From: Fretibacterium sp.
GTDB taxonomy: Bacteria; Synergistota; Synergistia; Synergistales; Aminobacteriaceae
Assembly (NCBI GenBank): GCA_024695065.1
Contig: JAILIX010000042.1
Span: forward strand, 1 to 64,000
Length of the DNA stretch: 64,000 nt
Direction: 5' to 3'
Shown here: one piece after another, positions 1 to 64,000 of the stretch
How the letters are laid out: each line of letters starts with the position of its first letter
How positions within the stretch are numbered: the first letter of the stretch is position 1
The notes under the pieces: generated by a model
Databases searched by the model: none
What the model saw: the letters and a program-made list of their open reading frames with translations, nothing else
What the model was told of the DNA's origin: nothing
Made by a program: the position numbers and the translations under genes

Positions 1-1
1 G

Positions 2-1285
2 GTGTCTTACACCTACAGCGACAATCTCTTCAGCCTGGATGACGATGACTCCGGCCTGCTGTCCGCGCTTGGGCTGGATCTGACGGACGAGGAGCACTAC
101 ACGGCGGCTCAGGATGCCGTTGTGCTGATTGATGACGATGAGGTGACCATCTCCGACAACTACATCGAATATGACAACGAAGTCCTGAACGGCGTCCGGC
201 TGGACTTTAAAGGTGTGGGCAAGGTGTCCGTGGACGTCACTCAGGACACGGACAAGACTGTCGAGGCCATTGAGACCTTCGTGGAGAGCTACAACACGCT
301 GATGGACTGGATCAATACCCGCTCCTCGGAGAAACAGGTCAACACGGACTACTCGGAGGACAGCGACAGCAACTATCTTTCCAGCAGCTCAGACGACTTC
401 CACACAAGCTGGGGCCTGCTGTACGGCAACTCGTACCTCCGCAACACCAAGTCTGCCCTGCGCTCCATCGTCTCACGGGACTACGCTTTCACATTCAAGG
501 AACGCACGAGCGCCGAGGCCGTCTACGGAGATATGTCCTACAACGGCATTAAACGCACAACGCTCAGCAACGGCACGGAAGAGGACGGCAGTGCCACCCT
601 CAGTATCAAGGTGGGGGAGCACTCCGCCAACATCACCATCACCTCCTCGGACACCCTGGAGACCATCGCGGCTAAGATTAACGACAACACCGGAGATGAG
701 GATTCCAACGAGGCGTGGAATCTCCATCATGATGAAAACGGACTCCTCCAGAACTACGTCAAGGCGGAGGTGGTGAACGATAAACTGGTCATCAAGCAGG
801 GGTCAACGGCCGGGACCGACGAGATATCCCTGTCAGGCACGACGGCGCTGAACGCCCTGAAGATGAACACCACTTACAGAGGACTCTACCAGATCGGGAT
901 AGAGACCACGTCGGACAACTATGGCATGAGCGGCGAGATAGAATTCGATTCCCAGGCGTTCCTGGACGCGATGGAGGATAATCCGGAGGAGACGGAGCAG
1001 CTCATGCTGTCCTTCGCCAAACAGATGGACTCGCAGGTTAAGTCGATGCTCCAGTCCTCCAGCACCTACTCCGGGACACTGAAGACGGAGATATCGAACC
1101 TTGAGACACAGATCACCAGCATCGATGAGTACCTCCAGAAGTTCCAGGAGCGGATAGACCGCATGGAGGAAAATCTCCGTTCACAATATGCCGCGGCGGA
1201 AGAACGAATTGCGGAGTTGTCTCAGCAGGCCAGCTCTATCTCCGGCGTTCTGAGCCAACTCAGCGGCGGCGGTGCCGCGTCGTAG
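2..1285 (+). CDS. fliD: Flagellar hook-associated protein 2 (filament cap), C-terminal part
   Basis: The reading frame is open at the left edge, so only the C-terminal 427 or so residues are present. FliD forms the cap at the flagellar tip under which flagellin assembles. Visible are an acidic, Ser-rich linker, a flagellin-IN-like stretch (about residues 195-235, SIKVGEHSANITITSSDTLE), and a C-terminal coiled-coil region (about 355-410) rich in Glu, Gln and Ile with the typical NLETQI...IDEYLQKFQERIDRMEE style ending. The N-terminal FliD domain lies outside the window. The gene ends at a strong terminator. FliD is clear from the C-terminal coiled coil and the VESYNTLMDWI motif; the GTG at position 2 is not a real start. 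Confidence 0.85.
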   Translation: MSYTYSDNLFSLDDDDSGLLSALGLDLTDEEHYTAAQDAVVLIDDDEVTISDNYIEYDNEVLNGVRLDFKGVGKVSVDVTQDTDKTVEAIETFVESYNTLMDWINTRSSEKQVNTDYSEDSDSNYLSSSSDDFHTSWGLLYGNSYLRNTKSALRSIVSRDYAFTFKERTSAEAVYGDMSYNGIKRTTLSNGTEEDGSATLSIKVGEHSANITITSSDTLETIAAKINDNTGDEDSNEAWNLHHDENGLLQNYVKAEVVNDKLVIKQGSTAGTDEISLSGTTALNALKMNTTYRGLYQIGIETTSDNYGMSGEIEFDSQAFLDAMEDNPEETEQLMLSFAKQMDSQVKSMLQSSSTYSGTLKTEISNLETQITSIDEYLQKFQERIDRMEENLRSQYAAAEERIAELSQQASSISGVLSQLSGGGAAS

Positions 1286-1308
1286 CTTTTCAGCAGTGCT
1301 TAACGGGA

Positions 1309-1342
1309 GGGGATAGCCGTCCTGCGCGGCTGTCCCTTTTAT
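1309..1342 (+). terminator. Rho-independent terminator after fliD
   Basis: A GC-rich hairpin pairs 1309-1319 (GGGGATAGCCG) with 1327-1336 (CGGCTGTCCC), with one wobble and one extra base, and is followed by TTTTATT. It sits 24 bases after the fliD stop. Confidence 0.8.
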
Positions 1343-1382
1343 TCAATGCAGATTTTAATTCAGAGATTTATTGAATTCATAT

Positions 1383-2600
1383 ATGATGAAAAAAACAGAG
1401 GGAATCTTTAATCCCGGTTCAAAGTACAGGGCGCTGCTTCTCTCTGCCGTCACCTTTGGGCTGGCCTGCGGGCTGTATAAGGGGGTCATGGACAACTATC
1501 TGGCCGAGGTTGTCGCCATGACGAAGTTTGATCGCGGCGTGCTGGAATTCTTCAGGGAACTGCCAGGGCTCATGCTGGTCTTCATCCTTGCGGTGCTCTA
1601 CACATTTTCCGCGGAGAGAATATACAAGACCGGCGCTTTTATCATGGTGCTGGGAATGGGGATGCTGGCTCTTGTCCCGGCGTCCCGTGCCCTCGTTACC
1701 CTGTCGATTTTCACCTATTCCCTGGGGGAGCATCTGCAGTTTGGCATGAGGAGCACCCTGTCTCTGGAGTACGCGCGGGAGGGGCGCGGAGGCTCGGCGC
1801 TGGGATTTCAGACCTCGGTGTACGAAGGGGGAACCCTGATGGGTTACCTTGCGGTCGCTGGGGTCTTCTTTCTTGCGGGGCGCACTCCTGAGCTCTTCCG
1901 TCCCATCTTCCGGACGGCTGCTGTCATTTTTGCGCTTGGCTTTGCCGCGTCCCTGAACCTGACAGGGCACAGCGGCGCGGACAGAACCCAAAGCCGCTTC
2001 CATTTCCGCAGAAAATACAGCAAGTACTATATGCTGGAGGTCTTTTACGGCGCAAGGAAACAGATATTCTTCGCCTTTGGACCTTACGTGCTGGTGCTGT
2101 TCTATGGGGCCGGCGCCATGACCATCAGTCTGCTCTTCGCTGTGTCCGCGGTCAGCTGCTTCATCGCCTCTCCTGTCATAGGCAGGATCATTGACCGGCT
2201 GGGCTATAAAATTGTGATGATTTCTGACACGCTGATTCTGGTGGTTGTGTGCTTCTTCTACGGCTTCGCCCATCACATATTCCCCATGCGTGTGGCGTTT
2301 ATTGTCTGCTGCCTCAATTATGTTCTTGATTCGGTCATCTCTCTGGCATCGATGGCGTCCAACGTCTATGTGCAGGACATCTCCGTCAGTGCCGGGGAGG
2401 TAAAAGCGACAATTTCAACAGGACTTTCTGTCAATCACCTGATCAGTATCCTCATTGCGCTGTTTGGCGGCTGGATATGGCAGACGCTGGGCATCGAAAC
2501 GCTGTTTGTTCTTTCCGCGGTTCTGGGGCTCTGCAACAGCGCCTATGCCGCGACCATTAAAACTGAAAAGGTTTGCGGCGGCAAAAATGCACAGACGTAA
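1383..2600 (+). CDS. Major facilitator superfamily transporter
   Basis: A 405-residue polytopic inner-membrane protein with about 12 hydrophobic segments in two halves separated by a basic loop near residues 205-220, the usual MFS layout. A loop motif GRIIDRLGYK about two thirds along matches the MFS loop consensus (G-x3-D-R-x-G). Substrate cannot be told from sequence. ATG 1383 (or 1386) is preferred to the TTG at 1371; no strong Shine-Dalgarno is visible for any of them. It follows the fliD terminator and precedes mazG by about 50 bases, so it may be cotranscribed with mazG. Confidence 0.7.
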   Translation: MMKKTEGIFNPGSKYRALLLSAVTFGLACGLYKGVMDNYLAEVVAMTKFDRGVLEFFRELPGLMLVFILAVLYTFSAERIYKTGAFIMVLGMGMLALVPASRALVTLSIFTYSLGEHLQFGMRSTLSLEYAREGRGGSALGFQTSVYEGGTLMGYLAVAGVFFLAGRTPELFRPIFRTAAVIFALGFAASLNLTGHSGADRTQSRFHFRRKYSKYYMLEVFYGARKQIFFAFGPYVLVLFYGAGAMTISLLFAVSAVSCFIASPVIGRIIDRLGYKIVMISDTLILVVVCFFYGFAHHIFPMRVAFIVCCLNYVLDSVISLASMASNVYVQDISVSAGEVKATISTGLSVNHLISILIALFGGWIWQTLGIETLFVLSAVLGLCNSAYAATIKTEKVCGGKNAQT

Positions 2601-2653
2601 CCAGGATATACGGTCATCATTTACAGAGTTTACAGATTTGGAGGGGCGCTGCT

Positions 2654-3499
2654 ATGTCGGATATACCGGATATGAAGGCGGAGACGGCCGCCGGGAAGCA
2701 TTATTTTGAGGAGATTGTGGACATCATTGAGCGTCTGAGGGCGCCGGGGGGCTGTCCCTGGGACCGCAAACAGACGCTGGAAACCCTGCGAACCCCCATC
2801 ACAGAGGAGGCCTACGAGCTGGCTGACGCCATCACAAAGGGAAAAATGGAGGCGGTGAAGGAGGAGGCCGGGGACCTTCTGCTCCAGATTGTGTTTGTGG
2901 CCTCCCTTGCCCGCGAACAGGGCTCTTTTAATATGAAGGATGTGGTCCGCGCGATCTGTGACAAGCTGATTCGGCGCCATCCCCATGTCTTTGGCGATGT
3001 GGACGCAAAGGACGCGGATGAGGTTCTCCGCAACTGGGAGCGCATTAAGCTGGAAGAACGGCGGGAGAAGCGGGAAAACCTTTCTGTCCTGGCCGGAGTC
3101 CCCGACGGTCTGCCGCCGCTGCTGAAGGCCAACCGGCTTCAGGGCAAGGCTGCGCACGTGGGTTTTGACTGGCCAAAGGGCAACCCCGCGCCGCTGTTCA
3201 GCAAGCTGGAGGAGGAGATTGGGGAGTTCCGGGAGGCAGCCGGAGGGGGGAACGCTCAGGACATGGAGGAGGAGCTGGGCGACGTGCTGTTTATGGCGGT
3301 GAACCTGGCGCGATATTTTAAAATTGACCCGGACGCGGCGCTGTCGCGTGTCTGCGGGAAGTTCAAGGCCCGTTTTCAGCTCATGGAACAGATGGCCGCG
3401 GACGAGGAACAGGCCGGAGGAAAACCCCTCTCCGGCCGTTCGCTGGATGAGCTGGACGCGCTGTGGGACCGGGCCAAGGAGCGGCTGAGGGATCAATAA
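2654..3499 (+). CDS. mazG: Nucleoside triphosphate pyrophosphohydrolase MazG
   Basis: 281 residues with two MazG repeats. The first starts at IIERLRAPGGCPWDRKQT and continues with the metal-binding EEAYEL and EEAGDLLLQIV helices; the second carries EEEIGEF and EEELGDVLFMAVN. This is the full-length two-domain form that hydrolyses NTPs, including aberrant ones, to NMP and pyrophosphate. ATG 2654 is chosen because GGAGGGG lies 7 bases upstream; the frame is open further upstream, overlapping the MFS gene, without support. The C-terminal DELDALWDRAKE is typical of the family. Confidence 0.9.
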   Translation: MSDIPDMKAETAAGKHYFEEIVDIIERLRAPGGCPWDRKQTLETLRTPITEEAYELADAITKGKMEAVKEEAGDLLLQIVFVASLAREQGSFNMKDVVRAICDKLIRRHPHVFGDVDAKDADEVLRNWERIKLEERREKRENLSVLAGVPDGLPPLLKANRLQGKAAHVGFDWPKGNPAPLFSKLEEEIGEFREAAGGGNAQDMEEELGDVLFMAVNLARYFKIDPDAALSRVCGKFKARFQLMEQMAADEEQAGGKPLSGRSLDELDALWDRAKERLRDQ

Positions 3500-3556
3500 A
3501 CGAAATCAGGGGCAGACAATATGCCGCGGTTGATCCCTTTTCATTTGGACATCGTA

Positions 3557-3597
3557 TATAATATAAAGGTATGGGTTCTTGAAAATCATCTGGGAGG
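3557..3597 (+). promoter_or_regulatory. Candidate -10 box and ribosome binding site for the carboxyltransferase gene
   Basis: TATAAT at 3557-3562 lies in the AT-rich 110-base gap after mazG, and GGGAGG at 3592-3597 is 11 bases before the ATG at 3609. A clear -35 at the right spacing is not evident. Confidence 0.35.
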
Positions 3598-3608
3598 TTT
3601 ATTGATCT

Positions 3609-5000
3609 ATGCCAAAAGTTCGCATTACAGAGACAGCACTCAGGGATGCACATCAGTCCCTGATTGCCACGAGGATGAGCACGGAGGATATGCTCCCCAT
3701 CCTTGACAAGATGGATGAGGCCGGGTATTGGGCCCTGGAGATGTGGGGCGGCGCGACGTTCGACAGCTGCATGCGCTTTCTGGACGAGGACCCGTGGGAG
3801 CGGCTTCGTCTTATTCGCGCCCGGATTAAAAACGCGAAGCTCCAGATGCTTCTTCGCGGCCAGAACCTTGTGGGTTACCGCCACTACGCGGACGATACCG
3901 TCCGGGAGTTTGTGAAGAAGGCCGTGGGCAACGGCATTGACATCGTCCGTGTGTTTGACGCGCTGAACGACCTTCGCAACGTGGAGATTGCCGCGGATCA
4001 GGTGAAGAAGGAGGGCGCGCACCTCCAGCTCTGCATGAGCTACACGCTGTCGCCTGTCCATACCCTGGATTCCTTTGCTGACATGGCAATGAAGATGAAG
4101 GAGATGGGCGCGGACTCCATCGCCATCAAGGATATGGCCGGACTGCTGAACCCGGTGGACTGCGCCAGTCTGGTCAAGGCCATCAAGGCGAAGGTGGATC
4201 TGCCCATTGAGCTCCACAGCCACTACACCACCGGCCTGGCCAGCATGACATACTTTGCCGGCATTGAGGCCGGGGCGGAGATTGTCGATACGGCAATTTC
4301 TCCCTTCGCGCTGGGCACCAGCCAGCCTCCCACGGAGTCCATGGTGGCAGCTCTGGCAGGCAGCGAGTGGGACACGGGCATTGACATCGAGAAGCTCCTG
4401 CCGGTTTGCGAGCACTTCAAGGGACTGCGCGAGAAGTACAAGAAGCTCCTGCCGGCTATCGCGGGGGTCAATATCAACATTCTGCGCTACCAGATTCCCG
4501 GCGGCATGTACTCCAACCTTGTCAACCAGCTCAAGGAGCAGAACGCCCTGAACAAGCTGGAGGATGTGCTTAAAGAGGTTCCTGTGGTGCGCGAGGCTAT
4601 GGGATTCCCGCCCCTTGTGACCCCCAGCAGTCAGATGGTGGGTACCCAGGCAGCACTGAATGTTCTGACGGGCAAGCGCTGGAAGGTTATCCCCAAGGAG
4701 ATTCGTCAGTACTTCCTGGGGTACTATGGCCAGCCGCCCGCACCGGTGGACAAGGAAGTTCAGAAGCTCGCCATTGGGGATGAGGAGCCCATCACCTGCC
4801 GTCCCGGCGAGAAGATCGCCCCGGAGATGGAGCAGGCCCGCAAGGACGCTGAGCCCTGGGCCACGCAGCCTGAGGACGCGCTGACCTGGGTCATGTTCCC
4901 GCAGGTGGCCAAGGACTTCCTGCCTAAGAAGTATGCGCGGGTAAACAAGCGCGACGTTGGCCTTCAGGAACAGGAGCACGAGTCTGCCTATCCGGTGTAG
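3609..5000 (+). CDS. Oxaloacetate decarboxylase alpha / pyruvate carboxylase subunit B-type carboxyltransferase, no biotin domain
   Basis: 463 residues. The protein starts with the carboxyltransferase barrel signature ETALRDAHQSLIATRM and contains the metal-binding ELHSHYTTGLA (His about 202 and 204), ADSIAIKDMAGLL, and the conserved carboxylase-type C-terminal domain (PGGMYSNL, VTPSSQMVGTQA, KEIRQYFLGYYG). Family members transfer carboxylate between biotin and pyruvate/oxaloacetate. OadA proteins usually continue for another 100 or more residues into a biotinyl domain with an MKM motif. Here the protein stops at about the end of the conserved domain, so biotin must be on a separate carrier not in this window. 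It is encoded alone between mazG and phoH, with a GGGAGG ribosome site. Direction of reaction (decarboxylase pump or anaplerotic carboxylase) is undetermined. Confidence 0.85.
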   Translation: MPKVRITETALRDAHQSLIATRMSTEDMLPILDKMDEAGYWALEMWGGATFDSCMRFLDEDPWERLRLIRARIKNAKLQMLLRGQNLVGYRHYADDTVREFVKKAVGNGIDIVRVFDALNDLRNVEIAADQVKKEGAHLQLCMSYTLSPVHTLDSFADMAMKMKEMGADSIAIKDMAGLLNPVDCASLVKAIKAKVDLPIELHSHYTTGLASMTYFAGIEAGAEIVDTAISPFALGTSQPPTESMVAALAGSEWDTGIDIEKLLPVCEHFKGLREKYKKLLPAIAGVNINILRYQIPGGMYSNLVNQLKEQNALNKLEDVLKEVPVVREAMGFPPLVTPSSQMVGTQAALNVLTGKRWKVIPKEIRQYFLGYYGQPPAPVDKEVQKLAIGDEEPITCRPGEKIAPEMEQARKDAEPWATQPEDALTWVMFPQVAKDFLPKKYARVNKRDVGLQEQEHESAYPV

Positions 5001-5023
5001 CAGAGGGATAAAGACAGGCAATT

Positions 5024-6061
5024 ATGGAGGGAAACGCACACAAACAGGGGGGCGGGTACGCCGAAGAGGTGCCGTTGTCCGGAACGGATGCTCTTGCGCG
5101 TCTTTTGGGCGCGCAGGATGATAACCTTCAGGCAGTTGAGGCCCGTTATCCCGTCTCCCTGTCCGTGCTGAACGGAGGCAGTGGCGGGGCTGTCCGTGTG
5201 AGCGGCCCCGATGAGGAGCCGGTCCGGATTGCGGCGCATTTGCTGCGTGAGCTGGCGGCGGTGGCGGCGCGGGGACATGAGATTCTGCCCGCTGATGTGC
5301 GCCGGGCGATGGATGCTCTGGCCGAGGGACGGGAGCTGAAACTGGACGCGCTCTACTCCGAGGTCATCTGTACCACAGCCCGGGGCAAGCCTGTACGTGC
5401 CAAAACAGCGGGGCAGAGGGCCTACATCCGCGCCATCCGGCAGAACGAAATTCTCTTTGCTGTGGGCCCTGCCGGGACGGGCAAAACGTACCTTGCGGTC
5501 TGTGAGGCTGTCTCCATGCTGAAGGAGGGCCGGGTGAACCGCGTTGTGCTTGTGCGTCCGGCTGTCGAGGCGGGGGAGAGTCTGGGGTATCTTCCCGGTG
5601 ACCTGCGCGAGAAGGTGGAGCCTTACGTTCGCCCCCTCTATGACGCTTTCTATGAACTTCTTTCCCCGGAGCGTTTTGCCCGGTACGTGGAAAAAGGGGT
5701 CATTGAGATTGTCCCTCTGGCCTATATGCGGGGCCGGACACTCAATGACAGTTTCATCATTCTGGATGAGGCACAGAACACCACCCCTCCGCAAATGAAG
5801 ATGTTCCTCACCCGTCTGGGCTTTGGATCCAGGGCGGTGGTCACAGGGGACATCACTCAGATTGACCTGCCCAGGGGCTGCCCCTCAGGTCTGCAGAGCG
5901 TACGTGTCATCCTCCGGGATATTGAGGGCATAGGATTTTTTGATCTGACGGACGCGGACGTTGTCCGCCATGAAGTTGTCCAGAAGATTGTCCGGGCCTA
6001 TGAACGCTATGAAGAGGCTCAGGCTGTGGGGAAAAGCCCGGATGGGGAAGTCAGGCGATGA
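5024..6061 (+). CDS. phoH: PhoH family ATPase
   Basis: 345 residues with an N-terminal region of about 130 residues and a C-terminal PhoH ATPase domain: Walker A GPAGTGKT (about residue 147), Walker [19 protein letters not shown], and [14 protein letters not shown]. PhoH proteins are cytoplasmic P-loop proteins, often next to ybeY, with roles linked to RNA metabolism. Here it begins the cluster phoH - 7TM-HD - ybeY - corC - cdd - era - recO, an order conserved in many bacteria. The stop overlaps the start of the next gene (ATGA), suggesting translational coupling. Confidence 0.92.
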
Positions 6062-8190
6062 AAAGAAAGCATGAGTTTCACTGGATGGCCCTCAACCCTC
6101 TGCCTGCCGTTCCTCCTTATCTTCTTTCACTCCTTGTCTTATTGGTGGTGGGGTTTTCCATTGTGCTGATCCAGTGGAGTGTCCTGATTGGCCATCAGTA
6201 CAGTTTTGCTGTTGGAGAGCCTGCCCCCCAGACCTACCGCGTCGTTGCGCCCATGACCTATGAGGACCGTGCGGCGGCGGCGGCGCTGAAGGAAATGGCC
6301 AATGAGAGTATTGTGGGGGTCACCGTGCGCGACCTGTCCGCGAAGCCCAGGCTTCAGAGACGTCTGGATTCACTCAATTCCGCGGGCAAGGACACTCAGG
6401 GGCTTTTGTCCTATGTGCCGGAGCCGCTTCTGAAAGCGGTCGCGCAGCTGAGCGATGGGGAACGGACCCGTTTGCTGGCTCTGGCCTCCGAGGTGGGAAA
6501 TGCCTGCCTTGAACGTCTGGGTGCCGGGAATGTTCTGACGGACGGAACGACGGAGATCACTCTGCTGTGGGAGGAAATCAACAAACGGGTGACGTCTGTA
6601 AAGGACGCAAACCTGATTTATCAGATTCTGGCCAAGCTTGGGGACCTGAACCTGCGCATTGACAAGGATTTGACCGAGAATGTGAAACGGGATGTGATGA
6701 AGGGTATCCATTCTATCGAGCGGCGCTTTGAGATGGGAGACATCATCATCGCCCGTGGAGAGACGGTCACGGCCCAGCACGCTTCCCTGCTGCGGCTTCA
6801 GGGCTATACAGAGGACGTTTTCCCTCTTACGCAGCTCTGTGTCGTCCTCATTATTGTGTTGTTGCTGCCTCTCTGGTTTGGAATCCTGAGCCGGGATGAC
6901 GGGAGCACGCCTCCTCCGTGGAAGTGTGTCGTCTTTGTGATTGCTGTGGCATGGGTTGGAGAATTGCTGGCCGCCTATCTCCACATACGCGGGGCAGGAC
7001 TTATGTCTGCCGTCATCATCTCCTGTCTCTGTGTCCCCGGCGTCCTTGCCTTTGGCGCCGCGCTGGTGGGAACGGTGTCGGGGGCTTTCCTCATGACGGG
7101 TTTTGCCATCTCAGACATTCTGTTGCTGATGGGGATGGCGGTCTTTGTCTCAACCCTGGGTTTTTACCGGCTTTGCCGTCTTGACTCCCGGAGGCAGGCC
7201 ACGCACAGAGCCTTCTGGCTGACGGTTCATCTGGCCCTGATTCGTGTGGTTCTTCAGTGGCTTCAGGGGTGGCCGCTGGCGGTGGACGCCTGTGAATTCT
7301 GGCTGGACTGCGGCAAATATGTCCTTTTTGAGCTCTTGGGGACACATATCGTCCTTATACTGCTTCCCTCAGTGGAGGAGTATCTGGGAGTACTCTCTGT
7401 CCTTCGTCTGCGGGAGATCAGCCATCCATCGAACCATCTTCTGCGCACGCTTCAGCGGGAGGCCCCCGGAACGTATCAGCACTGCCTCACGATTGCCACG
7501 CTGGTGGAGTCCGTGGCGATGGAGCTGGGGCTGGATGTGAACCTGATGAAGGCGGGGGCATATTATCATGATATTGGCAAGCTCCGCCGTCCCCAGTTCT
7601 TTGTGGAGAACCAGGGAGGAGGCCTGAACACCCATGACGAGATGAGCCCGGAGCTTTCGGCCATCACGATCATCTCCCACGTCAACGAGGGGCTTCAGCT
7701 GGCATGGGAGGCGAAACTGCCGCGCCGCATCCGGGACTTCATCGCCGAGCATCACGGCACGACCTGTGTCCGCTACTTTTACAACAAGGCGCGGGCAATG
7801 GGAGAGAACGCGGAGTGGTCAGACTTCTGCTACCCCGGGCCAAAGCCGCGGTCCCGGGAGACAGCCTTGCTGATGATTGCGGATTCCATGGAGGCGGCTG
7901 TCCGCAGCCTGAACCTTGGGCGGGAACTGGTGGAGGCTGACAACGAGCCGGACAACGAGCCTGATGAGCCTGTGAACGTATCTCAGCCTCACCCGAACCG
8001 CGGCCGCAGCCAATACATACAGGCACTTCAGCAGGTCATCGATCAGGTTGTGGACAGCAAGGCGGGGGAGGGACAGTTCAGCGAGGTGGATTTCACCCAG
8101 AAGGATTTCACCACCATCAAGGCTGCGCTTCTCTCGGCTCTGCTCTCGATGTACCACACACGCCGGGTCAAAAAAATAGAGAAAAAATAA
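6058..8190 (+). CDS. 7TM-HD membrane phosphohydrolase (PgpH/YqfF family)
   Basis: 710 residues. One N-terminal membrane helix (about 18-40) is followed by an extracytoplasmic domain (about 40-255), a block of about seven membrane helices (about 260-450) and a cytoplasmic HD domain with HCLTIATLVESVA and YYHDIGKL (about 500-508), then ISHVNEG and EHHGTT. Characterised members such as Listeria PgpH hydrolyse c-di-AMP; that activity is inferred here. The C-terminal acidic repeat DNEPDNEPDEP is a local insertion. It overlaps phoH by 4 bases and is followed by ybeY, its usual neighbours. Confidence 0.9.
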   Translation: MKRKHEFHWMALNPLPAVPPYLLSLLVLLVVGFSIVLIQWSVLIGHQYSFAVGEPAPQTYRVVAPMTYEDRAAAAALKEMANESIVGVTVRDLSAKPRLQRRLDSLNSAGKDTQGLLSYVPEPLLKAVAQLSDGERTRLLALASEVGNACLERLGAGNVLTDGTTEITLLWEEINKRVTSVKDANLIYQILAKLGDLNLRIDKDLTENVKRDVMKGIHSIERRFEMGDIIIARGETVTAQHASLLRLQGYTEDVFPLTQLCVVLIIVLLLPLWFGILSRDDGSTPPPWKCVVFVIAVAWVGELLAAYLHIRGAGLMSAVIISCLCVPGVLAFGAALVGTVSGAFLMTGFAISDILLLMGMAVFVSTLGFYRLCRLDSRRQATHRAFWLTVHLALIRVVLQWLQGWPLAVDACEFWLDCGKYVLFELLGTHIVLILLPSVEEYLGVLSVLRLREISHPSNHLLRTLQREAPGTYQHCLTIATLVESVAMELGLDVNLMKAGAYYHDIGKLRRPQFFVENQGGGLNTHDEMSPELSAITIISHVNEGLQLAWEAKLPRRIRDFIAEHHGTTCVRYFYNKARAMGENAEWSDFCYPGPKPRSRETALLMIADSMEAAVRSLNLGRELVEADNEPDNEPDEPVNVSQPHPNRGRSQYIQALQQVIDQVVDSKAGEGQFSEVDFTQKDFTTIKAALLSALLSMYHTRRVKKIEKK

Positions 8191-8222
8191 AGCGGAATAT
8201 ATTTTTTTTGGAGGGTTTTTCA

Positions 8223-8777
8223 TTGAAGTTAGTCTTGAATGTCGACGCCTCAGATGGAGGCGAGCCACAAAGTCCTGTCCCGATACCCGGCGGCTTTGAG
8301 CCTGTTCTGGAGCGGGAGCTGCTGGAGCTTTATCCTGACGCGGCGCGCTGTGAGCTGGCGGAGATTTCCGTCTCCCTGATGACGCCCGATGAAATACGCC
8401 GGCTGAACAGAGAATACCGGGACTGTGACGAGGCGACGGATGTGCTGTCCTTCCCGATGTGTGAAGAGGATGGGATTTTTGCCCCTGACCCATCGTCTCC
8501 GGTGTTGCCTCTCGGCGACGTTGTGATATGCCCGGAGGAGACGCTGCGGCTCCATCCGGAGCTTCCGCCGGATGAAGCGATGTGCCTCATGCTGGCCCAT
8601 TCGTTCCTTCACCTCCTTGGCTGGGATCACGACACGGAGGAACATCAGGAGGCCATGTGGGCCCGTCAGGATGCCCTCTGTGCCCGTCTGCTTGCGGTCA
8701 TTGAGTCCGGCGGGAAGAGCGGGACATCCTGTCCCTCCGCCGATGCCGGGGTGTCCTGCCCGCCGGAGGCCCGGTAG
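8223..8777 (+). CDS. ybeY: Endoribonuclease / rRNA maturation factor YbeY
   Basis: 184 residues with the zinc site H-x3-H-x5-H in AHSFLHLLGWDH and the upstream DEATDVLSFP motif of the family. YbeY acts in 16S rRNA 3' processing and ribosome quality control. TTG 8223 is chosen as start because GGAGGG (8210-8215) lies 7 bases before it. The family normally ends soon after the zinc site; here a tail of about 30 residues rich in Ser, Cys and Pro with two similar segments (GTSCP and GVSCP) is added, made from a 27-base near-duplication. It abuts the CBS-domain gene directly. Confidence 0.9.
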   Translation: MKLVLNVDASDGGEPQSPVPIPGGFEPVLERELLELYPDAARCELAEISVSLMTPDEIRRLNREYRDCDEATDVLSFPMCEEDGIFAPDPSSPVLPLGDVVICPEETLRLHPELPPDEAMCLMLAHSFLHLLGWDHDTEEHQEAMWARQDALCARLLAVIESGGKSGTSCPSADAGVSCPPEAR

Positions 8778-10064
8778 ATGGAGAACTATTCTTGGGAAAT
8801 GATGCTGGAGGATGGGCTGTGGTTCCTCCTTCTGTTCCTCCTTTCAGCTTTTTTCAGCGGCGCTGAGACGGCCATCACGACGACAGGCAGGGGGAAACTT
8901 CTGCTCCTTCAGGAACGGCGGCCATTTCTGGGATCAACGATCCAGTGGCTCATCGATGACGTGCAGGAGGCGCTGATGGTCTGCCTCATCGCGAACAACG
9001 TGGTGAATATCGCGGCCAGTGCTCTGGCATCAAGCATTGCGCTTCAGCTCTTCGGCCCGCGCGTGCTGGTGTGGGTGGTTCCCATCATGACGGTGCTTAT
9101 CGTCATCTTCGGGGAGATACTGCCCAAAAATACCGCGATGGTTTACGCTGAGACCCTTGTGATGTTTACGTCGCCGGTGCTGCGCGCTCTGGCTTTTCTG
9201 CTCACTCCCTTCGTCTGGGTGATGAAGCGCTGTGTCCGGCTTATTGGACTGCTGCTCCATCTGGATCTTGGCGCCCAGGAGGTCTTCGTGTCCCGTGACG
9301 AGATAGAGCAGGTGGTCAAAATCGGCGAGGAGAGCGGCGCGCTGGAGGCTGTGGAGCGCAAGATGATTGACGGCATCATCGATTTCGATGAGACGCGCGT
9401 TCATGAAATCATGGTCCCCCGCATGGATATGCTGACTCTGGAGGCCAGCGATACTCTGGATGAAGCGGTGAAGAAATTCATGGAGCACGGGCACTCGCGT
9501 ATCCCGGTCTTCGAGGAGAGTCTGGACAACATTGTGGGGATTCTCTACGTGAAAGACACCCTGAAGGGGCTGCTGGAGGCGGACCTTCAGCGCCCGGTGG
9601 GACAGCTTCTGCGCAGGCCCATCTTTGTGCCGGAGACAATCCGCACGGCAGAGCTTCTTGGGGTGATGAGGCGCGACCATATCCACATTGCCATTGCCGT
9701 GGACGAGTACGGAGGAGTGGCAGGGCTCGTGACCATGGAGGATATCCTGGAGCAGATTGTCGGGGAGATTCAGGACGAGTACGACAAGGAGGCCCCGGAC
9801 ATTCAAAAGATGGACGACGGTTCCTACCTTGTGCAGGGAGGAACCAGTCTGGAGGACCTGAGTGAGGCCCTGTGCAGTGATTTTGTGTCTGAGGATGCGG
9901 AGACACTGGGAGGGCTGACTCTGATTCTGTCCGGCAGTTTCCCCAGGGAAGGCGATGAATTTGTTTACGGCGACTGGCGGATAAAGGTTGTGGATCTGGA
10001 GGAGCACCGGGTGAAGGTCCTGAGCCTGAGCCGCAGAAAGGCGGAGACGGATGGAAACAGTTAA
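8778..10064 (+). CDS. HlyC/CorC-type CNNM transporter with CBS pair
   Basis: 428 residues. An N-terminal DUF21/CNNM membrane domain (about 1-190; FSGAETAITTTGRGKLLLL, VVPIMTVLIVIFGEILPK) is followed by a CBS pair beginning at VHEIMVPRMDMLTLE (about 205) and ending with AIAVDEYGGVAGLVTMED, then a CorC-HlyC domain (about 340-425). Such proteins are implicated in magnesium or cobalt transport or homeostasis. The start codon directly follows the ybeY stop; the 3' end overlaps cdd by 14 bases. Confidence 0.9.
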   Translation: MENYSWEMMLEDGLWFLLLFLLSAFFSGAETAITTTGRGKLLLLQERRPFLGSTIQWLIDDVQEALMVCLIANNVVNIAASALASSIALQLFGPRVLVWVVPIMTVLIVIFGEILPKNTAMVYAETLVMFTSPVLRALAFLLTPFVWVMKRCVRLIGLLLHLDLGAQEVFVSRDEIEQVVKIGEESGALEAVERKMIDGIIDFDETRVHEIMVPRMDMLTLEASDTLDEAVKKFMEHGHSRIPVFEESLDNIVGILYVKDTLKGLLEADLQRPVGQLLRRPIFVPETIRTAELLGVMRRDHIHIAIAVDEYGGVAGLVTMEDILEQIVGEIQDEYDKEAPDIQKMDDGSYLVQGGTSLEDLSEALCSDFVSEDAETLGGLTLILSGSFPREGDEFVYGDWRIKVVDLEEHRVKVLSLSRRKAETDGNS

Positions 10065-10521
10065 AAGCGGAGGCGGGGCCCCGTTTCCGGGGCAGGGCCT
10101 GTGGCCGGTGATTACCATCTCGCCGGAGGAACTGCTGAAGCGGGCCCGGGAGGCGGCGGATCTCGCCTATGTGCCTTATTCGCGCTTTCACGTTGGGGCG
10201 GCGATGCTCTTCTCAGACGGGACCATCGTGAAGGGGTGCAACATAGAAAATGCCTCCTATGGCCTCACCCTGTGCGGCGAGCGCAGCGCGATTGCCGTCA
10301 TGGTTACGCGCGGGTTGCGGAACCCTCTGGCTGTTGCTGTGGTGGGCTCTTATGAGGGGCAGGATGATTATTTCAGCGTGCCGTGCCCGCCCTGCGGCGC
10401 CTGTCGTCAGGCGCTGATGGAGTTCAATCCCAATATGGCTGTGGTGCTGGCCTCGGCCCAGGGGCCGAAGATTTTTGGGATACAGGAGCTTCTGCCCCAT
10501 TCCTTCTTCCTGGAGCCTTAA
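10051..10521 (+). CDS. cdd: Cytidine deaminase
   Basis: 156 residues. Zinc/catalytic motifs are CGERSA (Cys ligand and catalytic Glu) and PCPPCGACRQ, with substrate residues in NIENASYG, as in the short homotetrameric cytidine deaminases of pyrimidine salvage. The N-terminal 15-20 residues are an extra Gly-rich stretch; an internal start is possible but the ATG at 10051 is the first available and overlaps the preceding gene. It lies between the CBS protein gene and era, a common arrangement. Confidence 0.93.
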   Translation: METVKSGGGAPFPGQGLWPVITISPEELLKRAREAADLAYVPYSRFHVGAAMLFSDGTIVKGCNIENASYGLTLCGERSAIAVMVTRGLRNPLAVAVVGSYEGQDDYFSVPCPPCGACRQALMEFNPNMAVVLASAQGPKIFGIQELLPHSFFLEP

Positions 10522-10523
10522 CC

Positions 10524-11429
10524 GTGTCCGGATTTAAGTGCGGTGTTGTTGCGCTGCTGGGACGGCCCAATGTGGGCAAGTCGTCTCTGGTCAATGCGCT
10601 GCTGAAAGCACGTGTGGCAATTGTCTCCCCAAAGCCTCAGACGACACGCAACGCAGTCCGCTGTATTTACAACGATGAGCGTGCTCAGATTGTCTTCACG
10701 GATACGCCGGGGCTGTACCTGCCGAAGGAAAAGGACAAGCTGGGGCGTTTCCTTGTGGGGTCTGCCGCGGAGGCGCTGAAGGATGCGGACGCTGTCTGCT
10801 GGCTGGTGGAAGCGGGAGACAAAAAACTCACCCCGGAGGATTTGGAGGCAGCGCGCGTCCTGAGCGAGGTGAAACTCCCTGTCGTTCTGGTGGTGAACAA
10901 AGCGGATGCCGCGGACCCGGCGGAGGCGTTTCGGCTCTATGGAGGGCTCAGGGCCTTCACCGGGCAGCTGGCTGTCTCCGCGAAGCTCAGACGGGGCCTT
11001 GATGCTCTCATCGATTTGCTGCTGACCCTGCTGCCGGAGGGGGACCCGTGGTACGATCCCGACGTGCTGATGGACTCGACGGAACGGTTCATGGCTGCCG
11101 AGGCAATCCGCGGCAAGGTGTTGTCTCTGCTGAGGGATGAGATTCCCCACTGCACGGCCGTCGAAATAGAGGAGTATAAAAGTCCGGAGGAATATCCCGG
11201 GAGAAAACGTCTTTACATCCGTGCGTCCCTGGTCGTTGAAACAGAGGGACAGAAGGCTATTGTGATCGGAGCCGGAGGGAAGATGATAAAGCGGATTGGC
11301 CGTAGCGCGCGGGCGGAGATTGAGGAGCTCACGGGGCTGCCGGTTTATCTGGATTTGTGGGTGAAAGTCTCTCCCCACTGGCGGCAGACGGATCCGGTGC
11401 TGCGCCGTCTGGGTTACGGGATGCAGTGA
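10524..11429 (+). CDS. era: GTPase Era
   Basis: 301 residues. G1 GRPNVGKSS, a switch region PQTTRNA, G3 DTPGL, and G4 NKAD form the GTPase domain; a C-terminal KH domain contains the GAGGKMIKRIGRSARAEIE signature. Era binds the 3' end of 16S rRNA during small-subunit assembly. GTG 10524 is chosen, two bases after the cdd stop, with GGAG 10 bases upstream; longer in-frame starts lie inside cdd and would add non-family sequence. The stop overlaps recO by one base (TGATG). Confidence 0.95.
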   Translation: MSGFKCGVVALLGRPNVGKSSLVNALLKARVAIVSPKPQTTRNAVRCIYNDERAQIVFTDTPGLYLPKEKDKLGRFLVGSAAEALKDADAVCWLVEAGDKKLTPEDLEAARVLSEVKLPVVLVVNKADAADPAEAFRLYGGLRAFTGQLAVSAKLRRGLDALIDLLLTLLPEGDPWYDPDVLMDSTERFMAAEAIRGKVLSLLRDEIPHCTAVEIEEYKSPEEYPGRKRLYIRASLVVETEGQKAIVIGAGGKMIKRIGRSARAEIEELTGLPVYLDLWVKVSPHWRQTDPVLRRLGYGMQ

Positions 11430-12154
11430 TGCTGCGTCAGGGGCTCATGGCCGCTTCGGGCGTGGTCCTGGCCCGCGCGAGGACGGGAGAATCCGGATTG
11501 TGGCTGACGCTCTTCCTCAGGGGAGAGGGGGTGCTTCGGGCCACAGCGCCAGGGGCGGAGAGCGGACACGTCCGTTTCGGCGGAGGAACGGAGCCCTTTG
11601 TATGGGGAACGTTCCAACTGCACCGGGGGCGTGCCGGAGGGCTTTGTCTGAGCGGAGTGGACATCGCTGACGATATGCTTTCGCTCCGGAAGCGTCCGGA
11701 AGCTCTCTACACAGCGGTGCGGTGGTCCCGCCTCGTGAAGCGTTTTTTGCCCTTTGAATACCCGGCGGACGTGCTGCTGGCAAATCTCTATTGGAATATG
11801 CGCCTGCTGTCTGTTCCTGCGGTTCCCCCGGCGGCGGCGGCGTGGCGGTTTCTCTGGCGCTGGCTGGAAGATTGGGGACTTGCCCCGGACCTGGCTCACT
11901 GTTCCCGCTGCGGGGGGGCGCCTGAAGGGGCGGAGTGGACCGAAGAAGGGCTCCTCTGTTCGCACTGTGTCCGGGATAGGCAGGGAGCGAGGCCGTCCTT
12001 CTCCGGGGCGGAACTGACACTCCTGCGTCAGGTCGCGGAGCGGGATGGGGAGGCCGTTGCCCATTTGTTTGAAAAAAACGAATCCTTCATAAAATATGAA
12101 GCAGCCTTCGCCCTGGCCGCCCGGTGCGCGGAGGGGCTGCTGTATGAGAAATGA
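11429..12154 (+). CDS. recO: DNA repair protein RecO
   Basis: 241 residues with an N-terminal OB-fold region (SGVVLARARTGESGLWLTLF), a helical middle and a zinc finger HCSRCG...LLCSHC (about residues 150-175). RecO mediates RecA loading and strand annealing in the RecFOR pathway. The ATG overlaps the era stop (TGATG), which fixes the start and suggests coupling. This is the last gene of the phoH-era cluster; a 130-base gap follows in which I see no gene. Confidence 0.88.
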   Translation: MLRQGLMAASGVVLARARTGESGLWLTLFLRGEGVLRATAPGAESGHVRFGGGTEPFVWGTFQLHRGRAGGLCLSGVDIADDMLSLRKRPEALYTAVRWSRLVKRFLPFEYPADVLLANLYWNMRLLSVPAVPPAAAAWRFLWRWLEDWGLAPDLAHCSRCGGAPEGAEWTEEGLLCSHCVRDRQGARPSFSGAELTLLRQVAERDGEAVAHLFEKNESFIKYEAAFALAARCAEGLLYEK

Positions 12155-12284
12155 GCGGCATTGAGGACAGGGCTAACCATGCTCAGCGATAATCTGCCGG
12201 ATCTCCCTGCGGACCCTTTCCGTAAAGAATTTCTGCATGGGCCTCGTGCCGGACATCTCTGGAACGCAGCATTAAGAGAACATC

Positions 12285-13715
12285 ATGGCAGCGGGTAACG
12301 CGGACAGAATGCTGGCGCGGCTGAGGAAGGGGGATTCCCTTTCCCCGGGTGAACAGCTTCTGCTGACAGTGCGTCTCAGTGTTCCCGCGATGCTGGCTCA
12401 GCTCACCGCCATCCTGATGGGGTACATTGACGCCTCCATGGTGGGGCGGCTGGGGGCACAGGACTCCGCCTCCATTGGACTGGTCACCACCACCACATGG
12501 CTGATATACGGGCTCTGTTCGGCTGCCAGCGTTGGTTTTACCGTGCAGGTTGCCCACCACACAGGAGCTGGGGATGAGCGCAGCGCACGGAGTATTGTTC
12601 GTCATGGGCTCGTGATGGTTCTGGCATTCAGCCTGCTGCTCTCCGCCCTCTGTGCCGCGCTGAGCGGCATATTGCCCGTGTGGCTGGGGGGCGAAGAAGT
12701 GATACGCTCCGGCGCGTCCCGTTATTTCTTTATCTTCGCGCTGGCACTGCCGGCCTTTCAGCTTAACCACACCGCGGGCGGGATTATTCAATGCAGCGGC
12801 AATATGCGCCTGCCCAGTCTGATCAATGGCCTGATGTGCGTCCTGAACTGTGTTTTCAACGCCCTCCTTATTTTCCCCTCCATCACCCTGCCGGTCGCCG
12901 GCATGACCCTGCGGCTTCCCGGTGCGGGGCTGGGGGTAACAGGCGCCGCACTTGGGACGGCGCTTGCCGAAGCCGTCAGTGCAGGGTTAATGCTTTTCTT
13001 CCTGCTGGCACGTGTCCCCTCGCTGTCCCTGCGCCGAGAGGATACAAAGGGAGCCTGGGGGAGGGAACTGGTAAAGGCGGTGAAGCTTGGGCTCCCGGTG
13101 GCTCTTGAGAGTTGCGTGATGGGCGGGGCTTACGTCATCTCCACGCTTATCGTCGCTCCGCTGGGGACGGTGGCCATTGCCGCGAATTCCTTTGCGGTCA
13201 CGGCGGAAGGATTCTGCTATATGCCGGGGTACGGCATTGGCATGGCGGCCATGACGCTTATTGGTCAAAGCACAGGAGCTGTCCGGAGAACGGGTTTCCC
13301 GGCCGGACGCCCAAATCCGACGCGAAGGCTGGGGTGGCTGGTCACGGGTTTTGGCATGGCGGTCATGGCCCTGAGCGGAACCCTTCTCTATGTTTTTGCT
13401 CCGGAGCTGGTGGGGCTGATGACACCGGACGCGGCCATTGGTGAGCTGGGGACGGACGTGCTGCGTATTGCGGCATTCTCGGAGCCCCTTTACGCGGCGG
13501 CTATTGTTGCGGGAGGTGTCTTCCGCGGAGCGGGGAGCACCCTTCTTCCCTGCCTTCTCACCCTCTTCAGCATGTGGGGAGTGCGTCTGCCTCTTATGGC
13601 GTGGCTGGCGGGGAAGTGGGGGCTTCAGGGCGTATGGCTGGGCATGTGTCTGGAACTCTGGGTTCGCGGCAGCCTTTTTCTGGCGGGCCTGTGCGGACGC
13701 CGCTGGACAAAGTGA
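12285..13715 (+). CDS. MATE family multidrug/organic cation efflux transporter
   Basis: 476 residues, about 12 membrane helices, with the MATE opening VRLSVPAMLAQLTAILMGYIDASMVGRLG. Expected to be a Na+- or H+-driven exporter in the inner membrane; substrate unknown. Between the two halves, at about residue 335, is an unusual Pro/Gly-rich stretch (TGFPAGRPNP) encoded by a short palindromic segment shared with other genes here (see the repeat at 13291). ATG 12285 has only a weak ribosome site (AAGAG). Confidence 0.88.
   Translation: MAAGNADRMLARLRKGDSLSPGEQLLLTVRLSVPAMLAQLTAILMGYIDASMVGRLGAQDSASIGLVTTTTWLIYGLCSAASVGFTVQVAHHTGAGDERSARSIVRHGLVMVLAFSLLLSALCAALSGILPVWLGGEEVIRSGASRYFFIFALALPAFQLNHTAGGIIQCSGNMRLPSLINGLMCVLNCVFNALLIFPSITLPVAGMTLRLPGAGLGVTGAALGTALAEAVSAGLMLFFLLARVPSLSLRREDTKGAWGRELVKAVKLGLPVALESCVMGGAYVISTLIVAPLGTVAIAANSFAVTAEGFCYMPGYGIGMAAMTLIGQSTGAVRRTGFPAGRPNPTRRLGWLVTGFGMAVMALSGTLLYVFAPELVGLMTPDAAIGELGTDVLRIAAFSEPLYAAAIVAGGVFRGAGSTLLPCLLTLFSMWGVRLPLMAWLAGKWGLQGVWLGMCLELWVRGSLFLAGLCGRRWTK
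13291..13312 (+). repeat. Short palindromic repeat (GLPAG family) inside the MATE gene
   Basis: CGGGTTTCCCGGCCGGACGC resembles the 24-base units within the gamma-glutamyltransferase gene (22660-22731) when read on that gene's coding strand. It encodes GFPAGRP at the loop between MATE halves. Similarity is by eye. Confidence 0.45.
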
Positions 13716-13839
13716 GCAATTTCTCCCCTGCTGTTCCGGGAGGGCAGTGCATGGCCGCCTTATCACTGTATAATAAGCCCTGTCTGCCGGGACTGTACGA
13801 CAGACACACACATTGCCTTACTGATAAGGGGGAGTAGCT

Positions 13840-14601
13840 ATGGAGTGGGGCATAAAAGAGCTTGTGATTATCTGTCCGCTGGTTTTCCTGGCTGGATTTG
13901 TGGATGCCATCGCCGGCGGCGGCGGTTTGATATCCCTGCCGGCGCATCTGATTGCGGGGCTGCCGGTGCACTTTGCCATTGGGACGAACAAAATGAGTGC
14001 GGTGATGGGCACCACGCTTGCCACTGCGCGATATGCGCTGAAGGGCTACATCCCGTGGAAACTGTCGGCTTTCTGCGTCGTCAGCGCGCTGGTAGGCTCT
14101 GCGCTGGGAGCGGAGGCGGCCCTGATGCTGAGCGACTACATTTTTAAGATTGTCATGCTGGTCATTCTGCCTCTGACGGCGGTGTACGTTCTGCGGGGCA
14201 ATGGGCTCTCCGAAGAGAAGGAACCCTACGGAACGCTGCGGACGACGGCAATCAGCATGGGGATTGCCTTTGTCATCGGGGCTTACGACGGATTCTACGG
14301 GCCGGGGACAGGAACGTTTCTCATCCTTCTCCTGATGGGCTGCGCGCACCTGACGCTTCAAAAGGCCAATGGCACATCCAAGGCCATCAACCTGACGACC
14401 AATATCTCAGCGATGACCGTTTTTCTGCTTAATGACAAGGTCATTGTCCCACTGGCGCTGATTGCGGGGCTCTTCAACCTGGCGGGGAGCTACTTTGGCT
14501 CGCGTTCCTTCGAGATTGGAGGTGCGAAGGTTGTCAGGCCGATCATGTGTGTTGTGCTGGCGATTTTCTTTGTCCGCGTCATCTCGGACCTCCTGTTCTG
14601 A
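13840..14601 (+). CDS. TauE/SafE family permease
   Basis: 253 residues, seven or eight hydrophobic segments. Family signatures are LAGFVDAIAGGGGLISLPA near the N-terminus and GAYDGFYGPGTGTFL in the second half. TauE/SafE (DUF81) permeases export or import sulfonates, sulfite or related organic anions; the substrate here is unknown. ATG 13840 follows GGGGAG. A 120-base gap separates it from the MATE gene. Confidence 0.88.
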   Translation: MEWGIKELVIICPLVFLAGFVDAIAGGGGLISLPAHLIAGLPVHFAIGTNKMSAVMGTTLATARYALKGYIPWKLSAFCVVSALVGSALGAEAALMLSDYIFKIVMLVILPLTAVYVLRGNGLSEEKEPYGTLRTTAISMGIAFVIGAYDGFYGPGTGTFLILLLMGCAHLTLQKANGTSKAINLTTNISAMTVFLLNDKVIVPLALIAGLFNLAGSYFGSRSFEIGGAKVVRPIMCVVLAIFFVRVISDLLF

Positions 14602-14687
14602 TCGGCCGGCCGTCTGAATGTGCCGGCCTCTGATACAATAGTAACGATTCTGAGCACCATAAATTCAATCCAGGGGAGGTTGTTATC

Positions 14688-15482
14688 GTGACGGATTCAT
14701 CCGGCACGCAGTACAGGCCTGTAATCGGCATTCCGGGCAGCATCATGGTGACAAACAGCGGCATCACCCCCATGGGGCGAAATTTTGTAAACGACACCTG
14801 TGTCCAGGCTGTTGCGAACAACGGAGGGATCCCGATTATCCTTCCGCTCCTGCCGGAGCCGGACCCGAAGGCCTTTGCCCTGTGTGACGGTCTGCTTTTC
14901 CCGGGGGGAGCAGACGTGTCGCCATGTTATTACGGGGAGGAGCCGCACGAGGGGCTGGGAAAGGTTGACCCTGTGTTGGATGCTTTCTGGCTTTCAGCTG
15001 CCCGCTTCGCACAGGAGCACCGTCTGGCTGTCCTCGGGATTTGTCGTGGGATGCAGCTTTTGAATGTGGCCTGTGGCGGGACGCTGTACCAGGATCTCAG
15101 CGAGCGGCCGGGCAGTGCCGGACACCACCAGCGCGAACACCGCCATGTCACCGTCGGAACCGCCCGCATTGAGCCGGAGACCCGACTGCGTCGCATCCTT
15201 GGGACGGATGCAGTCCCCATCAATTCACTGCATCATCAGGCCGTGAAGGAGCCAGGCAAGGGGCTGATTGTCTCCGCTCACGCAGAGGATGGAGTGGTTG
15301 AAGGGTTTGAAAGCACGGACGGACTTATCGTTGCCGTTCAGTGGCACCCGGAGGATCTGGTGTACCCCCGCGAGGGACTCCCCACGGGGTCCGTGCCCGT
15401 CATGAACCGGCTGTTTCAGGACCTTGTGCAGCGGGCAGGCGGCCATGACAGGGCAGACTATGGAAGACAGGACGCTCTTTGA
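14688..15482 (+). CDS. Peptidase C26 / gamma-glutamyl-gamma-aminobutyrate hydrolase-like class I glutamine amidotransferase
   Basis: 264 residues. The triad motifs are nucleophile LGICRGMQLLNVA (Cys about 118) and QWHPED near the C-terminus; GGADVSPCYYGE is typical for PuuD-like enzymes that cleave gamma-glutamyl amide bonds in putrescine/GABA metabolism. GTG 14688 is supported by GGGGAGG nine bases upstream. A gamma-glutamyltransferase lies about 7 kb away on the other strand, so gamma-glutamyl compounds may be a shared theme. The 3' end overlaps rarA. Confidence 0.88.
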   Translation: MTDSSGTQYRPVIGIPGSIMVTNSGITPMGRNFVNDTCVQAVANNGGIPIILPLLPEPDPKAFALCDGLLFPGGADVSPCYYGEEPHEGLGKVDPVLDAFWLSAARFAQEHRLAVLGICRGMQLLNVACGGTLYQDLSERPGSAGHHQREHRHVTVGTARIEPETRLRRILGTDAVPINSLHHQAVKEPGKGLIVSAHAEDGVVEGFESTDGLIVAVQWHPEDLVYPREGLPTGSVPVMNRLFQDLVQRAGGHDRADYGRQDAL

Positions 15483-16791
15483 GCGGGAGGCGGACCAGCC
15501 GCTGGCGGCCCGGCTGAGGCCCAGGACTCTTGAGGAGTTCGTGGGCCAGACGCATTTGCTGGGCGCTGGAAAGGTGTTGCGGCGTCTCATTGAGGAAGAC
15601 CGTATCTCGTCCATGATTTTCTGGGGGCCGCCCGGCGTGGGCAAAACCACCCTTGCCAGCATCATCGCTGCGCGGACGAAGGCCTCCTTCATCAATTTTT
15701 CTGCTGTGACCAGCGGCATCAGGGAAATACGTACCGTGATGCAGCAGGCGGAGGAGAATCGCCGCTTTGGAGCGCGGACCATCGTTTTTGTGGATGAGAT
15801 TCACCGTTTCAACCGGGCGCAGCAGGACGCCTTTCTTCCTTTTGTGGAAAAGGGCAGCATTATCCTCATTGGCGCCACAACGGAGAATCCTTCCTTTGAG
15901 GTCAACGGGGCGCTGCTCTCCCGCTGCAAGGTCTTTGTCATGAAAGCCCTGACCACGGAAGAGCTTACAACCCTTTTAGACCATGCCCTGAAGGACCCGA
16001 GGGGCTTTGGAGACCGTGTGGTGAAGATCTCCCCGGACATGCTGGAGGCCGTTGCGTCTTTCGCCAACGGCGACGCGCGCACGGCCCTCCTGACACTGGA
16101 AATGGTGGTCCTGAATGGAGACACAGAGGGGGACACCGTTGTTATCACGCCGGAGACGCTGGAGCAGTGCACCTCGAGAAAATCCCTGCTCTACGACAAA
16201 AAGGGCGAGGAACACTACAATTTAATCTCCGCGCTGCACAAGTCGATGCGCAATTCCGACCCCGACGCGGCGGTCTACTGGCTGGCGCGGATGCTGGAGG
16301 CGGGGGAGGATCCGCTTTATATCGCGCGGCGCGTGGTGCGCTTCGCCAGCGAGGATGTGGGGCTGGCTGAGCCCAAAGCGATGGAGATGGCTGTTGCAGC
16401 CTATCAGGCATGTCACTTTATCGGGATGCCGGAGTGCTCTGTCCATCTGACGCAGGCGGTGGTGCATTTGTCGATCGCGCCGAAGTCCAACGCGCTTTAT
16501 GTGGCCTATGGAGAGGCGAAACAAGATGCCATGACACAGATGGCCGAGCCTGTGCCGCTGGTTATCCGCAATGCACCAACGCGGCTGATGAAGGAGCTGG
16601 ATTACGGCAGGGGATACGAGTACGCCCACGATTCGGAGGATAAACTGACGGCCATGCGATGTCTGCCGGACTCCCTGGCAGGGCGTGAGTATTACCGCCC
16701 CACGGAGCAGGGGGCGGAGTCGCGGTACAAGAACCGGCTGGATCAGATTAAAGCCTGGAAGGAACGCCGCAGGGAACAGCAGGGCAAGTGA
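15460..16791 (+). CDS. rarA: Replication-associated recombination protein RarA (MgsA)
   Basis: About 443 residues. AAA+ motifs: PLAARLRPRTLEEFVGQ, Walker A GPPGVGKTT, Walker B IVFVDEIHRFNRAQQD, sensor IGATTENPSF, followed by the RarA C-terminal tetramerisation region (PDAAVYWLARMLEAGEDPLYIARR, LDYGRGYEYAHD). RarA acts at stalled replication forks. ATG 15460 is preferred (AGGG upstream; MEDRTLF); ATG 15445 in the same frame is possible. Both overlap the end of the C26 peptidase gene. Confidence 0.95.
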   Translation: MEDRTLFEREADQPLAARLRPRTLEEFVGQTHLLGAGKVLRRLIEEDRISSMIFWGPPGVGKTTLASIIAARTKASFINFSAVTSGIREIRTVMQQAEENRRFGARTIVFVDEIHRFNRAQQDAFLPFVEKGSIILIGATTENPSFEVNGALLSRCKVFVMKALTTEELTTLLDHALKDPRGFGDRVVKISPDMLEAVASFANGDARTALLTLEMVVLNGDTEGDTVVITPETLEQCTSRKSLLYDKKGEEHYNLISALHKSMRNSDPDAAVYWLARMLEAGEDPLYIARRVVRFASEDVGLAEPKAMEMAVAAYQACHFIGMPECSVHLTQAVVHLSIAPKSNALYVAYGEAKQDAMTQMAEPVPLVIRNAPTRLMKELDYGRGYEYAHDSEDKLTAMRCLPDSLAGREYYRPTEQGAESRYKNRLDQIKAWKERRREQQGK

Positions 16792-16867
16792 GCGGTCCCC
16801 GGTTAAATCCCGATATATATGGCGTTTTGGAACGCTAACAGCCTTTTTTTAAGGAGGCGCGGCTGAT

Positions 16868-16936
16868 ATGTTGAATAAGAAAACCCTGAGGGAAATTCTC
16901 CGTCCGTTCATTTTCCTTCCGGCCGCCGGGCTCTGA
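16868..16936 (+). CDS. Small ORF (22 codons) coupled to the AddB-like gene
   Basis: ATG 16868 follows TTAAGGAGG, a near-perfect ribosome site 10 bases upstream. The ORF reads MLNKKTLREILRPFIFLP and ends at TGA 16934-16936, which overlaps the next ATG (TGATG). The AddB-like ORF has no good ribosome site of its own, so translation of this short ORF may deliver ribosomes to it. Function as a peptide is unknown; it may be only a coupling device or the relic of a longer start. Confidence 0.45.
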   Translation: MLNKKTLREILRPFIFLPAAGL

Positions 16937-19923
16937 TGGCTGTCCGGATTTTTCCCTATTGCCGCGGATCAGAGCTCTCTCCTCTGATCCGCAAATTCCT
17001 GAATTGCGGCAACGAGGTGAGGTTTCTTGTTCCATCGCGCAAGGACAGGGACTGGTGGCTGAGGCGGGCAGGAAGGGATCAGTACGGGCCGGCGGAGACA
17101 CCATCCTTTACGCTCTGGACGTGGCAGGACCTTTACGATGATCTCTGTGCATCCCTGGGTGTCCGTCGTCGTCGTCCCCTCTCTCCTCCCGATCATCTCC
17201 TTATTCTGCGCCGCATCCTTGATGAAGTTCTTGAGGAGAACCCGGAGCTGTCGGAACGCTGGCCCGGGTTGAAGCGCTCCGGTTTTCTGGATGTGCTGTC
17301 CAACGACGTGCACGAGCTTTTGAACGAGGCTGTGCGGCCCGGACACATGGAGGCGGTGGGGGAGGAGACCTCCCCGGCTGGGCCCGCGAAACTTCTGCCG
17401 GAAGTCTATCGCCGCTACCTGGCCTACCTGGAGGAAAACATCCTTCTTGACAGCGCGCAAATCTGCATGGCCGCGGCAGAGCTCCTGCATGGAGCGGGAG
17501 ACTGGGGACGGGATTTCACGCCGGTTTTTACGGGGTTCCTCTCTTTTACCCACAGCCAGCTTGAGCTGGTGCGGGGCTTAATCACGCGCTGCAGGGATGT
17601 CGTTATCCTGAAGCCGGAGACGCGGCTCCCAAAACTTTACGATGTGGCCGGCCAGCTTGCGGAATACGCGGAACAGCCGGAACTGCCGGATGCGGGGGGA
17701 TATGTTGCCGACCTCCCTGCCGCAGAACCGGGACTGGAGCCGGAGGTCATTGCCCGAAGTCTGGCGCTGTGGTCAGACGGGCAGGGGGAGTTGGCCTCGA
17801 TTCAGCCGTTTCCCGGTTTTTCCAATATTGGTCTCATGGCCTCCAGCAGCACGGCAGAGACGATGATTTCTGCTCTGGAGCGATACAGCGTCCCCTTCAC
17901 CCAGGAGGCAGGGAGGAGCATTGCCCAGACGCTTCCAGGGCAGATTCTTGCCTCCGTCCGGTCATTGAAAAACATGGGCTTTCCCGTTTATGGTACGGCC
18001 TTATTGCTCACGCAGCCCTGTTTTGCCGGGGCTGCTGCAGAGTTTCTTCCGGGGCAGGGTTCTTTCTCAACGGTCAATGCGCTCAGGGCGGGTCCCGCGG
18101 GGCTCTCTGAGTGGGAAAAATACCTTGAGGCTGCGAAACAGGATGAACCTGTCAGGCTGGCGCGTCTGGCAATTCGCGCTATAGGAACGTTCTGCCGTAA
18201 AATCTCCGGGGGAGGGCGCCCGGTGGATTTGATGGATGCCTTCTGCAAATTTCTGACCGTACGCGGCCTCTGGCTGGACCTCATCGGGGAACAGCCCTAT
18301 GCGGAGCTGGATGAGACCGTCCGCACCACGGCCTCGGCTATTGAGACCATTAAAGAGAAGGCTCTGGCCCTGCGGGAGCTTCTGCCGGATCTGGGGCCCG
18401 TTGGTCAGGAAAAGCTTAAGGGGGAGAGTGCTTTTGACTTTCTGGAGACCTGGTGCCGTCAGAGCAACACAAGGCCTCCCCTTCCTCTGCGGGGGGCAGT
18501 TCACCTTTATGTGGGACATCCCCCGGTGCTTGCCTCTCACCCCGTCTGGGTTATGCTGGGGGTCACACAGCAGACATGGCCGGGACATATCCCCGGCTCC
18601 CCGCTTTTGGACGCAGCTGAGCGGGAGCGGCTCGACCGGAATGGCGCGCATCTCCCCTCATCCCACGACAAGGCCATGCAGAGGGAAGCCCTCTTTCGCC
18701 GGCTGGTCCAGACAGGAGAGAGCCTGACCGTGCTGTCCCGCTCCGAACTGGATGAGGACGATCACCCTCTGGAACGCTCGCCTTTTGTTGAACGCTTCCA
18801 GAAGGACATGAAGGGCTGGAGCCTGGTCTCTTTGCCCTTAGTGCCCATCGATGTCCTGACCGGCGGGGATGACTATCTCTTCCCGGATATTGACCCGGAG
18901 ACCTCGATTTCCGGACGTACGCCTCCCGTTATTCATGACGCTGTGGAGGGGCCGATGGGGCTGGGAGTCAGCGACCTTAAGGAACTCCTGAGCTGTCCCG
19001 CACTTTGGTGGCTCCGGCGCAGGGGACGGCTTCGCGAACGCACGCTGGAGCTTGCCACTGCAGCGGATTGGGGCACCCTGACCCACGTTCTCTGGCAGAA
19101 GGTCTGGCAAAGATTCAGGGACATTCGTGACGCGGAGCAATTTCCTCCCATTGTTCAGGAGGAATGGACGCATCTTGTCTCCGGGGAGGGCCCCTATGAG
19201 CCTTTCAGACACTTCACGGGGGACCGCCGTCTTCAGCGGCGGCTGGAGAACTTTCGGTTTCGGGTTCTCCGCCTCGGAAAAATCCAGGGACAGATTCTGG
19301 AGCGGCTTTATCAGGCGGGGTTTACTCACAGGGAAATACGCCTGGAGGAGGAGGCTCAGCTGAGTCTTGAGCTGGAGGGCATTACATTCACGGGCCAGTG
19401 CGACCGCATAGAAGTTCTTGAGGACAGGGCGGGATGCCCTTGTGCTCTCATCACGGACTACAAAGAAGGCAGAGCGGAGAAGTATGAAAAGGGGATGTCG
19501 GTCATGGACTGCCCATGGAACACCAGCGAATGGGAAAAATTTCGCTTTGGTCTCCAGCTCTCTGCGTACGCTGTTATGTTTGAACATGAATATCCAGAGA
19601 TTCCCCTCGCCGGGGTAAGTTTTCTGGGGATGGAAGACGGCAGGCTGGCCGGGAGCTTTACCCGGGAGGTCCAGTCATACTTTGCCCCGGAGTGTGATTC
19701 TCCCAGGAAACTGGCTGTGCCTCTGCGGGAGCGCGAGGACGAGGCAGAGTATGCCATGCAGCATGCGGCCTCCCTGCTGCGCGCCGGGGAATTCAGGCCG
19801 TTTTACGGCTCAGACCTTTGCCGGACATGCGGCATGAAAGGCGTATGCCGGCGGAGCGAGTTCTGCGGCGAATCGCTCCTTGAGGATGAGGACACAGGCG
19901 GCCCCTCAGATACCTCAGATTGA
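16936..19923 (+). CDS. AddB-like PD-(D/E)XK nuclease with Fe-S cluster motif
   Basis: 995 residues. The C-terminal nuclease has GQCDRIEVL (about 820) and ITDYKEG (about 838) as the D...DxK catalytic pair. A Fe-S site is suggested by LLSCPALW (about 686) and CRTCGMKGVC (C-x2-C-x5-C, about 961-970), the arrangement in AddB and Cas4-like nucleases. Middle motifs VMLGVTQQTWPG and LDAAERERL also match AddB. The N-terminus (RIFPYCRGSELSPLIRKFL) has no Walker A, so no ATPase is expected, unlike Firmicutes AddB. It probably partners the AddA-like protein at 26361-30086 in double-strand break resection, though six unrelated genes lie between them. Confidence 0.78.
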   Translation: MAVRIFPYCRGSELSPLIRKFLNCGNEVRFLVPSRKDRDWWLRRAGRDQYGPAETPSFTLWTWQDLYDDLCASLGVRRRRPLSPPDHLLILRRILDEVLEENPELSERWPGLKRSGFLDVLSNDVHELLNEAVRPGHMEAVGEETSPAGPAKLLPEVYRRYLAYLEENILLDSAQICMAAAELLHGAGDWGRDFTPVFTGFLSFTHSQLELVRGLITRCRDVVILKPETRLPKLYDVAGQLAEYAEQPELPDAGGYVADLPAAEPGLEPEVIARSLALWSDGQGELASIQPFPGFSNIGLMASSSTAETMISALERYSVPFTQEAGRSIAQTLPGQILASVRSLKNMGFPVYGTALLLTQPCFAGAAAEFLPGQGSFSTVNALRAGPAGLSEWEKYLEAAKQDEPVRLARLAIRAIGTFCRKISGGGRPVDLMDAFCKFLTVRGLWLDLIGEQPYAELDETVRTTASAIETIKEKALALRELLPDLGPVGQEKLKGESAFDFLETWCRQSNTRPPLPLRGAVHLYVGHPPVLASHPVWVMLGVTQQTWPGHIPGSPLLDAAERERLDRNGAHLPSSHDKAMQREALFRRLVQTGESLTVLSRSELDEDDHPLERSPFVERFQKDMKGWSLVSLPLVPIDVLTGGDDYLFPDIDPETSISGRTPPVIHDAVEGPMGLGVSDLKELLSCPALWWLRRRGRLRERTLELATAADWGTLTHVLWQKVWQRFRDIRDAEQFPPIVQEEWTHLVSGEGPYEPFRHFTGDRRLQRRLENFRFRVLRLGKIQGQILERLYQAGFTHREIRLEEEAQLSLELEGITFTGQCDRIEVLEDRAGCPCALITDYKEGRAEKYEKGMSVMDCPWNTSEWEKFRFGLQLSAYAVMFEHEYPEIPLAGVSFLGMEDGRLAGSFTREVQSYFAPECDSPRKLAVPLREREDEAEYAMQHAASLLRAGEFRPFYGSDLCRTCGMKGVCRRSEFCGESLLEDEDTGGPSDTSD

Positions 19924-19981
19924 AGCTCAGGGGCCCGCAGAGCGGGTTCCCCGGCGGGAAAAGAGACCCCCGGAAACCCCC
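19918..19981 (+). repeat. Palindromic repeat family 1, copy D, at the AddB-like stop codon
   Basis: Ends GATTGAAGCTCAGGGG and CCCCCGGAAACCCCC match the ends of copies A, B and C, with a longer interior containing CCCGC/GCGGG. Its first bases supply the TGA stop of the AddB-like gene. Confidence 0.5.
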
Positions 19982-19986
19982 GGGTG

Positions 19987-20014
19987 AAAAGGGGCGGGCT
20001 GAGCCGCCCCTTTT
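19987..20014. terminator. Bidirectional terminator between the convergent AddB-like and symporter genes
   Basis: AAAAGGGGCGG (19987-19997) pairs with CCGCCCCTTTT (20004-20014) around a short loop, giving A/T runs on both sides and so usable on both strands. Confidence 0.85.
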
Positions 20015-20026
20015 CCGTTGTGCGGA

Positions 20027-21295
20027 TTACGCCTCAGCCTGTGCGGACTCCTCGGCCAGGGCACGCTGTCCCTGCTCAAACCACGACTTGCCCTCGACAA
20101 GGCGTGCCACCATCATGGCAGAGCAGGTGTCGCCCGTGGCATTGACCATCGTGGCTGCCGGATCCACCAGGAAGCCAATCGTTGCCACAATGGGGAAGGC
20201 CTCAGGCGGAAAGCCGTAGAGACTGACGATGAGCATCTCGCCCACCAGTCCGCCGCCGGGAATGCCGGACAGGACAATGCCGCTCAGCACCGCCACTGCC
20301 ACCGCGCTGGCAATGGTCCCCGCACCCTCAAGGGGCATGTTGAAGATGCCGAACAGGAATGCGATCTTGAGAATCCCGCTGAGGCAGGATCCCTCCATGT
20401 GTGCCGTGGCCCCGATGGGCAGAACGACTTCACTGATGTCGTCGGGGATGCCGATTTTATGCGCGGCTTCCAGATTGACCGGCAGCGTGGCGACGCTGCT
20501 GCCCGTGCCGAGCGCTGTCAGTGACGGGGACAGTATGTTTTTCCAGAATATGCCGACGCCCTTCCCTCCGGTGGCCCAGGCGGAGTACAGTGTGAAGGCG
20601 ATGAAGAAGTAGCCCAGAGTCGCCGCATGGTAGGCAATCATGGCCCGCAGGTAGGAGCCCAGCAGATTGGGCCCGAAGTCTCCCACGAGCGCTGCGAAGT
20701 AGGCAAACAGTCCGATGGGAGCGTAGTACATGATGATTCCCACCAGCTTCAGCATAGCCTCTCCCAGAACGTTGATAGTCCGGGCGACAGAGCGCCCCTT
20801 CTCGCCCAGCATCTGGAGGCTGATGCCGAAGAGAATGGAGAAGAGGATCAGCGGCAGCATGTGGCTGCGCGATATGAGCTCCGGAAAATCGCTGACAGTA
20901 AGGGCTTTGACAATCTGGTCCGGAGTGCTGAGCGGCTGGAAACTATCCGGTTTGGTCAGAGCGATCTGCACCCCTTCCGCAGGGGGATAGGCCTTCACGG
21001 TGAGGATCATGACGATTGCCGCAATGGCTCCTGTCACAAGAAAAACTCCCACCAGAGAGCCCATGACGTTCCTCAGACGCTTCATTGAGGACATGTTTGC
21101 CACTGCACCGCAGACTGTGGTGAAGACCAGCGGCACCACAATCATGAACATGGCGTTGATGAAAATATCTCCCAATGGCTTGAATACCAGCGCGTCCCCG
21201 CCCATCTTTGCCCCGGCAGCGCAGCCAAGGGCAATTGCGGTCAGCAGAATCAGGGGAAAACGATACGACCTCCAAAAACTGTTCTTCTGTTGCAT
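20027..21295 (-). CDS. Sodium/proton-dicarboxylate or glutamate symporter (DAACS family)
   Basis: 422 residues with the DAACS fold: hydrophobic N-terminal helices, FINAMFMIVVPLVFTTV, the serine-rich re-entrant loop GTGSSVATLPVNL, and the substrate-binding region FLVDPAATMVNATGD near the C-terminus. Takes up glutamate, aspartate, serine or C4-dicarboxylates with cations; which one is not resolved. The start is ATG 21295 with AGGAGG 10 bases upstream; a TTG six bases earlier lies too close to it. Last gene of a minus-strand run that begins with the HIT gene. Confidence 0.9.
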   Translation of the reverse strand: MQQKNSFWRSYRFPLILLTAIALGCAAGAKMGGDALVFKPLGDIFINAMFMIVVPLVFTTVCGAVANMSSMKRLRNVMGSLVGVFLVTGAIAAIVMILTVKAYPPAEGVQIALTKPDSFQPLSTPDQIVKALTVSDFPELISRSHMLPLILFSILFGISLQMLGEKGRSVARTINVLGEAMLKLVGIIMYYAPIGLFAYFAALVGDFGPNLLGSYLRAMIAYHAATLGYFFIAFTLYSAWATGGKGVGIFWKNILSPSLTALGTGSSVATLPVNLEAAHKIGIPDDISEVVLPIGATAHMEGSCLSGILKIAFLFGIFNMPLEGAGTIASAVAVAVLSGIVLSGIPGGGLVGEMLIVSLYGFPPEAFPIVATIGFLVDPAATMVNATGDTCSAMMVARLVEGKSWFEQGQRALAEESAQAEA

Positions 21296-21319
21296 AGTCA
21301 AAAAACCTCCTGAAACATG

Positions 21320-21895
21320 TTATACGATCAGCCACTTCAGACACAGTCCCGCCAGAGAAGCAAGCAGGATGATGAGCTGAGGGTAGGTCTTAAAGGGACG
21401 GAATCTGGAAAGATACCAGCATCCCACAGCCAGCGCGACAAGCACCGTCCCGGAGATCAGGGCGTGGAATGAGGCAAAAGACGGCAAAATGGGGCGCAGG
21501 AGCGTGCAGAACGCTGCCAGCAGCAGGCCGGCCACCGCCGGTCGAAGGGCCTTCTGGAAGGCGGCGATCTTCTTCTGCGCACCCTCCGAGGCCCGAGAAA
21601 TCAGCCACAGTAAAAGCGCAATGACCAGTACGGGCGTTCCCACCAGGGCGACGGTAGCCCACCAGGACCCCCAAAAGCCGCCTAACCGGTATCCCACGAA
21701 CGTCGCGGAGTTGAGTGCCACGGGGCCGGGGGTCATCTGGGCCAGAGCGATGGTCTGGCCGAACATCTCCTCCGTCAGCCACGGGCGCGCGACGACGAGC
21801 TCATGATGAATGAAGGGGATTGTTGCCAGCCCTCCTCCGAACGCTCCAAGCGCCACCTTGGAGAAAACCGTCATCAGCATAAAGATTGTGGTCAT
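21320..21895 (-). CDS. Half-size chromate-type transporter (second of pair)
   Basis: 191 residues with one CHR domain: FGGGLATIPFIHHELV, the family motif MTPGPVALNSATFVGYRLGG, and about six membrane helices. Short CHR proteins work in pairs of opposite topology, and its partner is directly upstream with a 4-base overlap (ATGA). Known members export chromate, but the natural substrate of many pairs is unknown. ATG 21895 is chosen by the overlap; the longer open frame upstream lies inside the partner. Confidence 0.88.
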   Translation of the reverse strand: MTTIFMLMTVFSKVALGAFGGGLATIPFIHHELVVARPWLTEEMFGQTIALAQMTPGPVALNSATFVGYRLGGFWGSWWATVALVGTPVLVIALLLWLISRASEGAQKKIAAFQKALRPAVAGLLLAAFCTLLRPILPSFASFHALISGTVLVALAVGCWYLSRFRPFKTYPQLIILLASLAGLCLKWLIV

Positions 21896-22542
21896 ACGGC
21901 CTTCTCCTTCCTGAACAGACGGTCTCCCAGGACCGAGATAAGGGCTCCAAGCCCAAGCGCCAGGAAGGGATGAACATCCCACCCCATCATTGCCACCGCT
22001 GTCGCCGCGAAAGCAACGACAGGAATCAGGCTGAAGCGGCACAGGCAGCGGCGGCGGAGACGGCTTTCTTTTTTCTCTTTGCCGCCGATGGACAGGGCCA
22101 CCGTCATGGAGGCGGTGGTGTTGGGGTCACTCACCAGCACTGAGGACTTGATCATCTTCCAAAGGGAGTTCCATACCACGGCAACCACACCGGCGGAGGC
22201 CCCCAGGAAGAAAGAAATCATCCAGGGATTGGTCAGATGATCTATGATAATGGATGAGAGGAGGAGAATGACCAGGAACGGTGCTGTGGCCGTCCCAAGG
22301 ATGGCTGCCAGCGCTCCGGCCCAGCCTTCCATGGCCCTGCCGGCCACGAAAGAAAGGTTTGTGGCAATAGGCCCCGGGACGGCTGTCGCCAGGACAATCA
22401 TGTCCGCAATCTCGTCGTCGGAAAATTCTCCGGTGGCACGTACCTCAGACTCAATAACCCCCAGCATAACGATTCCGCCGCCGATGGTGAAGGCCCCGAT
22501 TCTCAGGAATCTCGTGTAGATGGACAACAAACGCCGAAACAT
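21892..22542 (-). CDS. Half-size chromate-type transporter (first of pair)
   Basis: 216 residues with the CHR motifs FTIGGGIVMLGVIESEV and ATAVPGPIATNLSFVAGR. ATG 22542 follows AAGGAG at 8 bases. A charged loop of about 30 residues (KEKKESRLRRR) splits its C-terminal helices. Located 54 bases after ggt and likely cotranscribed with it and the downstream partner. Confidence 0.88.
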   Translation of the reverse strand: MFRRLLSIYTRFLRIGAFTIGGGIVMLGVIESEVRATGEFSDDEIADMIVLATAVPGPIATNLSFVAGRAMEGWAGALAAILGTATAPFLVILLLSSIIIDHLTNPWMISFFLGASAGVVAVVWNSLWKMIKSSVLVSDPNTTASMTVALSIGGKEKKESRLRRRCLCRFSLIPVVAFAATAVAMMGWDVHPFLALGLGALISVLGDRLFRKEKAV

Positions 22543-22596
22543 CTTTGAACTCCTTTCATCGTTTGTATACTCAACGGGTAAATGATAAAACAAAGA

Positions 22597-24342
22597 TCAC
22601 CAGACGGCAACACATCCGTCTGTTCTGGGTTCCGTTGCCCCTGCCAGCGATGCCACGCTGGGAAACCCGTTACACGGGCCGCTGGGAAGCCCGCTATGTG
22701 GGCCGGCAGGAAGCCCACTATGTGGGACGCGCAGGATGATTTCTCCGCGCCCAAACGACGTGGAGTCTTCCAGCACTTCGACTTCATGTCCGCGAGCCCT
22801 CAGCCCTTCAGCGATACGGGGAGATACGGCCCTTTCCAGCAGGATTTTTTTCCCGCCTGTCCACTGCCAGCGCGGCGCGTCCAGTGCCTCCTGGGGGTTC
22901 ATGTTGAAGTCCACGAGGTTCGCAACAACCTGCACATGTCCCTGAGGCTGCATAAAAGCCCCCATAACGCCAAAGGGCCCTACCGCCCTGCCTCCCTTTG
23001 TGAGGAACCCGGGGATGATGGTATGATAGGGCTTCTTGCCTGGCGCGAGAACGTTGGGTGACGCGGGGTCAAGGCTGAAGTTCGCGCCTCTGTTGTGCAG
23101 GGCGATGCCCGTGCCTGGCACAACCAGACCGGAGCCGAATCCCATGTAGTTGCTCTGAATCATCGAGACCATGTTGCCCTCTCCGTCCGCCGACGCGAGA
23201 TAGACGGTCCCGCCCCGCCCGGGACGGCCAGGGGCCGGCTCCAGGGCTGTAGGTCCAATCAGCGCGCGTCGCTTGTCTGCATAAATATCGGAGAGCAGGT
23301 CCTCTGTCCGGCAGGTCATGAACCGCGGATCGGCTACGTAGGCCCGCACGTCGGCAAAGGCCAGCTTCATCGCCTCAATCTGAAGATGGTACGTCTCCTC
23401 CGTCTCCCGCTCCGTGGGAATCCTCGGATTTAAGCTCAGGGGGTTGCTTTGCCCCCCTGAAACCCCCAAGCCTTCCAGTATCTTCAGCGCCATGAGCGCG
23501 GCGATGCCATGCCCGTTGGGCGGAATTTCCCAGACGTCAATCCCGCGATAGGAGACCGAGACAGGCTCAACCCAATTTGGGCCGGCAGGAAGTCCACTCT
23601 GTGGGGAAAAAGCAGAGAGATCGGCTTTCCGCAGCAGTCCGCCGGTCGCCTGAGCGAAGGCGTCGATCCTGTCTGCCAGTTCCCCGCAGTAGAAGTCCTC
23701 TGCCTCGCTCTCAGCAATACGGGTCAGGGTTTCCGCATGATCGGATGAACGCCAGATCTCACCCGGCATTGGGGCCCGGCCCTCAGGGCAGAAGGTTCTG
23801 AACCACTCCCTGCAGTCCACCCCATGACACCGGGAATATTTTTCAAAGGCCTGATGCCACAGGAGAGACACTGTGGGCGAGACCGCTGTCCCCTCACGGG
23901 CATAGTCAATGGCCGGGGCCAGATCCTCAGCCAGCGTCAGTTTCCCGAATTTCCCCACGAGCTTCGCCCAGCCTGCCGGGGCGCCGGGAACTGTGACCGG
24001 TACCCAGCCCAGCTGCGGCATTTCGCTGTGTCCCGCGGCCCGAATCGCCTCCGCGTCGGCCAGCCTGGGGGCCGGCCCGCTGGAGTTCAGGCCATGCAGT
24101 TTTTTCTCATTCTCCATCCAAACCAGGGCGAAACAGTCTCCCCCGATTCCGTTTGAGGTGGGCTCAACCACGGTGAGGCAGGCCGCCGTGGCTACTGCTG
24201 CGTCCACGGCATTTCCGCCCCGTTTGAGGATGTCCAGGCCGGCCTGAGCGGCCAGCGGCTGCCCTGTGGCGACCATGCCGCGCGTGCCGAAAACAACCGA
24301 TCGGCGCGAGGGATAACGATAGCGCAACGCGTCAAAATCCAT
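22597..24342 (-). CDS. ggt: Gamma-glutamyltransferase family N-terminal nucleophile hydrolase
   Basis: 581 residues. N-terminal motifs GMVATGQPLAAQAGLDILKR and GNAVDAAVA, plus EPTSNGIGGDCFALVW, define the family. The autocatalytic threonine is probably in RGGTVYLASADGEGN (about residue 378), followed by NMVSMIQSNYMGFGSG. No signal peptide is seen, so it may be cytoplasmic and a GGT-like acylase rather than a periplasmic glutathione enzyme. Two stretches break normal GGT alignment: GGQSNPLSLNPRIP after ILEGLGV (repeat family 1) and 8-residue repeats HSGLPAGP/HSGLPSGP near the C-terminus (family 2). Start ATG 24342 has AAGAAGG upstream. Confidence 0.88.
   Translation of the reverse strand: MDFDALRYRYPSRRSVVFGTRGMVATGQPLAAQAGLDILKRGGNAVDAAVATAACLTVVEPTSNGIGGDCFALVWMENEKKLHGLNSSGPAPRLADAEAIRAAGHSEMPQLGWVPVTVPGAPAGWAKLVGKFGKLTLAEDLAPAIDYAREGTAVSPTVSLLWHQAFEKYSRCHGVDCREWFRTFCPEGRAPMPGEIWRSSDHAETLTRIAESEAEDFYCGELADRIDAFAQATGGLLRKADLSAFSPQSGLPAGPNWVEPVSVSYRGIDVWEIPPNGHGIAALMALKILEGLGVSGGQSNPLSLNPRIPTERETEETYHLQIEAMKLAFADVRAYVADPRFMTCRTEDLLSDIYADKRRALIGPTALEPAPGRPGRGGTVYLASADGEGNMVSMIQSNYMGFGSGLVVPGTGIALHNRGANFSLDPASPNVLAPGKKPYHTIIPGFLTKGGRAVGPFGVMGAFMQPQGHVQVVANLVDFNMNPQEALDAPRWQWTGGKKILLERAVSPRIAEGLRARGHEVEVLEDSTSFGRGEIILRVPHSGLPAGPHSGLPSGPCNGFPSVASLAGATEPRTDGCVAVW
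22660..22731 (-). repeat. Three tandem 24-base palindromic units in the 3' end of ggt
   Basis: Units at 22660-22683, 22684-22707 and 22708-22731 are diverged copies (for example GGAAGCCCACTATGTGGG, self-complementary CCCAC/GTGGG). They encode 8-residue repeats HSGLPAGP, HSGLPSGP and CNGFPSVA on the minus strand. A further copy is at 23579. Confidence 0.75.
23426..23467 (-). repeat. Palindromic repeat family 1, copy A, inside ggt
   Basis: On the coding strand, GGGTTTCAGGGGGG, a short loop, then CCCCCTGAGCTTAAATCC; the CAGGGGG/CCCCCTG stem is perfect. It encodes GGQSNPLSLNP exactly where other GGTs run from ILEG directly into the conserved EAMKLAFAD helix, so it looks like an in-frame insertion. 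Confidence 0.7.
23579..23606 (-). repeat. Single copy of the 24-28 base repeat (family 2) inside ggt
   Basis: GGGCCGGCAGGAAGTCCACT followed by CTGTGGGG is nearly identical to the unit at 22699-22726. It encodes SGLPAGP in mid-protein. Confidence 0.65.
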
Positions 24343-24365
24343 TTCAGGAACCTTCTTCCCAGGGT

Positions 24366-25097
24366 CTAAATGTCCACGTCGGACTCCCATCCGGCGATAA
24401 TCTCCTGTGCCTTCAGACTGGCCAGTGTTTGGGACAGAGCTTCAATTGAAGCGCAGGGTACGCGGGCCGTGACAGAAATGACAGGGATGGTGTCCGTTCT
24501 GTTCCCTCGGCAGGAAACCTGTTCTGTGGAGCTGTAATCCCATGTCAGGTCAGTGCCCCCATGTCCTTCCAGCAGCCGCGTCACCGTTCCGACGGAAGCC
24601 CAGGGCAGACGCACGGCAAGGAGACGCACAGGCACCCGCTCCACCATTTCCGCCGCGTCGAGCGTTCGTGCCGCCGCTCCGCCGTAGGCTTCTATCAGGC
24701 CCCGGACCCCCAGCTTGACTCCGCCGAAGTAGCGGGTCACGATGACAATAACATTGAACAGTCCGCGGGATTGAAGATCAGTGGGGGAGGAGCCCCTGCA
24801 GCCCACGCGCTGGATGGCGCCCAAAATAGGCCGTCCCGCTGTACCGGAGGGCTCGCCGTCGTCGGAGCTGTATTCAATCGTCGGCTCCGGGCCCAGACGG
24901 TAGGCCCAGCAGTTGTGCGTCGCGTCTCTGTGCGCGGCCCGCACGCAATTCAGGAGCTCCCTCGCCTCCGCCTCGCTGTGACAGGGCTCCGTCCGTCCGA
25001 TAAAGACGGAGCGCTGTATCTTCTCCTCATATTCCGCAGGTCCCGTCAGCTCAATGTAACTTTGCCCCTCTAACCTGGGAGCGGGGTCATTTTTCAT
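24366..25097 (-). CDS. yigZ: YigZ/IMPACT family protein
   Basis: 243 residues with the UPF0029/IMPACT N-terminal domain: EKIQRSVFIG, AHRDATHNCWAYRLG, SSDDGEPSGTAGRPIL and VTRYFGGVKLGVRGLIEAYG. The C-terminal 70 residues form the small DUF1949-like ferredoxin-fold domain. Cellular role is not settled in the family; eukaryotic IMPACT regulates Gcn2. The start overlaps the HIT gene by 11 bases and the stop lies 23 bases before ggt, so it is within the minus-strand operon. Confidence 0.93.
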   Translation of the reverse strand: MKNDPAPRLEGQSYIELTGPAEYEEKIQRSVFIGRTEPCHSEAEARELLNCVRAAHRDATHNCWAYRLGPEPTIEYSSDDGEPSGTAGRPILGAIQRVGCRGSSPTDLQSRGLFNVIVIVTRYFGGVKLGVRGLIEAYGGAAARTLDAAEMVERVPVRLLAVRLPWASVGTVTRLLEGHGGTDLTWDYSSTEQVSCRGNRTDTIPVISVTARVPCASIEALSQTLASLKAQEIIAGWESDVDI

Positions 25098-25584
25098 TGG
25101 TCATATTCCATGCCTCGCGGAGGCGGTGATAGGTGTTTTCCACGGCGTCGGCGAGGACACGGGTGTCCGCCAGCACGGGCATGAAATTGTTGTCGCCGGC
25201 CCAGCGCGGCACAATGTGACGGTGCAGGTGCCCGGCCACTCCTGCCCCTGCCGGCTCGCCAAGGTTAATGCCCATGTTGAAACCGTCGGGCCGCATCACC
25301 CTCTTCAGCACTGTCAGGGTGTGGGCCGTGAGGTGGTGCATCTCCAGCGCCTCCTCGTCTGTCAGAGACTCGTAGATGTTGGTGTGGCGGAAGGGGATGA
25401 CCATCACGTGCCCGGCGGTGTAGGGGTAGAGGTTCATGATAACGAAGCAGGTCTTGCCCCGGTGGAGGATGAAATGTTCCTCGTCCCTGTGCTCCGCGGG
25501 GAAATCGCAAAAGATGCAGCCTCCGGTCTTCGGCTTGGGGGCCTCGATATAAGACATTCGCCATGTGGCGTAAAGCTGTTGCAA
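25087..25584 (-). CDS. HIT family hydrolase/phosphorylase
   Basis: 165 residues. The histidine triad is GHLHRHIVPRW; GGCIFC near the N-terminus is a partial zinc site typical of Ap4A-phosphorylase-like HIT proteins, with DEEHFILHRGK and NLYPYTAGHVMVIP. Acts on dinucleoside polyphosphates or nucleotide conjugates. TTG 25584 is chosen because AAGGAG sits 8 bases upstream; the GTG at 25593 overlaps that site. First gene of the minus-strand run HIT-yigZ-ggt-chrA-chrA-symporter. Confidence 0.88.
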   Translation of the reverse strand: MQQLYATWRMSYIEAPKPKTGGCIFCDFPAEHRDEEHFILHRGKTCFVIMNLYPYTAGHVMVIPFRHTNIYESLTDEEALEMHHLTAHTLTVLKRVMRPDGFNMGINLGEPAGAGVAGHLHRHIVPRWAGDNNFMPVLADTRVLADAVENTYHRLREAWNMTNEK

Positions 25585-25593
25585 TGGAATCAC

Positions 25594-25654
25594 TCCTTTT
25601 TTAAAAATACCCGTATTATATTATAATGGGAAATAATCTAAAGGGGGCGAGGGT
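25594..25654. promoter_or_regulatory. Divergent AT-rich promoter region
   Basis: The 60-base gap between HIT (minus) and the aldolase (plus) is AT-rich; TATAAT at 25622-25627 could be a -10 for the plus-strand operon, and A/T runs near 25597-25610 could serve the minus strand. Confidence 0.4.
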
Positions 25655-26377
25655 ATGGCGGTTTTTGAGGGTATGCTGCTTCTTGAGGAACGCAGAGCGG
25701 TGGTCAATTATGGCCAGAGGCTGCTGACACATGGGCTCACGCGCGGCACGGGAGGCAACGTCAGCGTCCTGAACCGGGAACAGGGACTCCTCGCCATCAG
25801 CCCGTCGGGCATGGACTACTTTGAGATTTCTCCGGAGGACGTCGTTGTGATGGACCTGGAGGGCCGCGTCGTTGTTGAGGGTTTCAGGGGGGGAAACATC
25901 CCCTTGGGTTCAAATCCGGACGGAGGAAAACGCCGGCCGTCCAGTGAAGCGGATATGCATCGTATGCTCTACAACGGACGGCCGGACATCTCAGCCGTTG
26001 TTCATACACACTCCCCCTTCGCCACGGCTTTGGCCTGCACACGGGAAGCCCAGAAGAACGGACTGCCGCCTGTTCATTACCTGACTGCCATGGCCGGGCC
26101 CTCCGTCCGGTGTATCCCCTATTATCCCTTTGGGACGGAACTGCTGGGGCAGGCGGCCCGCGATGGGATGGCGGATCGCTTTGCCGTGCTGCTGGGAAAC
26201 CATGGACTCCTGGCTGCGGGGCCCGATATCAGCTATGCTTTCAATGTTGCGGAGGAACTGGAATTCGTCTGTGAGATTTACTGTCATGCCCGGACGATGG
26301 GCACTCCGGCCCTGCTGTCCAGGGAGGATATGTGCGTAGCGATGGAAAGGTTCCGGGGATATGGACAAAGGAGCTGA
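25655..26377 (+). CDS. Class II aldolase/adducin family sugar-phosphate aldolase
   Basis: 240 residues, fuculose-/rhamnulose-phosphate aldolase-like. Motifs: GTGGNVSV, SPSGMDY, RPSSEADMH with catalytic Glu, the zinc ligands in VVHTHSPFATALA, and LLGNHGLLAAG. In relatives, VVEG is followed within a few residues by KPSSE; here about 14 extra residues (FRGGNIPLGSNPDGGKR region) separate them, encoded by repeat copy C. Activity may persist because the insertion is a surface loop in the fold. The 3' end overlaps the AddA-like gene by 17 bases. Sugar substrate unknown. Confidence 0.85.
   Translation: MAVFEGMLLLEERRAVVNYGQRLLTHGLTRGTGGNVSVLNREQGLLAISPSGMDYFEISPEDVVVMDLEGRVVVEGFRGGNIPLGSNPDGGKRRPSSEADMHRMLYNGRPDISAVVHTHSPFATALACTREAQKNGLPPVHYLTAMAGPSVRCIPYYPFGTELLGQAARDGMADRFAVLLGNHGLLAAGPDISYAFNVAEELEFVCEIYCHARTMGTPALLSREDMCVAMERFRGYGQRS
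25879..25918 (+). repeat. Palindromic repeat family 1, copy C, inside the aldolase gene
   Basis: GGGTTTCAGGGGGG, a short AAACAT loop, CCCC, then TTCAAATCCGGA match copy A of ggt read on its coding strand. It encodes GGNIPLGSNP, similar to GGQSNPLSLNP from copy A, with the same frame at the AAATCC end. Confidence 0.7.
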
Positions 26378-29300
26378 GGCCCTTCTGCCGGAGGGAACGC
26401 CCGATGGCCAGCGCCGTGCCGTCACCGCGGAGGGGAAAATCATCACCGTCGGAGCGGGAGCGGGAACAGGCAAGACCTGGGTGCTTTCCAACCGTTACGC
26501 CCGCCTGCTGCTTGAAGCTCAGAAGGAAAGCCCCGTCCAGCGCCTCCCGCCTTCTCTCCCCGTTCAGAATGAGACTTCCCCGACGGCGGGAAGGGGAGAG
26601 CTGCTTCCACGGGACATCCTGACGCTAACCTACACTGAAGCAGCCGCCAGCGAGATGAGGAGCCGGATTGAGAAGCGGGTTCGGGCCCTGCTGTTTCAGT
26701 CATCCGTTGACGAAAAGCGTAAGACGGCTATAACGGATGGTTTCAGCGAGGCCTGGATATCGACCATTCACTCCTTTGCCGCGCGGCTGATTCGGGAGTC
26801 CGGACTGGCGCTTGACGTGGATCCCCGTGCTGCGGTGATTTCCAATTCCCAGGAGGAACGTTTCTGGGACAGCGTGCGGGAGGCTGTTGAGTTTGCGGAT
26901 ATCAGATCCCTGGCTTTGGTGTATGGGGATGCTCCCCTTCAGACGGCGGCGTCAGAGCTGGACATGGACCCCATCCTCAGCGCGGCCGTCGGCCGGTGGG
27001 GGGGCGTCCGGCTGAGCGTCCTGGCCAGAAACGCGGCTGAGCTCCATGCATCGCTGGGACACAGCTGGGAGCAAATGATGGAATGGAGCTCAGAGGGCGG
27101 GGAGAGGCTGTTCCGGGCAGCAAAGCCCTCTGTGTCAGCTATCCTGAGTGGGGCCTGGCGGCGGGCGTGGAACACGTGGGGCGAGATATTCGAAGCGCTG
27201 GGGGAGTCCATTCAGGCTAAGGGGCGGAAGGACTGCGAGGCGGGCAGACCGGATAGTGTGGATGCATTTCTGGCGGCTTTTTATGCGCGCTGGGCCGGCC
27301 TTACAGACATGGAGCCGGAGGAGGAGACGCTTCGGGAATTTTACCTCGACGTAACGGACAAGACGAAGCTTAGGGGCGGCAGAAGCAGCCTTCTCGGAGA
27401 GGTCAGTGACTTCCTTGGAAAGACGCTTGGTGTATGGCAGAAGGGGGAGGCGGGGCTGGCTGCGGTCTCCGCCGCACTTGACGCCCCTGTATCGGATTCG
27501 GAGCGACGTCTGCACACGGTTCTGCTGCGGTTCTGCGCCGTGGCCTGGGGGCTGTGGGAAGCGATGAAGCGGCGGCGCGGCCTTCTGTCCTTTTCCGATA
27601 TGATTCTTCACGCGCGGGAGGCGCTGCAGAACAATCAGCTGGAGCAGTCTTTCCGCCATATCCTGGTGGACGAGTTTCAGGACACGGATCCCCTTCAGTT
27701 TGATATGATTAAATCTCTGGCAGAGGACGGCAAAACTTCCCTCTTTGCTGTCGGGGACCCCAAACAGTCCATTTACGGCTTCCGCCACGCGGAACCCTCC
27801 CTCTTTGCCGAAACCATTGGCCACGCGGAGACAAGAGTTGAGCTGGACGTCAGCTTCCGCACGCGGGCCTCCCTGCTGGAGCGTATCAATGACCTGTTTG
27901 CGCATATCTGGAGGGATGGGCTTGGCTCGTCGGGGGCTCTGGCACGCCTCGGATTTGAACCCCTTTCACCGGCTCCGGCAGGAGATGACCGCGGCAGGGG
28001 AACAGTTCCCCCCTTCTCCGTCCTTTTGTCCGTGAAGGAGGAGAGAACGGTGGAGGGGGCAAGGGAACGGCTTGCCCGGGAGCTGGGGCGTAAAATCGCA
28101 TCCTGGGTGTCCGGGGGGCGGACGGTGTGGGACAGGGAAGCAGGGAGCCTGCGTCCTGTCCGCTGCAGTGATTTTGCCGTGCTGGTGCGGAACCGGGGGA
28201 CTCACGACCTTCTGGAGCGTGCTCTTGCGGCTCAGGGAGTCCCCGCTGTTCAGGACCTCAGCCGGGGATACTTTGCCCGGGGGGAGGTGGAGGATGTCAT
28301 TTGCCTGCTGCGCGCCGCGGCGGACCCGGCGGACGATGCGGCGGTGGCGGGCTGGCTTCTCTCTCCCTTCTCCGGAGTGTCGGAGGCAGAGGCGGTGTCC
28401 CTTCTGGAACGGGTCTCCGCCGGGAACCGTCTCATCGATGTGATTCGCGGGTCCATGCCCTGTGCTCTGTCCCTGCTTCAGAGGTTTTCTGTCACAGGGC
28501 AGCAGCAGGGGCCGGCAGGTCTGCTGGCCATTCTCGACCGTGACCGTCGCTGGCTGGCCTTTTGCAGGGAAGGAGAGCGTCTGCGCGCTCTCCGCAACGT
28601 CCGCCGGGCTCTTTCCATTGCGCGGGAATTCCAGAGAGACGGCGCTTCGAGTCTTGCCGCCTGCGCAGACTGGATGGCTCATGCCCTCCGTCAGGGCGTC
28701 GTTATGGACGAGCCTGCCTGGCACGGACGGGACGTTGACGCTGTCCTGCTCTCTACAATCCACGCTTCAAAGGGATTGGAGTATCCCGTTGTGGCTCTCT
28801 TCGACACATCCGTACGAAAGGCCCATGGCCAGCGGGACGGCCTGCGTCCCTCCAGAGCGCTGGGGGTTGTCTTCTCCGATCTGCCGGATGAGATGACAAA
28901 CGTCAGGGAGCCTGAGACGCTCCTTCAGGGGGTGGCGTGGGATGGGATACTGGCTGCCCAGGGCGAGCTGGAGGAGGACATGAGGCTCCTTTACGTCGCC
29001 GCCACGCGTGCAGGGGACGGGCTGTTGGTCTGCGGACTGCTGGGGGAGAAGGAGGGGGTCCTGACGCCTCAGAAGGGTTCCTGGACTTCACTGTTCCTGG
29101 CTCGCATGGCGGATCGGGGGGAGTGTCCCCCCATGGAGGGAGGCGTGCGCTTCGAAGATCTTGTCGGGCCGGATATCACGCTGATTTCCTCCGATATCAT
29201 GCCGCCGGCCGGGGAGACAGCGATGAAGAGCGCGGAGGATTCCCATGTTCCCCGCCGTGCTTCACTGCCGGGGAATGAGCCTGTTCTGCTGGACCAGATC

Positions 29301-30086
29301 TCGGCCACATCCTTTGCCATGTTCGAGTGGTGTCCGCTGGCGTGGAGGAGACGTTATCGTCAGGGGCTTGACCTTCGTTGGGAGAGTCCGGACAGGGATC
29401 TGCTGGCGGAGGAAGGACGTGGAGGCGCGGAGCTGGGCAGTCTGGCGCACTGGCTCCTGGCGCACTGGGACCTTGACGGGGAATTGGATCTGACTGACAA
29501 TCGTCTGATTCACCGTCTGCCGTCCTGTCTCCGGGATGTCTGGCGCGATGGAAAATCCCGCGGGGAACTGGAGAAGTGGCTAAAATGCTTTGCGGATTCA
29601 GAGGCCGGGAGGAATATCCGCGGGGCTCTGGAGAGGGGGGCGAGCCGTGAGGCGGGCTTCCGCGTTGGGCTGGCGGGGGAAAAGGCCGGAGTGACGCTGG
29701 CGGGGGCGATGGACCTGGTCTGGCAGGAGGGAGACAGCGGGCTTTGGCATGTGATGGACTATAAGATCACTCTGAGCCGGAAGGCTCCTCCAGGCCTTTA
29801 CGGGGCCCAGCTGGATTTCTACGCTCTCGTCGTGCGGGAAGCCGCACTGAGAAGAGGGCTGCTCTGCGAGGCCGTGGATGTCGGACTTGTGTTTCTCCGG
29901 GAGAACAGCCGTACGGAGCGGAGGCGGCTTGGCGATGGCGACTGGGAAGGACTGAAGGCCAGGGTCCTTGATGTGGCCCGCCGGGGCGCGGTAGGGGACG
30001 GCTGGCTTCCGAATTTGGCTCATTGTTCCGCCTGCCCGTGGAAGAAAGGGTGTCCGGCGGTGAAAATGAAGGAGGCGGAGGCGTGA
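26361..30086 (+). CDS. AddA-like UvrD-family helicase/PD-(D/E)XK nuclease
   Basis: 1241 residues. SF1 helicase motifs: Walker A GAGAGTGKT (about 32-40), LTYTEAAASEMRSRI, DEFQDTDPLQ (about 436), GDPKQSIYGFRH (about 466), STIHASKGLEYPVV and RLLYVAATRA. The C-terminal nuclease has AGAMDLVW (about 1115) and MDYK (about 1132). Unlike standard AddA, it also has FEWCPLAWRRRY and HCSACPWKKGC (C-x2-C-x5-C), a Fe-S-type set. Between motifs I and Ia is an extra Pro/Ser-rich segment of about 27 residues. Start ATG 26361 overlaps the aldolase; the stop overlaps radA (GTGA), giving an aldolase-addA-radA operon. Confidence 0.85.
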   Translation: MDKGAEALLPEGTPDGQRRAVTAEGKIITVGAGAGTGKTWVLSNRYARLLLEAQKESPVQRLPPSLPVQNETSPTAGRGELLPRDILTLTYTEAAASEMRSRIEKRVRALLFQSSVDEKRKTAITDGFSEAWISTIHSFAARLIRESGLALDVDPRAAVISNSQEERFWDSVREAVEFADIRSLALVYGDAPLQTAASELDMDPILSAAVGRWGGVRLSVLARNAAELHASLGHSWEQMMEWSSEGGERLFRAAKPSVSAILSGAWRRAWNTWGEIFEALGESIQAKGRKDCEAGRPDSVDAFLAAFYARWAGLTDMEPEEETLREFYLDVTDKTKLRGGRSSLLGEVSDFLGKTLGVWQKGEAGLAAVSAALDAPVSDSERRLHTVLLRFCAVAWGLWEAMKRRRGLLSFSDMILHAREALQNNQLEQSFRHILVDEFQDTDPLQFDMIKSLAEDGKTSLFAVGDPKQSIYGFRHAEPSLFAETIGHAETRVELDVSFRTRASLLERINDLFAHIWRDGLGSSGALARLGFEPLSPAPAGDDRGRGTVPPFSVLLSVKEERTVEGARERLARELGRKIASWVSGGRTVWDREAGSLRPVRCSDFAVLVRNRGTHDLLERALAAQGVPAVQDLSRGYFARGEVEDVICLLRAAADPADDAAVAGWLLSPFSGVSEAEAVSLLERVSAGNRLIDVIRGSMPCALSLLQRFSVTGQQQGPAGLLAILDRDRRWLAFCREGERLRALRNVRRALSIAREFQRDGASSLAACADWMAHALRQGVVMDEPAWHGRDVDAVLLSTIHASKGLEYPVVALFDTSVRKAHGQRDGLRPSRALGVVFSDLPDEMTNVREPETLLQGVAWDGILAAQGELEEDMRLLYVAATRAGDGLLVCGLLGEKEGVLTPQKGSWTSLFLARMADRGECPPMEGGVRFEDLVGPDITLISSDIMPPAGETAMKSAEDSHVPRRASLPGNEPVLLDQISATSFAMFEWCPLAWRRRYRQGLDLRWESPDRDLLAEEGRGGAELGSLAHWLLAHWDLDGELDLTDNRLIHRLPSCLRDVWRDGKSRGELEKWLKCFADSEAGRNIRGALERGASREAGFRVGLAGEKAGVTLAGAMDLVWQEGDSGLWHVMDYKITLSRKAPPGLYGAQLDFYALVVREAALRRGLLCEAVDVGLVFLRENSRTERRRLGDGDWEGLKARVLDVARRGAVGDGWLPNLAHCSACPWKKGCPAVKMKEAEA

Positions 30087-31465
30087 GCGCAGGAGTAAGG
30101 TACGTATGCGGGGAGTGCGGGCATATCACGATGACCCGGACAGGACGTTGTCCCTCCTGCGGCGCGTGGGGGACGCTGGCGGCAGAACAGCCGCCCAGGT
30201 CAGGCAGCAGTGCGTCTGCGGCGGCGCGGAACGTGGTCCCCGCGCGGATGGTCTGTGCTGTGGATGTCAGGCCGCCCCGACGGATACCTACCGGAATCGG
30301 GGAGCTGGACCGGGTGCTGGGCGGCGGACTGGTCCCCGGGGGGGTGGTCCTTATCGGCGGACAGCCGGGCATTGGCAAGTCCACATTGCTGCTCCAGGCG
30401 GCAGGTCAGGTGGCAGCTTCCGGTTTGCCTGTGCTTTACATCTCCGGCGAGGAGTCGGAGGCTCAGGTGGCTCTGCGCGCGTCGCGTATCGGAGCGGCGC
30501 TTGTGCCCGGAGGGATGTCGGACCGGCTGCTCCTGTCCTGCGGCACGGACCTTGAGGGTGCGCTGGCAAACCTCAGCGGAGATATCTCCTTTTTCGTGCT
30601 GGACAGTGTACAGTCCATGAAGGCGGAAGGGGAGAGCGGCTGGCCGGGGACACTGACCCAGGTTCGAGCCGTGGCGCAGCGCGTGGTGGACGTGGCGCGC
30701 GAACGGAACATCCCGGCGGTGATGGTGGGGCATATCACGAAGGACGGGCGGCTGGCGGGCCCCATGCTGCTGGAGCACATGGTGGATACGGTGCTGAACT
30801 TCAGCGGCGAGGGATATTCCTCCTACAGGATGCTGCGGGCCATGAAGAACCGATACGGAAGTACGGACGAGCTTGGGGTCTTCGAAATGCGTGAGGACGG
30901 TCTTGTGCCGGTTGAGGATAAGAGCGGGCTCTATTGGAATCGTTCGGACTCCGCCGTGCCGGGCGTGGCCATGACGGTGGCGCTGGAGGGGACGACACCC
31001 CTTGCGGCAGAGCTTCAGACACTGGCGAATCCGACGGTGTTCCCCTACCCGAGACGTACGGCCCGGGGCATTGAGCTGAACCGCTTTCAGCTTCTGGCCG
31101 CTGTGATTGAGAAACGCTGCGGTATCCCGACAGGCGGGCACGACCTGTACATGAACGTCGCCGGCGGACTCTCCATTCAGGATCCCTCCGCAGATCTTGG
31201 AGCCTGCGCGGCCATTGCCTCTGCGCTGAGGGACGCACCTCTGCCGGCAGGGACGTGTTGGATGGGGGAAGTGGGGCTGGCCGGAGAGGTCCGTCCCGTT
31301 ACGCGTCTGGGGCTGCGGTTAAGGGAAGCCGCGCGGCTGGGGTTCACGTCGGCTGTGATCAGCTCCCGTGAAAGGCTGGAACGTCTGGATGCCAGTCTCG
31401 GGCTCATGCCTGTCACACATCTGGATGAAGCCATAGCCGGACTGCTGCTGAAAAAACGCGGTTAA
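30083..31465 (+). CDS. radA: DNA repair protein RadA (Sms)
   Basis: 460 residues. An N-terminal C4 zinc finger (YVCGECGH...CPSCGAWGTL), a RecA-like core with Walker A GGQPGIGKST (about 92), the RadA motif KNRYG (about 255; KNRFG in most), and a C-terminal Lon-like domain (PTGGHDLYMNVAGGL, GEVGLAGEVRPV). RadA is a hexameric helicase for branch migration in recombination. GTG 30083 is chosen because it overlaps the AddA-like stop and has GGAGG 7 bases upstream. Operon position with the AddA-like gene fits a joint repair role. Confidence 0.93.
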   Translation: MSAGVRYVCGECGHITMTRTGRCPSCGAWGTLAAEQPPRSGSSASAAARNVVPARMVCAVDVRPPRRIPTGIGELDRVLGGGLVPGGVVLIGGQPGIGKSTLLLQAAGQVAASGLPVLYISGEESEAQVALRASRIGAALVPGGMSDRLLLSCGTDLEGALANLSGDISFFVLDSVQSMKAEGESGWPGTLTQVRAVAQRVVDVARERNIPAVMVGHITKDGRLAGPMLLEHMVDTVLNFSGEGYSSYRMLRAMKNRYGSTDELGVFEMREDGLVPVEDKSGLYWNRSDSAVPGVAMTVALEGTTPLAAELQTLANPTVFPYPRRTARGIELNRFQLLAAVIEKRCGIPTGGHDLYMNVAGGLSIQDPSADLGACAAIASALRDAPLPAGTCWMGEVGLAGEVRPVTRLGLRLREAARLGFTSAVISSRERLERLDASLGLMPVTHLDEAIAGLLLKKRG

Positions 31466-32006
31466 AGAAAAAATGAAGGCACGGATATGCCGCGCTAAAA
31501 TTCCCGGACGCAAGGCCTGGGGAGCTGTGAGTGAGTCGCCTCATAAAAGCTGTGGTGATGATAAATTTTCTGTCTGATGCTTCCTTCAGCGTATCGGTTC
31601 CTCTCCCGCTTATTGACACGATGTGAAGCTTCCTGAGCCATTCATGCCGGCGCTGACAGATATCGGGAAAAAGGCTGTGTTCCCTGTGCCCTTCGGGTAT
31701 GAGGCTATGCGGACAGGGGAATCGGATTCTCGCTCTGATATAATTATGGAGGGAGGATATAATTAGAGAGAAGGAACTTCCGGCAAGCGGCAGGTACGAC
31801 CGCCTGGGAATATTGGACGGTGTGCTTTTGGGCGCCAGTGTGCCGGATAGGGTCATGTCCCCGCCGAACATCCTGAATAAGCGGATAATATTTCGTGGGT
31901 GAAAGTCGTGCTCCGGGGATGCGCTGAAAGTCATGGATACGGAGGATAATCCGGAGAAAAATGTTGCTGGTGCGGTGAGATACGCATGGAGGAGGGGAGA
32001 CCGCAG
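31466..32006 (+). promoter_or_regulatory. 540-base non-coding region upstream of the signalling cassette
   Basis: No convincing gene is seen on either strand. Two TATAAT hexamers at 31739-31744 and 31758-31763 (19 bases apart) are the best -10 candidates; they would leave a leader of about 250 bases before the phosphatase gene. GGAGGAGGGG at 31988-31997 is the ribosome site. The composition is more AT-rich than nearby genes around 31550-31770. Confidence 0.4.
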
Positions 32007-34124
32007 ATGGGGCGCAAACATTGGGAAAGACATCCTATCCGGAAGAAGGTCCGGGGGATGGTGCTGGTTATCTCCCTGATTTCCCTGGCTTTGGCCATTG
32101 CTGTGGGAGTCATCAGCATGATGCGTATTTACAACGACAGCGAGGCCGCCATGAGGCTGCAGATGGAACAGAATCTCCACACCATCGTGACAAGCCGGGC
32201 TGATCTGGCGGAGACGGAGCTGGAGAAGTACGCGATAGCTGTCCAAACCTTTGCGGATTATCTTCAGGAGCTTTATCGGGGCAATCCAGCCCCTGAGGTC
32301 CTGGAACTCATTCCTCCGCCCAGCATGGAAAACGCGAACCGCTACTCTATGCAGCGCCTTCTCAGCAGCCGGGACATCTCTCTGGATGATGTGAAGGACG
32401 ATTTGCTCCTTATGACTCATATGGAGCATTTGTGGTACCCCGTCATGATTCATGATACCCGCAGCATCCTTTCAATATACTATGGTATGAAGAGCGGGGT
32501 ATCGGTCATCTACGACCGATATTCTCAGATGGCGGTCCCTCAGGACGGCGAAACCGAGACCTACTACAATTTTTTAAAGTCTCCATGGTACCTCCGGGCG
32601 GAGAGAAGGAAGAAACTTTGCTTCACGGACGTTTACCGGGATGCCTTTGGCCGGGGGCTGATTGTCACCTGTGCTGCGCCGGTCTACGATGAGAAAAACG
32701 AATTTGCGGGTGTCGTCGGCATGGACATCCTGGTCTCTGTCCTGTACAGTTCCATTGTGGAGATGGACATGGAGGAGGGGGCCTATGCCTTCATGGTGGA
32801 CAAAGAGGGGAATCTTCTTGAGCCCACGAAAAACGGTGGAACAAGGGTTCGCAACCTGTATTACGACTATAACAAGGAGATTGGCTACAAGGTGGCCGGC
32901 CGGATTCTTGGCGGCAAGACAGGGGTCTCTCTGGCGGGGAATGGAGTCTATTACGGATACACCACGATCCCCAGCACGGGCTGGAAACTCTGCGTTCGCA
33001 TTCCGGAAGCGATAGTCCTGGCCCCGATGCAGTCCGTCAAACGCAATGTTGTTATGACGCTTTTCCTGTTCTTCGCGGCGTTTGTCTTTATCATTGCACT
33101 GGTTACACTGGAGAGCAAGAGATTTTCTGCCCGTCTGGCGTATCCCATTATTGCCCTGAAGAAGGACGTGGAGAAGATCACCGACGGGGACCTGAACTAC
33201 CGTGCCAGAGTCTATGACAATGATGAAATCGGGGATCTGGCGGATGAGTTCAATGCCATGGCCTCATCGCTGAAGAATTACATTCAGGACTTTGCCGCTG
33301 TCACGGCGGAGCGGGAGCGTATTAAGACGGAGCTGAACGTTGCCGCGCAGATTCAGGCGGATCTTTTGCCCTGCACATTTCCGCCGTTCCCGGATCGCCG
33401 TGAGTTTGATATTTATGCCACCATGACCCCGGCCAAAGAGGTGGGCGGGGACTTCTACGACTTCTTCTTTATTGATAAAGACCATCTGGCGCTGGTGATA
33501 GCCGATGTGTCGGGCAAGGGGATGCCGGCGGCGCTCTTCATGGTCATTGCAAGGACGCTCATTAAGAACCGCGCCCAGATGTGGGGAGGGAAAACTTCAG
33601 AGATACTGGAGGCTGTCAACAACCAGCTCTGCGAGGAGAGCGGGACGGAACTCTTCGTGACGGTCTGGCTTGGGGTTCTGGAGATATCGACAGGGAGAGT
33701 TGTTTCCTGCAACGCGGGTCACGAGTACCCTGCTGTCCGGCGTGCGGAGGAGGGGTCCTTTGAGCTGATCAGGCGGGCAGTCAATAATCCTGCGGTTGCG
33801 ACGATGGAGAGAATGAAATTCTACGAGAGCGAGTTTTTCCTGTCTCCGGGGGACAGCCTTTTCCTCTATACAGACGGAGTGGTGGAGGCAACGAATGCGG
33901 AGTATAAGCTCTATGGACGGGACCGCATGATTGATGCGCTGAACCGTCATGGTGCGGAGCCGGTGGAGGAGTTTATTGTATCCATGAAGCGTGAAATTGA
34001 CGGCTTTGTCGGTGATTCGTCACAGTTCGATGATATCACCATGCTGGCGTTGCAGTATTATGGAAGAAAGGAAAGGCCGGAAACGAGCGGACAGTTGACT
34101 GAGGAAAAGGGGGATCAGAGATGA
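32007..34124 (+). CDS. Membrane sensor PP2C phosphatase: dCache-HAMP-SpoIIE (RsbU-like), copy 1
   Basis: 705 residues: membrane helix 1 (about 17-40), an extracytoplasmic dCache-type sensor (about 45-340; FTDVYRDAFGRGLIVTCAAP, FAGVVGMDI), helix 2 (about 346-368), HAMP (about 372-425; VYDNDEIGDLADEFNAM), short coiled coil, then a PP2C domain with PAKEVGGDFYDFF, IADVSGKGMPAALFM, LYTDGVVEATN and QFDDITML, all metal-binding Asp intact. Such enzymes dephosphorylate a serine on STAS-domain antagonists. ATG 32007 is chosen over 31986 because GGAGGAGGGG precedes it. The stop overlaps the STAS gene (ATGA), pairing enzyme and likely substrate. Confidence 0.9.
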   Translation: MGRKHWERHPIRKKVRGMVLVISLISLALAIAVGVISMMRIYNDSEAAMRLQMEQNLHTIVTSRADLAETELEKYAIAVQTFADYLQELYRGNPAPEVLELIPPPSMENANRYSMQRLLSSRDISLDDVKDDLLLMTHMEHLWYPVMIHDTRSILSIYYGMKSGVSVIYDRYSQMAVPQDGETETYYNFLKSPWYLRAERRKKLCFTDVYRDAFGRGLIVTCAAPVYDEKNEFAGVVGMDILVSVLYSSIVEMDMEEGAYAFMVDKEGNLLEPTKNGGTRVRNLYYDYNKEIGYKVAGRILGGKTGVSLAGNGVYYGYTTIPSTGWKLCVRIPEAIVLAPMQSVKRNVVMTLFLFFAAFVFIIALVTLESKRFSARLAYPIIALKKDVEKITDGDLNYRARVYDNDEIGDLADEFNAMASSLKNYIQDFAAVTAERERIKTELNVAAQIQADLLPCTFPPFPDRREFDIYATMTPAKEVGGDFYDFFFIDKDHLALVIADVSGKGMPAALFMVIARTLIKNRAQMWGGKTSEILEAVNNQLCEESGTELFVTVWLGVLEISTGRVVSCNAGHEYPAVRRAEEGSFELIRRAVNNPAVATMERMKFYESEFFLSPGDSLFLYTDGVVEATNAEYKLYGRDRMIDALNRHGAEPVEEFIVSMKREIDGFVGDSSQFDDITMLALQYYGRKERPETSGQLTEEKGDQR

Positions 34125-35308
34125 AAAAATATGCGTTGAGCGTCTCGGTGGGGGACAGGGAGCTTTGTTTTATCATCGAGGGCAGAATCGACAGCACGAG
34201 CATCAGGGACTTTAACGACACCGTTGTGGCGGAACGCAGGAGATATCCTCATGGAAGGATTGTTTTTGACTGCAGCGAGCTGGAGTACATCTCCAGCGCA
34301 GGACTCCGGGTTCTGCTGACCCTGAAAAAAAAGGAACGAAACCCCATCCGTCTTATCAACGTCTCGCCGGAAGTTCATGAAACACTGGAAGTCACGGGCT
34401 TTTCCCGTCTCCTTGAAGTATTTAAAACCCCGCGGGACCTTTCTGAAGCGGACGTGCAGAAGATGGGCTACACCGGAAACATCACTGTTTACCGCATGGG
34501 GGAGGACACGCTGCTGAAAGTCTACTCTGATGGCACAAGCCTGGATGCCATCGAGCAGGAAAGAAAATATGCCCACGCCGCGTTCCTGAGTGGGGTCCCT
34601 ACACTCATTGCCTATGATGTCGTCACTTATAAGGGACAGTACGGAATGCTCTACGAGCTGGTGAAGGCTGCCACGGTTGCTTCGCTGATTGAGGCGACCC
34701 CGTGGAAGATGGAGCAGTACGCGGTGGATATGGGCAATCTCCTGAGGACCATTCACAAGGCCCAGCCAGAGCCCGGTATATTGCCGAAAACATCGGCCAT
34801 CTACGAGGGATGGGCACGGAGAATGAGCACCTGGCTTTACCCCCAGGAGATTGATAAGTTATGCCGTCTGATTCATGTTATTCCGGAAATGGATACCATG
34901 GTTTACGGGAACTTCCATCCCCGCAACGTCTTTATTCAGCATGGCGAACCTCTGCTCATCAACATGGCGGGCATCAGCTGCGGTAACCCCATCTTCGATC
35001 TGGGGGCCATTTATATGGCCCATGCCTCTGAGATGGAGCAGATGTTTCAGCACCCGGATATCAAGACCGTTCAGGCTAAAAAATTCTGGGATGTCATGAT
35101 CCGTGCTTATTTCGGGACGACAGATGCCAGCGTTATCAAGAAACAGGAGGACATCATTCAGGCTGTGGCTCTGTTGCGTTCTGCGCTTTCCCCTGCGGCA
35201 ACACCCATGTCCGGCGAGGAAGCGAAGCCGTTTATCGTCCAGGCCCGGCGAGACCTTCTCCCTGCGGTGGATTATCTGGCCGTCCTTTTGAGTAGCGCCA
35301 GATTTTGA
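34121..35308 (+). CDS. STAS domain fused to a kinase-like (APH-fold) domain lacking catalytic Asp residues, copy 1
   Basis: 395 residues. Residues 1-108 are a STAS anti-sigma-antagonist domain with the phosphoacceptor region ELEYISSAGLRVLL. Residues about 115-335 resemble the APH-fold family seen in Fibrobacter and Clostridia (TIGR02172-like): the ATP-site Lys in TLLKVY, EQERKYAHAAFLSGVP and YGMLYELV are kept. The catalytic loop, HGDFHPxN in active members, is YGNFHPRN (about 260), and the metal-binding IDM is INM (about 280). I infer a pseudokinase scaffold. Coupled by overlap to the PP2C phosphatase gene, whose likely substrate is its STAS serine. Confidence 0.78.
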   Translation: MKKYALSVSVGDRELCFIIEGRIDSTSIRDFNDTVVAERRRYPHGRIVFDCSELEYISSAGLRVLLTLKKKERNPIRLINVSPEVHETLEVTGFSRLLEVFKTPRDLSEADVQKMGYTGNITVYRMGEDTLLKVYSDGTSLDAIEQERKYAHAAFLSGVPTLIAYDVVTYKGQYGMLYELVKAATVASLIEATPWKMEQYAVDMGNLLRTIHKAQPEPGILPKTSAIYEGWARRMSTWLYPQEIDKLCRLIHVIPEMDTMVYGNFHPRNVFIQHGEPLLINMAGISCGNPIFDLGAIYMAHASEMEQMFQHPDIKTVQAKKFWDVMIRAYFGTTDASVIKKQEDIIQAVALLRSALSPAATPMSGEEAKPFIVQARRDLLPAVDYLAVLLSSARF

Positions 35309-35329
35309 CGGAGCCCCACGGTACTGACC

Positions 35330-37909
35330 ATGAAAAAAAGACGTCCAATCCGAAGAAAAGTCCAGCAGATGATGCTGTTCATCGCCCTGGCCTCTCTGGG
35401 CCTGACCAGTGTCGGGGCGCTTATCAGTATGGTGCTCATCCAGCGGGAAACCGGAGCGGCCCTGACTCGTCAGGTGGAACAGAATCTTAGAGACATTGTA
35501 GTCCACAAGGCCAACCTTGTGGATTCGGAGCTTGGCAAGTTCGCCGCGTGCGTCCGCACACTGGCCAATTTTCTTCATGACCTTTACACGGATCCCGGTG
35601 CCATCGAAAAAAGAAATATCCTGCCTCCTCACATTGAGAATGCAAACATCTACGCCATGCAGCGCAGTCTGGCCGGCCCGAATATCTCGCTGGAGGATAT
35701 CAGGGAGCAGATGTTTCTGCTGGGCAACACGGAGGTGATGTGGAGGCCCGTCATGACCGAGAACGAGGGCGTCGTCACCACAATCTACCTTGGCACGGAG
35801 ACCGGGCTGTTGCTCTCCTATGATTCCCAGTCCCAGATAGCCCTCCCTGACAGAGGGGACACAGAAACCTACTACGATTACCGCAAGTCCACCTGGTACC
35901 AGAAGGCGAAGGAGACGCAATCCATTTGCTTTACCGAAGTCTACCGGGATGTCTTCGGCCGGGGGCTGACGATCACCTGCGCGGCGCCGTTCTACGATGC
36001 GGAAGGGACCTTTGCAGGTGTTGTTGCTATGGATATCCTGATTTCAGACTTGTATAACGCTGTTTTGCAGCTGGACATAGAAGGTGGGGCCTATGCTTTC
36101 CTTGCAGACCGGCAGGGGAACCTTATCGGCCCATCGGGCATCAGCGACACGAGGACCATCCGCAATCTGTACTACAATGAGACCCAGGACATTGGCGACA
36201 TTGCCGGTCGGATTCTCCTGGGCAAGACGGGAGTATCCCTGTCGCCAAAGGGAACCTATTACGCCTATACTCTGATTGATATTACGAAATGGAAGTACTG
36301 CATCTGCATTCCAGAGGCGCAAATTCTTGCTCCTGTGCGCTCTGTAAGGCGCAACATCATTATCATGATGCTTTTGTTCCTTGCGGCAGGAATATGGATT
36401 ATAGCGCTGATTGCCAGGGGGAGCAGCACACTCTCCGAGCGTCTGACGGGTCCCATCGCTGCGCTGAGGCAGGATGTGGAGAAGATCAGTGAAGGCAACC
36501 TGAGTTACCGGGCTGAGGTCTATGATAACGATGAGATTGGCGACCTGGCGGAGGGGTTCAATATCATGGCGGACTCCCTCAGGGATTATGTGAAAAACCT
36601 CTCCGAAGTGACCGCTGAGAGAGAGCGTCTCGGGGCTGAGCTGGACATCGCGACGCGGATCCAGGCAGATTTGCTGCCGCGTCTTTTCCCGCCGTTTCCG
36701 GAGCGCCGGGAGTTTGATATTTTTGCCACTATGACCCCGGCTAAGGAGGTGGGCGGGGACTTCTATGATTTCTTCTTCATCGATGATGACAAGCTGGCTC
36801 TGGTGATAGCTGACGTGTCGGGCAAGGGGGTCCCGGCGGCGCTTTTTATGGCCATTGCCAAGACGCTTATTAAAACACGCTCTCAGATGGGAGGGACCCC
36901 ATCTGAGATATTGAACGACGTCAATAACCAGCTTTGCAGGGAAAACAGCTCTGAACTTTTTGTGACGGTCTGGCTGGGAATTCTGGATCTGCCCACGGGG
37001 AAGATAATTTCCACCAACGCAGGGCACGAGTATCCGGTCCTTAAGCGTGAGGGGGGAGGCTACCGGCTGATGAAACTGGGGAGTCACCCCGCTGTCGCGA
37101 CGATGGGTGGGCTGAGTTTCCGTGACGATAAGTTTTCCCTCCGGCCGGGGGACTGCCTTTTCCTCTACACGGACGGTGTGACGGATGCAGTCTGTCCCTC
37201 ATCGGAGAATACGTCGGCTTCGGATTCAGACAAGGAACTGGACGATCTCTTTGGAATTAACCGCATGATCAAGGCTCTGAACCGACATGGTGAAGAACCT
37301 GTGGAAAAGCTTCTTGCGTCCATGAAGGAAGAGATCGATGATTTCGTCGGAAACGCGCCGCAGTTCGATGATATCACCATGCTGGCGTTACAATATTATG
37401 GCGAGGGAGGGAAACCGTTGGACGAGGATTCGCAGAAGGAAAAAATAATTGAAGAATCTGTAGGGAGGGGAGGAAGATTAACCGTCGAAGCAAGGACGGA
37501 AATGCTTGATGAGGCTCTCGCCTTTATAGACAAATATCTGGAGGCTTATGGATGCTCACCGAGGTCTCAGATGCATATTGACATGGCGGCGGAGGAAATT
37601 TTCGTCAATATTGCCAGTTATGCCTATACGCCCAGGATTGGGACGGCACAGATCAGCCTGGAGATTGAGACAGAGGATACGCCAGGCGGGCAGGTGGACA
37701 CGGCTGTGATTACCTTTACGGATGGCGGCTTTGCTTACAATCCTCTTGATAAGCCGGACCCCGACGTAACTCTTCCTGCTGGTGAACGGCCCATTGGTGG
37801 CCTTGGTATTTACATAGTAAAGAAGACCATGGATACCGTCACCTATGAATATAAAGATGGCAAAAATATTTTGAGGATGCGGAAGCGCCTTGACGAGAAA
37901 GGAGAATAA
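35330..37909 (+). CDS. Membrane sensor PP2C phosphatase with fused RsbW-like ATPase domain, copy 2
   Basis: 859 residues with the same layout as copy 1: helix about 15-38, dCache sensor to about 335, helix about 340-362, HAMP about 366-420, PP2C about 455-690 (PAKEVGGDFYDFF, IADVSGKGVPAALFM, LYTDGVTDAV, QFDDITML). It continues with a HATPase_c domain (about 716-855): N box AAEEIFVNIASYAY, FTDGGFAYNPL and IGGLGIYIVKK, as in RsbW/SpoIIAB anti-sigma kinases. One chain may therefore carry both the phosphatase and the opposing STAS kinase. Sensors of the two copies are clearly paralogous. Ribosome site is weak. Confidence 0.9.
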   Translation: MKKRRPIRRKVQQMMLFIALASLGLTSVGALISMVLIQRETGAALTRQVEQNLRDIVVHKANLVDSELGKFAACVRTLANFLHDLYTDPGAIEKRNILPPHIENANIYAMQRSLAGPNISLEDIREQMFLLGNTEVMWRPVMTENEGVVTTIYLGTETGLLLSYDSQSQIALPDRGDTETYYDYRKSTWYQKAKETQSICFTEVYRDVFGRGLTITCAAPFYDAEGTFAGVVAMDILISDLYNAVLQLDIEGGAYAFLADRQGNLIGPSGISDTRTIRNLYYNETQDIGDIAGRILLGKTGVSLSPKGTYYAYTLIDITKWKYCICIPEAQILAPVRSVRRNIIIMMLLFLAAGIWIIALIARGSSTLSERLTGPIAALRQDVEKISEGNLSYRAEVYDNDEIGDLAEGFNIMADSLRDYVKNLSEVTAERERLGAELDIATRIQADLLPRLFPPFPERREFDIFATMTPAKEVGGDFYDFFFIDDDKLALVIADVSGKGVPAALFMAIAKTLIKTRSQMGGTPSEILNDVNNQLCRENSSELFVTVWLGILDLPTGKIISTNAGHEYPVLKREGGGYRLMKLGSHPAVATMGGLSFRDDKFSLRPGDCLFLYTDGVTDAVCPSSENTSASDSDKELDDLFGINRMIKALNRHGEEPVEKLLASMKEEIDDFVGNAPQFDDITMLALQYYGEGGKPLDEDSQKEKIIEESVGRGGRLTVEARTEMLDEALAFIDKYLEAYGCSPRSQMHIDMAAEEIFVNIASYAYTPRIGTAQISLEIETEDTPGGQVDTAVITFTDGGFAYNPLDKPDPDVTLPAGERPIGGLGIYIVKKTMDTVTYEYKDGKNILRMRKRLDEKGE

Positions 37910-37916
37910 CTGGGAG

Positions 37917-39110
37917 ATGGGGAAAAGGTACACTCTGAGAGCAGCTGTGAATGACAATCAGCTTGTGTTTACGGTCGAGGGCCGGGTTGACTCCGTGACC
38001 GTCAAGGAGTTTGAGGATATGGTGACCAGGGAGCGCACGGCGCATCCCGAGGGTGGAATTGTCTTTGACTGTGCGGATCTGGAGTATATTTCCAGCGCCG
38101 GGCTTCGTATCCTCCTCAGCCTGAGGAAAAAGGAGAAGGAGCCGATTCAGCTTATTAATGTTTCGCCGAAGGTCAATGAGATTTTGGAGGTGACGGGATT
38201 CTCCCAGCTTTTTGAGGTATCACGCGGTATGAAGGATATCTCCGGGCGTGATGTGCGAAAGCTGGGAGGTACCAGCAGCCTTACCATTTATCGCATGGAT
38301 AATGACACGCTCCTGAAGGTCTACTCCAGCGAGAAGAGTCTTGAAGCCATTGAGCAGGAGCGAAAATACGCACAAATTGCGTTTATGAGCGGGATTCCCA
38401 CCATTATCGCCTATGATGTGGTGATGTACAAAGGGAAATATGGGATGCTTTATGAATTGGTCCAGGTGGATACCGTCTCCTCGATTATGAGCTCAAGTCC
38501 TGAGGAGTTGGGGCAGTTTGCAGTGGAGATGGGGAAACTGCTGAAGGTGGTTCATTCCTCCGAGCCGGATCCCGGTGTACTGCCGGAGACCCAGACTCTG
38601 TATGAAGGCTGGGCACAGAAAATGGAGCGCTGGCTGCAGCCCGAGGAAAAGGAGGCATTGAATCGCCTGATTCAGGCAATTCCGCCGGCGGATACAGTAG
38701 TGTACGGGAATTTCTATGGACGGAGTGTTTTTGTCCAGGGCGCGGAACTGCTGCTGATCAATATGGCAGGCATCAGCTGTGGAAATCCTGTCTTTGATTT
38801 GGGGACAGTTTATATGTACTACGTCAATGAACCCCAGCAGGTTGTGAAGAACATGACCGGCCTCGATCCCGATGAAGCGAAAAAGTTCTGGGATGTCATG
38901 GTGCGCACGTATTTTGATACGAATGATGACAATGTAATCCAGAAGCATGAGGAGGTTATCCGTGCGGCCGCCCTGCTCCGTGCCACAGTGACTCCCGCGA
39001 TGGGGTCCATGCAGGCTGAGGAAATTGAGCGCCTTGTTGGACAGGCCAGGAGCAAAGTCTTCCCGGAAATTGACCAGCTGGCTGCCCTGCTGAGCACGGC
39101 CCATTTCTAA
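37917..39110 (+). CDS. STAS-kinase-like fusion lacking catalytic Asp residues, copy 2
   Basis: 397 residues, colinear with copy 1. STAS domain with DLEYISSAGLRILLSL, then the APH-like part with TIYRMDNDTLLKVYSS, EQERKYAQIAFMSGIP and YGMLYELV. The catalytic loop is YGNFYGRSVF, so both the Asp (now Asn) and the downstream Asn (now Ser) of the HGDxxxxN loop are replaced, and the metal site reads LLINMAGISCGNPVFDLG. Loss in both paralogues argues for conserved pseudokinase use rather than random decay. ATG 37917 lies 8 bases after the phosphatase stop, with AAGGAG in the end of that gene. Confidence 0.78.
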   Translation: MGKRYTLRAAVNDNQLVFTVEGRVDSVTVKEFEDMVTRERTAHPEGGIVFDCADLEYISSAGLRILLSLRKKEKEPIQLINVSPKVNEILEVTGFSQLFEVSRGMKDISGRDVRKLGGTSSLTIYRMDNDTLLKVYSSEKSLEAIEQERKYAQIAFMSGIPTIIAYDVVMYKGKYGMLYELVQVDTVSSIMSSSPEELGQFAVEMGKLLKVVHSSEPDPGVLPETQTLYEGWAQKMERWLQPEEKEALNRLIQAIPPADTVVYGNFYGRSVFVQGAELLLINMAGISCGNPVFDLGTVYMYYVNEPQQVVKNMTGLDPDEAKKFWDVMVRTYFDTNDDNVIQKHEEVIRAAALLRATVTPAMGSMQAEEIERLVGQARSKVFPEIDQLAALLSTAHF

Positions 39111-39129
39111 GAAAGGGCCAGCGGGAAAA

Positions 39130-39169
39130 AACGAAGAGAGCGGAGATTCAGATTCACGCTCTCTTCGTT
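39130..39169. terminator. Bidirectional terminator after the signalling cassette
   Basis: AACGAAGAGAGCG (39130-39142) and CGCTCTCTTCGTT (39157-39169) form a perfect 13-base-pair stem around a 14-base loop, between convergent genes. Confidence 0.8.
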
Positions 39170-39189
39170 AAAACACATGATGAGAGGCT

Positions 39190-39558
39190 TTACTTAATCT
39201 TTACCCCACCCTTTGCGAAGACAGCGAGGACTTCATCAAGGGATTTGTAGCCGATCTCCTGAGCAAACTCTTTGCCCTTCGCGTCGCTGAATATTAAAGT
39301 GGGGACATAGCGGACGTTGTACTGCCGTGCGACGTCAGGGTGATCTTCCAGGTAAATATGCTCGATGGCAATCCTGCCCTTATAGCGGGTCCGGAGATTC
39401 TTCAGGACCGGTTCCATCATCTCGCAGGCGGGGCAGGTGGTGGTGGAAAGCATCTTGAGAGTGGGGAGTTTTGCCTTCGCCGCCCCTGCGGGAAGACAGC
39501 CTGCCAGAAGACTCGCCAGAATAAGAATAATGGTAAGGGATAAAAACTTAACTTTCAT
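39190..39558 (-). CDS. Thioredoxin-fold lipoprotein
   Basis: 122 residues. A lipoprotein signal peptide ends with the lipobox LLAGC (Cys about 21). The mature part is a thioredoxin fold with the redox site TTTCPACEMM and the cis-Pro segment VRYVPTLIFS. Likely anchored in an envelope membrane as a thiol-disulfide oxidoreductase; partner unknown. ATG 39558 has AAGGAG about 9 bases upstream. It is a single-gene unit convergent with the signalling cassette. Confidence 0.85.
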   Translation of the reverse strand: MKVKFLSLTIILILASLLAGCLPAGAAKAKLPTLKMLSTTTCPACEMMEPVLKNLRTRYKGRIAIEHIYLEDHPDVARQYNVRYVPTLIFSDAKGKEFAQEIGYKSLDEVLAVFAKGGVKIK

Positions 39559-39919
39559 CGCAAACAGCTCCTTTCAATGATTGATTCACTCTTTGGGGGA
39601 ATGGTGATCTCCGGCTTCTGCGGAGAAACGGTGCCCCGCTTCTGTTATTTTACACCATTGAGGTCTGAGATTTTGCAAAAAATATCCCATTATGACCACT
39701 GAAAAACCCTCCTTTCATCATCTCCATGGGATCCGGCCATGAATATTATTCTTTCCAATGGCGCCCGGAACAGGCTCCCTGATTACTCTCATGTCCATGT
39801 GCGCCCTGCCTGAATTTGATGTTATAATCCCTTAAGAGAATAATAAGAAGGCCGGATACAAGTGACAGGCTGTCATTGTGTGATTCAGGGACGGCCGGAC
39901 TATCAAAGGGGACGATGAT
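39559..39919. promoter_or_regulatory. Divergent intergenic region with a palindrome
   Basis: No gene is seen in this 360-base stretch. TATAAT at 39823-39828 is a likely -10 for the plus-strand gene at 39920. The perfect palindrome TGACAGGCTGTCA at 39864-39876 lies downstream of it in the presumed leader and could be an operator or hairpin. Ribosome sites flank both ends (AAGGAG for minus, AAAGGGG for plus). Confidence 0.4.
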
Positions 39920-41113
39920 ATGGATGATAAGGGGCAGATTGTCGGGAGCGCCGATGTAGATGAAAACCTGGCTCTTCAGGTTTGGACGAAGGATCACGCC
40001 CCGCGTCTGGTTATCTTCAACAAAGTCAAGAACACGAAAAAGCTGATTCACTTCAGTTGGGTGGAGAAAAGAGACCGCAAACTTAACATCAAAGGCGCAA
40101 AGCGTGGGGAAACAATCTCCTATTCGGTGGAGGATTTTGGCCCCGCCCTACGGCGGATTTTCATCAAGTACGCCCGGTCCGAAAATGGAAAATTCCTTCA
40201 AAAGCTCAGGGAGTTTGTCGTTGACTTCGATAAGGTGGTTCACTCTCCGGAGCTGATATCAAATAAGAAGGAGCTGGCCATGCTCTCCGAGGATAAACGT
40301 TCCTCTCTCTGGGTGGCGGACTGCACAGGTGAGGATAAGACGGTGGGGGTATTCCGTCCTTTCTTTCCCTTTAACGAACAGGAGGCGGAAGCCGTGACGG
40401 AGGAGCGTCTTTCTTTCGGACCGGATGGCCGCAGTGCCGATGCATTGCTGAAGACAGGGGCTGTCTCTCTGCTGAAGAAGGCAAATCCGACACGCTGGCA
40501 CAATCCTGTGCGGCTTATGGCGGCGGCGATGCTCCTGGGATTCTCCTTCTGTGAGGAAGACGGTTCGGAGTTTGGAAATTCCCTGTGGGAGATGAAGCGT
40601 GAAGACGAGACTCCATCGCAGAATGTGGGAGGGCCTAAGATGAAGCATCCCGTGAGGCTGGCAACTTTCTCATTGCACGCGCCGGGGCTGATGCAGCTGG
40701 GACATAAGCTGGTTGCCTATATCCGGCACTTTGACACAGCAGGCGAGACAGAGTCCTGGGAATCAATGGACAGCACCAAAGAGCTGGAAGAACTTGGCTA
40801 TGCCCGGACACGGCGGTTTGATTTTCAGGAAAAGACCATTGGGGACGTTCCCTACCGAGTCACCCTTTATGAGAACAAAGAGAAGGAGCGCATGGCTCTG
40901 AGCTGCGAGCCGAGGGCAGCCACCGCGCGCCATAAAGGGGATCTGGTCTATACCTTCCCCATGGCTTCTTACAAGAGGGCTCTGAAAGAAGATACGATGA
41001 GCGCCACGGAGGACGATTTCTATACAATGACGCAGCTTATCTGGGCCCGTCAGTTCAGGATCTGGTATGACAACGTGGCTCCCTATATCGGCAGAATCAT
41101 TGGTCTGGTATAA
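39920..41113 (+). CDS. Protein of unknown function
   Basis: 397 residues, soluble, no signal peptide or membrane helix. I do not recognise the family. The N-terminal 70 residues (ALQVWTKDHAPRLVIFNKVK, KLIHFSWVEKRDRKL) are basic and beta-rich; the middle is acidic (NKKELAMLSEDKRSSLWVAD); the C-terminal 130 residues include FRIWYDNVAPYIGRIIGLV. Full-length and uninterrupted with normal codon use, so it is likely a real gene. It is preceded by AAAGGGG and a promoter-like region and followed by a terminator; it stands alone, giving no operon clue. Confidence 0.65.
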   Translation: MDDKGQIVGSADVDENLALQVWTKDHAPRLVIFNKVKNTKKLIHFSWVEKRDRKLNIKGAKRGETISYSVEDFGPALRRIFIKYARSENGKFLQKLREFVVDFDKVVHSPELISNKKELAMLSEDKRSSLWVADCTGEDKTVGVFRPFFPFNEQEAEAVTEERLSFGPDGRSADALLKTGAVSLLKKANPTRWHNPVRLMAAAMLLGFSFCEEDGSEFGNSLWEMKREDETPSQNVGGPKMKHPVRLATFSLHAPGLMQLGHKLVAYIRHFDTAGETESWESMDSTKELEELGYARTRRFDFQEKTIGDVPYRVTLYENKEKERMALSCEPRAATARHKGDLVYTFPMASYKRALKEDTMSATEDDFYTMTQLIWARQFRIWYDNVAPYIGRIIGLV

Positions 41114-41123
41114 ATCAGGGACG

Positions 41124-41147
41124 AAAAAAGGGGGCCGAAGGGCCCCC
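41124..41147 (-). terminator. Terminator for the minus-strand gene at 41153
   Basis: GGGGGCC (41130-41136), loop GAAG, GGCCCCC (41141-41147); read on the minus strand it is followed by a TTTTTT run. It may also stop the convergent plus-strand transcript. Confidence 0.8.
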
Positions 41148-41152
41148 TGAGC

Positions 41153-42367
41153 TTATCTGCAGTATTGCCTTGCCCGTTCCAGCATCCTGTTGCGGTCGAG
41201 GGGCCTGACGTTTTCCACAATCCAGTCGCGCATCGAGGCTCCCTCCGGGGTATCCTGAGAGGCGGACAGGAATTCCAGTTTAATCCCCAGTTCTCTGGCT
41301 GCATCATACGCCAGCACCGGCCACGCTTTGCCAATGTCGCCGATGATGGGCAGGCTGCCCTCATGCCGCGCAAAGGCGGACATTTCCATGCGGAAGGGAA
41401 TTTTTGCGACCTTTGTCTTCGGCAGGCCCTTGTCGATAGCCTCCTGTACTGTCTGGTTCAGTTCCGTTGCACGCCGCAGGTTCTCATCCAGGTCAATGCG
41501 GATCAGTGTCTTGTCCCGCAGGTTGTAGGTGGCCTGACCTGACCACGAGGCCCAGATGCCATGGCCCGTGTAACACTCAAAGGGCCCGTCGTGTATCTCC
41601 TGGGTCAGTGCCACCGCCGACTCGATGATGACGTCGCAGGCGGCGAGCATACGCGAGATACGCATGGAGCGTCCGGAAACAGGGAGGCTGTCGCCGATGG
41701 ACATCCCCACGGCCCCGCCGCCCACGAGCTGTGGAATGGTCACAAGCACGGACACATCTCCACGCGCAGCCGCTGCCCCCAGCATGGTCCGCGGATCGCA
41801 GCCCCAGCCCGCTACCTCCTCAAAAGGCAGACCATACATCCGCGCCAGGGCCAGAATCTCTGACGCAATGCGTTCGCCCCGAAGTCCCATCGGGTAGGCC
41901 ATGTTCCCCGCTGCCTTTATGATGTCGCTGTGGACCGGCAGTTTCTTTCCCCGTGCCAGCAGTTCGTCGTCCAGGGGCATTTCCTGCTTCAGCGACTCCC
42001 ACTCTTCGTCCGTCATGCGTGTGAACTCAAACAGGTCCCCCCGCGGCATAGTGTTCATGTCCATGCCCAGAGCTTCGGCGTTCACCCGGAATACACGGTC
42101 CAGTGCGCCGCCCATCTCGTGGGAGATAACCGCTGAACTGGTGGACACAGCGTCCACCAGCCCCACACGGATAAGCTCCGCGATAAGCGTCGTCACCCCT
42201 TCATGGATGTTGGGTCCGCTGCCTGTGACGACCATAACCTTTCCGCCGCGCTTTTTGGCCTCAACGATGCGCTTCACGGCCTCTGCAAGGGTCGCACGCG
42301 ACCGCTCGTCCAGCGCCGAACGGAAATTTTCAATCTGCGGTTCGCCAAACAATGTCTTCCCACTCAT
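41153..42367 (-). CDS. Conserved protein with a possible deoxyhypusine-synthase-like Rossmann fold
   Basis: 404 residues, cytoplasmic. Glycine-rich motifs VMVVTGSGPNIHEGVTTLIA, VDAVSTSSAVISHEMGGALD and LVGGGAVGMSIGDSLPVSGR suggest a nucleotide- or NAD-binding Rossmann-like fold. The pattern GP..H.G...A.LIR.G.VDA followed by a His resembles the deoxyhypusine synthase / LOR-SDH superfamily as I recall it, but no catalytic Lys motif can be assigned. Function is unknown. Start ATG 42367 follows GAGGTG. The gene stands alone between convergent 39920 and codirectional waaA, with about 110 AT-rich bases upstream. Confidence 0.55.
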   Translation of the reverse strand: MSGKTLFGEPQIENFRSALDERSRATLAEAVKRIVEAKKRGGKVMVVTGSGPNIHEGVTTLIAELIRVGLVDAVSTSSAVISHEMGGALDRVFRVNAEALGMDMNTMPRGDLFEFTRMTDEEWESLKQEMPLDDELLARGKKLPVHSDIIKAAGNMAYPMGLRGERIASEILALARMYGLPFEEVAGWGCDPRTMLGAAAARGDVSVLVTIPQLVGGGAVGMSIGDSLPVSGRSMRISRMLAACDVIIESAVALTQEIHDGPFECYTGHGIWASWSGQATYNLRDKTLIRIDLDENLRRATELNQTVQEAIDKGLPKTKVAKIPFRMEMSAFARHEGSLPIIGDIGKAWPVLAYDAARELGIKLEFLSASQDTPEGASMRDWIVENVRPLDRNRMLERARQYCR

Positions 42368-42478
42368 TATGCAACACCTCTTTCATTGCTAAGCTGTAAA
42401 AAATAAAAAAAACTTGCTTAGCGCTGAGTACATACTAACTCAATGGTAATATTGTGTCAATTTATGCAAAATACTATT

Positions 42479-43792
42479 TTATTTTACATATTCCCGGATG
42501 ATTGCCCAGCTTCGGGCTGCTGCACCGCCCAGTGTATCAAAGTACGCCTGGCAGGCCGCGTTTGCTCTCTTTCGAGCCTCTGGGGTCAGAGCCTCCTCCC
42601 AGGCCTGAGCCAGTTCCATGTCATTGTGAATGCAGCGGGCTGCCCCCATGTGGTCCATACGCTCCGTGTCGGGGAAATCCGTCATGCAGGGCCCGTGGGT
42701 CATGGGGATGCCGAACAGAGCGGGCTCAAAGGGATTCTGCCCACCCTTCTGGACGAGGCTGCCGCCTACGAAGGCTGCATCTGCTGCCGCGTAAAGATCG
42801 AAGAGAACGCCGATTTGGTCCACAACGGCGATATCCCATGTTTTTGATTGCGGCCCAGAGTTGGGCAGACGGGAAAGTAGATCCGCCTGAAGTTCGGGGT
42901 AGGGCAGGGCTGCCGCAACCACCATCAGAGCCCGTTCCGGGTGGCGCGGCACAATCACCAGCCGTGCACCGGGATGCTCCTGATGAACCCGACGGAAAGC
43001 CGAAATCACGGCGTCGTCTTCGCCTGGGTGAGTGCTTCCTGCCACGAAGAGAGGATCACCCACATCACGGCGGAGATATCCCCATGTCTCCGGGGAGGCC
43101 GTACGTCGGCGGTCCAGGAGTGTATCCACCTTGCAGTCCCCCGTCACAGTGATCTTCTCCGGGGGGACGCCCAGGGCGGCAAAGTGCTCCCGGTCCTCCT
43201 CAAAACGAACCAAAACCCGCGTGAAGCAGGAAAGGACTCCCCGCCAGAACGAGGTTTGACGCCGCAGTTTTTTAAAACTGGCTTCAGAAATACGCCCGTT
43301 GGCCAGGAAGGTGGGGATTCGCCGCTCCCTGAGCTGGGAAAGTATTTCCGGCCACAACTCTGTCTCCATCGAAATGTAGGCCGCAGGGCGAATGGTGTCC
43401 AGGGCGGAGGTGATGAAACGTCGGGTATCCCACGGACTGTAGATCATCTTATCTGCCTGGCCCTCAAGAAGCTGTTGAGCCATTTTGCGGCCCGTTGGGG
43501 TGACAGTGGAGAGAATACAGGGGCGGGAGGTGTCCTCCTTCATTTTTTTGATAAGGGCGCTGGCGGACTGTACCTCACCCACGGAGACGGCGTGAACCCA
43601 TATCCCATTCTCGGGGACGCCGGAACCGGAAAAAATGCCCATGCGCTCGTCAATACCCTCTTTGTATTTTCTCCGCAGCCACCTCAGGCCGCCGGTCCTG
43701 AAGAAGGTGTTGATGCTGAAACGGTAGATGGACATCCCGGCTCTCCATGCCCAGGCCCGGGCGGGGAGAGGCTCAATGTTTTTGTCTTTCAT
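42479..43792 (-). CDS. waaA: 3-deoxy-D-manno-octulosonic acid (Kdo) transferase
   Basis: 437 residues, GT-B glycosyltransferase of the KdtA/WaaA family. Motifs: HAVSVGEVQSA, STVTPTGRKMA, METELWPEIL, FLANGRISEASFKK, GSTHPGEDDAVI, VPRHPERA and GGSLVQKGGQNPFEPALFG. It transfers Kdo from CMP-Kdo to lipid A precursor at the inner membrane, which implies an LPS-bearing outer membrane. One hydrophobic N-terminal segment could associate with the membrane. ATG 43792 has GGAGG nine bases upstream. Confidence 0.92.
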   Translation of the reverse strand: MKDKNIEPLPARAWAWRAGMSIYRFSINTFFRTGGLRWLRRKYKEGIDERMGIFSGSGVPENGIWVHAVSVGEVQSASALIKKMKEDTSRPCILSTVTPTGRKMAQQLLEGQADKMIYSPWDTRRFITSALDTIRPAAYISMETELWPEILSQLRERRIPTFLANGRISEASFKKLRRQTSFWRGVLSCFTRVLVRFEEDREHFAALGVPPEKITVTGDCKVDTLLDRRRTASPETWGYLRRDVGDPLFVAGSTHPGEDDAVISAFRRVHQEHPGARLVIVPRHPERALMVVAAALPYPELQADLLSRLPNSGPQSKTWDIAVVDQIGVLFDLYAAADAAFVGGSLVQKGGQNPFEPALFGIPMTHGPCMTDFPDTERMDHMGAARCIHNDMELAQAWEEALTPEARKRANAACQAYFDTLGGAAARSWAIIREYVK

Positions 43793-44031
43793 GGAAGCAC
43801 ACCTCCAAATTGCTGAAAACCTGTTCGTTATTATAGCTCAGGGTGAAAGCTGTCAGGGAACAATAAGGAAGATAAGCCCTGTTCCGGCAGGACAGCGTGA
43901 CGCATGCTGAGGGGGCGGCATTGCTTCTGTTTGCATGTGGCGTCTGTCATGGCAATAAGATATAATTAGAAAGAGATAAGCGCCGGTTTCGGCGATGGGG
44001 TATGTCCCCAAAGGAGGCAATTGGTTTTATT

Positions 44032-45249
44032 ATGGGTAAGAAAATGTCAAACATCGGTATCATCACCTCTGGCGGCGACTGCGGCGGACTGAATGCCGTC
44101 GTGAGGGGTGCGGCCAAGACCGCCATGTCACGCGGCATCGGGACGTACATCATTCCCAACGGGTACGCGGGACTGTATAACCTGGTGGACTTCCAGCACC
44201 TGGTTCTTCTGGACGAGGAGCGCACGGATCATGTGAACTCGTCCTTTGCTGGCAGCGACGCCGGCCACAGCCGTGTGAAGATATCGAAGATTGCGGATCC
44301 GGATAAGTATGACCGCATCCTGATGGGGCTCCGTAAGTTCAACATCAGCGGCCTGCTCATCTCCGGCGGCGATGACACTGGCAGCGTCGTTGTTGACCTG
44401 GCAGAACACGGCATTCCCTGCGTTCATGCGCCCAAGACGATGGACCTGGACCTCCAGACCTATTCTGTGGGTGGCGACAGCGCCATCAATAAGATTGCCA
44501 GTATTGTGGACGACCTCAAGACCACGGGCACCACGCATAACCGTATCATGGTCATTGAAGTGTTCGGGCGCTATGCGGGCCACACTGCGTTCCGCGGGGG
44601 TATTGCGGCCGATGCGGACTGCATCCTCATCCCGGAGATTCCCGTAGATTTCAATGCAGTTTATGCGCATTTGAAGCACTATTATATTCGTCGCATCCTG
44701 AATTCCGATGTTCACGCGGGCACCTACGTCATCGTGGTGGCTGAGGGCGTGAAGGGAGAGGACGGCAATCTCTTCTCCGCGGGCGGCGCGGGCAAGGATT
44801 CCTTTGGACACGTTCATCTGGGCGGCGCGGGGCGCTACGTCCGCGACAGACTGGAGGACATGATGAAGGATGACCCGGAGATTAAGCAGTTCATGAAGGC
44901 TTCCGGAATGTATGTCCCCGGCGTGTTTGAGATTCCGGAGATTCGCGAGATTGTCCCCAGCCATATCGTCCGCAGCGGCTCCACCTCGGCCTATGACGTG
45001 AACTTTGGCAAGGAAATCGGCGCGTCGGCAGTTATTCTGCTGGACGAGGGGATCAGCGGCGTCACGGTTGTCAAGGTCCACGACGGCACCATTCGCTATA
45101 TGCCCACCTCTGAAGCCATCAAACAGCGGTTCGTGAGCGTGGACGATATCGACTTCTACGAGCAGATGGACGTCTGCTTCGGCCGTAAGCGCGAGACCTA
45201 TGAGGCAAAGATGGAGGAGCAGCAGGGCCCCGTCGAGCGTCATGTGTAG
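44032..45249 (+). CDS. 6-phosphofructokinase, pyrophosphate-type signature
   Basis: 405 residues. The PFK fold begins with IGIITSGGDCGGLNAVVRG; the key phosphoryl-donor site reads SGGDDTGS (about 111-117), Asp where ATP enzymes have Gly (GGDGS), and the next motif reads PKTMDLDL with Lys where ATP enzymes have Gly (PGTIDND). Both are hallmarks of PPi-dependent PFK, so the enzyme probably uses PPi reversibly in glycolysis/gluconeogenesis. VIEVFGRYAGHTA is the sugar-binding region. ATG 44032 follows AAGGAGG at 14 bases; ATG 44044 is an alternative, as is 44002. TATAAT at 43961-43966 is a possible -10. Confidence 0.9.
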   Translation: MGKKMSNIGIITSGGDCGGLNAVVRGAAKTAMSRGIGTYIIPNGYAGLYNLVDFQHLVLLDEERTDHVNSSFAGSDAGHSRVKISKIADPDKYDRILMGLRKFNISGLLISGGDDTGSVVVDLAEHGIPCVHAPKTMDLDLQTYSVGGDSAINKIASIVDDLKTTGTTHNRIMVIEVFGRYAGHTAFRGGIAADADCILIPEIPVDFNAVYAHLKHYYIRRILNSDVHAGTYVIVVAEGVKGEDGNLFSAGGAGKDSFGHVHLGGAGRYVRDRLEDMMKDDPEIKQFMKASGMYVPGVFEIPEIREIVPSHIVRSGSTSAYDVNFGKEIGASAVILLDEGISGVTVVKVHDGTIRYMPTSEAIKQRFVSVDDIDFYEQMDVCFGRKRETYEAKMEEQQGPVERHV

Positions 45250-45318
45250 CGAATCAGACTTATAACAGGCAACTCATTTTGCATTAAAATCTTTATTTAA
45301 AAGAAGGTCGCTTTTAAG

Positions 45319-45975
45319 ATGAAAAAGTATCTTGCGGAGTTCATCGGAACACTGGTTCTTGTCCTTTTCGGCTGCGGTACCGCTGTAGTGGTGGGCTGCA
45401 ACGGCGCGGAGCCCAATGCTGCTTATCTCATGACGGCCCTTGCTTTCGGCCTTGCTATTGTTGCTATGGCCTATTCCATTGGAAATGTCTCCGGCTGCCA
45501 TGTAAACCCCGCCGTCTCCGTCGGCGTATTCCTGACCGGCGGCATGGGGATTGTTGACCTGATCTGCTATGTCATTGCCCAGTGCGCCGGCGCTCTGGCG
45601 GGGGCTGCTGTTCTGGCCTGGTTTGTCGGGACCGGCAGCGGGCTGGGGACCAACGCTCTCTATCAGGGTGATGTGGTGAAGAGCCTGGCCATTGAGGGCG
45701 TTCTGACCTGTGCGTTTGTCCTGACGATTCTGGGCGTCACCTCCCGCTCCGGCCACAACAAGTTTGCCGGTCTGGTGATTGGCCTGACCCTGACGCTGAT
45801 TCACATCTTTGGCATCCATTTCACGGGCACCAGCGTTAATCCCGCCCGCAGTTTTGGCCCCGCGTTCTTTGTCAAGGGCGCTGCGTGGACGGACCTGTGG
45901 GTGTTCGTGGTTGCTCCTCTTGCAGGGGCTGTTGTGGCTGCTGTCATCTGGAAGCTCATCGAGCCGGAGGATTAA
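45319..45975 (+). CDS. Aquaporin (MIP family)
   Basis: 218 residues with six membrane helices and the two half-helix signatures GCHVNPAVSVGVF (about 58-70) and GTSVNPARSFGP (about 168-180). The filter region and short loops resemble AqpZ-type water channels more than the longer glycerol facilitators. ATG 45319 follows AAGAAGG at 11 bases. It lies 70 bases after the PFK gene and ends before a strong terminator. Confidence 0.93.
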   Translation: MKKYLAEFIGTLVLVLFGCGTAVVVGCNGAEPNAAYLMTALAFGLAIVAMAYSIGNVSGCHVNPAVSVGVFLTGGMGIVDLICYVIAQCAGALAGAAVLAWFVGTGSGLGTNALYQGDVVKSLAIEGVLTCAFVLTILGVTSRSGHNKFAGLVIGLTLTLIHIFGIHFTGTSVNPARSFGPAFFVKGAAWTDLWVFVVAPLAGAVVAAVIWKLIEPED

Positions 45976-46012
45976 CGCTCCCTCTATTCTGCAAAAGTTT
46001 AGCCGGCAAAAA

Positions 46013-46047
46013 AGAGACGGCCTGTGAGGGCCGTCTCTGCTGTTTTT
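46013..46047 (+). terminator. Terminator after the aquaporin gene
   Basis: AGAGACGGCC (46013-46022) pairs with GGCCGTCTCT (46029-46038), followed by GCTGTTTTT. A closely similar hairpin occurs at 49409-49434. Confidence 0.85.
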
Positions 46048-46063
46048 AATCGTTCCCGTCGCG

Positions 46064-46083
46064 GGGCTGACCTCTGTCAGCCC
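46064..46083 (-). terminator. Hairpin at the 3' end of the acyl-CoA synthetase gene
   Basis: GGGCTGAC (46064-46071), loop CTCT, GTCAGCCC (46076-46083). It lies 46 bases past the minus-strand stop; no clear U-run follows, so its terminator role is tentative. Confidence 0.4.
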
Positions 46084-46129
46084 GAAAGGCTCCAGGATAC
46101 TCCATCATTTTCGGGCTTTACCTTGCCTT

Positions 46130-47211
46130 CTACCCCTGATGGGCTATCCTGTCGATAATTTCCTTCTTCAGGGAGACAGCGTCGATTTTTCCGTTGGCAA
46201 GAGCCGGCAGCCTGTCGTAAACAAAGAAATACGTCGGGATTTTATACTTCGCCAGTTTTGACATAAGGAAATCACGCATTTCATTCTCATCAAAGGACGC
46301 CCCGGTCTTCAGCACTACCGCAGCTGACACGGCCTCGCCGTAGGTCTCGTCCGGCACGCCGATGACCTTTGCGTCAACGACGTTTTCATGTGCGGAGATT
46401 GCAGAAGCCACTTCATTGGGCATGATGTTTTCGCCGCCGCGTATAATCAGCTCCTTGGCCCTGCCCGTAAAATGCAGATAGCCGTCCTCGTCCAGAAATC
46501 CCAGGTCGCCTGTGTGCAGAAATCCCTCTTTGTCAAAGGGCTGTTTCTCCACTGGCAGTTTGTAATAGCTGCACATCATGTTACGCCCCTGCACGATAAT
46601 TTCCCCCTGAACGCCCGTGGGGCAGAACTGGCCCTTCTCCATGTCCTTTATCCTCACGTCCGTGCCGTCGAGGGGTTTCCCTACGGTCTTAAGAGTGTGA
46701 TCGATGTCGTCGTCAAAGTCCGTCGCGCTTACGGGCGTCATCTCGCTGAGGCCATAACGCCGCAAAAAGTGATTGTTGGGGAATTTTCCCATCAACATTT
46801 GCAGCTGCGATTCCGAAACCGGTGCTCCGCTGAGATACGAAGCTCTGAGGCTCGACACCAGCTCTGTCGAAAAGCCGGGCGCGTTGACCAGTCTCAGCAG
46901 CACAGTGGGTACCGAATGAAGGATGGTACACTTCTCACTGCTGATGACGCTCATCAGCTCATCGGGCTTCACGCTGCGAGGCAAAACCAGAGACGCTCCG
47001 CTGATGATGCTGGCCAGCAGCGCAGCCGTCAGACCAAAAATATGGAACAGCGGCAGAATGGTGCACATCTTGTCGTCCTCAGTCATGTGAATATTTTCCA
47101 CGCAGTAATTCGAGGAGTTGAATAAATTGAAGGCCGACAGCAACACTCCCTTGGGTGTCCCCGTGGAGCCGGAGGTGAAGATCATTACGCAGACGTCGTC
47201 TGACATTATAA
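46130..47211 (-). pseudogene. 3' part of a STAS-acyl-CoA synthetase gene split by IS3
   Basis: About 360 residues of an AMP-forming acyl-CoA synthetase: phosphate loop MIFTSGSTGTPKGV, RRYGLSEMTPVS, HTGDLGFLDEDGYLHFTGR, KELIIRGGENIMPNEV, and the C-terminal catalytic Lys region ALANGKIDAVSLKK. All adenylation motifs are present, so the gene was probably functional before insertion. The break is only about 10 residues before the phosphate loop. The first 8 or so residues of the remaining open frame come from the IS end. The 5' part is at 48472-49271. Confidence 0.88.
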
Positions 47212-47293
47212 TGGTCCCCATAAAACGGACCACCCGGAGTGATAAAGTCGCAGGGAAAAGGTGGAGGAGGTGAGAGAATAGAGAAGGGGTGGT

Positions 47294-47566
47294 TTGATGG
47301 GCTTCAAGGGGAATCGCTACAGCGCGGACACGAAGGCCGAGATTGCGTTAAGGGCCTGCCGTGAGGATATGACGATCTCGGAATTATCGTCTGAGTATGG
47401 TGTTTCCGGGACTCAAATCAACCGCTGGAAAAAGACGCTGATAGAGAGGGCATCTGAGTTGTTCGACACCAGCAAACCGGTGGACATCGAGAAGATCACC
47501 GATCCGCTGTATAAGGAAATTGGACGTCTGAAGATGGACATCGAGTGGCTTAAAAAAAAACGATGA
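47294..47566 (+). CDS. IS3-family transposase OrfA
   Basis: 90 residues with a helix-turn-helix (AEIALRACREDMTISELSSEYGVSGTQINRWKK) and a leucine-zipper-like end DIEWLKKKR, as in IS3 OrfA proteins that bind the element ends. It terminates just after a run of nine A (47552-47560), the place where IS3 elements make OrfAB by ribosomal slippage. Here OrfB lies in the +1 frame rather than the usual -1, so either slippage differs or the A run has gained or lost a base. Confidence 0.88.
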   Translation: MMGFKGNRYSADTKAEIALRACREDMTISELSSEYGVSGTQINRWKKTLIERASELFDTSKPVDIEKITDPLYKEIGRLKMDIEWLKKKR

Positions 47567-47570
47567 GGAG

Positions 47571-48419
47571 TTGAGCGTATGTCAAAAACGCGGGCTCATA
47601 GACCCATCTGACCTGGGAATGAGCCTGCGGCGTCAATGTGAACTTCTTGGTTTGAGCCGGTCTGGGTACTATGCCTTGTTGAGGCCCAGGCTGGAGAGCG
47701 AAGAGAATGAAAAGCTGATGAGGCTGATAGACCGGCAATATCTTGTTACGCCCTTTTATGGAAGCCGGAGGATGATGATCTGGCTCCAGCGGCAGGGATA
47801 CAATATCAACCGCAAGCGGGTTATGAGACTGATGCGGAAGATGAGGCTGGCGGGAGTGGCGCCCAGCCCCAATACGAGCAAGCCGCACCCGGAACACAAG
47901 GTTTATCCCTATCTGCTGCGGGATATGAAGATAACGAGGGTCAATCAGGTGTGGAGTACGGACATTACGTACATTCCGATGAAGCGGGGTTTTATGTATT
48001 TGACAGCGGTCATAGACTGGCACAGCCGCTATGTTCTGTCCTGGGAGCTGTCGAACACGCTGGAAAGTACATTTTGCGTCCGGGCATTGGAACGGGCGTT
48101 GAGGCATGGCAAGCCTGAGATATTCAATACGGATCAGGGGAGTCAGTTTACGAGCAATGAGTTTACGGGCGTATTGGAGACGAACTCGATACGGATCAGC
48201 ATGGACGGTCGAGGAAGGGCGTTGGACAATATTTTCGTTGAGCGTTTATGGAGAAGCCTGAAATACGAGTGCGTTTACCTGAACGACTATGAAAATGTAC
48301 CCGACCTGTTGCAGGGATTAAGGTGGTGGCTTTCGTTTTATAATAAGGAGCGTCCTCATACATCTTTGCCGGGGAATCTTACTCCTCGAGAAATGTATGA
48401 ATCGTGCCTTAACCTTTGA
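47571..48419 (+). CDS. IS3-family transposase OrfB (DDE integrase)
   Basis: 282 residues. N-terminal SLRRQCELLGLSRSGYYA and YGSRRMMIWLQRQG are typical of OrfB; the rve catalytic core has WSTDITYIP (first Asp), FNTDQGSQFTS (second Asp) and DNIFVERLWRSLKYE (Glu), so the DDE triad is complete. A TTG at 47571 with a nearby GAGGAG could start it, but production as an OrfAB fusion is usual. The C-terminus ends RPHTSLPGNLTPREMYE, full length. Confidence 0.92.
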   Translation: MSVCQKRGLIDPSDLGMSLRRQCELLGLSRSGYYALLRPRLESEENEKLMRLIDRQYLVTPFYGSRRMMIWLQRQGYNINRKRVMRLMRKMRLAGVAPSPNTSKPHPEHKVYPYLLRDMKITRVNQVWSTDITYIPMKRGFMYLTAVIDWHSRYVLSWELSNTLESTFCVRALERALRHGKPEIFNTDQGSQFTSNEFTGVLETNSIRISMDGRGRALDNIFVERLWRSLKYECVYLNDYENVPDLLQGLRWWLSFYNKERPHTSLPGNLTPREMYESCLNL

Positions 48420-48471
48420 GCTTTGACTTTATCTCTCTTTCGCGTTTTTTTGGTCCTTGACTTGGGGACCA

Positions 48472-49271
48472 CTATACATGACGCGGACGTTGGGATATCC
48501 CTTCAGTGGCTTTTCAAGGAAATTCACGTCATCTCCGATGTCAAGAACCGCCTTTATCTGTGAATCTTCCAGGTTGATTATCTGTGCGGAAAACTGTTCC
48601 CTGTCCTTTGCCGGCGTGTTCCCAAAGCAGAGATGCGTGATGTCCCCCAGACGAGAAATTCTCGTAATTTCCTCCGGCGTGAGCTGCGGGTTGAGCAGCA
48701 CGGCCACCGCGCCCAGCTTCTGGACAGCGAAGAATGTCAGTATCCAGTTTACTGAGTTCGCACCAAAGAGGGCTACGTGCGAGCCCTGTCTCACTCCATG
48801 AGAGTGCAGATCCGAGGCGACAGCCGAGGCTCCTCTGTCTATATCCCGCCAGGTATACTCAACACCGCGGGACTTCACAAGGACTCTGTCGCCGTATTTC
48901 CGGACCTTGTACTCGAGGATGTCTTTGAAGGACATATTCCTGATGTCAAAGGCGGCGTCCTTTGTCCTGTACTGAAAGATATCTGCGAACCCGGTTACCT
49001 TCAGCACATCTTCCACTTCAGGCTGTATGTTGTCCAGCAAAAGCCCGTTTTCCCCCAGTTTCTTGGCTGTAATCAGAAGCTCGCGAAGCCCGCTGGATGA
49101 GATGTAGCTCACGTCGGAGAAATCAAGAATAAGCCGTCCTGTCCCCTGTATCTCGCTTTCCACGTTTGCCAGAGCGCGCCGTAGTTCAGGCGAAGTCAGA
49201 GTGTCAATCCTTCCGCTGAGGAAGAGCGTATGCGGATTGTCGTGCGCAGTTGTCACAGTTAAACCTTCCAT
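48472..49271 (-). pseudogene. 5' part of the STAS-acyl-CoA synthetase gene split by IS3
   Basis: About 266 residues. Residues 1-105 are a STAS domain (LFLSGRIDTLTSPELRRAL; acceptor site DVSYISSSGLRELL), then the N-terminal half of an AMP-binding domain (KDILEYKVRKYGDRVLV, YTWRDIDRGASAVASDL, VALFGANSVNWILTFFAVQ, AVAVLLNPQLTPEEI). Fusion of an anti-sigma-antagonist domain to an acyl-CoA synthetase is unusual. ATG 49271 has AAGGAGG 10 bases upstream. The remaining frame runs a few codons into the IS and stops at 48429. Confidence 0.85.
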
Positions 49272-49493
49272 ATTTCGTTATCCTCCTTCACGGGGAAAAG
49301 TCCATATCCCGTTTTTTAGAAAAGATACATAATACACATTATATACATTATACACATCATACACGTGCTTACGCAAAAGGTATTAATGGCTGGCCGCCCC
49401 TTTCAACAAGAGGCGGCCCGTGAGAGCCGTCTCTTCTGACTCTTATTGCCCCCTGTGCGTAACGGGATTTGATCGTCCCCGGCGCGGGGGGAT
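49272..49493. other. Intergenic region between the STAS-synthetase and gltX
   Basis: No gene seen. 49318-49365 is an AT-rich run of TACACAT/TATACA-like repeats, possibly the promoter of the STAS-synthetase gene. 49408-49440 carries the hairpin AGAGGCGGC/GCCGTCTCT, close to the one after the aquaporin gene, and both are followed by similar GATCGT-CCCG-CGCGGGG and ATCAGCCCG stretches. Confidence 0.5.
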
Positions 49494-50837
49494 CTATATC
49501 AGCCCGTAATGCTCCAGGCGGCGTTTCACCTCGTCACGGCCAAGGTGGACAGCCACCTCAAAGATGCCGGGGCTGACCTTCATCCCCGTGAGGACGAAGC
49601 GTAGCGGCATAGCGTAGTCCTTCATCCTGACGCCGCGCTCCTCCGTCCACTTCCGAGCCTGTGCTTCCAGCGCCTCGGGCGTCCAGTCCGTCACGGCAAA
49701 CAGCGCCGCGAAGAAGTCCCTGAGTCCGGGTTTTCGGTCCTCAGCGATGTCGCTTCCATCCCAGCGGGCCTTGACGGGATCAAAGGAGACGAAGTAGTCT
49801 GAGAACTCTGCCATTTCTTTTGCGGTGCGGCCGCGTCCTGCCATCAGTGTCAGTGCCTCTGCCAGCCAGGTATCGTCGTGCTTGTCCACGGGCAGCCCCA
49901 TCTCCTCCCAGAAGGGGCGTATCATCGCCAGCCGGGTCATGGGGTCGAGGCGCTTCAGGTGCTCCTGGTTGATGAAATTCATCTTGTCCGGATCCAGAAC
50001 CGCTGGCTTGCGTGTGACGCGCGACAGCTCAAAAAGCCTGGCCGCTTTTTCCCGCGTGAAAATCTCGTCATCCCCGGCTGACCAGCCGAGGAGAGCCAGA
50101 AAGTTGAAAACCGAGTCCGGCATATAGCCCATGTCACGGTACTCGTAGACGCTTGTGGCTCCGTGGCGCTTGCTGAGCTTCTTCTTGTCCTTGCCCAGAA
50201 TCATGGGCAGGTGCGCAAAGGTGGGCACGTCCCAGCCCAGCGCGCGGTACAGCAGGATCTGCTTGGGGGTGTTCGAGATGTGGTCCTCTCCGCGGATGAC
50301 ATGGCTGATGGCCATCAGGTGGTCGTCAATCACCACAGCGTAGTTGTAGGTGGGCATCCCGTCGCTCTTGATAATGACAATATCCTTCAGTTTGTCCGAG
50401 TCCCGCTCCTTCAGCGCATCGCTCATGACCTCCACCCGGCCGTACACCATGTCATCAAAGGATATGTCCTGTCCCGGCTCCACCTTAAACAGCACAGCTT
50501 CGCCGTCACGGTAGGCCCTGCCTTCGTCTGTGAGCTGCTGCGCATACTTCCGGTAGAGGTCCAGCCGTTCGGACTGACGGTAGGGGCCGTAGTCTCCCCC
50601 CTTATCCGGGCCCTCATCCCAGTCCAGTCCAAGCCATGTCATGCCGTCCATGATGGTCTGCTCGTACTCTTTCGTTGATCGCACAAGGTCCGTATCCTCG
50701 ATACGCAGGATGAACTTTCCACCCGTATGCCGGGCCCAAAGCCAGTTGAACAGGGCTGTGTGTCCGCCTCCGATATGCAGGGCCCCCGTGGGGCTCGGGG
50801 CGAACCGCACCCTTATGTTTGTATTCTTGTCTGCCAT
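49494..50837 (-). CDS. gltX: Glutamyl-tRNA synthetase
   Basis: 447 residues, class I aminoacyl-tRNA synthetase. RFAPSPTGALHIGGGHTALF contains the HIGH-type motif, RIEDTDLVRS follows, and KKKLSKRHGA is the KMSKS-type loop. It charges tRNA(Glu). Length is slightly below typical bacterial GluRS (about 470-490), with a shorter anticodon-binding end. ATG 50837 is chosen: AAGGAG lies 9 bases upstream and the protein there starts at MADKNTNIRVRFAPSPTG. The longer open frame would run through repeat copy B. Confidence 0.95.
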   Translation of the reverse strand: MADKNTNIRVRFAPSPTGALHIGGGHTALFNWLWARHTGGKFILRIEDTDLVRSTKEYEQTIMDGMTWLGLDWDEGPDKGGDYGPYRQSERLDLYRKYAQQLTDEGRAYRDGEAVLFKVEPGQDISFDDMVYGRVEVMSDALKERDSDKLKDIVIIKSDGMPTYNYAVVIDDHLMAISHVIRGEDHISNTPKQILLYRALGWDVPTFAHLPMILGKDKKKLSKRHGATSVYEYRDMGYMPDSVFNFLALLGWSAGDDEIFTREKAARLFELSRVTRKPAVLDPDKMNFINQEHLKRLDPMTRLAMIRPFWEEMGLPVDKHDDTWLAEALTLMAGRGRTAKEMAEFSDYFVSFDPVKARWDGSDIAEDRKPGLRDFFAALFAVTDWTPEALEAQARKWTEERGVRMKDYAMPLRFVLTGMKVSPGIFEVAVHLGRDEVKRRLEHYGLI

Positions 50838-50853
50838 AGATGCCAACTCCTTA

Positions 50854-50890
50854 TTGAATCTCAGAGGGATAAGTCCCCCTGAAACCCCCG
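50854..50890 (-). repeat. Palindromic repeat family 1, copy B, just upstream of the gltX ribosome site
   Basis: On the minus strand: CGGGGGTTTCAGGGGG, loop, CCCTCTGAGATTCAA, followed immediately by TAAGGAG, the gltX ribosome site. It matches copies A and C at both ends and could fold as a hairpin in the gltX leader. Confidence 0.65.
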
Positions 50891-50933
50891 ATATTGTGTT
50901 CAATTTCATATTATATGATAGCGCATTTTTCGA

Positions 50934-50972
50934 CAAACGCGGGAGCCTGTGAGTGGCCCCCGCGTTTGTTTT
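50934..50972. terminator. Hairpin upstream of gltX
   Basis: CAAACGCGGG (50934-50943) pairs with CCCGCGTTTG (50959-50968), followed by TTTT on the plus strand. It lies between the ABC locus and gltX. Confidence 0.55.
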
Positions 50973-51007
50973 AGCCATAAACTGGCTTGGGAATTGTCCC
51001 CATAAAC

Positions 51008-51044
51008 AGGAAAAGAGCAGACCTGTGATGGCACAGGTCTGCTC
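51008..51044 (-). terminator. Terminator of the first ABC locus
   Basis: GAGCAGACCTGTG (51015-51027) and CACAGGTCTGCTC (51032-51044) form a perfect 13-base-pair stem; on the minus strand it is followed by TTTTCC. It lies 5 bases past the ATPase stop. Confidence 0.88.
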
Positions 51045-51048
51045 CAGG

Positions 51049-52182
51049 TCACTCCTTGAGCTTCACGCTGCCTTTGGCGAGCTTCCGTCCGCTTTCCTTG
51101 TCAAACAGAAGCAATCCGCTGCCTGAGAAGGTGAAGTACATCGGGGTGTTGACGTTGTAATCCACGCCGCCGAACTTTACACTCGTGAGGAGCTGCCCCT
51201 CAACCTTGAGCTGAACGATGGTTTCCATACCAGAGGGAAGCGCCGCGTAGACCTGCCCCTTCATTACGCCTTCCTCCAGATGGACGAACTCCGGCCGCAC
51301 TCCCAGGACAGCATTGTCCCTCCGGGTATCGTTCAGGTCTACAAGGGAGTCGTCGCCCTCGAAGAGAAAAGTCCGTCCCAGCGTTGAGAATTCAGCGGTA
51401 TGCATGCCAGTCTTCCGCGCAGAGACGGGAATGAAGTTTATCGTCGGGCTGCCCACGAACTCCGCTGCGAACAGGTTAGCGGGATCGTTGTAGACCCTCA
51501 GCGGAGGAGCGTACTGCTGAAGCAGACCGTTGTTCATCAGACAGACTCGGGTCGCCAAGGTCATGGCCTCCAGCTGGTCGTGGGTGACGTAAACAAAGGT
51601 AGAGTCCGTCTCAGCGTGGAGGCGCTTCAACTCTGTACGCATCTCAAGGCGGAGTTTGGCGTCCAGGTTGGACAGAGGTTCGTCCATGAACAGAACCTTT
51701 GGCGCAGGGGCGAGAGTGCGCGCAATGGCGACTCGCTGCTGCTGTCCGCCGGAGAGTTCGCTGGGATAACGTTTCTCAAAGGTCTCAATCTGGAGCAGAG
51801 CCAGCATTTCTTCCACGCGTTTACGTATGCGTTCCTGGGTCCAGCCAAGGTTCTCCAGACCGAAGGAGATATTCTGGTAGACCGTCATGTGGGGCCAGAG
51901 CGCGTAGTTCTGGAACAGGAAGCCGATGTCGCGCTTCGCCGGGGAGATATTGACGCCTGTCTCGGAGTCGAACACCACGGTGTCCCCTATGGTGATGCGG
52001 CCCATCGTGGGGGTCTCCAGCCCGGCGATCATGCGGAGAGTCGTGGTTTTACCGCAGCCGGATGGGCCCAGAAGCGTGATGAACTCCCGGTCCTCAATAA
52101 CCATGTTGAGGTCCTGCACGGCGTTGTGCGTGCCGGCCTTGTCAAAGCGCTTTGTGATGTGTTCCAATACAATCTTCGGCAT
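51049..52182 (-). CDS. ABC transporter ATP-binding protein, iron(III)/spermidine type (locus 1)
   Basis: 377 residues. Walker A GPSGCGKTT, Q-loop FLFQNYALWPH, signature ELSGGQQQRVA, Walker B VLFMDEPLSNLD and switch His THDQ are all intact. The C-terminal 110 residues are a TOBE-type regulatory domain. The family (FbpC/PotA/MalK-like) energises periplasmic-binding-protein-dependent uptake. ATG 52182 lies 6 bases from the permease stop in the operon order binding protein - permease - ATPase. Confidence 0.9.
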   Translation of the reverse strand: MPKIVLEHITKRFDKAGTHNAVQDLNMVIEDREFITLLGPSGCGKTTTLRMIAGLETPTMGRITIGDTVVFDSETGVNISPAKRDIGFLFQNYALWPHMTVYQNISFGLENLGWTQERIRKRVEEMLALLQIETFEKRYPSELSGGQQQRVAIARTLAPAPKVLFMDEPLSNLDAKLRLEMRTELKRLHAETDSTFVYVTHDQLEAMTLATRVCLMNNGLLQQYAPPLRVYNDPANLFAAEFVGSPTINFIPVSARKTGMHTAEFSTLGRTFLFEGDDSLVDLNDTRRDNAVLGVRPEFVHLEEGVMKGQVYAALPSGMETIVQLKVEGQLLTSVKFGGVDYNVNTPMYFTFSGSGLLLFDKESGRKLAKGSVKLKE

Positions 52183-52188
52183 TGATAA

Positions 52189-53997
52189 CTATCCTCCTAT
52201 GCCCCTGTCGAGGCTTGCGCCCGTCAGCTTGTTGACGGCGAACTGGATGACCAGCACCACAAGGATGATGAGCAGGTTGATGGCATTGCTGGCCTGAGTG
52301 AGGCCCGTGCGGCTGTACTCCTGAAGCAGTGTGGTGACCAGCGTCGTGTAGCTCGCGGCCAGAAGGACAAACAGGCTCATCTCCCTCATGCAGGAGATAA
52401 ACGGCAGCAGATATCCGCTGATAAAGCTGGCCTTCTGAATGGGGAACAGCACGCGCGCCATGCGCTTCCACCAGGGAACGCCCATCATAATCGCTGCTTC
52501 TTCAATCTCTCCGGAGAGCTGAAGCATGGCGCTGGTTCCAGCACGGGAGGCAAAGGGCATAAACTTCACGGAACCCACCAGCAGCAGCAGGAAGAAAGAG
52601 CTGTCCAGCCAGGTGAAGCCTTTTGTGTAGGACAACGCCAGGTACACCGCGCCAAAGCTCATGGACGGAATGAGGTAGGGGAGGAAAGCCAGATCGGACA
52701 TGAGCGTTGCTGCCCGGCTGCCGCGCTTGCGGGCCACGGCATAGCCAATCAAAATGCCGATTGTTCCCGCGAGAAGGGAGACCAGCACGCTCAGGAGGAG
52801 GCTGCGGCCCATAGCACGCCACATCGTAGCGCTGCGGAGAATGCCGATAGTGTCGCCTTTGTTGCTGCCTTCAAAGAGCTCAGTGGATGTCCAGTAACGC
52901 AGCGTAAAGGTTGACCAGTCTCCGGGGACCTCAAACAGGCTTTCCATTGCGAAAGATAAAAGCGGCATGATGGCGAAGAAAGCCACAATAATAATCATGA
53001 GCACGGCAGTGGGAATCCGTGCCCGGCCCAGATTAACAAGCGAGACCTGGCCGGATTTTCCCGTGACGGTGGTGAAGCTCTTGCGTGTGCCGGTGAACCA
53101 GTTGTTCAGCGTCAGGATTCCGATGGAGAAAATCATCAGCACGATAGCGACGACGTAGCCCTGGCCGATGGTGAAGCCGGTGTTGATAAGGTTGCGCATC
53201 TGCACAGAGATAGAGACGAAGTTGTTGCCGGAGTTGATGCTGCTCTTGTTCAGGAAGAAAGGCACGGTGAATGAACTGATGGAACTGGAGAACACCAGAA
53301 GTATGGTGCTGATCAGCGCTGGCAGCACAATAGGCAGTGTGATCCTCCGGAGGATCTTGAACCGGCTTGCCTTCAGCACGGTGGCTGCTTCCTCAAGGTT
53401 GGCGTCCATGTTGCGGAGAATGCCTCCGATGAGGATGTAGGCAAAGGGCGCGTAGTGCAGACCAAGACTCATGGCGCAGGGCCACAGCCCGTAGACCATG
53501 GACTCCGGCACGCAGATGCCTGTTGTGGACTGGAGGATGCCCATACCGGCGTTGATGCCTGTGTTCTTGAAGAAGTTTTCCCAGAACATGGCCATGGACC
53601 AGCTCGGCATGATGTAGGGAAAAACGAAGACCGTGGATATAAACTGCTTGGCCGGGAGGTCGGAGCGCGTGATGAACCACGCCACCATCCCGCCGAACAG
53701 CACCGCCACAAAGCAGGAGATTATCGCCATGAGGGCGGATTCCCACAGCGGGATCCAGAATTTCGTCTCAGCGTAGTTGAACTCCTTGCTCGTCAGGAGT
53801 TCCGTCCAGTGATGGAAGGTCCAGCTTCCCTCCTCAACATCATCTCCAATCCAGATGGCCTCCTGGTTGCCGTTGACCCTGAACGAGCCCACCAGCAGGG
53901 TTCCCAGCGGGAGAACCACTGCCAGCAGCAGCAGCGTCAGAAAAATGACCGTAATCAGGTTTGCCGGCTTTGAACAGTATGATTTGATTTTTTCCAT
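52189..53997 (-). CDS. ABC transporter permease, fused double-domain FbpB type (locus 1)
   Basis: 602 residues with two homologous halves, each with about six helices and an EAA loop: NLEEAATVLKASRFKILRRITLP in the first and EIEEAAIMMGVPWWKRMARVLFP in the second. Fused permeases of this kind belong to iron(III), thiamine or phosphonate importers. One long extracytoplasmic loop follows the first helix (about 35-70). It lies downstream of the binding protein gene across a tandem-repeat region and terminator-like hairpin, so it may be expressed at a lower level than the binding protein. Confidence 0.9.
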   Translation of the reverse strand: MEKIKSYCSKPANLITVIFLTLLLLAVVLPLGTLLVGSFRVNGNQEAIWIGDDVEEGSWTFHHWTELLTSKEFNYAETKFWIPLWESALMAIISCFVAVLFGGMVAWFITRSDLPAKQFISTVFVFPYIMPSWSMAMFWENFFKNTGINAGMGILQSTTGICVPESMVYGLWPCAMSLGLHYAPFAYILIGGILRNMDANLEEAATVLKASRFKILRRITLPIVLPALISTILLVFSSSISSFTVPFFLNKSSINSGNNFVSISVQMRNLINTGFTIGQGYVVAIVLMIFSIGILTLNNWFTGTRKSFTTVTGKSGQVSLVNLGRARIPTAVLMIIIVAFFAIMPLLSFAMESLFEVPGDWSTFTLRYWTSTELFEGSNKGDTIGILRSATMWRAMGRSLLLSVLVSLLAGTIGILIGYAVARKRGSRAATLMSDLAFLPYLIPSMSFGAVYLALSYTKGFTWLDSSFFLLLLVGSVKFMPFASRAGTSAMLQLSGEIEEAAIMMGVPWWKRMARVLFPIQKASFISGYLLPFISCMREMSLFVLLAASYTTLVTTLLQEYSRTGLTQASNAINLLIILVVLVIQFAVNKLTGASLDRGIGG

Positions 53998-54008
53998 AAA
54001 CTCACCTT

Positions 54009-54112
54009 CTGAATTTAAAGCTCACGCCGCATGGCTGAATTCAAAGCTTACGTCGCATGGCTGAAATTAAAGCTCACGCCGCACAGCTGAGTTCAGAGCC
54101 CGCGCCGCGTGG
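54009..54112. repeat. Four tandem 26-base repeats
   Basis: Units at 54009-54034, 54035-54060, 54061-54086 and 54087-54112, each of the form CTGAATTTAAAGCTCACGCC plus GCATGG with a few differences. They lie between the permease and binding protein genes of ABC locus 1. No spacers are present, so this is not a CRISPR. Confidence 0.85.
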
Positions 54113-54121
54113 CTGAAGGGG

Positions 54122-54154
54122 GAAAAACCGCCTCCTCCCCTGGGAGGAGGCGGT
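54122..54154 (-). terminator. Intra-operon terminator after the binding protein gene (locus 1)
   Basis: ACCGCCTCCTCC (54127-54138) pairs with GGAGGAGGCGGT (54143-54154), a perfect 12-base-pair stem with loop CCTG; the minus strand then reads TTTTT. It probably makes transcription of the permease and ATPase genes partial. Confidence 0.85.
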
Positions 54155-54180
54155 GCGAAAAAACAGACTTGCAGCTGAAA

Positions 54181-55449
54181 TTATCTGCCAGCCATCTGCA
54201 TATTGATGAATTTCACCACGGAACGGTAGGCGGAGTCAAGGTACTCCACGTTCTCGACGATGCACCTTTCCTTCCACTGGGAGAGGGCCGGGTCAGCGGG
54301 AATGCCGTTAGCAGGGTCGCCGGACATGGTAGGAACGCTCTGGTTGCCGGAGTAATATCCCATGATGTTGCCCCAGCCTGCATTGAAGCCCTCCTGGGTC
54401 AGCAGGTAACGGATGAAGAGACAGGCAGTGTAGGGCAGACGTGCGGTCCTCGGAATCAGTGTCCACATGTTATAAACAAAACCATTGAAGCCTTCAACCT
54501 CAAAATTCCAGCCCGCTGCAGCCACGGTTCCGGCAAAGAACTTGTCCGTACCCTTGTACTCGTCTTTGAAGTACTCGTAGTCCTTCAGCTTGTTCAACCC
54601 CGCGAAGATAATCCGTCCATCGTCAGCATAGGAGTTGAGGGATTTGATCTCACGGGTGTCGGAGGCGTGCCAGTAGCCTACGTTCCTGAGGAACTCCGCG
54701 ATAAACTTGAATCCGATGTTGTGGTAGCCCTCCGCGGCGGGATCGCAGTCCTTTCCAAAATAGCTCTTATAAGCCTTTGACAGTTTTTCGCAGGAGCTCT
54801 CACTGGTAAGCATGATGAGGAAGTTCATATTCACGTCCTCTCCCAGGGGGCTCTGGAAGGAAACATTATGCAGTCCCTTCAGGCTTACGCCGTCAGCTCC
54901 GGTCATCTGCCAGACGTTCCTGAGCTGGTCCATGCCAACCTTCGTCCTGTCAAAGATGAAGATTTTGTTGAAAGTGACGCCGACCAGGGGATTCTGGTCT
55001 TCCTCTGCAATGCCGAACTCCGGTCCCTGGGGAACGTAGCTCAGCAGGAAGTGGGTGTCCAGCATGGCGTTCTTCAGGAAGGAAGCGTCCTGAAGCATGA
55101 CGAAGTCGGCAATGTAGCTGCCAGCCTTCTGTGCGGCGCTCAGCTTGGGCTGATACTCGCTACCCTTCTTGCTGTTGTAGGCCGTACGGCCTGCCGCCCA
55201 GGGGTACTTCTTCTCAAACTTTGCCAGAGCCTTCTTAACCCCGCTGGTCAGGGAATCTGCGTTGAAGATAAAATCGGAGTTAGCCTCCATTTCCGCCTTG
55301 GCAGCAGCCTCCAGCTCCGCGAGGGACATCCCCTGCGCGGCCTTGATGGACGCCTCAACATCCGCTGCGCAGGCCGCAGCAGCGAACGCCATCACAAGCG
55401 CGCACGCTGTTACAAGAACCCATTTTCCATTGCCCATTGCCTTTCTCAT
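54181..55449 (-). CDS. ABC transporter substrate-binding protein (locus 1)
   Basis: 422 residues with a Sec signal peptide (WVLVTACALVMAFAAAACAA; cleavage near 25-30). The mature protein has the two-lobe extracellular binding protein pattern (AKFEKKYPW, ADFVMLQDAS, FNKIFIFDR, GFNGFVYNMWTLIPRTA, ACLFIRYLLTQEGFN). It is longer than typical FbpA (about 330) and the ligand is not clear; iron is inferred from the permease and ATPase. ATG 55449 with AAGGAG at 8 bases is preferred to GTG 55458. Confidence 0.85.
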   Translation of the reverse strand: MRKAMGNGKWVLVTACALVMAFAAAACAADVEASIKAAQGMSLAELEAAAKAEMEANSDFIFNADSLTSGVKKALAKFEKKYPWAAGRTAYNSKKGSEYQPKLSAAQKAGSYIADFVMLQDASFLKNAMLDTHFLLSYVPQGPEFGIAEEDQNPLVGVTFNKIFIFDRTKVGMDQLRNVWQMTGADGVSLKGLHNVSFQSPLGEDVNMNFLIMLTSESSCEKLSKAYKSYFGKDCDPAAEGYHNIGFKFIAEFLRNVGYWHASDTREIKSLNSYADDGRIIFAGLNKLKDYEYFKDEYKGTDKFFAGTVAAAGWNFEVEGFNGFVYNMWTLIPRTARLPYTACLFIRYLLTQEGFNAGWGNIMGYYSGNQSVPTMSGDPANGIPADPALSQWKERCIVENVEYLDSAYRSVVKFINMQMAGR

Positions 55450-55541
55450 TTCCGTCACTCCTTCTGATTTTTAACTCAATTTTACGCAGAGTCGACTCTT
55501 CCTATTATAGAAAAATTATGATATTTGTGCAAATTGCCGAC

Positions 55542-56519
55542 TCATACCGTCCGCTGGGATATACCCTTCATGCCGGAGACGGCCCAGTCCTCGTTCATGG
55601 CTGAGACAACACTGCCGCAGTACGTACACTGGGCGGAGGCGTTGAGCGTCAGAGGCGCGCCGCAGTGCGGGCAGTTCACAGTCCGGATTTCGCCGCCTTC
55701 CTGAGTCTGAACTCCCGTTTTCCGGACCAGCTCCCACTCGTACTCCATGAACTTTTCGCGATTCCTGTCTCCGGAGACCACACTGCCTGTCCTGTCGTCC
55801 AGAATGTAGCTCACGATTCTGGCTTTCAGCCGCACGGCGAGATAATCCATCCCGCCGGACTGCCAGTACCCCAGGATGTTTGTGTCCAGCACGGCAATGT
55901 TCTCTGTGCAGTCTGTCCGGCGGGCCTTACGGAGCCCGTCGAGCTGAAGGTCCATCTGGTTGTAGAAGGCGTCTGTCATGTAGGGCCTCAGGGACGAGAT
56001 ATCTTTGTCGTGCCAGGCGTCCTGCATCCGTACGTAGAGGTTCGCGAGGTGCGCCCTGAGTTTCGCCTCGTCAAACTGCGGATCCAGCGTGAGGTAACCG
56101 CTGATGGGCATCAGGCTGCGGTTTGCGGGCAAGGCCTCGTTGAATGCAGGTCCCTGATGAGAGGCTTCCTGTTTTTTCCTGCGCTGACTCAGGATGATGA
56201 TTCCAACAACGATGATGACGATGATCGCTATCATCCCGTCCTCAAAATCCGATGAGAGAGACAAACCCAGAGCGGCTGCCGCAAAGAGATCCCCGCCGCC
56301 GCTGTAGCTTCTCCGGCTGCTGCCTCCGCCGCTCCAGCCGCCTCCGCTGCCTCCACCGCTCCAACCGCCTCCGCCACCTCCGCTGTGGCCTCCGCCTCCG
56401 CCGTAGTCGCTGTTGCCCGAGAACCCGCCGAAGTCGGCCCAGGTTCCGTTCGGAACCAGACACAGGCAGAAGGACAGCAGAAGGACTGCCGTCAAAATCC
56501 CGAAGAATTTTTTCCTCAT
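55542..56519 (-). CDS. Secreted/membrane Tim44-like protein with zinc ribbon
   Basis: 325 residues. Signal-like hydrophobic start (FFGILTAVLLLSFCLCL), then a Gly/Ser/Trp-rich low-complexity stretch (about 38-75), one membrane helix (DGMIAIIVIIVVGIIIL, about 90-112), a Tim44-like domain (about 150-285; RMQDAWHDKDISSLRPYMTD) and a C-terminal zinc ribbon VNCPHCGAPL...AQCTYCGSVV. Similar Tim44-domain proteins occur in many bacteria without known function. ATG 56519 has GGAGG 7 bases upstream. It diverges from the propeller gene. Confidence 0.8.
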   Translation of the reverse strand: MRKKFFGILTAVLLLSFCLCLVPNGTWADFGGFSGNSDYGGGGGHSGGGGGGWSGGGSGGGWSGGGSSRRSYSGGGDLFAAAALGLSLSSDFEDGMIAIIVIIVVGIIILSQRRKKQEASHQGPAFNEALPANRSLMPISGYLTLDPQFDEAKLRAHLANLYVRMQDAWHDKDISSLRPYMTDAFYNQMDLQLDGLRKARRTDCTENIAVLDTNILGYWQSGGMDYLAVRLKARIVSYILDDRTGSVVSGDRNREKFMEYEWELVRKTGVQTQEGGEIRTVNCPHCGAPLTLNASAQCTYCGSVVSAMNEDWAVSGMKGISQRTV

Positions 56520-56629
56520 GAGATACCTCCGTAAAAAAAGCGCCGGATGGCTGGCGCGAAATTATCCTTTTGAGATATCATAACATAAAAAGGAGGCCCG
56601 GTGGCCACTTTCAGAGGAGGTTATGTGGA

Positions 56630-57661
56630 ATGAAACGTTTTCTTTACGCAATGCTGTGTGTGGTTCTTCTGGCCGGACAGGCCGGAGCATGGCGAGGTGA
56701 GGTGGGCTGGACATTTCAGGCGGGGTCCGGACTCACCAGCGGCATTGCTGTTGCTGGCGGACTGGTGCTTGTTGGAGATGGGAGCGGAGTACTCTATGCC
56801 GTGCAGAGGGCGTCAGGGCAGCAGGCCTGGGCCTATCAGGGAACAAATACCATCGTGGGCACACCCTCGGTTGCGGAGGACAATGTGATTTTTGCCCAGG
56901 CGGACGGAACTTTGACGTGCCTTCGCCTTTCAGACGGCTCCGTTGTGTGGCAGAGCCTTGCCGCTGAGAGCGGGTCTGAGACGCTGACAGATGGGACAGC
57001 TATGGGTGGCGGCAGGGTTTTCTTCGTCAAAGGAGATGGCCGGCTCCATGCTCTGAGCGTGACGGACGGCAAGCCGCTCTGGACTTACGAATCCAGCCAG
57101 GAACTTCGCAGCGCCCCGGCGTTCGGCGAAGGATCTCTCCTGCTGGGGGACCAGGGAGGCGTGTTCAGCGTCCTTGATCCGAAGAACGGCCATCGTCTGA
57201 CCGGCGGCGGTGCGGGGGGCGCCATCAACACTCCGTCCATCAGTGAGGGCAGCGTATTTTTCTCAAGCTGGGACGGATCCGTTCAGCGTGTCAGGCTCAA
57301 GGGCAACATCCCCCAGTGGAAAGTTAATGTGGAGGATCCCGTGACGACTTCTCCCACTGTTGCAGGAGGAAAGGTTTTTGTGGGGACAGCCAGGGGGAAC
57401 ATCGCTGCTATGGATGCGAAGAACGGAAAAATCCTGTGGCAGTTCAACACACAGGGCGGCAACGTCATGGCACAGCCCGTTGTCGGAGAGGGGATGGTGT
57501 TCGCCGGAGGTGGTCAGGGTGTCCTTTCCATTCTCAATGCCGCGACGGGAAAGCTCCTCTCAAGCTTCACCACCGGTGCAGGCATCAGCGGAACTCCTGC
57601 CTTTGAGGGCGGCGTGCTCTACCTGGGCAGTGAGGATGGCAACCTGTATGCAATCATGTGA
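56630..57661 (+). CDS. Secreted PQQ-like beta-propeller repeat protein
   Basis: 343 residues with a signal peptide (FLYAMLCVVLLAGQAGAWRG). At least seven repeats of the form G.VF(F/V)G...G.L.ALD...G...W.. follow (for example GGKVFVGTARGNIAAMDAKNG, KILWQFNT), the BamB/PQQ-enzyme propeller. No PQQ catalytic residues are evident, so it is probably a structural or binding propeller in the periplasm or outer membrane. ATG 56630 follows GAGGAGG at 9 bases. Ends before a short terminator. Confidence 0.85.
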   Translation: MKRFLYAMLCVVLLAGQAGAWRGEVGWTFQAGSGLTSGIAVAGGLVLVGDGSGVLYAVQRASGQQAWAYQGTNTIVGTPSVAEDNVIFAQADGTLTCLRLSDGSVVWQSLAAESGSETLTDGTAMGGGRVFFVKGDGRLHALSVTDGKPLWTYESSQELRSAPAFGEGSLLLGDQGGVFSVLDPKNGHRLTGGGAGGAINTPSISEGSVFFSSWDGSVQRVRLKGNIPQWKVNVEDPVTTSPTVAGGKVFVGTARGNIAAMDAKNGKILWQFNTQGGNVMAQPVVGEGMVFAGGGQGVLSILNAATGKLLSSFTTGAGISGTPAFEGGVLYLGSEDGNLYAIM

Positions 57662-57726
57662 GGTGCTGTAGCCGCTTTTTTGTGTAAAAATCTTCGGTAA
57701 AATCACGATTTCAGGAGAACATGGGG

Positions 57727-57750
57727 AAAGGGGAGATGTATCTCCCCTTT
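57727..57750 (+). terminator. Terminator after the beta-propeller gene
   Basis: AAAGGGGAGA (57727-57736), loop TGTA, TCTCCCCTTT (57741-57750): a perfect 10-base-pair stem ending in TTT. Confidence 0.7.
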
Positions 57751-58027
57751 CATGTCCTCTTCTGTTCTGAGCTGAGCAGCAGGGGGTCTTTCGTTGGGTA
57801 CCTTTAGTCCCGGAGGGGCTGAGTCTCCTTCCTGACAACCCAGCCCTAATTATTAATAATTTTTCACCTGTGCAGGCCGTGAGAGTGTGGCCGCTTAATT
57901 GCGCCACTTTTATGATATAATAAATTTACACTATGATTGATAGTTTAATCAGGGGCGTTGACTGCCCCGGGGAGCGCAGGGGGGTATTTCCCCCTCGCGT
58001 CAGATTAAAAGAGGAGGTCCTATAGGT
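57751..58027 (+). promoter_or_regulatory. Leader region of ABC locus 2 with promoter and structured RNA candidate
   Basis: No gene seen. TATAAT at 57916-57921 is a likely -10. The transcript would then contain a possible three-stem structure at 57944-58009 (listed separately) and a GAGGAGG ribosome site at 58011-58017. The stretch 57780-57870 has no recognisable element. Confidence 0.45.
57944..58009 (+). repeat. Three-stem leader element, possibly palindromic repeat family 1 copy E
   Basis: P1 TTTAATC (57944-57950) with GATTAAA (58003-58009); P2 GGGGC (57952-57956) with GCCCC (57964-57968); P3 AGGGGG (57978-57983) with CCCCCT (57990-57995), extended by GCG/CGC across a bulge. Together they could fold as a three-way junction ending right before the ribosome site. 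The P3 arm and the ATTAAA end resemble repeat copies A and B. Confidence 0.5.
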
Positions 58028-59092
58028 ATGAGGAAAGGCATGTTCTTGTTCCTGGCGTTGTGTGGGGTTTTGTTCTGCGCCGCGTTTGCGTCCGCTGATG
58101 AAGGGATTGACTGGCGCGCATACGAGGGCAGCGAGCTTATGGTGTATGGCGGTTCTGACGAACCCCATGTTGCGGCTGTCTGCAAAGCGTTTGAGGTCAA
58201 AACGGGGATTAAGACCAGCTACATCCGTCTCAGCGGCAACGACTGCTTTACCCGTATCAAGGAGGAACGGGACAATCCTCAGGCCGATGTCTGGTACGGC
58301 GGCACGTGGGATCCCTATATCGCCGCAGCGAAAGAGGGTCTGCTGCATCCCTATAAGGAGTGCAAGGGCGTTGCGAACTATCGCAGCGAGCAGTATGCTG
58401 TCGGCTATCCCAACTGGTTTGGCATCTACTCTGGCTGGATTGGCTTCATCTGCGACGGCGAGGAGCTGAAGGCCCGCGGGCTTGAGATTCCCAAATCCTG
58501 GGTGGATCTGACAAAGCCGGAGTATAAAAACATGCTGGTGCTGGCCAACCCCGGCGCTACGGGCACGGGCGTGATGGTGACGTCCATCCTGTTCCAGATT
58601 TTTGGGCCGGAGAAAGCTGTCGAGATGATAGCGGCTATGGATAAGAACGTGACGACCTACGTGAAGACTGGTTCCGGCACATCCCATCAGGTTGCGCTGG
58701 GCGAGGCTGCCATTGGCGTCGGGTTCCTGCACACCGGCCTTGACTATAAGGCCAATCAGGGCTATGACAACTTCGTGCTGGCCGGCCCCTCCGAGGGAAC
58801 AGGCTATGAAGTGGGCGGGGCGGCCATTATTGAGGGCTGCAAGCATCTGGACGAGGCTAAACTGTTTATCGAGTATGCTCTGACTCCAGAGTGTCAGCAG
58901 ATCGGACAGACGGTCGGCTCCCTTCAGTTCCTGACCGTGAAGGGCGCTAAGGATCCGGAGGCTGCTCAGGAGCTTCTCAAGATGAACATCAAGCTGATCA
59001 ACTACGATTCCGAGTGGACAGGGGCCAACAAGAATATGTTGATCGAGAAGTGGAACAGCGCCATTTCCAAGGAAAAAGTTCAGCAGAAATAA
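58028..59092 (+). CDS. Iron-type ABC transporter substrate-binding protein (locus 2)
   Basis: 354 residues with a signal peptide (MFLFLALCGVLFCAAFASA). FbpA/AfuA-like: LMVYGGSDEPHVAAVCKAFE, QADVWYGGTWDPYIAAAKEG, YPNWFGIYSGWIGFICDGE and PGATGTGVMVTSILFQ. This family binds ferric iron, sometimes as a chelate, or organophosphonates. It starts at ATG 58028 after GAGGAGG, is followed by a hairpin terminator, and is not close in sequence to the binding protein of locus 1. Confidence 0.88.
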   Translation: MRKGMFLFLALCGVLFCAAFASADEGIDWRAYEGSELMVYGGSDEPHVAAVCKAFEVKTGIKTSYIRLSGNDCFTRIKEERDNPQADVWYGGTWDPYIAAAKEGLLHPYKECKGVANYRSEQYAVGYPNWFGIYSGWIGFICDGEELKARGLEIPKSWVDLTKPEYKNMLVLANPGATGTGVMVTSILFQIFGPEKAVEMIAAMDKNVTTYVKTGSGTSHQVALGEAAIGVGFLHTGLDYKANQGYDNFVLAGPSEGTGYEVGGAAIIEGCKHLDEAKLFIEYALTPECQQIGQTVGSLQFLTVKGAKDPEAAQELLKMNIKLINYDSEWTGANKNMLIEKWNSAISKEKVQQK

Positions 59093-59112
59093 TCATTGTA
59101 ACCGGCTAAGAC

Positions 59113-59143
59113 AAGGCCGTCTGCCTAATTGACAGACGGCCTT
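59113..59143 (+). terminator. Intra-operon terminator after the binding protein gene (locus 2)
   Basis: AAGGCCGTCTG (59113-59123) pairs with CAGACGGCCTT (59133-59143). As in locus 1, it separates the binding protein gene from permease and ATPase, which would lower their expression. Confidence 0.8.
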
Positions 59144-59178
59144 TATGATTGTAACAGGCGATATGCGAGGTGATTGAA

Positions 59179-61200
59179 GTGGCCAGGTCACAGGGCAGGA
59201 AACTGGAGCGGAAAAAGCTGATGGGGGACCCCATCCTGGTGATGGGGATACTGTTGATTATGGCGTTCCTGCTGCTGTTTATCGTGTATCCGCTGTGGAC
59301 GGTAACAGCACAGAGCTTTTCCCAAAGCGAGACGGAAACGCTGAATGAAGTCAAGGCAGCAGGTGAGTGGTTTGTCCATGCTGCGGAAACACTTCCGGAG
59401 GCCGCCGCCGGACACTTCCGCACGCTGGGCGTCAGTACGGGCGAATTTCACCGTCTCTATAACCGCTATCGGCGAAACAATGCAGAGGATGTGGTCAGAG
59501 CACGTGCTGCGCTGAAGGAGGCGCTGTTGAGGGTGGACGGCGGGGCTGTTGAAACCTTTGCCGCAGCGTTAAAGCTCCCCCCTGAGGAGATCCGAAGCCG
59601 TGTGGAAACCGTACGGGAGGCCGAGGTCACTCTGGGACGGCCGGCATTCTCCATGGATGCCTACGTGACGCTGTTCCGGCGCGGCAGTTTTCAGAAGACG
59701 GTACACAACACAATTCTGCTGGGATTTATCACAGGCCTCATTGCCACGCTGATTGGCTTTGTCTTTGCCTATGTGGACATGTACACGAAGACAGCGTTCA
59801 GTCCTATGTTCCGCGTCATTTCGGTGTTGCCCATCGTATCGCCGCCCTTTGTACTGTCACTTTCGGCCATCATGCTGTTCGGCAGGCGGGGCCTGATCAC
59901 GCGTCAGCTCCTTGGTATCATGGACGCCAACATAAATGGCCTGCACGGTATCGTGCTGGTGCAGGTGCTCACTTTTTTCCCTGTCTGTTATCTGATGCTC
60001 AAGGGGTTGCTGCTCAACATCGAGCCGTCCCTGGAGGAATCGGCCCGCGACATGGGGGCTTCCCGCTGGAAGGTGTTCACAACGGTGACTCTGCCTCTGC
60101 TGCTTCCGGGAATCGGCAACGCTTTCCTTGTGACGTTCATAGAGGCGGTGGCGGACTTTGCCAACCCGCAGATGATTGGCGGGGATTTCCGCACGCTGGC
60201 GGAGATGATTTATAACGAATACGCCCTGCAGGGGGACCCGCGTGTGCCGGCGGCCATGTCCGTGTTCATGCTGCTGATGACCATCGTCCTGTTCACAATG
60301 GAGAAATACTGGCTGGAGCGGAAGTCCGTCGCCACTCTCAGCGGCAAGGCATCCCGTGTGCGCCAGCCTATCACCGACAGGTCGGTAGTGATACCGTTGG
60401 TGACATTTTGTATGCTGGTCTCCGTGTTCGTGATAAGCATGTACGCGCTGATTCCTCTTGGAGCACTGTTCCAGCAGTGGGGACGCCGATTTACGCTGGT
60501 CACAACGCACTTTCGGAAGGTGTTTGACCGTGGGCTTCAGCCCTTCTGGGATTCCATGCTGCTTTCCCTGATTGCGGCCTTCATCACAGCCTTCATGTCC
60601 ATGATTATTGCCTACCTGGTGGTGAAGCGCAGGTTCCCAGGCCGCAGCGTCATGGAATTTGTGACTATGTTTGCCATGGCTGTGCCCGGCACAGTGCTGG
60701 GCATTGCGCTGCTGCGCGGCTATATCACGGGGATATTTAACAGCGGCACTATGGTTCTGGCCGGGACGGGAAGCATACTGGTTATTGCGTTTGTAGTGCG
60801 CAGCCTGCCCGTCGGCACACGCTCCGGTGTGGCGGCGCTGCGTCAGATTGATAAATCCATTGAGGAATCTGCCTACGATATGGGGGCGGACAGTGGAAAG
60901 GTGTTCACCTCCGTCACGTTGCCGCTGATCAAGGACTCCTTTATCAGTGGCCTGGTGACGACGTTCGCCCGTTCCATAACGGCTACCAGCGCAGTGATCT
61001 TCCTGATCTCCCCGGCGTGGAGGCTGATTACGCCGCAAATCATGACTGTTGTAGACAGGGGCGAGTATTCTGAGGCCTGCGCATGGGCCACGATGCTGAT
61101 GGCCATCGTGTACTGCGCTATAGCGCTGATGAACCTGCTGCTGAGCGTCTTTGGCACCAGCCGCCGGCAGGAACGTGCAGAAAGGAAGGTTTGGGCATGA
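59179..61200 (+). CDS. Iron-type ABC transporter permease with large extracytoplasmic insertion (locus 2)
   Basis: About 673 residues. First helix about 20-42, then a soluble stretch of about 120 residues (about 45-165; rich in Ala/Glu helices such as EVKAAGEWFVHAAETLPEAA and ending VREAEVTLGRPAF) before the first permease unit. Two BPD halves follow with EAA loops SLEESARDMGASRWKVF and SIEESAYDMGADSGKVF. GTG 59179 is chosen with GAGGTG six bases upstream; GTG 59170 is possible. The stop overlaps the ATPase gene (ATGA). Confidence 0.88.
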   Translation: MARSQGRKLERKKLMGDPILVMGILLIMAFLLLFIVYPLWTVTAQSFSQSETETLNEVKAAGEWFVHAAETLPEAAAGHFRTLGVSTGEFHRLYNRYRRNNAEDVVRARAALKEALLRVDGGAVETFAAALKLPPEEIRSRVETVREAEVTLGRPAFSMDAYVTLFRRGSFQKTVHNTILLGFITGLIATLIGFVFAYVDMYTKTAFSPMFRVISVLPIVSPPFVLSLSAIMLFGRRGLITRQLLGIMDANINGLHGIVLVQVLTFFPVCYLMLKGLLLNIEPSLEESARDMGASRWKVFTTVTLPLLLPGIGNAFLVTFIEAVADFANPQMIGGDFRTLAEMIYNEYALQGDPRVPAAMSVFMLLMTIVLFTMEKYWLERKSVATLSGKASRVRQPITDRSVVIPLVTFCMLVSVFVISMYALIPLGALFQQWGRRFTLVTTHFRKVFDRGLQPFWDSMLLSLIAAFITAFMSMIIAYLVVKRRFPGRSVMEFVTMFAMAVPGTVLGIALLRGYITGIFNSGTMVLAGTGSILVIAFVVRSLPVGTRSGVAALRQIDKSIEESAYDMGADSGKVFTSVTLPLIKDSFISGLVTTFARSITATSAVIFLISPAWRLITPQIMTVVDRGEYSEACAWATMLMAIVYCAIALMNLLLSVFGTSRRQERAERKVWA

Positions 61201-62273
61201 GTAAGGTCAAAAAAGGCGTGCGCCTGGAAAACGTATCCAAAATATATCTGGATCCGAAGACAAAAAAACAATTCAACGCGGTGGACGATATCTCTCTGGA
61301 GATTGCCCCCGGTGAATTTGTCACCCTTCTTGGACCTTCCGGCTGCGGAAAAACCACCACACTGCGCATGATTGCCGGTTTTGAGAGCCCTGATGCCGGC
61401 GAAATTTATCTTGGGGACGAACCCATCAACGAACTGACGCCCAACAGGCGAGATACCGCCATGGTGTTCCAAAGCTATGCTCTGTTCCCTCATATCAACA
61501 TCTTTGACAATATAGCCTATGGACTTAAGCTGCGCAAGTTCAGCAAGCAGGTCATCCGCGATAAGGTATTCGGCATGATGGACCTTGTGGGGCTGACAGG
61601 CATGGAGAACCGTTATACCAACCAGCTGTCGGGGGGGCAGCAGCAGCGTGTGGCCCTGGCCCGCGCACTGGTGCTTGAGCCGGGTGTGCTTCTGTTTGAC
61701 GAGCCGCTGTCCAATCTGGACGCGAAACTGCGTGTGCAGATGCGCACCGAGATACGCCGCATTCAGCAGCAGCTGGGTATCACTGCAATATACGTTACCC
61801 ATGACCAGAGTGAGGCCATGTCTATCTCGGACCGGATTATCCTGCTGAATAGAGGCCGGATAGTGCAGATTGGGTCTCCGTTTGATATTTACTATCATCC
61901 CAACAGCGAATTTGTGGCAGACTTCATCGGCGAATGTAGTTTTTTGAAGGGCGTGATAGCAGAACAGCGTTCGGGCGAGGCCGTGGTAGACGTGGACGGC
62001 AGAAAAGTAAGCGTCGTCTGCGGCGGTGAGCCTGTAACAGGAGAAACCAGGGAAATTGTGCTGCGCCCGGAGGCAGTTCGAATCGGTGACAGCGGTCTTT
62101 TGCCCTGTCGGGTGGAGTTGAGCTGCTTCATGGGATCATATCAGAATTATCACGTGCGCGTGGGCAGCACGCTGGTGAAGGTGGCAGACACCTGTCCCAT
62201 CGGGCACAGGGTGTTTCGTGTGGGGGAGGAGGCATGGATTTCCTTTGAAAAGGAGTGTGTGCACCTGTTGTAA
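61197..62273 (+). CDS. Iron-type ABC transporter ATP-binding protein (locus 2)
   Basis: 358 residues. Walker A GPSGCGKTT, Q-loop VFQSYALFPH, signature QLSGGQQQRVALARA, Walker B VLLFDEPLSNLD, switch THDQ, and a C-terminal TOBE domain. FbpC/PotA-like. The ATG overlaps the permease stop by 4 bases, which fixes the start; the frame is open further upstream inside the permease gene. Followed by a strong terminator. Confidence 0.92.
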   Translation: MSKVKKGVRLENVSKIYLDPKTKKQFNAVDDISLEIAPGEFVTLLGPSGCGKTTTLRMIAGFESPDAGEIYLGDEPINELTPNRRDTAMVFQSYALFPHINIFDNIAYGLKLRKFSKQVIRDKVFGMMDLVGLTGMENRYTNQLSGGQQQRVALARALVLEPGVLLFDEPLSNLDAKLRVQMRTEIRRIQQQLGITAIYVTHDQSEAMSISDRIILLNRGRIVQIGSPFDIYYHPNSEFVADFIGECSFLKGVIAEQRSGEAVVDVDGRKVSVVCGGEPVTGETREIVLRPEAVRIGDSGLLPCRVELSCFMGSYQNYHVRVGSTLVKVADTCPIGHRVFRVGEEAWISFEKECVHLL

Positions 62274-62576
62274 GACGCTTTTAATAAACAACTATATCCT
62301 CTGACTCTGTAGAAAAACAAAATGAAAGCGGGGGCTCTCAGCAGCCCCTGTTTTTTTAATCAGATCTCAACTTTTAATCGCGTCTTTCCAGCCGTTGTGG
62401 TACGGTCATGCGGACATTTTGATAAGGGCATGCGATTTCTTGAGGCTTCGGGCATAAAGGTGGGTAAGGAACCAAGTATCAAATAAGACTTGAAAAAATC
62501 ATCCATGTTCCCATAGAGTATAAGCGTCGAAACAAAACCCGAAGGGAGTTTCACAGATGGTTTTCTCTAATACTAG
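62274..62576 (+). other. Intergenic region between ABC locus 2 and the IS5 remnant, with terminator
   Basis: A terminator lies at 62330-62357: GGGGGCT pairs with AGCCCC around CTCAGC, followed by seven T. The rest, 62358-62576, shows no convincing gene on either strand and may be decayed sequence. Confidence 0.6.
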
Positions 62577-62625
62577 ACCTGTCCACCAACTTGTCATATC
62601 AGTGAAAACGCGACATGCTTAATTT

Positions 62626-63477
62626 ATGAATAACATAGAAAGACTGGATTCCTTAAAGGACGAAGTGTAGTAGGGGATATTTGGCGTAACAAAGGCTGCA
62701 TTTGACAAGATGCTGTCAATTTTGGAGGAGGCTTACCCACAGCAGCATACCAGGGGAGGGGTGGCTCTGTCAGTCGGCTGTCTGTGTCGGCAGGAAACCT
62801 GCTTTGCGGGCTGGACAGGCTGATAATAACGCTGGGATATTACAGGGAGTATCGGACCATGAGGCATATTGCTTTTGACTATGGGGTATCAAAAAGCATG
62901 GTTCATAAGAGCATTCAATGGGTTGAGAATGTGCTTATTCGCAGAAAGGAATTTGCCTTGCCTGGCAGGAAGGAGCTCGCGAAGGCACAGGAGGCGCAAG
63001 TTGTCCTTATTGATGCGACGGAGTGCGAAATAGAACGACCGAAAAAAAACAGAAAGAATACTATTCCGGGAAGAAGAAAAGACATACGATAAAGGTTCAG
63101 GTTGTTGCCAATGTTTCAACGCGGGATGTCATTTAATTTCAACAGGCAAAGGCAGAGAACATGACTTCAGTATTTTTCAGGAGAGTAAGGTACATTTTAC
63201 CCGGTGGGCTCAGGTTATCGCGGATAAGGGTTATCAGGGGATTCAGAAGCTTCATTTCAACAGTGTTGTTCCGATCAGGGTAAAAAAGGGTCGGTCGCTA
63301 TCGGTTCCTGAAAAACTTTATAACTCACTTGTTTCAAAGTGCAGAATTTACATTGAGCATATCAACCGCTATATTAAAAGGTTCCGTATCTTTCCTTCAC
63401 GATACAGGAACAGGCGTAAGAAATTTGGACTTCGTTTCTCTTTGGCCTGCGGGCTTTATCATTTTCAACATGGTTAG
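62626..63477 (+). pseudogene. Broken IS5-family transposase
   Basis: Pieces in different frames read FGVTKAAFDKMLSILEEAYP, then TLGYYREYRTMRHIAFDYGV and SKSMVHKSIQWVENVLI, VVLIDATECEIERPKKN, YYSGKKKRHTIKVQVV, and a C-terminal arm ending FQHG. Stops and frameshifts lie near 62668, 62760, 63050 and 63125. Between LSV and DRLIITLGYYREY a 9-residue stretch SAGNLLCGL has no counterpart in the family as I recall it and coincides with repeat family 2. Confidence 0.85.
62786..62813 (+). repeat. Repeat family 2 copy inside the IS5 transposase remnant
   Basis: GTCGGCAGGAAACCTGCTTT plus GCGGGCTG aligns with GCCGGCAGGAAGCCCACTAT plus GTGGGACG in ggt at 19 or more of 28 positions by eye. Confidence 0.45.
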
Positions 63478-63550
63478 TGGACAGGTCTAGTTTACTCATT
63501 TTTATTCGTTCCCTTCCTTCGGTCGTGAATATCCCGCTTCGGGGCAGAAA

Positions 63551-63586
63551 CTAAGCACGGGCCGGAAAGTTCCAGCCCGTGCTTAG
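63551..63586 (-). terminator. Terminator downstream of the sugar kinase gene
   Basis: CTAAGCACGGGC (63551-63562) and GCCCGTGCTTAG (63575-63586) form a perfect 12-base-pair stem 28 bases past the minus-strand stop; only a short T run follows. Confidence 0.65.
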
Positions 63587-63613
63587 TAATATTATAGTTA
63601 AGGAAAAAGGACT

Positions 63614-64000
63614 TCAGCGCTTCACACGGGCGCCCGCGCCGCCCATAATGGCCTCCACCTCGTTCACACTGGCCATGGAGGTGTCGCCCGGCGTCGTCAT
63701 GGCCAGAGCTCCGTGAGCCGCGCCGTAGTTCACAGCCTTCTCCGGGTCCCCCGTGGTCATCAGCCCGTAAACCAGTCCAGAGGCAAAGGAATCACCGCCG
63801 CCTACACGGTCCATGATTTCCAGCCCGTCATAGGCTCTGGACATATAAATGTTGCCGTCTGCCCAGCAAATAGCCTTCCAGTCGTTGACCGTTGCTGTCC
63901 GCACCGTGCGCAGGGTTGTGGCCACAGCCTTGAAGTTGGGATACGCCTTCGCCGCCTCGCCGATCATCTTTTTGTAGCCGTCAAGGTTCAGTTCCTTGAG
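63614..64000 (-). CDS. PfkB-family sugar kinase (2-keto-3-deoxygluconate kinase-like), C-terminal part
   Basis: About 128 C-terminal residues; the gene runs off the right edge. The catalytic anion hole and base appear in DRVGGGDSFASGLVYGL, followed by PEKAVNYGAAHGALAMTTPGDTSMAS, as in KdgK-like members of the ribokinase family. The upstream part VATTLRTVRTATVNDWKAI is also KdgK-like. Likely phosphorylates 2-keto-3-deoxygluconate or a related sugar acid; the substrate cannot be fixed from this part alone. Confidence 0.82.
   Translation of the reverse strand, partial: LKELNLDGYKKMIGEAAKAYPNFKAVATTLRTVRTATVNDWKAICWADGNIYMSRAYDGLEIMDRVGGGDSFASGLVYGLMTTGDPEKAVNYGAAHGALAMTTPGDTSMASVNEVEAIMGGAGARVKR

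Follow-up and report, generated by a model that had tools for sequence, protein, structure and literature searches.

Palindromic repeats that encode protein are known chiefly from Rickettsia and Wolbachia, and many of the insertions there are old and shared. Cyanobacterial genomes carry still smaller mobile repeats of ~20-27 nt, which are dispersed and nested in other repeats. The palindromic elements of Rickettsia (RPEs) and of Wolbachia occur in intergenic DNA and also, in frame, inside conserved protein genes, where they encode tolerated, solvent-exposed segments (PMC2229807, PMC3767692). RPEs are described as 100-150 bp in length, their sites are mostly common to several species (PMC3767692), and a CGTC end tag has been reported for those of R. 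conorii (PMC3733652). Tagged REPs, which end in GTAG or CGTC, include some copies inside genes such as uvrA (PMC3733652), while bacterial MITEs (RUP, Correia/NEMIS, ERIC) are non-autonomous elements with conserved ends, a variable middle and occasional in-frame fusions (PMC2229807). A search of the open literature returned no description of such repeats in the Synergistota; this is weak evidence, as many subscription papers lay outside the search.

Our analysis concerns two families of hairpin repeat, X and Y, in a 64,000-nucleotide stretch of DNA (hereafter the window) from a 1.98-Mb draft genome of Fretibacterium, a member of the Synergistota. We compared this source genome (G000) with three congeners (G001, G002 and G003), giving a Fretibacterium set of four genomes. 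We consider it very probable that both families are short palindromic elements of Fretibacterium, mobile but non-autonomous, and that coding sequence tolerates them as long as the reading frame is preserved. All X-bearing genomes are draft assemblies, probably derived from metagenomes, and the contigs of the Fretibacterium drafts frequently end in X or Y repeats.

Two copies of X interrupt enzymes encoded close together in the window. The first is a 48-nt in-frame insert (~25874..25921, plus strand), encoding VEGFRGGNIPLGSNPD, in a 240-residue class II aldolase of the fuculose-phosphate type (25655..26377, plus strand; PF00596, E 1.2e-53). The second is a 42-nt in-frame insert (23425..23466, minus strand), encoding GVSGGQSNPLSLNP, in a 597-residue gamma-glutamyltransferase, ggt (22597..24390, minus strand; PF01019, E 1.2e-145). 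The sequence-only reading had proposed that one repeat is common to 25879-25918 and 23426-23467, and the 14-mer GGGTTTCAGGGGGG is indeed present exactly at 25879-25892 (plus) and 23452-23465 (minus). With up to two mismatches the 14-mer matches five times against 1.07 expected, a count reached by none of 100 shuffles. In a covariance model built on 27 copies, with both of these copies in the training set, the aldolase copy scores 47.3 bits (E 2.8e-10, 25875-25919) and the ggt copy 56.3 bits (E 1.2e-12, 23424-23469).

Among named organisms, the window's aldolase has its closest relatives in Fretibacterium sp. RUI518 and RGIG4950, both Synergistota MAGs. The gene neighbourhood around the aldolase and ggt is the same in RUI518, whose two enzymes are ~80% identical to those of the window, and its DNA has a gap at each repeat. 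At precisely these positions 16 residues (48 nt) are missing from the RUI518 aldolase and 14 residues (42 nt) from its ggt; both insertions are in frame, as first proposed. RGIG4950 DNA (L062) shares the aldolase gap seen in RUI518 (L061), and the inserts are also absent from more distant aldolases (L063-L067), from ggt orthologues of other genera (L033, L037) and from the best solved homologues of each enzyme (PDB 6btd for the aldolase, PDB 2nlz for ggt). Orthologues and solved homologues alike lack these peptides, which rules out both loops common to the orthologues but specified by unrelated DNA and a conserved loop of either enzyme family. The sequence-only interpretation of the peptides as insertions is supported at both sites.

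Mapping on AlphaFold2 models places both X inserts in disordered loops. The aldolase insert forms a low-confidence loop (residues 78-90) a few residues ahead of the conserved PSSE motif, whose glutamate serves as the catalytic residue of fuculose-phosphate aldolase; other low-confidence segments of the model are the termini and residues 216-218. In ggt, pLDDT falls below 50 at residues 311-326, which hold the X insert, and at two sites of family Y (265-271 and 558-578), with further low-confidence segments at 388-394 and 417-420. The family consensus folds better than shuffled sequences (z -2.69), whereas the aldolase copy itself has lost much of its palindrome and folds no better than shuffles (z 0.32). 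A weak X-like match (17.3 bits) at 26507-26536 (minus strand), inside an AddA-like gene, may be due to chance.

The Y sites in ggt are a single 24-nt copy at 23578..23604 and three tandem 24-nt units near the C-terminus at 22656..22726, both on the plus strand and antisense to the gene. The single copy (repeat family D1) encodes ~8 residues (QSGLPAGP), corresponds to a 24-nt gap in RUI518 and is absent from 2nlz. The tandem units (repeat families D1/D4) encode HSGLPAGPHSGLPSGPCNGFPS, and ~22 residues of this region are missing in RUI518 and in G015. Between ggt and the aldolase, and adjoining them, a yigZ/IMPACT-type gene (24366-25097, minus strand) carries a degenerate X copy at 24766..24808 (minus strand; 14.9 bits, E 0.11 over the window). 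Its in-frame insert of 12-13 residues coincides with residues missing in RUI518 and RGIG4950, and it is likely to be an older insertion. Two further X copies, both on the minus strand, are intergenic. One, at 50849..50891, lies upstream of a glutamyl-tRNA synthetase-like start (MADKNTNIRVRFAPSPTG), as indicated by its covariance score (52.0 bits) and the reading frame. The other, at 19915..19983, lies just downstream of a gene at 20027-21301 (minus strand), scores 32.1 bits with a long loop insertion, and holds a nested Y match at 19932-19951. The two Y sites in ggt, the yigZ copy, both intergenic copies and the decay of the aldolase palindrome had been overlooked in the sequence-only reading.

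Family X is a palindrome of the form GGGGTTTCAGGGGG-loop-CCCCCTGAGCTTNAAT, with an inserted length usually of 39-48 nt. A fuller consensus reads CCGGGGGTTTCAGGGGG-loop-CCCCCTGAGCTTTAATCCGG, of which GGGGTTTCAGGGGG and CCCCCTGAGCTTNAAT are the parts that stay constant across species. The ends pair over CAGGGGG/CCCCCTG with a weak additional outer helix, and the stem displays little covariation because its arms are almost invariant. The covariance model finds 69 copies in the source genome at E<=0.1 and 58 at E<=0.001, while at the latter threshold the three congeners contain 20, 37 and 31; many of the copies found elsewhere sit outside its training set. The genome-wide search that had been advised thus yielded 58-69 copies, a number that does not fit a chance pair, and chance likeness between two GC-rich hairpins is ruled out by copy number together with the controls. 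These genome-wide counts, like those for Y, come from searches and selected stretches. A search of Rfam with the repeat returned no match to a known RNA family, and the RNase P RNA gene, a site of insertion known for RPEs, matches its model over the full length (344 nt) with no insertion.

Across the order as a whole, X is confined at E<=1e-4 to 10 of 183 genomes, all of them in one family and spread over five genera. In the other genera the X ends enclose a longer, different core of the CCAGYGAG...CGARCGAG type, for a whole unit of ~58-92 nt, and this long form is also present a few times in Fretibacterium. As the two forms share the same ends, the short X may be an internal-deletion derivative of the long one. 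At one locus outside the Fretibacterium set (L122; G006:C90:26064-26272), three long-form copies lie head-to-tail with a 68-nt period and are easily taken for a CRISPR array. Such an array was weighed as an explanation of the periodic copies in G006 and in contig C36 and rejected, since X copies there follow one another head-to-tail with no spacers between them.

The second family, Y, is a hairpin of 24 nt, CCGCTGGGAARCCCRCTYTGYGGG; it has 77 matches at no more than one mismatch, against none for a reversed-pattern control. Its variable stem pair covaries, with 35 G-C, 36 A-T and 5 G-T pairs and no A-C (Fisher P 1e-16). Copies occur in tandem at a 24-nt period and nested within the X loop, and in the source genome a histidine-phosphatase-like gene carries a Y insert that is missing in all three congeners. 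Small, scattered and nested in other repeats, Y looks most like the cyanobacterial small dispersed repeats, from which it differs in sequence and phylum. The RGIG4950 aldolase (L062:2701-3390) has an insert of its own, eight residues (24 nt) reading GTAGKPLE after HYLAALA; judging by its length, this may be a Y-type copy.

The in-frame insertions extend well beyond the window. In the source genome X lies in frame in about nine genes, encoding ggt, the aldolase, a DAO/Fer2_BFD (FAD) oxidoreductase, a secretin, a class-V aminotransferase (an X with a nested Y), a UvrA-like protein (two tandem X), an SBP_bac_3/BPD_transp_1 protein (an X plus two Y), WhiA and a 239-residue protein with no Pfam match. 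Clean gaps are seen in one to three congeners for every one of these hosts save the secretin, where the insert lies near the N-terminus and the congener comparison is incomplete. The congeners in turn carry private inserts of ~13-15 residues: in G002 in SecA, CbiH-like, M20 and DUF554-like proteins, with another X in an RsmH-like protein; in G003 in CapA-like, MeaB and RnfC (two in tandem) proteins, where X lies in other genes as well; and in G001 in RarA. Those hosts that could be compared show gaps in the other genomes; the names given to congener hosts reflect recognition of the sequence rather than a family search. Among the orthologues compared, the X insertions are species-private and apparently recent.

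This pattern bears on how X relates to known systems. Like the RPEs, to which it is closest in behaviour, X is palindromic and is found in intergenic DNA as well as in frame inside conserved open reading frames. Unlike them, it forms inserts of only 39-48 nt (58-92 nt in the long form of other genera), its sites are absent from the compared congeners, and neither X nor Y bears the CGTC tag of the R. conorii elements; the phylum is also different. The likeness to Rickettsia put forward at the outset therefore stands as an analogy of behaviour and fails as membership on length, end tags and site sharing. The most fitting description of X is as a new family within a known kind, the protein-coding palindromic repeat: it behaves like an RPE without being one, a separation drawn from published descriptions of RPEs. 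MITEs resemble X in being non-autonomous, with conserved ends, a variable middle and in-frame copies. X differs from them in being shorter. Outside the hairpin it shows no clear terminal inverted repeat, no target-site duplication was visible at junctions that are too diverged between the compared species to read one, and no parent transposon was seen in the draft assemblies.

The remaining comparison raises the question of what moves the repeats. REPs and REPINs are also hairpins of 20-40 bp that cluster and have some intragenic copies, and X might accordingly be an element of this type moved by a RAYT, an IS200/IS605-like HUH tyrosine transposase. Size, hairpin, clustering and occasional intragenic copies all fit, as does the presence of REPs in uvrA of other species (PMC3733652). 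We regard this origin as very unlikely, given that neither X nor Y ends in GTAG or CGTC and that no PF01797 (RAYT/Y1) protein was found in the four Fretibacterium drafts or in the long-form carriers G006 and G023, in a search that did detect the family in 13 of 41 genomes and in 5 of 14 controls. Nor was any longer element or autonomous parent transposon with X ends seen, although the drafts may hide one; the X left ends that were read have a right-end-like sequence within ~100 nt, in some cases only a degenerate one. Alternatively, slippage or template switching at hairpins during replication could expand the repeats, with no transposase at all. Tandem Y, tandem X, loops that hold further palindromes, the covariation of the Y arms and the failure to find a transposase are consistent with such a process. 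The occurrence of the same two ends in unrelated genes, however, requires transfer between distant sites, and slippage, which may explain the tandem copies only, is unlikely to account for the families as a whole.

We favour a model in which X and Y are mobile repeats whose copies would move as DNA hairpins, aided by a putative trans-acting enzyme. Pairing of GGGGTTTCAGGGGG with CCCCCTGAGCTTNAAT would form a hairpin around the variable loop, new copies would land in intergenic DNA, in one another and in genes, and slippage may account for tandem units. An intragenic copy would persist only when its length is divisible by three and it is read in a stop-free frame, which mostly gives GVSGG--PLS-NP in sense orientation or KLRGKxPPETP in antisense. 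The translated protein would then contain an added flexible surface loop of ~13-16 residues, presumably near-neutral in its effect.

How far coding copies keep the frame was assessed with gene calls made from a codon score trained on the window and from homology. The flagged coding copies had been picked for an open frame, and their in-frame status alone therefore proves little. When 103 copies were screened by coding score with no open frame demanded, 11 lay in intact genes and one gene was truly disrupted, the other six flagged cases being intergenic or not within one gene. The disrupted gene is DinB-like and contains an antisense X with an in-frame TGA inside the element (G000:C100:77759-77801; L104:5760-5802). 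Two open reading frames flagged as coding, on contigs C100 and C128, proved to be antisense to a gene or between genes. In the X consensus each strand offers a single frame wholly free of stops; the CTTAAAT variant gains a second on both strands, and the CTTCAAT variant a second in sense only.

It might be argued that selection maintains the inserted peptides for a role in regulation, localisation or protein interaction. X occurs in genes in both orientations, and the preference for sense (~17 of 22 coding copies, two-sided P 0.017 in a post hoc count) points in this direction, as does the likeness of the peptides. Against it, the hosts are unrelated, the sites are not common to species, and the peptides found match the stop-free frames of X, from which they follow. 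Selected function is thus highly improbable. Yeast mitochondria contain hairpin elements that ribosomes bypass, and by analogy the inserts could be removed after transcription, as introns are, or be bypassed. Coding copies would then have no need to keep frame and avoid stops, as they do, and the repeat has no Rfam counterpart, making such removal extremely improbable.

If X and Y are tolerated mobile repeats, as we propose, four related Fretibacterium species, each with private in-frame insertions (e.g. in secA and uvrA-like genes) and empty sites in congeners, offer paired filled and empty orthologues in which the effect of a new 13-16 residue loop on an enzyme can be measured. The genus is also one in which the mobilising enzyme could be sought. 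A stronger version of this proposal, that Fretibacterium harbours a still-active scattering of hairpin units with exchangeable cores into genes, some of them probably essential, by an enzyme or mechanism undescribed for palindromic repeats, is possible and in our judgement rather doubtful; were it true, what mobilises protein-coding palindromes would become testable in one genus. For annotators and modellers, such loops in Fretibacterium proteins call for caution, as they represent mobile DNA and not conserved features. A further repeat in the window, at 54009-54112, comprises four tandem 26-nt units of the CTGAATTTAAAGCTCACGCCGCATGG type without an open frame; a portion of the unit is similar to the right end of X when reverse-complemented.

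Follow-up and report, generated by a model that had tools for sequence, protein, structure and literature searches.

The window, a stretch of 64,000 nucleotides from Fretibacterium sp. (contig JAILIX010000042.1), contains an operon of four genes in the order dCache-HAMP-SpoIIE (31986), STAS-APH (34121), dCache-HAMP-SpoIIE-HATPase_c_2 (35330) and STAS-APH (37917). The first gene (31986..34124, +) encodes a membrane sensor of 712 aa with a PP2C-type phosphatase, in which the Pfam domains dCache_1 (3.7e-20), HAMP and SpoIIE (3.8e-42) were identified. The second gene (34121..35308, +), whose product of 395 aa starts with ATG and is called copy 1 here, overlaps the stop codon of the upstream phosphatase gene by 4 bases (ATGA). 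The third gene (35330..37909, +) encodes a protein of 859 aa, which is described by its Pfam domains as a membrane phosphatase with a C-terminal RsbW-like kinase. The fourth gene (37917..39110, +), called copy 2, encodes 397 aa from the ATG at 37917, or 406 aa from a TTG at 37890.

The STAS domain of copy 1 (residues 12-105; 34154..34435, +) scored 48.9 bits against the Pfam STAS model (cut-off 22.6; 6e-13). The APH-fold domain occupies residues 124-300 according to PF01636, whose cut-off of 23.2 bits was passed by both window copies, with 31.4 bits for copy 1 and 36.6 bits for copy 2. These scores confirm the STAS-APH fusion that was proposed in an initial annotation of the sequence. For TIGR00377 (cut-off 53.45), the scores were 52.9 for copy 1 and 58.5 for copy 2. 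The scores for TIGR02172 were 79.0 and 90.9 bits for the window copies against a cut-off of 228.2, which was likewise not reached by the canonical fusions, that is, the relatives with intact kinase motifs (107-116 bits). The AlphaFold model of copy 1 has a pLDDT of 91.5 and shows the expected loop-strand-strand-loop arrangement around residues 262-281. A kinase fold is indicated by the Foldseek match to APH(2'')-IIa with an E value of 3.7e-10, and the further matches include Cph001 (PDB 8i8g).

The initial annotation had also claimed that both catalytic Asp residues of the APH-like domain are replaced by Asn and that the ATP-site Lys is kept, and both statements hold. In an active APH kinase, an HxDxxxxN loop provides the general-base Asp, and a second Asp in an IDW or IDM motif binds Mg. 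The catalytic loop of copy 1 reads YGNFHPRN (residues 262-269; 34904..34927, +), where H262 is changed to Y, D264 is changed to N and N269 is kept, and the Mg-ligand position is occupied by Asn281 in LLINM (34961..34963, +). The AAC codons for N264 (34910-34912) and N281 (34961-34963) were read directly from the DNA of the window. Lys133 (34517..34519, +), Glu147 and Asn269 are retained. Two further changes were absent from the initial annotation, namely the replacement of the catalytic-loop His by Tyr (Y262) and the loss of the Gly-rich loop. As shown by the alignment, the nucleotide-positioning loop of copy 1 is degenerate (residues 116-126, the GYTGNITVYRM region; 34466..34498, +) and reads MGYTGNITVYR, compared with GxGxxGxVYR in the relatives. 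Copy 2 carries YGNFYGRS and LLINM, and therefore additionally lacks the Mg-ligand Asn at position 269. In the STAS domain, Ser59 of copy 1 (34295..34297, +) corresponds in the alignment to the Ser within the DSSG motif of SpoIIAA, the phosphorylation site of that protein.

Fusions were collected from 83 genomes of the family and by scanning about 85,000 species genomes, and the distribution of these changes was then determined by alignment and tabulation of the motifs. Nearly all of the sequences come from metagenome-assembled genomes. The species-genome scan gave at least 561 matches, of which the top-scoring 80 were used, so that the canonical set covers the highest-scoring matches. The comparison set outside the clade of the window consists of 118 fusions from Synergistaceae, Clostridia, Erysipelotrichaceae, Coriobacteria and Treponema, of which 117 are legible and 1 is a truncated ORF. 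H262, D264 and D281 are present in 117/117 legible canonical fusions (118 rows, from the highest-scoring of at least 561 matches). The columns 262-293 align with these relatives at the same positions, and the tabulation called for by the initial annotation gave no Asp from another register; a register shift was thus rejected.

The clade of the window shows a different distribution. Among its 27 sequences, position 264 is occupied by N in 22, by S in 3, by C in 1 and by D in 1, position 281 is N in 23 and D in 3, with 1 gap, and position 262 is Y in 23/27. Since Asn occurs in 22/27 and 23/27 members of one monophyletic clade, its presence at positions 264 and 281 exceeds chance. G118 is found in 99% of the relatives and in about 1 in 28 of the clade, and G121 falls from 89% in the relatives to near zero. 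Other parts of the active site are kept, including Lys133 (26/27), Glu147 (26/27), Glu179 (27/27), His212 (27/27) and Asn269 (23/27). In the STAS domain, Ser58 and Ser59 are conserved, and position 59 is S in 24/25 legible members. The loss is not uniform: L048 (YGDYHAGN, ILIDM) retains both Asp together with the same Tyr and the lost Gly loop, and L050 and L057 retain the second Asp. The Asp residues in these three sequences may be either retained steps or reversals.

In a tree that was built with the motif columns left out and with no root direction inferred, all altered sequences fall into one Synergistaceae clade of 26 tree rows with a bootstrap/SH-aLRT support of 100/100 (SH-aLRT of 100 in another tree). 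L057 forms a long branch, and its placement is unsure. By parsimony, the tree requires at least 2 changes at position 264 and at least 4 at position 281. The pairwise Nei-Gojobori dN/dS of the APH part in the genus of the window is 0.08-0.16, which is an approximate range because several synonymous distances are near saturation. The STAS part lies in the same range as the APH part of the genus, and so do canonical pairs (0.06-0.14). Two pairs of clade members from the sister genus are looser, with dN/dS of 0.29 and 0.33. Purifying selection acts on the dead domain, and the loss of its catalytic residues is conserved across the orthologues of the 26-row clade, as is expected of a pseudokinase.

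The genome of the window contains five STAS-APH fusions, all of the dead type. A second copy of the operon on contig C100 carries two fusions, which are 84% and 77% identical to their window counterparts, and the fifth fusion is solitary on C34. All fusions in the four genomes of the genus are of the altered type. Searches of the window genome (assembly about 91% complete) with a canonical fusion and with PF01636 revealed no APH-family domain apart from these five fusions, and hence none that looks live. The nearest named match, among the matches listed, was Fretibacterium sp. RGIG4950 from the roe deer rumen, with 79% identity. These data bear on the reading that the domain is a decaying relic of a kinase that is not needed anymore and is drifting. 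Such drift would agree with the truncated L056 and with one sister copy (G065:C231; L040:5279-6466), where an in-frame TAG separates STAS from APH, which reflects either a split or an assembly error. However, decay is rejected because of the low dN/dS of the APH part and the five intact copies in one genome, and the invariant clade-specific residues point in the same direction; we regard the relic reading as very improbable.

It is also conceivable that the domain is still an enzyme, which performs weak phosphotransfer supported by Asn or another reaction such as nucleotidyl transfer. Unexpected activities exist in some pseudokinases, the active site is partly retained, and L048 has both Asp despite its Tyr and lost Gly loop. 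The general base, the metal-binding Asp, the catalytic-loop His and the Gly loop have, however, all been lost. As a separate candidate, relocated catalysis was rejected because no newly conserved acidic residue was found near the active site in the aligned family, where the sole acidic gains of the clade are D106 and E343. In the related kinase Cph001, the equivalent D-to-N mutant, D189N, is fully inactive, yet a crystal structure of it with ATP and substrate exists (PMC10730852; PDB 8i8g). The inactivity of this mutant counts against a remaining enzymatic role, which appears distinctly unlikely, and its crystal structure shows that an APH-fold domain of this kind can bind without transfer.

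The same structure, together with the near-invariant ATP-site Lys and its Glu partner, favors a nucleotide-sensing pseudokinase, in which the binding of ATP or GTP would report the energy state to the STAS switch. This reading was part of the initial annotation, which had proposed a dead or nucleotide-sensing kinase tied to an anti-sigma-antagonist domain as an output or scaffold module. The dead, STAS-tied and conserved character of the domain stands, whereas nucleotide sensing is weakened by the loss of the Gly-rich loop across the clade. The Mg-ligand D281 is also gone, and copy 2 is left without N269 as well. Nucleotide sensing is thus an unlikely explanation.

If the active site were empty, with no small-molecule ligand, the domain could be a purely structural scaffold that serves as a platform for dimerisation or docking. 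The joint loss of the Gly loop, the His and both Asp is consistent with such a role, as are the newly conserved residues specific to the clade, most of which have hydrophobic or small side chains (A201, M204, G205, P358 and F271). On the other hand, Lys133, Glu147, Glu179, His212 and, in most members, Asn269 are conserved beyond the needs of a spacer, and the frame of the active site is kept. A purely structural scaffold therefore seems a minor, though real, possibility. More generally, the domain is best interpreted as an output, a scaffold or a sensor, because its phosphotransfer residues are gone, it is tied to STAS and it is conserved as a dead domain.

The neighboring genes of the operon differ from the APH domain in the state of their motifs. 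The metal-site motifs of the PP2C domains (VGGDFYDFF, ADVSGKG and FDDITML) and the boxes of the HATPase are intact in the operons of the clade; the boxes in 35330-37909 are EEIFVN (N-box), TDGG (G1) and GGLGIYIVK (G2). A PP2C phosphatase and a HATPase kinase with intact active-site motifs are hence encoded in the same operon, as in partner switching. With these motifs intact and Ser59 conserved, the switch enzymes look live, and the APH domain alone looks dead. In SpoIIAA/RsbV and SiaABC, the HATPase phosphorylates the STAS protein, the PP2C phosphatase dephosphorylates it, and the partners change with phosphorylation (PMC7647112).

Our preferred reading, which we consider rather probable, is that copy 1 is a STAS-fused APH-fold pseudokinase in a partner-switching module, where a binding-only APH domain, as output or co-sensor, would be gated through phosphorylation at Ser59. 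The dCache-HAMP-PP2C membrane sensor phosphatase would remove the phosphate from Ser59 of the STAS domain, and the RsbW-like kinase, which is fused to the second phosphatase, would add it. The STAS domain or its partner would then gate the attached APH-fold domain, which may bind a ligand or a protein partner without phosphate transfer and thereby act as the output of the switch or as a co-sensor. The inactivity of the APH domain and the partner switching are well supported. We infer the phosphorylation cycle, the binding role of the pseudokinase and the lack of activity in the real protein; the lineage-wide catalytic loss, the strong selection and the intact phosphatase and kinase partners suggest that the dead domain is probably a binder and not an enzyme. 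The Asp residues kept in L048, L050 and L057 count against this reading, as do the 10/26 clade members that have neither SpoIIE nor HATPase within 5 kb, in part because contigs end there, and no gene of the window operon is an obvious effector.

The genomic context was compared between the clade and the canonical fusions, using domain models built from the window's own proteins, and all of the counts are lowered by contig ends. SpoIIE lies within 5 kb in 16/26 clade members compared with 1/33 canonical Synergistaceae fusions, and a partner is adjacent on the same strand in 15/26 compared with 0/33. Outside Synergistaceae, SpoIIE or HATPase is encoded near or fused to 41/81 canonical fusions, and 22/81 are single STAS-APH-HATPase proteins (both counts within the highest-scoring of at least 561 matches). 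Because of these 41/81 fusions, the partner-operon context was rejected as a general cause of the loss, and it is valid only inside Synergistaceae. L137:7785-9542 and 21 other loci combine STAS, APH and HATPase in one chain with intact kinase motifs, that is, an antagonist, an APH kinase and an RsbW-like kinase. In L046:7873-11708 (G064:C10), three altered STAS-APH genes lie in tandem, and SpoIIE and HATPase are absent from the 18 kb examined.

Several operons of the sister genus (g11) also encode, after the STAS-pseudokinase, family-3 solute-binding proteins (SBP_bac_3), an ABC permease and an ABC ATPase whose C-terminal part is an RsbW-like domain. This C-terminal domain folds like SpoIIAB (TM 0.80) and lacks the N-box Asn and the G1-box Asp. 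The ABC ATPase of the window genome itself is located on another contig, C17. ABC ATPases of this type were observed at L184:14691-15806 (G000:C17) and L050:12675-13790 and in L045, L048, L053 and L054, and relatives of the C-terminal domain occur in 45/83 genomes of the family. A more speculative and rather doubtful extension is that a live ancestral STAS-APH kinase became a binding-only partner-switching output that controls transport, where the dephosphorylated STAS-pseudokinase would dock on the pseudo-RsbW domain and gate the transporter. If so, two pseudoenzymes would meet, namely the STAS-pseudokinase and the pseudo-RsbW domain of the ABC ATPase.

STAS, partner switching, APH folds and pseudokinases are already known, and the fusion can be compared with each of them. 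The canonical STAS-APH fusions resemble the window proteins in the STAS-then-APH order, the length of about 395 aa, the conserved SSAG motif of the STAS domain and the frequent SpoIIE/HATPase neighbors or fused HATPase; they keep the Gly loop and the HxD...N and ID motifs, whereas the clade of the window has lost the Gly loop, the His and both Asp. SpoIIAA/RsbV (PF01740, TIGR00377) share the STAS fold with a phosphorylatable Ser and an RsbW-like kinase and a PP2C phosphatase encoded nearby. Classical SpoIIAA/RsbV are single-domain proteins, whereas the window protein carries an APH-fold domain, and no sigma factor gene was seen adjoining the operon. SiaABCD of Pseudomonas aeruginosa (PMC7647112, PMC8457831) is similar in its sensor PP2C, kinase, STAS-like target and non-sigma output. 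However, the scores for NF038263 (SiaA) were 70.5 and 78.7 against a cut-off of 700, SiaC is a single-domain protein, and neither a diguanylate cyclase nor any other cyclase was noticed in the list of reading frames surrounding the operon. The APH/choline kinase superfamily (PF01636; TIGR02172) shares the fold, with the structural matches given above, and HMM membership, whereas the window domain lacks the catalytic residues and scores 79 against 228.2 for TIGR02172. A conserved kinase fold without catalytic residues is also found in bacterial Ser/Thr pseudokinases (PMC12599244), whereas the fold in the window is that of an APH-type small-molecule kinase tied to STAS. The cited review, which dates from 2025 and covers bacterial pseudokinases, mentions neither "STAS" nor "SpoIIE".

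The initial annotation had called the module undescribed. In the open-access literature, no paper was found on STAS-APH fusions or on pseudokinases joined to partner switching, which agrees with that description; however, the architecture itself is widespread in gut and rumen bacteria and mostly catalytically intact. The usual scheme of partner switching shows a STAS protein without further domains, and its output is a sigma factor or a cyclase. In the present case, STAS bears a domain with the fold of a small-molecule kinase, whose catalytic residues are kept family-wide and lost in one lineage, where the domain is retained. Since genomes of the sister genus carry apparently live STAS-APH paralogues side by side with dead ones, and L048 has both Asp, the change from an enzyme to a signalling part could be studied stepwise with natural proteins. 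The fusions further suggest that STAS or RsbW domains are combined with enzymes and transporters more broadly in gut anaerobes, in a group of proteins that seems not to have been described.

Several other arrangements were observed near STAS-APH genes and in the window. MATE-family transporters with a C-terminal HATPase_c_2 domain lie near STAS-APH genes at L130:10697-12418, L173:9680-11458 and L132:2556-4301 (genomes of Blautia, Oscillospiraceae and Erysipelotrichaceae), and a GH3-family protein with a C-terminal STAS domain lies near a STAS-APH gene at L173:11487-13529. In the window, a gene for a STAS domain and an AMP-binding enzyme seems to be split at 46130-49271 (-), with the STAS/N-part at 48429-49271 and the C-part at 46130-47233. 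Between the two parts are two ORFs on the + strand (47294-47566 and 47571-48419), which appear by eye to be an IS3-type transposase pair.
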